IMG/VR virus record: IMGVR_UViG_3300027743_000086 | Coordinates: 1 to 24,366 of that record | Source: a virus | Length of the DNA stretch: 24,366 nucleotides | Reading direction: 5' to 3' (one strand) | Part shown: positions 1 through 24,366 of the stretch, one piece after another | Numbering within the stretch: the first letter of the stretch is position 1 | Layout of the letters: each line of letters opens with the position of its first letter | The notes under the pieces: model-generated | Seen by the model: the letters and a program-made list of their open reading frames with translations, nothing else | Told to the model about the DNA's origin: nothing | The model's database searches: none | Program-made: the position numbers and the translations under genes

Positions 1-169
1 CCGTCTCAAGCTGAATTTGGCACAACTCTTGACAGCCCCCCGGTCGGGAGTCTACACCTTCGACCTTACTGGGGAAAGGATCGTGCCAGTTTATTTCTGT
101 CGACGTTGGCCTAGGAACGACGACCGCATTCCCCTAGGGCATGTACGCATCTCGGGGATCTGGGGCTTC
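1..169. other. Left-edge non-coding stretch
   Basis: No convincing gene lies downstream of the HNH endonuclease stop. If the window ends join in a circular phage genome, this stretch plus the last 47 bases would form a gap of about 216 bp between the HNH gene and the small terminase, the usual place for a packaging (cos or pac) site and a late promoter. A TTGACA hexamer at 29-34 on the plus strand has only a poor -10 partner (TACACC, 53-58) and would fire antisense to the HNH gene, so I do not call a promoter. Confidence 0.4.
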
Positions 170-502
170 TTAGCGCCTCTCAGCGCGGGACTTGGCGGTA
201 TGGCAGGCCCTGCACAATCCCTGCAGGTTCTCCCGCCAGAAGAACAGCCGCTCATCCCCTTCATGCGGGCGGATATGGTCGACGTGGGCATCCACCCGTG
301 TGAGCGCCCGGGTACAGCCAGGACCCGCACAGAACGGCTGCTCTCGCAGCACACGCGCACGCAGGCCCCACACGGGGTGACGCCACTGGGCGCGCATGTA
401 GAGATTCGCACCCGCGGCCTGGCGGTGCACAAGGCAGCGCCCTCGAGGGACGAGCGTGCGACAGCCCGGCTGCGTACAGAAGCGCAGCGGGGCCGTCGGC
501 AT
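170..502 (-). CDS. Phage HNH endonuclease
   Basis: This 110-residue protein is a small phage HNH nuclease of the type found next to terminases, where such enzymes assist DNA packaging or cos cleavage. A CxxxxC pair near the N-terminus (FCTQPGCRTL) is followed by a second zinc-type pair (CAGPGC), then the catalytic DH in HVDHIRPHEG, the Asn in RENLQGLC, and the closing CRACH. The ATG at 502 overlaps the stop of the upstream membrane protein as TGATG, which fixes the start and implies translational coupling. Homologues normally sit immediately upstream of terS; here the gene is at the left edge of the window while terS is at the right edge, which would place them together if the sequence is circular. 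Confidence 0.85.
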   Translation of the reverse strand: MPTAPLRFCTQPGCRTLVPRGRCLVHRQAAGANLYMRAQWRHPVWGLRARVLREQPFCAGPGCTRALTRVDAHVDHIRPHEGDERLFFWRENLQGLCRACHTAKSRAERR

Positions 503-684
503 CAGCGCACTCTGGGAAGAGGGATGTCCCCGATGAACAGCTGGAGCAGCCACAGTACGACCACCAGGATCACCACAACGCGGATGATCACCTTGATGGG
601 CGCGGCCATCGGGATCTGCGTCTCGACGAGGTAGAGCAGCACCCCGACGATGATGAGCACCACGACGACGGATATCAGGCCCAC
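502..684 (-). CDS. Small two-pass membrane protein
   Basis: This is a 60-residue protein with two strongly hydrophobic segments, roughly residues 3-20 (ISVVVVLIIVGVLLYLV) and 31-51 (IKVIIRVVVILVVVLWLLQL), separated by a short turn with METQ/PMAAP character. It resembles small membrane proteins of the Thivi_2564 type often seen in phage and bacterial genomes, whose role is not established. A holin-like role in lysis is possible because it is small, has two membrane spans and no other holin is recognisable here, but nothing in the sequence proves it. It overlaps the HNH gene by one base. Confidence 0.6.
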   Translation of the reverse strand: MGLISVVVVLIIVGVLLYLVETQIPMAAPIKVIIRVVVILVVVLWLLQLFIGDIPLPRVR

Positions 685-690
685 TGACGG

Positions 691-894
691 TCACCCTTCC
701 CACGTCGAGCGGGAGGCCGGGGCGTAGTGCAGCTGGCGGCCGGGGGCGCGCACGTCGGGATCGCGTTCACCCACGTCGGGATCGCGCTCGATGTCCGGGC
801 GATCCGGTGTCGTCGGGGGTTCAGGCTTTGGGGCCGGCTTCGTCGGTGGCTTCGGGGTCGGCGGCTTCGGATCGGACGGGGTTGGGGTCGCCAT
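691..894 (-). CDS. Proline-rich low-complexity small protein
   Basis: This is a 67-residue product. Residues 1-30 are a Pro/Lys/Thr tract (PKPPTPKPPTKPAPKPEPP) and are followed by a doubled RDPDV motif. An AAAGGA ribosome-binding site lies about 9 bases upstream of the ATG at 894. The first part overlaps the C-terminal codons of the preceding gene (821-1126) in another frame. Low complexity makes function unpredictable, and the frame could be spurious. The good ribosome-binding site and the fit in the operon, with the next gene starting at 684, are the reasons for calling it. Confidence 0.4.
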   Translation of the reverse strand: MATPTPSDPKPPTPKPPTKPAPKPEPPTTPDRPDIERDPDVGERDPDVRAPGRQLHYAPASRSTWEG

Positions 895-1126
895 CGGTCG
901 GTCCTTTCGTGAGGTTGCGTGGATCGTGGACGAACACTCTGCACGTCTCGCACCACGGCCAGAGGTCAAGCCAGGGCTGGCCCGTCGTCGCCACCACCAG
1001 CACGCGCTCCGGGTCGATCGGCATGCCGCACGTCGCATGCCGGGTATGTTCCACGTGGCACCATTCGTCGGGGACGTCGGCCCGCCGGGACTGGTACGCG
1101 TAGAAGCGTTTGGCGCCGCGGGCCAT
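821..1126 (-). CDS. Hypothetical small protein with Cys/His cluster
   Basis: This is a 101-residue protein of unknown function. Residues about 22-34 (WCHVEHTRHATCG) and about 57-62 (WCETCR) supply two Cys/His groups that could bind one zinc ion. The last 25 residues are acidic and low complexity. Its ATG overlaps the stop of the upstream helicase-loader-like gene as TGATG, so it is read as part of the early operon. No family was recognised. Confidence 0.6.
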   Translation of the reverse strand: MARGAKRFYAYQSRRADVPDEWCHVEHTRHATCGMPIDPERVLVVATTGQPWLDLWPWCETCRVFVHDPRNLTKGPTDGDPNPVRSEAADPEATDEAGPKA

Positions 1127-1467
1127 CAGTGTCCCAGCGTCTGGCCGAACAGCTTGACCTTCGTGGCCCGGATCAGCGCGAGTAATTCGGCGGTCTGCTC
1201 GTCGCTAATCGGCTGATCGAGGAAGCTGAGATTAGGGCCAGCCTCGCGATACGCGGCGGCGGCAATCTGATCGCACGCTTCGCGAAGCACAGCCGGCACG
1301 GGAAACGATCGCTCGAGGCGAATCACGCGGCAGATCGCTTGCTCCATGCGCGCATCCGGCACATCGGCCAGGGCCTCGTAGTAGATTCGCATCTGCTCGA
1401 GGTTGGCCGGCTTGTTGAAGGTCACGGTCAAGCGGTTGTAACAGTGCGCCCAGATCTCTTTGGTCAT
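1126..1467 (-). CDS. Helicase-loader-like replication accessory protein (G39P-like)
   Basis: This 113-residue protein is mostly helical. It has the pattern of phage helicase loader/inhibitor proteins: an N-terminal segment, then MRIYYEALADVPDARMEQAI and a run ending SFPVPAVLREA, matching the family rhythm of YxxLxDxxxxxxxxAxxxxxxxxxxFPPxxAEIRxA. Such proteins bind the replicative helicase and deliver it to the origin complex. It directly follows the DUF1376-type protein with an ATGA start/stop overlap (1467-1464), the usual place for a loader. The family assignment rests on pattern only; a DnaB-type helicase itself is not visible in the window, so a host helicase is the likely partner. Confidence 0.5.
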   Translation of the reverse strand: MTKEIWAHCYNRLTVTFNKPANLEQMRIYYEALADVPDARMEQAICRVIRLERSFPVPAVLREACDQIAAAAYREAGPNLSFLDQPISDEQTAELLALIRATKVKLFGQTLGH

Positions 1468-2267
1468 GACGTCCCCTCAACAAACTGTTGCAACACGGTC
1501 GCGCGCGACGTGCCGACGATCCAGAGGCGAAAGCGCGCGTCGAGCCACTTGAACACATCCGGCGCGATCGGTTCGCCGCTCCGTTCGATCTCGACGTCGA
1601 TGTCGTGATACCAGGGCAGTAAGCGCGCATCGGGATCCGTCCCACCCAACAGCCGGCGAAAGTCGTCGTGTAATTTGTTCGGGACTTTCAGCCGCGCCCC
1701 GACAAACGCGTGATTTTGCAGGGCTTTTGCGTATTGCAGGGGACTCATGATCAGCGGCGGGGCCGTCGTCGTCGTCGCCTTCTGAGGTACGACTCCGACA
1801 AGATCTTGTTTCTTAGTACGTACCCGGAGATCAGAGATCGGAGAGCCATCATCTGGCGATGCGTTGGCCATCGTTTGGCCATTAGGGTCGCCATCATCTG
1901 GCCATCGGTTGGCTATGCCGTCGCCATCGTTTCGCCATCGCTTGTTGGCGCCCTTCGCCCCGTTCTGCGCCTGCTTTATACGGAAGGCTTCCTGCTCCTC
2001 TCGCACGTGCTCGAGCCGCACGTTTCGCCAGCGGCCAGCGTCATCACGGATGAACTTCTCGCAGATGCGCGCCCAGATCTTCACGGCGGCCGGCCGCGTG
2101 CAGCGCATCGTCTGCGCCAGCGCCACGGGATCGTCGCCCGGCACAAACCCGTCGTCCCACTGCGCGCAGAGCAGCAGCATGTAGGCGCCGACTTCAGTCG
2201 TCGTCATCTTGCGCGTCCCCGACACGAAGTCGTTCGGGTAGAACTGGAAGGCCGGCGGCGCTTTCAC
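1464..2267 (-). CDS. DUF1376-type phage replication protein
   Basis: This 267-residue protein starts MKAPPAFQFYPNDF and contains MTTTEVGAYMLLLCAQWDDG, the signature of the DUF1376 (YdaU-like) winged-helix family found in phage replication modules, in the position of lambda O. Residues about 100-145 form a low-complexity linker rich in DDG, PDDG and NGQ repeats. The C-terminal third (about 180-260) is helical and probably contacts the loader or helicase. The gene overlaps the annealing protein by 4 bp upstream and the loader-like gene by 4 bp downstream. The linker-coding DNA carries an iteron-like repeat, listed separately. Confidence 0.75.
   Translation of the reverse strand: MKAPPAFQFYPNDFVSGTRKMTTTEVGAYMLLLCAQWDDGFVPGDDPVALAQTMRCTRPAAVKIWARICEKFIRDDAGRWRNVRLEHVREEQEAFRIKQAQNGAKGANKRWRNDGDGIANRWPDDGDPNGQTMANASPDDGSPISDLRVRTKKQDLVGVVPQKATTTTAPPLIMSPLQYAKALQNHAFVGARLKVPNKLHDDFRRLLGGTDPDARLLPWYHDIDVEIERSGEPIAPDVFKWLDARFRLWIVGTSRATVLQQFVEGTS
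1845..1939. repeat. Iteron-like repeat, candidate phage origin
   Basis: The hexamer GCCATC occurs six times in 95 bp on the plus strand (1845, 1867, 1890, 1901, 1923, 1934). Several copies are extended, as in GGCCATCGTTTGGCCAT and TCGCCATCGTTTCGCCATCG. A CCATCATCTGGC block also repeats with a 45-bp period (1846 and 1891). The array lies inside the DUF1376-type gene, as lambda iterons lie inside O. Origin function is inferred from position and repetition only; the repeats could instead just reflect the repetitive linker they encode. Confidence 0.5.
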
Positions 2268-3079
2268 GGGATCCGCTCCGGTGGCACGGTCCGCGGACCG
2301 CGTGCGACGATTTCCAACGCCTGCTCATAGTCCGCCATTCGGAGGTCATTCGTGCTTTCGATGCCGAAGGCGGCATAGATCGCCTGTTTCAGCGCCTCGC
2401 GGTCGGGCCACGGATTGCCGATCTGCTTCGCCATGTCGGCCGTGGCGAACAGCTTCACCCGTTGCGGGGCCGTGATCGGTTTACTCTCAGGGTCCACTCG
2501 GCGGGGCGGCGGCGGGGACGGGGCGGCGGCGACGACGATGGGCGGCGGCGGCGGTTCGTGGTCGTCGTCCCGTTCGAGTTCCTCCGCCGATACCTCACCA
2601 AACCCCACGAGGGACGACACGGCGCGATTGAAGGCCCGCGTGTGCGCGTGCGCGCGGATGTTGTGCTCCGTCGCCTGCCAGGGCAGCAGACGCCATTTGT
2701 TGGCCTCGCGGCGTGACGCCTTCTCCAGCGCCGCGCAGCTGCCATCGCCGACGGACGAGCGGCCGGTGGGCGTCGTCGCCCGGTAGAGGACGAAATACAC
2801 GAAGTTATCGTGGCCGTCCTCGAAGGTGCCGTGGACTTCGCGCCGCTCCTGGACGAGGTCGAGGGTCAGATTGAAGGCCGTGGCGACGCCGCGCCAGTAC
2901 CCTTTCTTGCGGAAGGGGCGGCCCTCAATCTTGAGAATCTGATCCGGCATCGCCTTGTCGAGCGCCTGCTGGAGCTGCTGGTACTCGCGGAAGGCGGAGG
3001 ACATCGCGGCGGCGCCGTACAGCGGCGCGGGCATCAGCGCGGGGTCGATCGGGACGAGCGCGGTACTTTTCGCGGTCAT
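2264..3079 (-). CDS. Putative single-strand annealing protein (phage recombination)
   Basis: This is a 271-residue protein with an N-terminal core (about 30-165) containing GYWRGVATAFNLTLDLV, a YRATTPTGRSSVGDGSC segment with an invariant-looking GDG, and the strongly conserved-looking AHTRAFNRAVSSLVGFGEVS followed by AEEL. This arrangement is typical of a phage/archaeal family that I associate with Rad52/ERF-like single-strand annealing proteins. A Pro-rich linker (about 173-195, PPPPP and SPPPPRR) leads to a small C-terminal helical domain (about 200-260, SKPITAPQRVKLFATADM) of the kind that ends many such proteins. It sits between a DNA-binding-like gene and the replication initiator. The exact annealase family is uncertain. 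Confidence 0.55.
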   Translation of the reverse strand: MTAKSTALVPIDPALMPAPLYGAAAMSSAFREYQQLQQALDKAMPDQILKIEGRPFRKKGYWRGVATAFNLTLDLVQERREVHGTFEDGHDNFVYFVLYRATTPTGRSSVGDGSCAALEKASRREANKWRLLPWQATEHNIRAHAHTRAFNRAVSSLVGFGEVSAEELERDDDHEPPPPPIVVAAAPSPPPPRRVDPESKPITAPQRVKLFATADMAKQIGNPWPDREALKQAIYAAFGIESTNDLRMADYEQALEIVARGPRTVPPERIP

Positions 3080-3087
3080 GGGAAAAC

Positions 3088-3654
3088 CTACGACTTAAAC
3101 GACCTAACGACTGTGGTAAACGTCTGCCAACGCTTCCCTAGCAGACGGTGCAGTGTCCCGGCCAATGCGTCCAGATTGTCAACCGGAACCGTTACCGTGC
3201 GCGGCCGTAATCCAGCCTTTATCGCCGCCGCATTCACGCTCAGTTCACCATCGACAACACGCCGGTACAGTGCTTTGTCCTTCTTGTGTAAACGTGCGAG
3301 CGTGTAACTCCTGGTGTTACCCTGAATCGCCTTCTTAATTACATTGGTATGATGATGTTGCCCTTGTGGCGCGACCACTTCGGCCCGGAACATCCGTAAG
3401 GCTTCAAGGTCGTCCTTCAGTAGTGCTTCAACCTTTTTTAGATCTTCTCCAAACCCCTTCAACGGTGGCGCTGTGACCAGTTCCGCGAACGAGGCACACT
3501 CGATAATTTCGCCCGTCCGGATGCGCCGTCGGCGCCACGCCTCGTCCCGTAGCACGACGACGATCATGTTGGCGAGGCCCGCCAAGTTCATTTCTGAACC
3601 GCGCAGTGTGCGATCCAGGTCGTCGCACAATTCGCCGGCACGTTCGGCGGTCAC
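3088..3654 (-). CDS. Putative DNA-binding protein of the early operon
   Basis: This is a 188-residue protein of unknown function. The N-terminal half is helical and resembles no family I know. The second half (about 105-165) contains KKAIQGNTRSYTLARLHKKD and LYRRVVDGELSVNAAAIKAG, a helix-turn-helix-like pattern common in phage and plasmid proteins that couple a repeat-like RSYTLxRL segment to a GELSxxAAAxxAG motif. The start is set at the GTG at 3654, which overlaps the helicase stop as GTGA; a more distal ATG at 3702 would overlap the helicase by over 50 bp. The gene has lower GC and more AT-rich codons than its neighbours near 3100-3450. Confidence 0.6.
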   Translation of the reverse strand: MTAERAGELCDDLDRTLRGSEMNLAGLANMIVVVLRDEAWRRRRIRTGEIIECASFAELVTAPPLKGFGEDLKKVEALLKDDLEALRMFRAEVVAPQGQHHHTNVIKKAIQGNTRSYTLARLHKKDKALYRRVVDGELSVNAAAIKAGLRPRTVTVPVDNLDALAGTLHRLLGKRWQTFTTVVRSFKS

Positions 3655-5489
3655 AGGTCGCTCACCTTCAACAGATCCAGCCGCTCGATAGCTCTGCGGC
3701 ACTCATCCAGCGTGAACAGTTGGCGATCCCATTTGCCGATGAATCGACCGACGTAGTTGTTGAGTTTTTGGAACTTCTCCGGATCGTCTTTCAGCAAACG
3801 AAACGCGATGCGCTTGACCTTGGCGTCGAGGGCCTTGCGTGCATCGTCCATCTGCTTTTCCAGCGGACGTTGAGGACTTCGCCGCTCGCCGGAACCAGCC
3901 GGCGCCGCGGCGGGTTGCCCGTGGTACTTCTTGTAGACGCGCAGCGCCTGGACTTCAGATAACCCACACTCGCGCGCCAGTGCGGCAATTTCCGCAGCCA
4001 TCGCGGGGCTGAGCGATTCGCCTTCGATGATCGTGCCGGCGGTGCCGGTATGCTCCGTGCCAATGATGATGTCCGACGAGAACAACGGCGGATCCCAGAG
4101 TGTGCGGCGAATGGCGTCGTCAAATTCATCGTCCGATTCGTCTTCGATCGCTTGCGCCTGTGCTTCCGTGATCTGTCGTGCGTGTTGCACCAGAATCGGG
4201 TGATCGGGAATGAAGCAGTACGCTTCCATGTCTTCGGGCGTGCCCATATTGCGAACGATGCGCCCAACGGCCTGCCGAAAGAACAACGGCGTTTTCGCCG
4301 TCGTTAGGTACGCTTCAACGATCAGCCGTTTAATGTCGACGCCTTCGCTGATTTGCTTGACCGCTACCACCCAGAGCTGGTTACTCTCGCGGAACGCATC
4401 AACGGTCGAGGTCGCCCGGTCGCCATCCGAAATGACCAGATCGGGCGCCTCGCCGGTAATCGTCTTCAATTGCTGCGCGATTCGCTGGGCATGATCCTGA
4501 TCGATGCAAATCGCCAAACCGCCAGCCCGCGGCATGGTTTCGCGACAGCGCAGTAGTTGGGCATGGGCGAGGCGGAGCAATTCGTGGGTGTACTTGCCGG
4601 GCCGGAGAATGCGCGACAAGGCTTCACTGGCCGCGGCTTCTGACACCTCGCTCGAGAGTTCCAGATTTTCTTCGCCCGTCATGGACAGGCGCCGCACGAT
4701 CCCGCGTTCGTGTTGAAAACGGACGACGCGGATCACGCCGTCACGAATGGCCCGCGGATAGTCATAGCGGTAGTTCGCGACACACCAGCCCTCACCGTCA
4801 TAGTCCACAAACGGGATCCGCGTGCTATCGCCCCGAAAGGGCGTGCCGCTCATCACCAGGCGACGTCCAGCGGCGCTGAAGCACTCGCGGAGATGAAAGC
4901 CCCACTGATTCTCGTCGCCGGCGTGGTGAATTTCGTCACAGATCACCAGGACGTCTGTTTCATGGCAGCGCAACTGCCACAAGGGCGCATGGCCCGGCAG
5001 CCCTTGATAGGTCAGAACGAATCCGACCATTTCAGATTTCCAGTGATCGCACTCGCGGGTTTGGAATTGCAGGCCGAACAGCGCTGCCGCTTCGCTCTGC
5101 CACTGGTTCCGCAGTGCATCCGTGGGGACGACGATCACGACCTTGCGGCGTTCTGGATGCTCTGCGATCCATTCTCTGGCCGCCATCAAGGCTGCAACGG
5201 TTTTCCCCGCGCCCGGCAGCGCCACCAACAAGAACGATGCACTGGTGTCTCGACGCCAGGCGTAGATGAATTCTTCTTGCCACGCGCGAGGGTCCGGAGG
5301 ATTTGCCATCGACTTCGCCCGATTCTCGTCGCCCGTCAGCGCCTGCAAGTTCAAGATGTCGTCCGATCCGCCGGCGGCGCGGGGCACTTTGTGATCGGTC
5401 TCCCACGTCGATCCCAGCGGCGCGCCGGATAGTTGGCTACGTCCCTGAGCGTTGACGTAAAGGGCCTCACGGATTCGTTGGCGCGCCAC
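3651..5489 (-). CDS. HNH-domain/SF2 DEAH-type helicase fusion
   Basis: This is a 612-residue superfamily 2 helicase. Walker A is LPGAGKT at 91-97, the motif II box is CDEIHH with D185/E186, motif III is MSGT near 213-216, motif V is SEGVDI at 381-386 and motif VI is QAVGRIVR at 406-413. The first 60 residues form a separate HNH-like domain: GRSQLSGAPLGSTWETDHKV has the DH at 32-33, GG at 40-41, NLQAL from N47 and N56 in the closing GDENRAKS. The usual zinc cysteines are absent. The C-terminal 170 residues are charged and helical. GTG at 5489 is preceded by AGGA at proper distance. A role in phage replication or recombination, or in degrading competing DNA, is inferred. Confidence 0.8.
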   Translation of the reverse strand: MARQRIREALYVNAQGRSQLSGAPLGSTWETDHKVPRAAGGSDDILNLQALTGDENRAKSMANPPDPRAWQEEFIYAWRRDTSASFLLVALPGAGKTVAALMAAREWIAEHPERRKVVIVVPTDALRNQWQSEAAALFGLQFQTRECDHWKSEMVGFVLTYQGLPGHAPLWQLRCHETDVLVICDEIHHAGDENQWGFHLRECFSAAGRRLVMSGTPFRGDSTRIPFVDYDGEGWCVANYRYDYPRAIRDGVIRVVRFQHERGIVRRLSMTGEENLELSSEVSEAAASEALSRILRPGKYTHELLRLAHAQLLRCRETMPRAGGLAICIDQDHAQRIAQQLKTITGEAPDLVISDGDRATSTVDAFRESNQLWVVAVKQISEGVDIKRLIVEAYLTTAKTPLFFRQAVGRIVRNMGTPEDMEAYCFIPDHPILVQHARQITEAQAQAIEDESDDEFDDAIRRTLWDPPLFSSDIIIGTEHTGTAGTIIEGESLSPAMAAEIAALARECGLSEVQALRVYKKYHGQPAAAPAGSGERRSPQRPLEKQMDDARKALDAKVKRIAFRLLKDDPEKFQKLNNYVGRFIGKWDRQLFTLDECRRAIERLDLLKVSDL

Positions 5490-5499
5490 GTCACTGTTC

Positions 5500-5958
5500 C
5501 TACGTCAGCACCGCCGCGGCGGCCTCGCCAAAGGCCAACAGGCAGTGCTGGTCGACGCGCCCGCCCGGGTCGGCCGCCACCTGCCGCGCATACTCCCGGC
5601 ACGCCAGGTGCGCGAGCGTCGCGCAGGATTCCCACGAGCGGCTGTACTCCGCCGTCGCATCCCAGATGGCGCCGGCGCAGACGTAGACGGCCACGTCGCC
5701 GATGACGGGCAGCCGCCGCCGGTCGAAGGCGGAGGTCGCCAGCGCCAGGAGGACGATCGCGGCTTGCGTGCGGAGGTCGGGATAGGCGCTGCGGAGGAAC
5801 GACGCGAGGATCGCGGCGTCGATGGTGTAGTCGTGTTCGAGCGGAATGAGCCGCCGCTTCTCTTCCGCGATGCGGCCGAGATGTTCGATGCGTTGTTGAA
5901 ACGCCTCACGCCTGCACGCAAGAGTGCCGGTACTTTCTGGTGACACCATCCGTTCCAT
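5500..5958 (-). CDS. Hypothetical early protein next to attP
   Basis: I do not recognise this protein. It has a charged N-terminal helix (REAFQQRIEHLGRIAEEKRR) and a hydrophobic helical centre (AAIVLLALATSAFDRRRLPV), then an Ala/Cys-rich helical C-terminus. The frame is open back to a TTG at 6057, and ATG codons occur at 6015, 5958 and 5949. I favour 5958 because GGTGA lies 4 bases before it, and because codons upstream of about 5995 fall in a repeat that duplicates integrase C-terminal codons and probably belong to the att region. It ends 10 bp before the helicase start and so heads the early operon. Confidence 0.6.
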   Translation of the reverse strand: MERMVSPESTGTLACRREAFQQRIEHLGRIAEEKRRLIPLEHDYTIDAAILASFLRSAYPDLRTQAAIVLLALATSAFDRRRLPVIGDVAVYVCAGAIWDATAEYSRSWESCATLAHLACREYARQVAADPGGRVDQHCLLAFGEAAAAVLT

Positions 5959-5994
5959 CCGTTCACCAGGGGCGCTACCGGCAGGCCCGCGTAG

Positions 5995-6021
5995 AGTGTC
6001 CGTACTCGTGTCCATAATGCG
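5995..6021. repeat. 27-bp direct repeat, left copy (candidate integrase arm site)
   Basis: This stretch matches 6272-6298 at 24 of 27 positions (AGTGTCCGTACT, three mismatches, GTCCATAATGCG). The two copies lie in the same orientation on either side of the tRNA-Leu fragment. Direct repeats flanking a core are a typical arrangement for arm-type binding sites of tyrosine integrases. An alternative is duplication of the integrase 3' end. Confidence 0.55.
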
Positions 6022-6030
6022 TACCGGAAT

Positions 6031-6093
6031 GCTCGTAATTCCGTTAACGGCTCGCAATTACGAAACGGCTGATTTCCTCAGCGTTTCCGAAAC
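6031..6093. promoter_or_regulatory. Dense palindrome/repeat cluster beside the att core
   Basis: A perfect 10-bp palindrome CCGTTAACGG (6041-6050) is flanked by the near-identical direct repeats GCTCGTAATT (6031-6040) and GCTCGCAATT (6050-6059). CGTAATT (6034-6040) and AATTACG (6056-6062) form an inverted pair. Next to it GAAACGGCTGA and TCAGCGTTTC (6062-6087) can fold into a stem with one bulge, and GTTTC-C-GAAAC follows (6083-6093). Binding sites for an excisionase, host factor or repressor, or the early operator, are plausible. The sequence does not tell which. Confidence 0.5.
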
Positions 6094-6131
6094 TCTTAGG
6101 GATTTGGGGGATCGCGGAAGGCGTCTCGGGA

Positions 6132-6188
6132 GGACTTAAAATCCCACGAGGCTAACCCCTTATGCGGGTTCGATCCCCGCCCCCGGCA
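6132..6188 (+). other. attP core: 3' fragment of tRNA-Leu(UAA)
   Basis: The sequence GGACTTAAAATCC forms an anticodon arm with loop CTTAAAA (anticodon TAA at 6137-6139). It is followed by a variable region, a perfect T arm (GCGGG, loop TTCGATC, CCCGC at 6164-6180), the acceptor strand CCCCGGC (6181-6187) and the discriminator A. The 5' half is missing: no GCCGGGG acceptor partner or D arm precedes it, and the lower anticodon-stem pairs fail, so identity to a host tRNA gene would begin near 6132. Its position 5 bp from the integrase stop marks it as the attachment site, restoring the tRNA 3' end on integration. Confidence 0.8.
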
Positions 6189-6193
6189 TCCCC

Positions 6194-7342
6194 TCAAACC
6201 CTACGCCCCTTACGACTTACCACCGCCAGCCCGCCTTTCGAGGCCCGGCGCGGTTGCACCACCCGTGGTGCAGTGTCCGTACTTCCGTCCATAATGCGCC
6301 GCAAATCCGCGGTGACATCGGCTTCCGTCAGGATGTTGTAGCGCTGCCACATCGACAGCGTCTTGTGGCCCATGATCGCCATGACCGTGGACGTCGAGAC
6401 GCCGAGCCGGTTCAAATTCCGCGCGGCCGTGCGGCGCAAGTCGTGCAACAGCTTATCCGGCACGCCCGCGGCGTCCCGGGCGGCGTTGAAGGCCCCACGC
6501 CAGTTGACGATCGGGTCTCCCCGCCGGGCGCCGCGGCCGCCGGCCCACCGCACGAAGACGCGCGTGGTGCCAATGCCCTCCGCCTGCAGCTCCGCGCGCA
6601 CGCGCGCACACGTCCGGAGCACGCGCGCCACGGCCGGCACCAGGGCGTAGGGGATGCCCTTGCCGCTCTCTTCCTTCGAATCCTCGGGGTCGAGGCGCAG
6701 CCAGCCGTCGGCCTGGACGTGCCGCCACTCGAGCCGGGTGACTTCCTCGAGGCGCCAGCCGGTCCAATACATGACCGTGAGAATCGGGCGCAGCTCGAGC
6801 GGCAGCTGCCGCTTGACGCGCACGTAGTCCGGCCGTTCGAAGAACCCCGTGCGGCGGTTGTTCTCTTTCAGCATGGCCAGGTACGGCACGGTCGCCACCA
6901 GCCGCGCCTGATGCCCGAGCACGAACATCCGGTGCAGCATCGCGCGTTCGCGGTTGATGCTGGCGTTGCTGGCGCCGGCCGCCTTGCGCGTCTGGCGGTA
7001 CAGCGTCCAGGCGCCGGCATCGATCGTCGACAGCTTGCGCGCCTTCCCGAAGTACGCGACCAGGTGCTTACTGCGGCTGCGCACGTTCGCCAGCGTGTCC
7101 CGGTCGTTGAGTTCGTAATCGGCGACGAGCAGTGCGAGCGCGACGTGCAGGGTGAACGTGTGCGCGCCCCGGGGCGGGGCCAGCCCGTCGGCAATCTCGG
7201 CGACCTTGCGCTGATACACCTTCAGCGCCTCGTCGTAGTCGGTCTGCCCCGTCGAGAATTCGCGCTGCCCCTTGCCGGGGATGTTGACGATCATGGACCA
7301 CGTCTTGCGGCCGGGTCGCCGGCGGACTGCGCTGTTATGCAC
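6194..7342 (-). CDS. int: Phage tyrosine recombinase integrase
   Basis: The C-terminal catalytic domain is complete. Numbered from the upstream TTG at 7363, it has R204 in WTGWRLEEVTR, a likely K230 in the beta-hairpin (EDSKEESGKG), H307 and R310 in LLHDLRRTAARN, H333 in MGHKTLSMWQ and the nucleophile Y342 in QRYNI. Residues about 70-165 form the SAM-like core-binding domain, and the first 60 residues are a basic arm-binding-type domain. I prefer GTG at 7342, with GGGA 8 bases upstream, because the TTG at 7363 has no ribosome-binding site. It overlaps or follows the excisionase-like gene directly and ends beside the tRNA-Leu fragment. The C-terminal tail after Y342 is long and basic. Confidence 0.93.
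   Translation of the reverse strand: MHNSAVRRRPGRKTWSMIVNIPGKGQREFSTGQTDYDEALKVYQRKVAEIADGLAPPRGAHTFTLHVALALLVADYELNDRDTLANVRSRSKHLVAYFGKARKLSTIDAGAWTLYRQTRKAAGASNASINRERAMLHRMFVLGHQARLVATVPYLAMLKENNRRTGFFERPDYVRVKRQLPLELRPILTVMYWTGWRLEEVTRLEWRHVQADGWLRLDPEDSKEESGKGIPYALVPAVARVLRTCARVRAELQAEGIGTTRVFVRWAGGRGARRGDPIVNWRGAFNAARDAAGVPDKLLHDLRRTAARNLNRLGVSTSTVMAIMGHKTLSMWQRYNILTEADVTADLRRIMDGSTDTAPRVVQPRRASKGGLAVVSRKGRRV
6255..6272. repeat. Perfect 8-bp inverted repeat inside the integrase 3' end
   Basis: TGCACCAC, CC and GTGGTGCA form a palindrome that abuts the right copy of the 27-bp direct repeat. In this position, within the int coding end and near the att core, it could be a protein-binding site of the intasome or an RNA hairpin that limits int translation or retro-regulates its mRNA. 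Confidence 0.5.
6272..6298. repeat. 27-bp direct repeat, right copy
   Basis: This is the partner of 5995-6021 (24 of 27 identical), here inside the integrase C-terminal codons for RRIMDGSTDT. The left copy can be read as VRIMDTSTDT in the neighbouring frame, so the similarity is also visible at protein level. Confidence 0.55.
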
Positions 7343-7571
7343 CTTTAGATTCCCATTGGTCAATCGTCGCGATGAGCGCCGCGCGCCGGATCCAGTACCG
7401 TTTCTTCCCGGGCGGCTGCACCACGGGCAGGATCCCCTCGTGGATCCACTGCAAGAGCGTCGTGTAGGGGACGCCCGACCACCGCGCCGCCGCCTCGACG
7501 GTCATCAATTCAGACGTGTCACTGCTGACGCGGGCCATCTTGCGGGGACCATCGGGGCGAGGCGTAGCCAT
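7335..7571 (-). CDS. Excisionase-like MerR-type helix-turn-helix protein
   Basis: This 78-residue protein has a winged helix-turn-helix: MTVEAAARWSGVPYTTLLQW (about 24-43) is the HTH and is followed by IHEGILPVVQPPGKKRYWIR with the wing. This is the pattern of the excisionase/MerR-like HTH family that binds near att sites and steers recombination towards excision. It lies directly upstream of int and overlaps its earliest possible start. The ATG at 7571 is chosen because AGGAAGG lies about 10 bases upstream and because any start near 7634 would fall inside the promoter -10 box. It could also act as a transcription regulator of the module. Confidence 0.75.
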   Translation of the reverse strand: MATPRPDGPRKMARVSSDTSELMTVEAAARWSGVPYTTLLQWIHEGILPVVQPPGKKRYWIRRAALIATIDQWESKGA

Positions 7572-7632
7572 GGGGTCGCGATCCTTCCTGTGTTCCGGTT
7601 GGCTGCGAACGGGATGATTTGGGGAAGGGCGC

Positions 7633-7662
7633 ATTACAACGGAATAACACGGCGGGCGTCAA
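7633..7662 (-). promoter_or_regulatory. Sigma70-type promoter for xis-int
   Basis: On the minus strand TTGACG (7662-7657) and TGTAAT (7638-7633) are separated by 18 bp. Each hexamer matches the consensus at 5 of 6 positions. Transcription would begin near 7626 and give a leader of about 55 bases before the excisionase-like gene. Confidence 0.6.
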
Positions 7663-7691
7663 GCGAATTCAACACCTATCCGCCTCTAGTA

Positions 7692-7697
7692 TATACT
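7692..7697 (+). promoter_or_regulatory. Possible -10 box for the plus-strand zinc-ribbon gene
   Basis: An AT-rich island (TAGTATATACTTATC, about 7688-7702) in otherwise GC-rich DNA contains TATACT. The -35 partner is weak (TTCAAC at 7668-7673, spacing 18). It faces away from the xis-int promoter, giving a divergent control region between 7630 and 7713. Confidence 0.35.
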
Positions 7698-7712
7698 TAT
7701 CATGGGTTATAG

Positions 7713-7907
7713 GTGAAACACCCGACGTCTATCTACACTCCAGATAGCATGGAGAGAGCGAAGAAAGTAGTGGTGTTCCGGCGGGGCTGGAAATGCCTCC
7801 GCTGTGGGCATGACTGGATCCCGAAGATGGCCGGCAAGCCCCGCACGTGTCCCAAGTGTAAGTCGCCGTACTGGGACTTGCCGCCGCGTCAGCACAAGAA
7901 ATCCTAG
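7713..7907 (+). CDS. Small zinc-ribbon protein, divergent from int
   Basis: This is a protein of up to 64 residues with a clear zinc ribbon: CLRCGHDWIP and then CPKCKSPYWDLP, spaced by 15 residues. Similar short ribbons occur in phages and bacterial toxin-antitoxin or regulatory settings, where they are usually unassigned. It is the only well-supported plus-strand gene. The frame opens at GTG 7713, but ATG 7749 is an alternative and neither has a clear ribosome-binding site. Its TAG stop and the TAG of the converging glycosidase-like gene share the palindrome CTAG (7904-7907). It occupies the place where a temperate phage would keep a lysogeny regulator, so a regulatory role is possible but unproven. 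Confidence 0.7.
   Translation: MKHPTSIYTPDSMERAKKVVVFRRGWKCLRCGHDWIPKMAGKPRTCPKCKSPYWDLPPRQHKKS
7729..7747 (+). promoter_or_regulatory. Short inverted repeat before the zinc-ribbon ATG
   Basis: CTATCT and AGATAG form a 6-bp stem with a 7-base loop, ending one base before the ATG at 7749. It could be an operator half-site pair or a small mRNA hairpin. If translation starts at GTG 7713 it lies inside the gene. Confidence 0.3.
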
Positions 7908-9445
7908 CCCGCCAGCATCGCCTCGAGTTCGGCGAGGTGCTTGTCGAGCGCCTCCTGCTGGCTCATCCCCGCGTGGTAGTCGTACTGGGTCCGCGTAATC
8001 CAGACCGGATACTGATCGTCGAGCGCGCGGCCGTGCGCGGCGTACTTCTCCACCACGGCGGGCCGCACGGTGTTGGTGATCCAGGGTTCGTCGTAGAGCG
8101 GCAGCGGCATCTCGGGTTCTCCTCCGCCGATCGCCTTCATGGCGGCGGCACATTCCGGCATCTGCGGCAGTTCGTGGACGTAGCGCAGCTCGCGCCACCC
8201 ATTCCAGTACTCCTGCGGGAGATGCCCATTCCACACGCACCATTCGCTGTGGCCGACGTAGAGCGCCCACCCGGCGGCGATGGTGTTGGTGAAGTCCTTC
8301 GCGACCTGATCGCCGGTGGTATTCATCCCGCCCGCTGAGGATCCCGGCCCGGGCGGCTCGTTGTTGATCTTCGGCAATTTCGGGTAGAAGGCGTTGTACG
8401 CGCTGGGCAGCGCCCACTTGCCCTCCGGCGTCGACGGGTCCACGCCGCGCATGGTGTGAATGGTGATTTCATTCGCGCCGGCGTGATCGTCGCCGCCGTA
8501 CAGCTCGTCAAAGCTGGCTTCCATCGCTTCGTTCGTCGGCATCGGCCCGCTGCCCCCGTGCGCGGCGTCGGGCGACGACAGCGACAGCCGGAACCCCGGC
8601 GGCAGTTTCGATCGCAAGTCGCGGCCGGCCGCGCGCACCTCGTCCGCGGTCCAGTGGTTGACGCGGAATTCGTTCATCATCTCGAACGACCGGATCGCCT
8701 CCCAGCGCCCGCTACTCGCGGCGACGATCCGGTCGTGGAAGCGCCGGCGATCGTCCTCGGAGGGTGTCTGGTTGCGCCCGCCGTAGACGGTGGCGTGCAG
8801 CTGCCAGCCGAGGTCGCCCGCGACGTCGAGCATCTTTTTGTAGCGGTTCTCCCAGTCCTCGGTGATGAACACGCCGGCATCCCGCCAGCAGTCCGGGGAG
8901 CCGTGCGACTCGCCCTCGACGGCCAGCATGACGCGGATCACCCGCGGCGCAATCTGGGCGCGCACCCAGTCACGGTTCTGCTTCTCTTCGTCGGGCCATT
9001 CGGCGAGCGCCGTCTGCCAGCAAAACCAGCCGAACGCCAGATCGCAGACGCTGTTGGGGCCGGCATCCGACGGCGTGCCGCTGTCGAAGATCGGCCAGCT
9101 CGAGATGTCGATCCACGTGTTGGACGGGCGCCACTCGTGTTCCGCGGCCGGGACCCAGCACGGCCCGCCGACAAAGTCGGGATGGCCCGCCGCCGACGTG
9201 ATCACGTCACAGCGATCGCCTTGCGGGACGGCGACGTAATCGAACGACGTGCGGACGCCATTCGGGAACGTGACGCCGTTCTCGCCCTCGTTTTTCGAGA
9301 GCAGGCCCCAGCGTTCGCCGGCCGGCAGCGCCGCCACGAGGCGTTGGAGGAATTCGCCACAGGCGGCGGCGGTGTTGTGCTTCAGTAGATGCGGAAACGC
9401 CTGATTGACCGACTCGACGACGCCGACATAATTCGGTACGGCCAT
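7904..9445 (-). CDS. Tail-module protein with glycoside-hydrolase-like domain
   Basis: This 513-residue protein appears to have two domains. Residues 1 to about 112 (CGEFLQRLVAALPAGERWGL ... CDVITSAAGHP ... WIDI) resemble an N-terminal domain found in many phage tail-region proteins of unknown role. Residues about 130-450 look like a TIM-barrel hydrolase of the GH-A clan: FEMMNEFR gives a candidate acid/base E259 after Asn, and INNEPPGPG gives a candidate nucleophile E363. It ends the late operon after the tail-tip genes, with a GGGAG ribbon-binding site before ATG 9445. A virion-associated depolymerase that degrades host surface glycan is the simplest reading; a lytic enzyme is the main alternative. 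Confidence 0.6.
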   Translation of the reverse strand: MAVPNYVGVVESVNQAFPHLLKHNTAAACGEFLQRLVAALPAGERWGLLSKNEGENGVTFPNGVRTSFDYVAVPQGDRCDVITSAAGHPDFVGGPCWVPAAEHEWRPSNTWIDISSWPIFDSGTPSDAGPNSVCDLAFGWFCWQTALAEWPDEEKQNRDWVRAQIAPRVIRVMLAVEGESHGSPDCWRDAGVFITEDWENRYKKMLDVAGDLGWQLHATVYGGRNQTPSEDDRRRFHDRIVAASSGRWEAIRSFEMMNEFRVNHWTADEVRAAGRDLRSKLPPGFRLSLSSPDAAHGGSGPMPTNEAMEASFDELYGGDDHAGANEITIHTMRGVDPSTPEGKWALPSAYNAFYPKLPKINNEPPGPGSSAGGMNTTGDQVAKDFTNTIAAGWALYVGHSEWCVWNGHLPQEYWNGWRELRYVHELPQMPECAAAMKAIGGGEPEMPLPLYDEPWITNTVRPAVVEKYAAHGRALDDQYPVWITRTQYDYHAGMSQQEALDKHLAELEAMLAG

Positions 9446-9485
9446 ATGGTTACTCCCGGATCCCGTTCAGACGTAAGATGCCCGT

Positions 9486-9623
9486 ATGTGGGCGTGCCTT
9501 GCCGTGCTCGTCGCCGTGCTCGTCAGTGTCCCACCCGTGCGCGCCTGGCAGCGACGGCGCCAGATCGCCCGCGCGCGCGCCGCCCGCAGTTCCACGCGCA
9601 CCCTGCCGCCCGTCACGCAATGA
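9486..9623 (+). CDS. Possible 45-residue secreted or membrane peptide
   Basis: An ATG at 9486 opens a 45-codon frame in the 167-bp gap between the tail-tip and glycosidase-like genes. It begins MWACLAVLVAVLVSVPPVRA, a hydrophobic segment ending in an A-x-A-like site, and continues with a strongly basic tail (RRRQIARARAARSSTR). The stop overlaps the end of the 166-residue gene on the other strand by 11 bp. No clear ribosome-binding site or promoter is visible and the orientation is against the operon, so this may be chance. Confidence 0.25.
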   Translation: MWACLAVLVAVLVSVPPVRAWQRRRQIARARAARSSTRTLPPVTQ

Positions 9624-10113
9624 AGTACATCGTCTGCAGGTAGACCGACATGGCGCCGGGCGCATACGTCGTCCCCAGCGAATCGCGCAACAGATCCAGC
9701 ACCAGCGGCGACGACTTCACTTGCGCCAGACCGGTGCCCGCGACGCCCGCGTAATACGCAAACGGCCCGCCGGCCGGCTGCGTCGGCACCAGCGCCGGGG
9801 GGAGCGCGACATACAGCCGCACCGGCGCCCCGGTGATCGTGCCGGTGCTTTCGATCAGCAGCGTCACGAACACGGCCTTGCCGATCACGATGTAACTGTA
9901 GGTCGCCGCCGAGACGACCCACGTGGCGCCCGCCGTCGGCGTCGTGAAATTGGCCGCGCTGAACGGCACGTTGACCGGAGCGCCGACGGCCCCGGCCGCG
10001 CCAATGGCGGCGTCAATCTGGTTATAGAGCAGCGTTTTTTCGGCGTTATTGATCACCGTGCCGGTGGTCCCGCTGCCGTCGTCGTCGATCCAGGGCGTGC
10101 GTGCGATGGGCAT
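9613..10113 (-). CDS. Tail-tip/minor tail protein
   Basis: This 166-residue protein begins MPIARTPWIDDDGSGTTGTV followed by a short helix (NNAEKTLLYNQIDAAIG) and an all-beta, Gly/Thr/Ala-rich domain to the end. That layout, with a helical N-terminal connector and a beta-sandwich receptor or fibre-tip domain, is common in minor tail proteins lying just after the hub gene. A GGGGGAG ribosome-binding site sits immediately before ATG 10113. No enzymatic motif is visible. It may be a small fibre or a receptor-binding tip. Confidence 0.55.
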   Translation of the reverse strand: MPIARTPWIDDDGSGTTGTVINNAEKTLLYNQIDAAIGAAGAVGAPVNVPFSAANFTTPTAGATWVVSAATYSYIVIGKAVFVTLLIESTGTITGAPVRLYVALPPALVPTQPAGGPFAYYAGVAGTGLAQVKSSPLVLDLLRDSLGTTYAPGAMSVYLQTMYFIA

Positions 10114-10123
10114 TCTCTCCCCC

Positions 10124-13100
10124 TTAGCCGGTCGGATCGGTCCGCGTGCCGAGCCGGCGTAACAAATCCTCGAACGTCACGCGGATCGCGGACGCTTCCA
10201 CCTCGACGATCGGCAACAGCGACGGGGTGAAGTCGCGGATCGTCACCGACTGGATCGTGAACTGCGCGCTGAGCTGATACGGCGCCGCCAGTAAGTTCAC
10301 CGTGACCGTGCGGCCCGAGCGCGCATTCAGATCGCGGCAGCGATAGTGAATCCGGATCTGGAGGTCGCGCCGTTGCGCCAGGTGCGCCGCGCCGCGGGCG
10401 CGGGCCTCGGTCGCCGACAGCCGGCGATCCTGAATGACGTCCTCGATGATCCCGCTATGCACGCCGGCCGTGGCGGAGGTAAACAGCAGCGCCGCCGCCG
10501 TCTGTGCCGCGGCATCGTCGACTTGGATCCAGACGTTGACGTCGTCGCCCTTCGGGATCGGATACACGATCGCGCCGTCGCCGGAGGCCGGCACGCCGAG
10601 CAGCATCGGGGCGGCGGTGACCGTCGAGTTATAGGCAATCGTGGCGACGATGGCGCCCGGCCCCGTCGCCGGAATCCCGGTCAGCGCGTTCGCCGTCGTG
10701 CCGGTGTAGCGGACGACTTGCTGCCCGTTGCCAATGACGGCCCACCCGCCCGCGGACCGGAAGGCGGCGGCACTCGCGACGATGATCGTCGTCGAGCCGG
10801 CGGGGACTTGGCCCGCGGGCTGGGTGAGGCCGGACAGGTCACTACTCGCCGGGCCGGCGCCGAGCGCCCCATCGGCCAGCGCGTCGAGGTAGGTCAGCGT
10901 CGCGTTATCGGCGATCGTGGTGAGCAGCTGCAGCGCCCCGGCGCCCGCGGCGGTGCGATACACCTTACGCGCCGTCACGGCCGACGCCCCGAGCGGAATC
11001 GCCGACAGTTGCACGCGGTTCGCCAGCGCCGTCGCCGTGACCGGCGCCGGGGTCCCCAGCCCGGCATCGGCCAGCGTGTCGCTGTAGGTGGTCGCCGTGT
11101 TGTTCGCGATTGTGGTGACCAGCTGCCACGGCTCGAGCACGTTCGTCGGCGTGCGGTAGATCCGCCGGCCGGTAATGTCGGCCCCGCCGATCGGGATCTG
11201 AGTCAGCGCCACCGTCGCCGCGGCCGACGTGTTGACGGTGGGCGGGGCCGCGCCGAGCGACGCCGTCGCCGTCGTGTCGGTGTAGGTCGTCGCCGTGTTG
11301 TTGTTGAGCGTGGTCACGAGGCGATACCCGGCGCTATTGGTGCGATACAAATAGCGCTTCGTCACGCCGGCCGGGCCGATCGGGATCTGCGTGACGGGGA
11401 TCGCGTTGGTGGTCGCGCCGCCGCCGGGCGTCGGATTCGCCGCAATCGATCCGCTGGCCGTGACGTCGAGCACGCTCGTCGTCGTGTTGTTGTTGATCGT
11501 GAGCACGCGGCGAAAGGCCCCGCCGCCGGTCTGGCGGTACAGGTAGCGCCGGAGCACGCCCGCCGGGCCGGTCGGCACGGTGACGGGGATCGCGTTCGTG
11601 GTGACCACCGCCGTGTTCGATCCCGGGGGCGCGACGTGGCTGAGAATGGTCGCGTCGGCGATGAGGTCGCCGTACTGGGTACTGCCGGCGCCGGGGTTGT
11701 TGGCGATCGACGTCAGCAGGCGGAAGCTCGAGACGTTGGCGACTTGCGTCGTGCGGTTCCGGCGATACAGGTGCGCCCAGACCACCGCGCCCGACGGGGA
11801 GTACGGCACGGTCACCGTGATCGTCGACGACTTGCCGCCGCCGAGATTCGACGCCAGGGCGTTGACCTGTTCGGACGCGGCGGTCACGGTCGTTTCCAGG
11901 CTGTGATCGCTGGCCGACGCCGCCAGCGAATACGTGACCGCGTAGTCGTACGCGTTCATGATCGTGAGGTCGCCTTGGCCGTTGTTCGGGCCATTGGAAA
12001 TCGGCCCCGGCGCCCCGGCATTGCCGATGCTCGTCGAGCCGGTGGCGACGGCACTCGAGGACGGTCCCGCCGTGGACTCCCCGGTGCTGGTTTCGTGCGT
12101 GTGCAGGTAGGCAAACAGGCCCGGCTCGATCGCCCCGCCGGTGGTCGGCGCCCCGGGCGTCGGCGGCGTGGTGGGGATCGGCGCGAGTGATTGCTGCACC
12201 AGCGTCACGACATTGGACTCTGGGCCGATCGTCGACTGGCCCGACGGCGTGCCGAACGTCACCGCGTAGGCAAACGACCCCGGCTCGATCGCGCCGCCGA
12301 AGGTGGGGGCCGTCGGCGCCGGGGCGGCCAACACGTCCACGCCGGCCGGCACGACGACGCCGATCGACGGCCCGAGCAGCGTTTCGCCGGTCGCCGTGAC
12401 GAACGTCACCGCGTAGCCATGCCACCCGGGATCCGGCCCCGGCCCGGCCTGCAGCGGCCCGATCGCCGGCGGGGTCAGCGGCGGCGCGATGGCGCCCACG
12501 ACGACGGCCGTGCGCGGCCCCGGCAGCGACTCCCCGCTGGCGGTGACGAACGCGACGGCGTAGTCGTGCGCGCCCGCCGTGACGCCGGCGCCCCCGGTGA
12601 CCGTGGCGGTCAGCGCGGCCGACGGGGAGGCGCCCGGGCCGACGAGCGCGCCGCCGCCGCCGAGCGATCGACCGGTATAGCGGATCCGTTGCGGGCCGGC
12701 TTTCACGACGCCGCCGGCGTCCTCGTACCAACTGGCCGTGACCACGGGCAGTAGCGTCTCGCCCGGCCGCACGTCGGCATGCGCGATCGAGCCGCCGCCC
12801 TCGACATAGACGCGCGTGACCAGCTGGCTCCCGTCGCGGTCGACCACCAGATCGGTCAGCGTCGGGTGGACGGGATTCAGTTCGGACGGATCGGTCACGG
12901 GTTCCGGATCGCGGTCGGTCCACAGGTGCAGCGCCCGGTGATAGTCGACGTACCAGTAGCCGCCCAGGCGGTTCGCGAGCGCGGTGAGCGCTTGCGGGGC
13001 GTCGTGGTCGGTGACGGTGAATTCGTCGAGCACGGGCAGCGCCGGCGCCACCCAGGCGGCGGTGAACCCCGGCGCCCCCAGCGCGAGAATGTCTTGCGCG

Positions 13101-13612
13101 ATCGTCGTCGCCGTCTGCCCGCGCCAGCGGTGCGAGAACACGCGCTGGCGCAGCGCCCACGTCCAGTCAATCGCGTGGACGTCGAACACCGCCAGGAGCG
13201 GTGATCCGAGGTACGTGTGCGAGACGTCGAGCACTTGCCCCGCGAACAGCCGGTCGAGACTGTTGGTGCTGCCCATCGTGATCACGACGTCTTGCCCCAC
13301 CGTCGGGACGGCGCCCTTGACACGGAAGGTGCAGCGATTGGGCGCCTCGTTGAGCGCGTCGGTAATCGTGAGGTTGCCGACGACCTTCCCGCCCCCCGTG
13401 GGCGCGGTGCCAATCTGATCGCCGCCGATCGAAATGAACCCGCCCGGGCCGTGATAGTTGGATCGCGTCGCCGCACTGCGCGCGACGTTCGACAGCGCGT
13501 AGAGCGGGACTTTCCACCCCACGGACAGCGGCCAGCCCGCGCGCCCGGCCCCGGAGCGCAACACGCCCGCGCGGGCCGGGGTGATCGCATGCTGGCTGCC
13601 GGTGATCGCCAT
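10124..13612 (-). CDS. Tail hub (baseplate-like) protein with large repeat insertion
   Basis: This is a 1162-residue protein. Residues 1 to about 310 match the hub type (gp27/gpD-like): GNLTITDALNEAPNRCTFRV, FAGQVLDVSHTYLG, then a LysM-like/second hub half ending at VVDRDGSQLVTRVYVEGGG. The hub resumes near residue 920 (GQVPAGSTTIIVASAAAF) and ends with RRDLQIRIHYRCRDLNARSG and FTIQSVTIRDFTPSLLP. Between them lie four SGESxxGP-type beta repeats (about 345-525) and five degenerate units of about 63 residues with IPxG, (L/I/V)YRT and LVTTIxNNxxTTYxD (about 590-920). The repeats are probably exposed arms around the tail tip. It follows the tape measure after 3 bp, the expected place for a distal tail protein. 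Confidence 0.7.
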   Translation of the reverse strand: MAITGSQHAITPARAGVLRSGAGRAGWPLSVGWKVPLYALSNVARSAATRSNYHGPGGFISIGGDQIGTAPTGGGKVVGNLTITDALNEAPNRCTFRVKGAVPTVGQDVVITMGSTNSLDRLFAGQVLDVSHTYLGSPLLAVFDVHAIDWTWALRQRVFSHRWRGQTATTIAQDILALGAPGFTAAWVAPALPVLDEFTVTDHDAPQALTALANRLGGYWYVDYHRALHLWTDRDPEPVTDPSELNPVHPTLTDLVVDRDGSQLVTRVYVEGGGSIAHADVRPGETLLPVVTASWYEDAGGVVKAGPQRIRYTGRSLGGGGALVGPGASPSAALTATVTGGAGVTAGAHDYAVAFVTASGESLPGPRTAVVVGAIAPPLTPPAIGPLQAGPGPDPGWHGYAVTFVTATGETLLGPSIGVVVPAGVDVLAAPAPTAPTFGGAIEPGSFAYAVTFGTPSGQSTIGPESNVVTLVQQSLAPIPTTPPTPGAPTTGGAIEPGLFAYLHTHETSTGESTAGPSSSAVATGSTSIGNAGAPGPISNGPNNGQGDLTIMNAYDYAVTYSLAASASDHSLETTVTAASEQVNALASNLGGGKSSTITVTVPYSPSGAVVWAHLYRRNRTTQVANVSSFRLLTSIANNPGAGSTQYGDLIADATILSHVAPPGSNTAVVTTNAIPVTVPTGPAGVLRRYLYRQTGGGAFRRVLTINNNTTTSVLDVTASGSIAANPTPGGGATTNAIPVTQIPIGPAGVTKRYLYRTNSAGYRLVTTLNNNTATTYTDTTATASLGAAPPTVNTSAAATVALTQIPIGGADITGRRIYRTPTNVLEPWQLVTTIANNTATTYSDTLADAGLGTPAPVTATALANRVQLSAIPLGASAVTARKVYRTAAGAGALQLLTTIADNATLTYLDALADGALGAGPASSDLSGLTQPAGQVPAGSTTIIVASAAAFRSAGGWAVIGNGQQVVRYTGTTANALTGIPATGPGAIVATIAYNSTVTAAPMLLGVPASGDGAIVYPIPKGDDVNVWIQVDDAAAQTAAALLFTSATAGVHSGIIEDVIQDRRLSATEARARGAAHLAQRRDLQIRIHYRCRDLNARSGRTVTVNLLAAPYQLSAQFTIQSVTIRDFTPSLLPIVEVEASAIRVTFEDLLRRLGTRTDPTG
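10835..11840. repeat. Tandem ~190-bp coding repeats in the hub gene
   Basis: Five consecutive degenerate units of about 63 codons encode the pattern PxGxxxxxRxxYR...LLTxIxxNxxxTYxDxxADxxLG. The best preserved copies are the central three. Such repeats can expand or contract by recombination and alter the length of a tail-tip projection. Confidence 0.65.
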
Positions 13613-13615
13613 GGC

Positions 13616-15073
13616 CTACGCGCGCACGCCCGACGAGCGCCAGTCGGCGGCCAGCGCGTCCTTGACCACGGTCGCGATCGCTTGCTTGTCGCCGGCGACG
13701 GTGTTCACCGTCACGCTTTGATTGACCGTGGTTCCGCCGGCCGCGGTGGTGCTGCCGCCCATCATCCAGGCGTTCGCCGTGCCGGCGTGGGGACTATCCC
13801 AGTCGTACCCGTGCTGTGCCTGCCACGCGGTTGGATTCGTTTGCATCAAGTTCCACTCGGACTCGGACATGTAGGCCGGCTTGGTCGCCTTGCCGATCGT
13901 GCCGGTCATGGTCCCTTGCCCCTGGCGGACCAGATCCATCGCCGCGGACCACGACAACGTCGCCTGTTGCACGACGTCGGCGGAGTCGGCGACGACTTCG
14001 GCGGCGAAGCGCACGGACTCCGACATGTCGATCGCCGCCATGGACGTTTCCGCCATCACGACTTTCGTCTGCTCGAGCGGCGGCAGCGTCCGCTCCATCC
14101 CTTGCTTGAGGTAGGCGTAGGGGTCGGTGTTCTTGATGGCCCGCGACCAGTCGTCCATCTCGCGCAGCGCCTCGGTCTGGTTGTAAAGCGCCACCACGGC
14201 CTCGCCGGTGCCTTGCACCAGGCCGGCGTTCGCGTCCGTCAGTTCGTCGATCCCGGTTTTGGCCTCCCGCGCGGCGATCCGCTGCTCTTTCATCGCCCCC
14301 GCGGTCTCGCGCACGGTCTCTTTCGCTTTCCCGGTCCATTCGAGGAAGGCGCCGCCGCCGTTCACGAGTTCCTGATGGGCAGCCATCGTGTTATAGGCTT
14401 CGTCTTTCCAGCCCTTGAACGTCGCCTGCACGTCCCGCGCATTCGCCGCGAGCCCCTGAAACTTGTCGCCCACGCCGGGAATCTGTGTCGCGGTTTCCGC
14501 CAGAAACACATTGATGTCAGCCAGCTTTTCGCCCAGGAACGCCAGCGCCAGCAGCACGGCATCGACGGGGATGATCAGCGCCGCCAGACCGCGGGCGCCG
14601 TACTCGCCCAGCGTGATCAAGTCGGCGGCGAATTCCAGCGTGGCGATCGCGCCCCGTTCGATCAGATCGGCGATCGCCTGCACCAGTTCCTGTTTCGTGC
14701 CGCCGAAGGCGTGCAGGATCGCCGTCTCGAGCGCGTCGAGGCCGGCCTTGAGCACGCCGGATTCGGCGATCGCTTCGCTGATGCTGTCCTTGAACGCGCC
14801 ATAGGCGTCGCTCAGCCCCAGCGCCGCATCGACGACGCCCCACAGTTCCTGCCCCAGCGCCGCCACCGCATCGAACGCCAGCTTGAACAGCTCCGATGCC
14901 GCGTTGGCCGCGAACGTCCCCATCGCGACGTCGAGCGCGTCGTACGCCTTCTGAACGTCCTTCGTGGACGTCTCCACCTCGCCCGTGGCCTCGACGACGT
15001 CGCCCATCGCAAGCAGCGCTTCGCGAATGTCGGCGGCGACCTTGATGATCATCCCGGGATTGATGCCTGCCAT
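13616..15073 (-). CDS. Tail tape measure protein
   Basis: This 485-residue, mostly helical protein lies between the gp10-like gene and the hub, the position of a tape measure. A hydrophobic stretch (about 148-172, GLAALIIPVDAVLLALAFLG) could insert into the host membrane, and charged helical segments (KETVRETAGAMKEQRIAARE) lie around it. The C-terminus contains the segment TTVNQSVTVNTVAGDKQAIA, common at the ends of small tape measures. ATG 15073 is chosen because GGAGG lies 9 bases upstream and the preceding gene stops at 15075; an upstream ATG at 15136 would overlap more. At about 0.15 nm per residue, a tail of roughly 70-75 nm would be expected. Confidence 0.8.
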   Translation of the reverse strand: MAGINPGMIIKVAADIREALLAMGDVVEATGEVETSTKDVQKAYDALDVAMGTFAANAASELFKLAFDAVAALGQELWGVVDAALGLSDAYGAFKDSISEAIAESGVLKAGLDALETAILHAFGGTKQELVQAIADLIERGAIATLEFAADLITLGEYGARGLAALIIPVDAVLLALAFLGEKLADINVFLAETATQIPGVGDKFQGLAANARDVQATFKGWKDEAYNTMAAHQELVNGGGAFLEWTGKAKETVRETAGAMKEQRIAAREAKTGIDELTDANAGLVQGTGEAVVALYNQTEALREMDDWSRAIKNTDPYAYLKQGMERTLPPLEQTKVVMAETSMAAIDMSESVRFAAEVVADSADVVQQATLSWSAAMDLVRQGQGTMTGTIGKATKPAYMSESEWNLMQTNPTAWQAQHGYDWDSPHAGTANAWMMGGSTTAAGGTTVNQSVTVNTVAGDKQAIATVVKDALAADWRSSGVRA

Positions 15074-15074
15074 G

Positions 15075-15455
15075 TCAGCCTCCGAACCCGGTGATCTGAA
15101 TGGACTCCGCGACGGCGTCGTACATGCGGCGGTCATGGCCCGGTGCTTCCACCGCCGCGGAGGCGTACATAAACGGGCGCTTCGTCATGTAGCGCGTGCC
15201 GAATTCCAACCAGAACCCGACGTTTGGCCGATTGGCGCGCACGGCCAGGACGACATACCCGGTCCCGTCGCGGGACTCTTCGTAATGAATGCCCGACGCC
15301 AGCGCCCCGGTCCGCCGCGCGACGCGGCCTTGCGCTTCGCGGACGATCGCCGCGGCGGTCACTTCCGCGGCGGCCTTCGTGCGCGACGCTAGATCGGTCC
15401 CGAGTTCCCGGAGGCCGGCGTGTAACGCCGAGGCGTCGATGGTGAACGTGATCAC
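15075..15455 (-). CDS. HK97 gp10-like tail/neck protein
   Basis: This 126-residue protein contains the family hallmark FWLEFGTRYMTKRPFMY (about 85-101) after a helical N-terminus (GLRELGTDLASRTKAAAEVT). Family members (HK97 gp10, minor tail or neck components) take part in head-tail or tail assembly. The start is the GTG at 15455, which overlaps the TGA of the frameshifted GT frame as GTGA; a longer frame reaching to 15647 is the shadow of GT. It is unusually placed, after the tube and chaperone genes and before the tape measure, whereas relatives normally sit near the tail terminator. Confidence 0.75.
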   Translation of the reverse strand: MITFTIDASALHAGLRELGTDLASRTKAAAEVTAAAIVREAQGRVARRTGALASGIHYEESRDGTGYVVLAVRANRPNVGFWLEFGTRYMTKRPFMYASAAVEAPGHDRRMYDAVAESIQITGFGG

Positions 15456-16134
15456 GGGCGCCGCCGTTCCTGCACCAGCGCAAAGTCGTGTTCGAGCACC
15501 AGATCGGTCAGCGGCGGATCGGCCGGGCGCGAGCCGCGCGCATCGAAGGCCGCCTTCGCCCGCGCGTACGCCCGATACTCGAGGATCGTTTCGAGGAAGC
15601 CCGCGGGCAGCGCTTGCCACTCGCGCCACGCCGCGGACGGCAGACAATGAAACTCTTCGCAGAGACGGCCGAGCAGGTATTCGAGCGGGAACGGGCCGGC
15701 GCCGTCGAGCGCGCGGTGCAGCGCTAGGTAACGCTTTTTTTTTCCGCGGCGCCGTTGGGCAGGGTCAACTCCAGGATGGCGCGAAACAGAAAGTCCGCGG
15801 CCTGCTCGTCGAGGTCGTCCACCCGGGCCAGCGGTTCGTCGTACGTCCACGCGGTCACGCCTTTCGCCAGCACGGTTGCCCGGTCGTACTTCCGGAGCGG
15901 ATCGTCACCGCCGGCCGTCACCGCGTCGGCGTCCTCACGGCCGGCCGTCGCCGCGGCCAGCTCGCGCCCGAAGGCGGCGCCGCCGATCGACTGCACGAAG
16001 GCCATCGAGGCCGCGATGCGCGCCTGGCGGGCGTCGGCCAGCGCCTTGCCGCTCAACTTCTGGATCGTGACGGTGTGCGGCTCGTCGAACGGCAGCGGCA
16101 CGACGCGCGAGACGTACGACGCGAAGATCCCCAT
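15452..16134 (-). CDS. Tail assembly chaperone GT, -1 frameshift product
   Basis: The product is 227 residues: 133 from the upstream frame (16134-15736) joined to 94 from the -1 frame (15736-15452). The junction is the A9 run at 15735-15743, read GAA AAA AAA in the zero frame, so the slippery heptamer is A AAA AAA (15742-15736). Slippage re-reads base 15736 and continues KRYLALHRALDG. The T part has a family-like LEYLLGRLCEEFHCLPSAAW motif and ends LVLEHDFALVQERRRP. AGCGC (15725-15721) can pair with GCGCT about 13 bases on as a small stimulatory stem. GT proteins chaperone the tape measure and recruit tube subunits. Confidence 0.75.
15724..16134 (-). CDS. Tail assembly chaperone G
   Basis: This is the unshifted product, 136 residues, ending EKKSVT right after the slippery run. 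It starts MGIFASYVSRVVPLPFDEPH, followed by TVTIQKLSGKALADARQARI, a beginning typical of gpG-like tail chaperones. The C-terminal helix LDEQAADFLFRAILELTLPN is the usual end of the family before frameshifting. Its ATG follows the tube gene stop directly (TAGATG). It should be made in large excess over the GT form. Confidence 0.75.
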   Translation of the reverse strand: MGIFASYVSRVVPLPFDEPHTVTIQKLSGKALADARQARIAASMAFVQSIGGAAFGRELAAATAGREDADAVTAGGDDPLRKYDRATVLAKGVTAWTYDEPLARVDDLDEQAADFLFRAILELTLPNGAAEKKSVT

Positions 16135-16566
16135 CTACGTCCAGACGCCGGCGCCCGTCGGCTGCACCGTCGCCGTGTATTCCGTGAGCGCGGCATTTTT
16201 CGCCGCGACTTCGTAATCCACCAGCCGGGTTTCGACGGTGAACTTCTTGCCGTCGCCGTACGTGACTTCCAGCGTGCGAGTCGCCGCGGACGGCTGACAG
16301 TCGGCCGTCGACGGCATGAAGACGACATGCGGCCCCGTCGCGGCGGTCGTATCGAACAAGCCCTTGATGGCGATCGCCGGCATGCGGCGCATGCCCGTGG
16401 GCGTGTGCTCGAACCACGGATCGCCGAAGCTGTGCGTTTCTTGCGTGAGGTTTTCGATCTTCACGCCGCCGAGTTCGCGGACGTGTTGCGTGACATCCGA
16501 CAGCGTGCCGCCGGGCGCGGCGTCGTACTGAATGACGACATCGACCGATCCGTATTTGCCAGCCAT
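16135..16566 (-). CDS. Tail tube protein, short form
   Basis: This 143-residue protein is a complete beta-rich tube subunit. The stretch SFGDPWFEHTPTGMRRMPAI ... LFDTT (about 46-73) aligns with GLGDSWFDWTPPGIRRATVT ... YFDTT in the next gene, showing a common origin. The second half (RTLEVTYGDGKKFTVETRLV) completes the beta barrel of lambda gpV/phage tube proteins. TAGGAGA is placed correctly before ATG 16566 and promises high expression, consistent with a major structural protein. Confidence 0.7.
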   Translation of the reverse strand: MAGKYGSVDVVIQYDAAPGGTLSDVTQHVRELGGVKIENLTQETHSFGDPWFEHTPTGMRRMPAIAIKGLFDTTAATGPHVVFMPSTADCQPSAATRTLEVTYGDGKKFTVETRLVDYEVAAKNAALTEYTATVQPTGAGVWT

Positions 16567-16575
16567 GCGAGTCTC

Positions 16576-17289
16576 CTAACCGCGGAAGAGGCCGGCCGCC
16601 ACGCGGACCGTGCCGGTCCCGGTGATCGTGCCGACGAACTGCGTGTAGCGGTTGACCGTGCCGGCCACGGTCACCGCCTGATGATTCGGCGCGGAGGTCA
16701 CGTTGACGAACGTGGTGAGGTCCGTCCAGGTGCTGCCGTCGGTGGAATGGCGGAGCTTGCCGACGAACCCGGTGATCCCGGTGAGCGCCGTGACCTGCTG
16801 CGACGCGGTGCCGCCGGCCGCAGACGCGGCACCGTTATCGACTGTCGCACTCGTCCACGTCGCCGTTTTGTCCGCGGCCGGCTGAATGACGGCGCCCCCC
16901 GCGACCAGGGCGCCGCTGATTTCGTAGGTGACGTTCGCCTTCGTGAGGCCGCCGAGCACGGCCAATACCTCATAGCCCGTGGTGAGCGTGCCGGTCGCCT
17001 GGAACAGCGTCACGCCATCCGGCGACCAGACCAGCGAGCGCGCCGGCAGCGGCATGGGCGAGAGCAGCGCGTGCAGCCCGCCCAGCGTCGTATCGAAGTA
17101 CGCGCCGTCCTGCGTCACGGTCGCGCGGCGGATCCCGGGCGGGGTCCAGTCGAACCAGCTATCGCCCAGCCCGGTCGTGTCTTCCTGCAGCGCGTCGATC
17201 TTCCAACTGAAGCCTTTCGGCTTCGCGCCGAGCAGGCTCGTCCCGTTGAGGGTGAGCTGCGTAAATTGCGCCGATCCGGCCTTAGGCAT
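16576..17289 (-). CDS. Tail tube paralogue with C-terminal beta domain
   Basis: This is a 237-residue protein. Residues 1 to about 128 are a tube domain paralogous to the following gene (shared GDxWFxxTPxGxRR and FDTT). Residues about 130-237 are an added beta-sandwich-like domain (SQQVTALTGITGFVGKLRHS, TDGSTWTDLTTFVNV, TVAGTVNRYTQFVGTITG) of the sort that decorates tail tubes or appears in fibre proteins. Ribosome-binding site AGGA lies 8 bases before ATG 17289. It overlaps the zinc-ribbon gene by 8 bp. It probably contributes surface-exposed decoration, either mixed with the short form in one tube or as a separate ring. Confidence 0.65.
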   Translation of the reverse strand: MPKAGSAQFTQLTLNGTSLLGAKPKGFSWKIDALQEDTTGLGDSWFDWTPPGIRRATVTQDGAYFDTTLGGLHALLSPMPLPARSLVWSPDGVTLFQATGTLTTGYEVLAVLGGLTKANVTYEISGALVAGGAVIQPAADKTATWTSATVDNGAASAAGGTASQQVTALTGITGFVGKLRHSTDGSTWTDLTTFVNVTSAPNHQAVTVAGTVNRYTQFVGTITGTGTVRVAAGLFRG

Positions 17290-17494
17290 GGTCCCGTCCT
17301 GTTACCGTGTCCTCCGCGAATTCATGGCCGCACATGCCACACACGTCGTGCGGCCGGCCGAAGCCGCTCGAGGCGACGCGCGTCGCCGGGGCGGCGTAGC
17401 ACTTCGGGCAGTGATCGTTGTGCCGCCGCACGGCCTGCCCGCGGGCATCGACGAGGCGATCGGCCGGATCCGCGGGACGCTCGTCGGCGGTCAT
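17282..17494 (-). CDS. Small zinc-ribbon protein in the tail operon
   Basis: This 70-residue protein has a CPKCYAAPAT ... VCGMCGHEF four-cysteine ribbon (about residues 29-58). It overlaps the tail terminator stop by 4 bp (ATGA at 17494) and the long tube gene by 8 bp, so it is transcribed with the tail genes. Function is unknown; small zinc ribbons in structural operons may serve as assembly factors. Confidence 0.65.
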   Translation of the reverse strand: MTADERPADPADRLVDARGQAVRRHNDHCPKCYAAPATRVASSGFGRPHDVCGMCGHEFAEDTVTGRDHA

Positions 17495-17949
17495 GCGGCC
17501 TCCTGCAGATAGATCCGGGACTCCGCCACCAGCTCGCGCACGGGGACGTTATTCAGCAGCTCGAACGGCAACGTAATCGTCGCGTCGTGCGGCGCGTACG
17601 CGGACACCCAGCCGGCCACGGGCAGCGCCCCGGATGTTTCCGCCGCGCGCAACAGCCGGATGGCTTCCTGCACGATCGCTTGCGCCTCGTGCATGCCCGG
17701 TTCGGTACTGAACACATGCACGCGCAGATCGATTTCCAGCAGCCACGGCCCGGCGCCCAGCCCGCCGGCCATGCGTTCGGCGGCGAGTTCGTACCAGACG
17801 AACGGGAACGACTGCGCGCCCTCGGTGATGACCGGCTGATCGACGACGCGCTTCGCGCCGGCGCCAATGGGCGGCGGGGCGGTGAGGGACGGCACGTTGA
17901 GCACCTTGAACACGGCGTCGGCGACGGCGTCGAGCGCGGAGTCGGCCAT
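17491..17949 (-). CDS. Tail terminator / tail completion protein (gp17/DUF3168-like)
   Basis: This 152-residue protein has the layout of tail completion proteins: an N-terminal helix (MADSALDAVADAVFKVLN), a central strand pair (SFPFVWYELAAERMAGG), and LEIDLRVHVFSTEPGMHEAQ followed by a helix (AIVQEAIRLLRAA). Family members cap the tail tube and join it to the head. ATG 17949 overlaps the stop of the head-tail joining gene (TAATG), so I prefer it over an ATG at 17967. It lies between head-tail joining and tube genes, as expected. Confidence 0.7.
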   Translation of the reverse strand: MADSALDAVADAVFKVLNVPSLTAPPPIGAGAKRVVDQPVITEGAQSFPFVWYELAAERMAGGLGAGPWLLEIDLRVHVFSTEPGMHEAQAIVQEAIRLLRAAETSGALPVAGWVSAYAPHDATITLPFELLNNVPVRELVAESRIYLQEAA

Positions 17950-18536
17950 TACTCCAGCTCCCCGCATTCGAGCACGAGGAAACGGTGCGCGTAGGCCGGC
18001 TCCGGGTGCGGGAACACGCCGAAGATTTCCAGCTCGCGCGGCGCGGTTTCCTGATAGCGCGTCCAGTGCAGGATCATGTGCGGCTCGAGGCCGGGCCGGT
18101 AGTGGATGACCGCGCGATAGATGACCGTCGCCGCCGCGGCCCCGCCCACGGCCTGGCGTTCCGAGGCGTTGAGCGGTTCGATGTAGGCGAACGCGGAGCC
18201 GGCGGGATACCAGTCGTCGGGCTGGCCGCCCTGGCTGTCGCTCTTGAACGTGACCGTGATCGTCCCCGTCGCGGGCGAGGCCAATCCCGCCGGCACGGTG
18301 TACGAGAACTGGGTCGCGCCGGTGACCGTGACCTGCCCCGACGTCGTGTTGTACCCGAGCGGCAGCGCGCCGCGGACCGACGCATAGTCGCCCGACGTCA
18401 GCCCGTGCGGCGTGCCGGTGACGGCGGAGGCCACCGTGCCGAGCGCGGTGAGCGTCGTCACGGCGATCGCCGGCGGCGTCGTCGACAGGAAGTCCACGGG
18501 TTCGGTGAGCCGGCCGATCGGCTGGATCGTCGCCAT
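17949..18536 (-). CDS. Head-tail joining protein with inserted beta domain
   Basis: The 195 residues combine a head-tail adaptor of the Phage_H_T_join/SPP1-gp16-like type with an insert. The N-terminus IGRLTEPVDFLS and the C-terminal part (SAFAYIEPLNASERQAVGGA, VIYRAVIHYRPGLEPHMILH, RFLVLECGELE) match the family. Residues about 30-92 (TPHGLTSGDYASVRGAL ... YTVPAG ... ATGTITVTF) are an added small beta module with an HGLTSGD signature known from other phage structural proteins. Its ATG follows the gp6-like stop directly. It probably serves as stopper or adaptor. Confidence 0.7.
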   Translation of the reverse strand: MATIQPIGRLTEPVDFLSTTPPAIAVTTLTALGTVASAVTGTPHGLTSGDYASVRGALPLGYNTTSGQVTVTGATQFSYTVPAGLASPATGTITVTFKSDSQGGQPDDWYPAGSAFAYIEPLNASERQAVGGAAAATVIYRAVIHYRPGLEPHMILHWTRYQETAPRELEIFGVFPHPEPAYAHRFLVLECGELE

Positions 18537-18857
18537 CTAGGCCACCGCCACCTGATGCCAGCGCAGCAGCTTCCCGCGCACGGCCGGCGAGGGGAATCCA
18601 TCCCAGGGCGACGGGGTGCGGCTGGCCCCGCGGTCGGTGTCGCCGCGATCGGTGTAGAGGTCGGTCAGCACATCGAGGATCGCCGACCGCACTTCCAAGG
18701 GCGCGGTGGCCGCCGTCCAGGGATCCACGGGCGCCTTCGTGCAGTACGCCAGCACCAGCGCCTCCGCCTCGGCCAGCTTGTCCTGGACGTACGTGTCCTG
18801 CGCGCTGTGGGTGATCGACAGTTGCGCTTTCGCCTGCTCCAAGGTGACCAGGGCCAT
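18537..18857 (-). CDS. Head-tail connector (HK97 gp6-like)
   Basis: This 106-residue helical protein begins MALVTLEQAKAQLSITHSAQ and contains KLAEAEALVLAYC and VRSAILDVLTDLYTDRG, the pattern of the gp6/phage_connect family that forms a ring beneath the portal. Its ATG overlaps the portal stop as TAATG (18859-18855). The order portal, gp6-like, joining protein, terminator is the standard HK97-like head completion order. Confidence 0.8.
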   Translation of the reverse strand: MALVTLEQAKAQLSITHSAQDTYVQDKLAEAEALVLAYCTKAPVDPWTAATAPLEVRSAILDVLTDLYTDRGDTDRGASRTPSPWDGFPSPAVRGKLLRWHQVAVA

Positions 18858-20203
18858 TACGCCGGCACCTCGTCCTCGTCGGCCTCGGTCTGCGCTGGCG
18901 GCCCGGCCGAGGGAGTGACCGGCGCGGAAGGCGTCGCCGCCGGCGTCGCCCGATCCCGTGCCGCCAGCGCTTTCAAGCTGTAGTTCTGCTGTTGCATGTA
19001 CGGCGTGTCGCCGCCCTCGACGGGGCCGAACCCGAAGTACTTCCGCCGCGCCTCGTTCGGCGTCAGCGTCGCCGAGCCGATCGCGTCGGCCGCCGCCTTC
19101 GTGCGCGTCGCCGTATCCATCCAGTAGAGGTCATCCACGTTGAATTCCGTCCCGAGCGGCCGCTGGAGTTCCAGACCTTCATCCAGCGCGAGTTCGATCC
19201 CGGTCATGTGCGGTTGCAGGCACTGGCTGTAAAACTGCTGAATCAATTGTTCCTGGTTGCCGTACGGCGCGGCAAAACTCGCATCCACGAGCGCCGCCGG
19301 CACTTTCAAGACGCCGCAGATCGTGCGCGTCGTCCAGCCCAACTGTTCCACAAGCTGTGAATCGACGGCCGAGGCCGCGGCCGCCGTATACGTCGTGCCG
19401 CCATCCAGGATCGCCACGGTGCCGACCTTGTCCTTGCCGTGGCGTTCGTACCACCGTGCTTTCATCGCATCGGCTTCGGCCTGCTCAATTTCCTTCGGGA
19501 CCTGCAAGACGCCCGACGGCTGGCTGCCGTTCGCGAAAAACGACGCGGAATTGTCCTGGATGCTCAGCGCCTGGAGCGCCGCCGTCGCGCACGCAAAGAT
19601 CGGACTCACGCCGATCAACTGGTGGAACAGCGGCACCATGAGGTCGTGAATGACTTCGCGCGCCGGCACGACAAACCGATCCGTGCCGCTCTGTTCGACG
19701 GTGAGGCCGGCCAGCTCGTGCCGCTGCAGCTCGTAATAGATGGCCCCGTCCGGGGCGATCAGCAGCGTCACTTTCGCCGGGTCCAGGAGATACAACGCGC
19801 TGACCACGCCGCGCGCGTCCCGTTCTTTCAGGAGGTAGGCATTGCCCGTCAGAAGTTTGGACGACAGCCACGCCTCGAGAAACTTCTGAATCGTCTGGTA
19901 GCGATTCGGCTTCCGTAACACCGGCGAGTAGGCCGGGTTCGCCGTCGGCACCCACACGTCGGGCTCGACTTGTTCGACGAGGCGCAACTGGCACTTGCCG
20001 ATCGTTTCGGCGATCAGCGTGACGCAACTAAAGATCGTGGGATTCCGCACCGCGGACTCCGCCGGCAGATCGGCGTTGTGCTGCCAGGCGCCGCTATACG
20101 GTTCCCGCACGGTCGGCCACCAACTGCGCCGGGAGGATACCGGCGCCAGTCCGGCCGGTACCTTCCCGATCTGCAATTCGTAGCCGGCGATAGCGACTTT
20201 CAT
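18857..20203 (-). CDS. Portal protein (HK97 family)
   Basis: This is a 448-residue protein. Diagnostic stretches are NPTIFSCVTLIAETIGKCQL (about 54-73), FLEAWLSSKLLTGNAYLLKE (wing), VIHDLMVPLFHQLIGVSPIF, and SASFFANGSQPSGVLQVPKE, followed by FNVDDLYWMDTATRTKAAAD and LTPNEARRKYFGFGPVEGGD, all typical of the phage portal family. The last 45 residues are Pro/Ala-rich and disordered. It forms the dodecameric channel for DNA packaging. It follows the capsid gene after 3 bp; in most relatives the portal precedes the protease and capsid. Confidence 0.9.
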   Translation of the reverse strand: MKVAIAGYELQIGKVPAGLAPVSSRRSWWPTVREPYSGAWQHNADLPAESAVRNPTIFSCVTLIAETIGKCQLRLVEQVEPDVWVPTANPAYSPVLRKPNRYQTIQKFLEAWLSSKLLTGNAYLLKERDARGVVSALYLLDPAKVTLLIAPDGAIYYELQRHELAGLTVEQSGTDRFVVPAREVIHDLMVPLFHQLIGVSPIFACATAALQALSIQDNSASFFANGSQPSGVLQVPKEIEQAEADAMKARWYERHGKDKVGTVAILDGGTTYTAAAASAVDSQLVEQLGWTTRTICGVLKVPAALVDASFAAPYGNQEQLIQQFYSQCLQPHMTGIELALDEGLELQRPLGTEFNVDDLYWMDTATRTKAAADAIGSATLTPNEARRKYFGFGPVEGGDTPYMQQQNYSLKALAARDRATPAATPSAPVTPSAGPPAQTEADEDEVPA

Positions 20204-20206
20204 CGC

Positions 20207-22072
20207 CTAGTTGCCGCCGTTGCTCTTTTTCGCCGGGGCCGCCTGCCCCTCCGCCATCATCATCTGGCCCGCGGGGATCGTGTAGGTCGCGCCGCTCACG
20301 TACCGCGCCGCGCCGCCGATCGCCTTCAGCCACGTAATGAACCACTCCGCACGCAGCCCCACGCAGTTGTTCTGCCACAGCGACACGAACACGGTCGTGG
20401 CATCGGCCGGATCCATCGGGGCGTCGTTCATCTGCAACGAGGCTTCGCGGCTGACGTCGATCGTGATCCCGCCGTCGTCGGCATACAGCACCATCTCGGG
20501 GACCAGCGCGACGATGTTCGTGCCGGCCGCGCCGCTGGTGACGATCTTCATGCCGTTGACCGTGCCGCCGGCGGAGGTCAGATTCGGGAACAGCGGGGCG
20601 CCGGCCGCGTTCTTCTGGAACGACAACACCAGCGCATTCGACGGCGACATGATGTAGGTCAGGTTCTGGATCGGCATGTTGATCGTCGTGAAGGCGTTCG
20701 CCAGCGCGACGAGGTCGCCGAGCGGCCCGACCGACGTGATCGCCGACGTGCCGTTCGTGATCGACGCGGGCGAGACGTTCGCCACAGCCGCCTTGCTGGG
20801 ATCGATGAACGCCGCATCCACGAACGCGGTGATCCCCGCGATCATGTCGGCCTTGACGATGTCCTCCGCCGACGGGCTGGACAACCGCGCCAATTCCTCG
20901 GTGATGACCACGATGCCGGCCGTCTTGTGGTACGGGACGGTCAGCGAGCTGAAGGCGAGCTTGGTGACCGGCTTGGGCTTCTGTTCCCCGACCCACCCGT
21001 ACGACCCGCCCAGCGATTGCGCCGGCACTTTGCAATTGAACGGCACCTTGCGAAGGCCGGTGATCTGGCCGATGGCCGTCTTCGGCCGGAGCAGGGCGAC
21101 GAAGTCATCGACGATCTTCGGTTGCATCAGCGGGCCGGCCCACGTGGCGTCCGTCGTGGTCCCCGGCGCCACGGCGGCTTTGAGGAACATCGCCACCTCC
21201 GGGCTATCCGGCCAGCGCGCCTCCGCGTACATCGCCGCTTCGTGATCGTTGCCGTGTTTGATGACCTTCGCGCAGAAGGCGCGGACGAAGAGATTCCCGG
21301 GCGGCACGGTGGGCGTCACGCGGATGCTGCTGTACGCCTTCGTCTGCGTCGCCGGCGTGGGCGTGACGAGCGGCACGGCGGCGGCCTTGTTCAGTTCGGC
21401 GGCGGCCTGCAAGCGCGTCACATGCCCATCGATCCCCGTGACGCGGCCGGCCAGCTCGTCGTACTCCTTCTGCTGGATGTCGGTCAGCGTCTTCTCCGGC
21501 GAGAACATTTCGTTCATGCGGGCCACCAGCGGCGCGCGTTCGTCGGTCCAGTGCGTGATCTGTTCGTGAATGGTCGCCATAGGTTTCGTGTCCGGGGAAG
21601 CGGCTTTATAGGTGGTGATCGTGGCGTCGGCATTCGCCGGCACGGTGACCAGGGACAGCTCGAGGAATTCCGTCTTGAGAAAGTCACAGCCGCCGAAGGT
21701 GTTCGGCTTGATGGATTCGCGCAGCGCGCGATAGCCGGGCGAGACGGCTTTGAACAGCCGGGCCTTGATGGCCTGCCAGGCGCCGTCGACGCGGTCCTTC
21801 AGCGGGCCGGGGTCGGCAATCGCCGGGAGCGAGGCAGTAAACGGAATCCCGTCCGCGGTCGGCGTCCCGAAGGTGACTTCGCCGATCGGGAGATTCTTGT
21901 CATGGCTGAGCAAGAGCGGGACGGGATTCGTGAACGTCGCGCCGAGCGGATCGATCACGTCGCCCGAGCGATCCGGGCGCGGGGTCGAGGCGATCCCCGT
22001 GATGATCCGCTGGTCGTCGTCGACGGCTTTGATCGTGAAATCGGTGAGGTCGCCGGTGCGATCGGTCTGCAC
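20207..22072 (-). CDS. Fused prohead protease / HK97-type major capsid protein
   Basis: This is a single 621-residue frame. Residues about 10-155 are an S78 prohead protease with candidate catalytic H57 (LLLSHDKNLPIG) and S140 (EFLELSLVTVPANADA). Residues about 165-230 form a helical delta-domain-like scaffold (IHEQITHWTDERAPLVARMN). From about 240 an HK97 capsid fold follows (PPGNLFVRAFCAKVIKHGND, AGIVVITEELARLSSPSAED, LTYIMSPSNALVLSFQKNAA). The first codon is GTG 22072. An internal ATG at 21580 (M165) begins MATIHEQITHW like a stand-alone capsid and could supply extra capsid subunits. Self-cleavage after assembly would remove the protease. Confidence 0.9.
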   Translation of the reverse strand: MQTDRTGDLTDFTIKAVDDDQRIITGIASTPRPDRSGDVIDPLGATFTNPVPLLLSHDKNLPIGEVTFGTPTADGIPFTASLPAIADPGPLKDRVDGAWQAIKARLFKAVSPGYRALRESIKPNTFGGCDFLKTEFLELSLVTVPANADATITTYKAASPDTKPMATIHEQITHWTDERAPLVARMNEMFSPEKTLTDIQQKEYDELAGRVTGIDGHVTRLQAAAELNKAAAVPLVTPTPATQTKAYSSIRVTPTVPPGNLFVRAFCAKVIKHGNDHEAAMYAEARWPDSPEVAMFLKAAVAPGTTTDATWAGPLMQPKIVDDFVALLRPKTAIGQITGLRKVPFNCKVPAQSLGGSYGWVGEQKPKPVTKLAFSSLTVPYHKTAGIVVITEELARLSSPSAEDIVKADMIAGITAFVDAAFIDPSKAAVANVSPASITNGTSAITSVGPLGDLVALANAFTTINMPIQNLTYIMSPSNALVLSFQKNAAGAPLFPNLTSAGGTVNGMKIVTSGAAGTNIVALVPEMVLYADDGGITIDVSREASLQMNDAPMDPADATTVFVSLWQNNCVGLRAEWFITWLKAIGGAARYVSGATYTIPAGQMMMAEGQAAPAKKSNGGN

Positions 22073-22105
22073 GGCTGACGACGGTACCGGGGTACCCGCA
22101 GCCGT
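22071..22105. promoter_or_regulatory. Nested inverted repeat over the capsid start
   Basis: ACGGCTG (22071-22077) pairs with CAGCCGT (22099-22105), and between them GGTACCGGGGTACC can pair as a five-base inner stem. The outer stem contains the GTG start of the protease-capsid gene and lies just after the ribbon-helix-helix stop. It could be an mRNA hairpin controlling capsid translation, or an operator for the neighbouring ribbon-helix-helix protein. Confidence 0.5.
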
Positions 22106-22107
22106 GT

Positions 22108-22293
22108 CTAGGGTTTGGACGGAGCGCGCATCGTCGCCTCCTTCAGCACATGCCGCACATATTCCGGCACGGTCATCCGATCGCGTCGGGCCGCGGCATA
22201 CGTCGAGTCATACAAGGCGCCCGGCATCGTGAGATGCATTTCATACGACGGCGGCCGGGGCGCCGGTGGGCGGGGCTTCTCGGGTGGCGTCAT
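22108..22293 (-). CDS. Ribbon-helix-helix-type small protein
   Basis: This 61-residue protein has a Pro-rich N-terminus (PPEKPRPPAPRPPSYEM), then YEMHLTMPGALYDSTYAAAR and MTVPEYVRHVLKEA, which match the strand-helix-helix order of Arc/MetJ-type DNA-binding proteins. AAAGGG lies 8 bases before ATG 22291-22293, and the gene starts 12 bp after the large terminase. It may repress or tune late genes; the adjacent inverted repeat is a candidate target. Confidence 0.6.
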   Translation of the reverse strand: MTPPEKPRPPAPRPPSYEMHLTMPGALYDSTYAAARRDRMTVPEYVRHVLKEATMRAPSKP

Positions 22294-22305
22294 AGCGGAT
22301 GCCCT

Positions 22306-23808
22306 TTAGGTGTACACGTGAAAATGCTGCCGCGGCGCGGACGTGTGCCGCTCCATCATGTCGATCGCGAGAATCAGCGCCACGACGCCATCGATGCGCT
22401 GCGTCGACAGCCGCTTGCTGGGCTTCAGGTTGCCGGCGGCGTCGCTTTCCACCGCGACGTTGGACACATTCCACGACAGCACCGGATCGCCGTCGTGGCG
22501 GAGCTGCCGCCCGAGGATGGCCTTCTCGAGCGACTTGGTCGGGGACGACAACGCGGCGAACCCTTGCCGGATCGGCAGACAGGTGAACCCGTCTTGCGCC
22601 TTCAGCCGTTCGACCAGGTCGGTGGCATTCCAGGGGTCGTACCCGATCGCGTGGACGTCGTACCGATCATCCCAGTCACGGAGCGTCGCCCGGATGGCCT
22701 CGTAGTCAATCACGTTGCCCGGGGTGAGCGTCAGCCGGCCGTCCGCGGCCCAGCGGTCATACGGCACGCGGTCGCGCCGGATGCGGTCCTGGAGGCCGTC
22801 GGCCGGTAAGAAGAAGTGACAGGTCAGGTCATACCCCTCACCGCCCGGGAACACCGCGCACAGCGCCGTGAGGTCAGTGGTGGTGGACAGATCCATGCCG
22901 ACATAGCAGCGCCGGCCCTCGAGCGCGGCCCGCGGCGCGAAGCAGGCTTCCCACGCGGGCAGTTGAATCCAGCGGGCGTCTTGTTCGGTCCACTGGTTGA
23001 GGTACAGCCGGCGAAACACGTTCTCTTGCGCCGGAATCGCTTGCGCCCGCTTCGCCGCGATCCGCATGTCCTCGAGCGACCGGAAATCGCCTAAGGCGGG
23101 ATTGGCCTTCCGCCACACGGCTTCCTTGCGCCAGTCGGCGTCGGCCGGCGCCTCGTAAATCACGGGCAGGAAGGACGGATCCAGGTCGGGGTTCTCGGCG
23201 ACGCGTTTCCCGTGGCTGTACAGTTCCCACAGGATCGAATGGCGATCGAAGCCGGCCGTCGAGATGACCAGCATCAGGGGATTCTCGCGGGCGCCCATCG
23301 ACGTCGAGAGCACGTCGTACAGCTCGCGCGTGGGCGCGGCGTGCAGCTCGTCGTACACCACCATCGACGCATTGAACCCGTGCTTGCTGTACGCCTCCGC
23401 GCTGATGGCGCGGTAGAACGACCCGCTGGGGCGATGCACGATCCGCTTCTGCGAATCGACGATGTCGCACTGCGCGAGCAGGTACGGCTCCTGGCGGATC
23501 ATCTGCGCGGCCACCGCGAAGCAGAGGCCCGCCTGATCCTTGTCGGCCGCCGCACTGTAGACTTCGGCGCCCCGTTCGCCGTCGCCGAGCAGGCCATACA
23601 GCGCGATCGCCGCGGCCAGTTCCGTCTTGCCGTTCTTCCGCGGCAGCATCAGCAGCGCCGTGCGGTACTGGCGCCGGCCGTCGCGCCGCACGCGGAACAG
23701 CTTCCGCACGATGCGTTCCTGCCACGGGCGCATGGCGAACGACTGGCCGGCGAAGGCGCCCTTCGTGTGCGACAGGTTGTTGATGAACTGCACAGCGCGC
23801 GGCGTCAT
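22306..23808 (-). CDS. terL: Terminase large subunit
   Basis: The 500 residues comprise an N-terminal ATPase and a C-terminal nuclease. Walker A is LPRKNGKTE (K61, T62), Walker B is MVVYDE (D153, E154) and the coupling motif is ISTAG (182-186). The nuclease acids are likely D306 (YVGMDLSTTTDLT), D391 (GYDPW) and D473 (RIDGVVALILA). This belongs to the Terminase_1 type that pairs with P27-like small subunits and serves HK97-like siphophages. Its ATG overlaps the stop of the small membrane ORF as ATGA, indicating coupled translation. Confidence 0.95.
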   Translation of the reverse strand: MTPRAVQFINNLSHTKGAFAGQSFAMRPWQERIVRKLFRVRRDGRRQYRTALLMLPRKNGKTELAAAIALYGLLGDGERGAEVYSAAADKDQAGLCFAVAAQMIRQEPYLLAQCDIVDSQKRIVHRPSGSFYRAISAEAYSKHGFNASMVVYDELHAAPTRELYDVLSTSMGARENPLMLVISTAGFDRHSILWELYSHGKRVAENPDLDPSFLPVIYEAPADADWRKEAVWRKANPALGDFRSLEDMRIAAKRAQAIPAQENVFRRLYLNQWTEQDARWIQLPAWEACFAPRAALEGRRCYVGMDLSTTTDLTALCAVFPGGEGYDLTCHFFLPADGLQDRIRRDRVPYDRWAADGRLTLTPGNVIDYEAIRATLRDWDDRYDVHAIGYDPWNATDLVERLKAQDGFTCLPIRQGFAALSSPTKSLEKAILGRQLRHDGDPVLSWNVSNVAVESDAAGNLKPSKRLSTQRIDGVVALILAIDMMERHTSAPRQHFHVYT

Positions 23809-23906
23809 TTCCGTTTCGCGAGTTCCCGCAAGGCGATGCAGATGAGGACGACGAGCGCGGCCAGCGCGATGAGCGCGATCACCGCGCGCCGATCACCCCA
23901 TCCCAT
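23805..23906 (-). CDS. 33-residue single-pass membrane peptide between terS and terL
   Basis: The frame encodes MGWGDRRAVIALIALAALVV followed by LICIALRELAKRK, a single hydrophobic helix with basic ends. It overlaps the small terminase end by 28 bp and shares ATGA with the large terminase start, so its translation would feed ribosomes into terL. No strong ribosome-binding site is visible. It may be a real membrane peptide or only a coupling ORF. Confidence 0.4.
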   Translation of the reverse strand: MGWGDRRAVIALIALAALVVLICIALRELAKRK

Positions 23907-24319
23907 TTGTTGTCGGGTTCCGCGGCTTTCGGCACGGTGATCCGCGCCCGCGACACCGGCTCGAGGCCGAAGAGCGCGTAATACGGCCGGATCATGGGCG
24001 CAAAGTCCTTCTCGAGCTTCAGCGCCGCGTCCCACTCGCCCACCGTCTTCAGCACGCTGGCGCGGTCGAGGGACGCCTGCAGCTCGCACAGCGTGCGGAA
24101 CGGCCGCACATCGGCCGCTGTCAGGGTGCCCATATGGAGGCAAATCGGCGCTAACTCGTCCCAGATGGCCGCGGCACTGGCCGACAACCCCTCGGGCTTG
24201 ACCACCTCACCCGGCGGCGGCGTGGGTTCCTTGGTATTGAGCTTCCGCTGGCCCGGATTGCCCCGCAATACCTTGAGCGCGGTGGGTTGCGGCCGGCGTC
24301 CCGAATTGGAATTGCCCAT
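23879..24319 (-). CDS. terS: Terminase small subunit (P27 family)
   Basis: This 146-residue protein has the family signature N-terminus (MGNSNSGRRPQPTALKVLRG, then NPGQRKLN), the conserved Pro-rich PTPPPGEVVKPEGLS linker, and SASAAAIWDELAPICLHMGT leading into LTAADVRPFRTLCELQASLD. Small terminases of this kind recognise the packaging site and load the large subunit. It is the first late gene in the window; only 47 bp precede it, so the promoter or packaging site lies near or beyond the right edge. Confidence 0.9.
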   Translation of the reverse strand: MGNSNSGRRPQPTALKVLRGNPGQRKLNTKEPTPPPGEVVKPEGLSASAAAIWDELAPICLHMGTLTAADVRPFRTLCELQASLDRASVLKTVGEWDAALKLEKDFAPMIRPYYALFGLEPVSRARITVPKAAEPDNKWDGVIGAR

Positions 24320-24366
24320 AATTCAGGCCGGAAATCGAGCGTTTTGCGCAGAATGTTGCGCGGGGG
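24320..24366. other. Right-edge leader of terS
   Basis: The plus strand shows TTGCGC repeated with a 12-bp period (TTGCGCAGAATGTTGCGC). No ribosome-binding site for terS is visible. A packaging signal is possible here but cannot be supported further. Confidence 0.25.

Follow-up and report, generated by a model that had tools for sequence, protein, structure and literature searches.

ZRANB3 is an ATP-dependent SNF2-HNH structure-specific nuclease with an HNH domain resembling T4 endonuclease VII, and its cutting of splayed duplex requires ATP hydrolysis (PMC5481773). In archaeal XPB-Bax1, a helicase motor is paired with a nuclease, and the nuclease Bax1 is a separate protein (PMC7293015). Phage T4 encodes the SF2 branch-processing helicase UvsW, which regresses forks, and the HNH-class junction resolvase endonuclease VII (gp49), which can cleave regressed forks (PMC3016281). 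UvsW and endonuclease VII are products of separate genes. UvsW is accompanied by UvsW.1, a small potential DNA-binding partner (PMC7824862).

The window analysed here, a stretch of 24,366 nucleotides covering positions 1 to 24,366 of the IMG/VR virus record IMGVR_UViG_3300027743_000086, encodes an HNH-SF2 helicase fusion of 612 aa at 3651-5489 (GTG start at 5489, stop at 3653-3651). The original prediction, made from the sequence alone, gave these coordinates correctly and missed that the gene lies on the minus strand. It also overlooked the zinc-bearing relatives, the one-time loss of the cysteines and, most notably, the near-obligate partner gene that comes next. The frame is open throughout with no internal stops, and a Shine-Dalgarno-like AGGAA (5497-5501, minus strand) stands 7 nt ahead of the start. 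On the same strand, the gene encodes a cysteine-free HNH domain (residues 1-63, 5301-5489), an SF2 helicase core defined by ResIII/DEAD matches, a PDB profile search and Foldseek (residues 67-440, 4170-5291), and a C-terminal extension that is mostly helical in the predicted model (residues 441-612, 3654-4169). Gene B, encoding 188 aa, follows at 3088-3654 on the minus strand, with a GTG at 3654 and a GTGA overlapping the helicase stop.

The combination of an SF2 motor and a beta-beta-alpha HNH domain in one chain recalls ZRANB3 and the bacterial ZRANB3-like proteins. ZRANB3 itself combines a SNF2 motor and PCNA-binding motifs with an HNH that lies at the C-terminus and carries a zinc finger, whereas the window protein has an N-terminal HNH, a RadD/XPB-like motor and a separate linked gene B. 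With the motor nearest RadD and XPB and the HNH at the N-terminus, the window protein is not of the ZRANB3/SNF2-HNH type. It is also not of the T4 UvsW type, as an HNH is present and UvsW is not the nearest motor relative; gene B is likened to UvsW.1 as a small partner. Among solved motors, archaeal XPB ranks first by sequence. E. coli RadD (YejH) is the best structural match, but it covers the motor part only at about 18% identity and has neither an HNH nor B. True homologues are PIS_093/PIS_094 of phage PIS 136 and gene pairs on Streptomyces plasmids, where the same fusion is followed by B. In contrast to the window, these homologues keep four zinc cysteines, and they are annotated only as a DEAD helicase and a hypothetical protein.

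The motor carries the hallmarks of SF2 helicases. Walker A (GAGKT, residues 92-97, 5216-5199), the DExH box (DEIHH, residues 185-189, 4937-4923) and motif VI (QAVGRIVR, residues 406-413, 4274-4251) are all present on the minus strand, and ResIII matches at 5e-14, in agreement with the full DEIH helicase read originally. The PDB profile search placed archaeal XPB (XPBII, 1.5e-20) and RadD (7e-14) nearest. Foldseek neighbours comprise RadD (1.5e-14), XPB-Bax1, type ISP/I restriction motors, Rad54, UvsW (ranked 27th, 2.7e-11), Hef and FANCM. Most of the fold neighbours are branch-directed DNA translocases or repair motors, with restriction motors and nucleosome remodellers also listed. RadD, XPB-Bax1, UvsW, Hef and FANCM among the nearest relatives would favour a branch-directed motor, but general SF2 similarity does not fix the substrate. 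The C-terminal extension is also found in relatives that carry no HNH. A role of the extension as a docking domain specific to B was rejected, given that relatives lacking B have the extension just as often.

The motor core also resembles the ATP-dependent restriction motors LlaBIII, HsdR and SauUSI, and PADLOC returned partial matches to PbeA (6e-20, 69.3 bits, no cut-off given), DpdE and DrmD. Such likeness could indicate a conflict weapon, in which the enzyme would track along DNA and cut host, plasmid or rival-phage DNA, with B providing specificity or self-protection. The portability of the cassette across diverse phages, plasmids and sporadic actinomycete genomes is consistent with this. 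The matches in PADLOC and NCBIfam, though, are to the generic motor and stay far under the curated cut-offs where these are given (Dnd restriction 58.9 versus 600 bits, DpdE 40.5 versus 500, DrmD 22.1 versus 610), which places the protein outside the known defence helicases. Furthermore, no methyltransferase or self-marking gene is conserved alongside the cassette, and the window cassette sits among integrase and replication-type genes. We consider a weapon unlikely. The earlier suggestion that the enzyme might attack rival DNA found no specific support, with no modification gene or constant partner besides B.

The N-terminal domain is recognizable as HNH by several routes. Window residues 28-51 match Pfam HNH (E 1e-3) with 19.7 bits, slightly below the curated threshold of 21.4, and the match to the HNH endonuclease families phrog_589 (8e-6) and phrog_333 (1e-4) spans residues 2-63. 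The isolated N-terminus matches the Cas9d HNH region (7e-5) as well as an IscB model. A profile built from cysteine-bearing relatives alone finds window residues 10-64 (ORF numbering) at E 7e-9. The AlphaFold model shows a strand at 30-33 carrying D-H, a strand at 48-51 and a helix at 53-60 carrying N56, which together form a beta-beta-alpha unit with pLDDT of about 76-95 across the HNH block. The N-terminal fold is thus HNH-like in the predicted structure, as the original reading would require. Its spacing is likewise real, with D32-H33 (5396-5391), G40-G41, N47-L48-Q49 (N47 at 5351-5349), N56 (5324-5322) and K59, and the D-H...N...N spacing together with the fold assigns the window protein to the HNH (beta-beta-alpha-metal) superfamily.

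The window protein alone matches only moderately, and the identity of the domain is settled by the matches of the family. Each of the 39 aligned fusions reaches E<=0.01 against Pfam HNH (best 1.4e-13), and 37/39 match each of phrog_2118 HNH (best 2e-17) and phrog_1035 endonuclease VII (best 1e-13). Pfam Endonuclease_7 is matched by 15 of the 39. The endonuclease VII matches are to be read at the level of the family, with the window HNH reaching E 0.004 against phrog_1035. Residues G16, D32, H33, G41, N47, N56 and K59 show no variation among the 39 aligned members, which extends the DH pair noted originally to 39 homologues; the helicase motifs are likewise invariant in 39/39. Pooled over five pairs of zinc-bearing relatives, the HNH has a dN/dS of about 0.13. 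The domain is under purifying selection.

Fusions of this kind recur in many other phages, which the original prediction had proposed to check. A single-protein query against viral contigs retrieved no relatives and an alignment-based query was needed. The profile-type scan identified 79 loci in viral contigs and 80 more in a genome scan. About 45 different viral contigs carry the HNH-helicase fusion itself, as do three Streptomyces plasmids, the isolated Saccharomonospora phage PIS 136 and one Saccharothrix contig. In some loci (L068, L077, L079-L081, L083 and L084), the HNH is a separate small ORF that overlaps the helicase start in another frame, and a different HNH type, recognized by eye, is fused in L085/L086. 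That an HNH occurs at the helicase start across different lineages, in some as a fusion and in others as its own gene, argues for a nuclease-helicase. Locus L188 (823-4076) has an HNH fused to a different SF2-like helicase, recognized by eye, followed by gene B, with the motor being exchanged. In phage PIS 136, the annotated start of PIS_093 (8091) omits most of the HNH domain, which continues in frame upstream (L002, 8001-8091). The PIS_093 start is probably mis-annotated. HNH-less relatives of the helicase are found in chromosomes of many Actinomycetota (L089-L167), and the sampled chromosomal HNH-less copies, L119 excepted, form one supported group on the tree.

Gene B is the fixed partner of the fusion. 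Homologues of about 190 aa lie a few to tens of bases behind the helicase in nearly all fused loci. Among loci with enough downstream sequence, B is present in all 53 with an HNH and absent from none, while the loci with no HNH detected have B in 8 cases and lack it in 97. The Fisher value of 7e-34 overstates independence, because many of the HNH-less loci are chromosomal genes closely related to one another and because a phylogenetically corrected test of the linkage had too little power, with 8 independent pairs over all branches and 1 over starred branches. Among the eight loci with B and no HNH detected, L012 and L087 are truncated ahead of the HNH, the fused HNH of L034 falls outside the position rule, and L085/L086 carry the divergent HNH, which leaves L008, L057 and L061. 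A search by B alone retrieved 21 viral loci, and an HNH protein lies upstream in 21/21. The helicase and B queries, run independently in phage and plasmid collections, converged on the same phage and the same three Streptomyces plasmids. With an HNH at the helicase N-terminus and B directly downstream, the window carries the same module. An HNH, a helicase and a fixed partner B point to an undescribed DNA-processing machine, which we propose because about 50 other phages and plasmids nearly always keep B directly behind the helicase.

B had no family match in Pfam or PHROGs. The B model is helical and confident (pLDDT 90.6), yet Foldseek retrieved nothing significant among solved structures, and significant matches in a viral structure library are to uncharacterized phage proteins only. 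ParB structures recur in the Foldseek output, all at E>2. A profile comparison of B with ParB/KorB gave P 0.22 over 23 columns (reversed control 0.33), and a ParB/KorB-type DNA-binding protein was not accepted. B is sporadic in actinomycete genomes (11/395). The four strongest full-length copies all occur with the helicase, one being cut by a contig end, while weaker and mostly partial matches have no helicase (L218-L224, L209/L213). One actinomycete genome has partial B-like copies close to either end of an 8.87 Mb contig, with an internal stop codon.

In the window, the operon runs in the order excisionase-like gene, integrase, a gene for a 185-aa unknown protein, HNH-helicase, B, a gene for a 271-aa unknown protein and a DUF1376/primosomal-type gene. 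The tyrosine integrase (6194-7363, minus strand) lies two genes upstream of the HNH-helicase, and the DUF1376/primosomal-type protein (1464-2267) is encoded downstream on the same strand. The 271-aa protein (2264-3079, minus strand) has relatives in methanogen viruses (34% identity, E 1e-13) and is single-strand annealing protein-like by eye. A 513-aa gene (7904-9445, minus strand) has no PHROG match (best E 0.11) and is glycosidase-like by eye. Assignment to a phage replication module, as made originally, fits the window genome, where the integrase and the DUF1376/primosomal-type gene are present, but fails as a rule for the family. B is the sole conserved neighbour of the helicase (54 loci), the next unrelated cluster covers 5 loci, and two other large neighbour clusters consist of shadow frames on the strand opposite B. 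The cassette has no recombination or replication gene as a constant neighbour, and apart from B no true neighbour recurs in >5 loci. The 46 carrier records, many of them fragments, contain a tyrosine integrase over the cut-off in 20 cases and a YqaJ exonuclease in 12. In L011, a repressor-like gene (by eye) and the cassette point away from each other.

A terminase-like gene, identified by eye, directly follows B in L009. This arrangement is what a packaging or headful-cutting module similar to terminase-associated HNH proteins might look like, but terminase-like genes are no conserved neighbours elsewhere. The window also has a separate, ordinary HNH gene (170-703, minus strand; Pfam HNH 1.9e-6), which, if the two ends of the contig are joined, would directly precede the terminase genes (24319-22306). 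A packaging role for the fusion is very improbable.

The zinc knuckle distinguishes the window from most of the family. C18, C21, C52 and C55 are each conserved in >=90% of fused members. All four positions are non-cysteine in the window (S18, S21, T52, E55), as originally observed, and the same S, S, T and E replace the cysteines in L009, its near-copy L010 and L011. The window protein hence falls outside the zinc-knuckle HNH subgroup (CxxC...CxxC). The cysteine-free members form one supported clade on the helicase-core tree (SH-aLRT 98 in a quick search), corresponding to one change. HNH domains of Cas9 and colicin have no zinc knuckle either. The HNH of L009 and L010 differs by 3 synonymous and 0 non-synonymous changes, small numbers from a near-identical pair. 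Given the retained catalytic-type positions and these purely synonymous changes, the cysteine-free clade appears to have lost a structural zinc site while keeping its active site.

Loss of the zinc knuckle in the window genome could have weakened the HNH. The domain might even serve for DNA binding only in the cysteine-free clade, leaving the protein to work purely as a helicase or translocase. The clade lost all four zinc ligands in a single event, and the many HNH-less relatives show that the motor can function by itself. Against an inert HNH, the window, L009 and L011 retain every catalytic-type residue, even though the L009 and L011 proteins are only about 40-47% identical to that of the window. 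Zinc-free HNH nucleases exist, and it is Cas9d and IscB models that the window HNH matches. An HNH reduced to DNA binding is unlikely in our view.

We find the evidence evenly poised for reading the HNH-helicase as a nuclease of phage recombination or replication that is powered by ATP, is directed to branches and has B as an accessory subunit. The SF2 motor would load on branched DNA, such as stalled forks, D-loops or Holliday-like junctions arising from phage recombination and replication, and remodel it. Strand nicking at the branch would fall to the N-terminal HNH, for which a one-metal mechanism is probable, with D32 and N56 binding the ion and H33 serving as the general base. B may act as a loading or regulatory subunit. 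We infer HNH cutting, its dependence on ATP, the branched-DNA substrate and the binding of B to the enzyme. The roles in recombination or branched replication intermediates raised in the original prediction are favoured, by inference, by the helicase relatives and the endonuclease VII profiles.

More tentatively, the HNH, the SF2 helicase and B might form a dedicated machine that is widespread among phages and phage-like plasmids and corresponds, in one package, to UvsW plus endonuclease VII. B would then be a new type of subunit and the window would represent a zinc-free subclade. The HNH-helicase fusion is not categorically new because nuclease-helicase fusions are already known. In the open-access literature, we found no description of an N-terminal HNH joined to a RadD/XPB-like motor with a near-obligate partner. 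The zinc-free clade is a further variant within the family.

In many carrier phages, the cassette is annotated merely as a helicase and a hypothetical protein. Should the two proteins make up one enzyme, they would provide a compact system for asking how a nuclease is guided to branched DNA by its motor, and a function would be named for a family absent from Pfam and PHROGs. The pair would also offer a natural comparison of zinc-bearing and zinc-free HNH domains inside one family.
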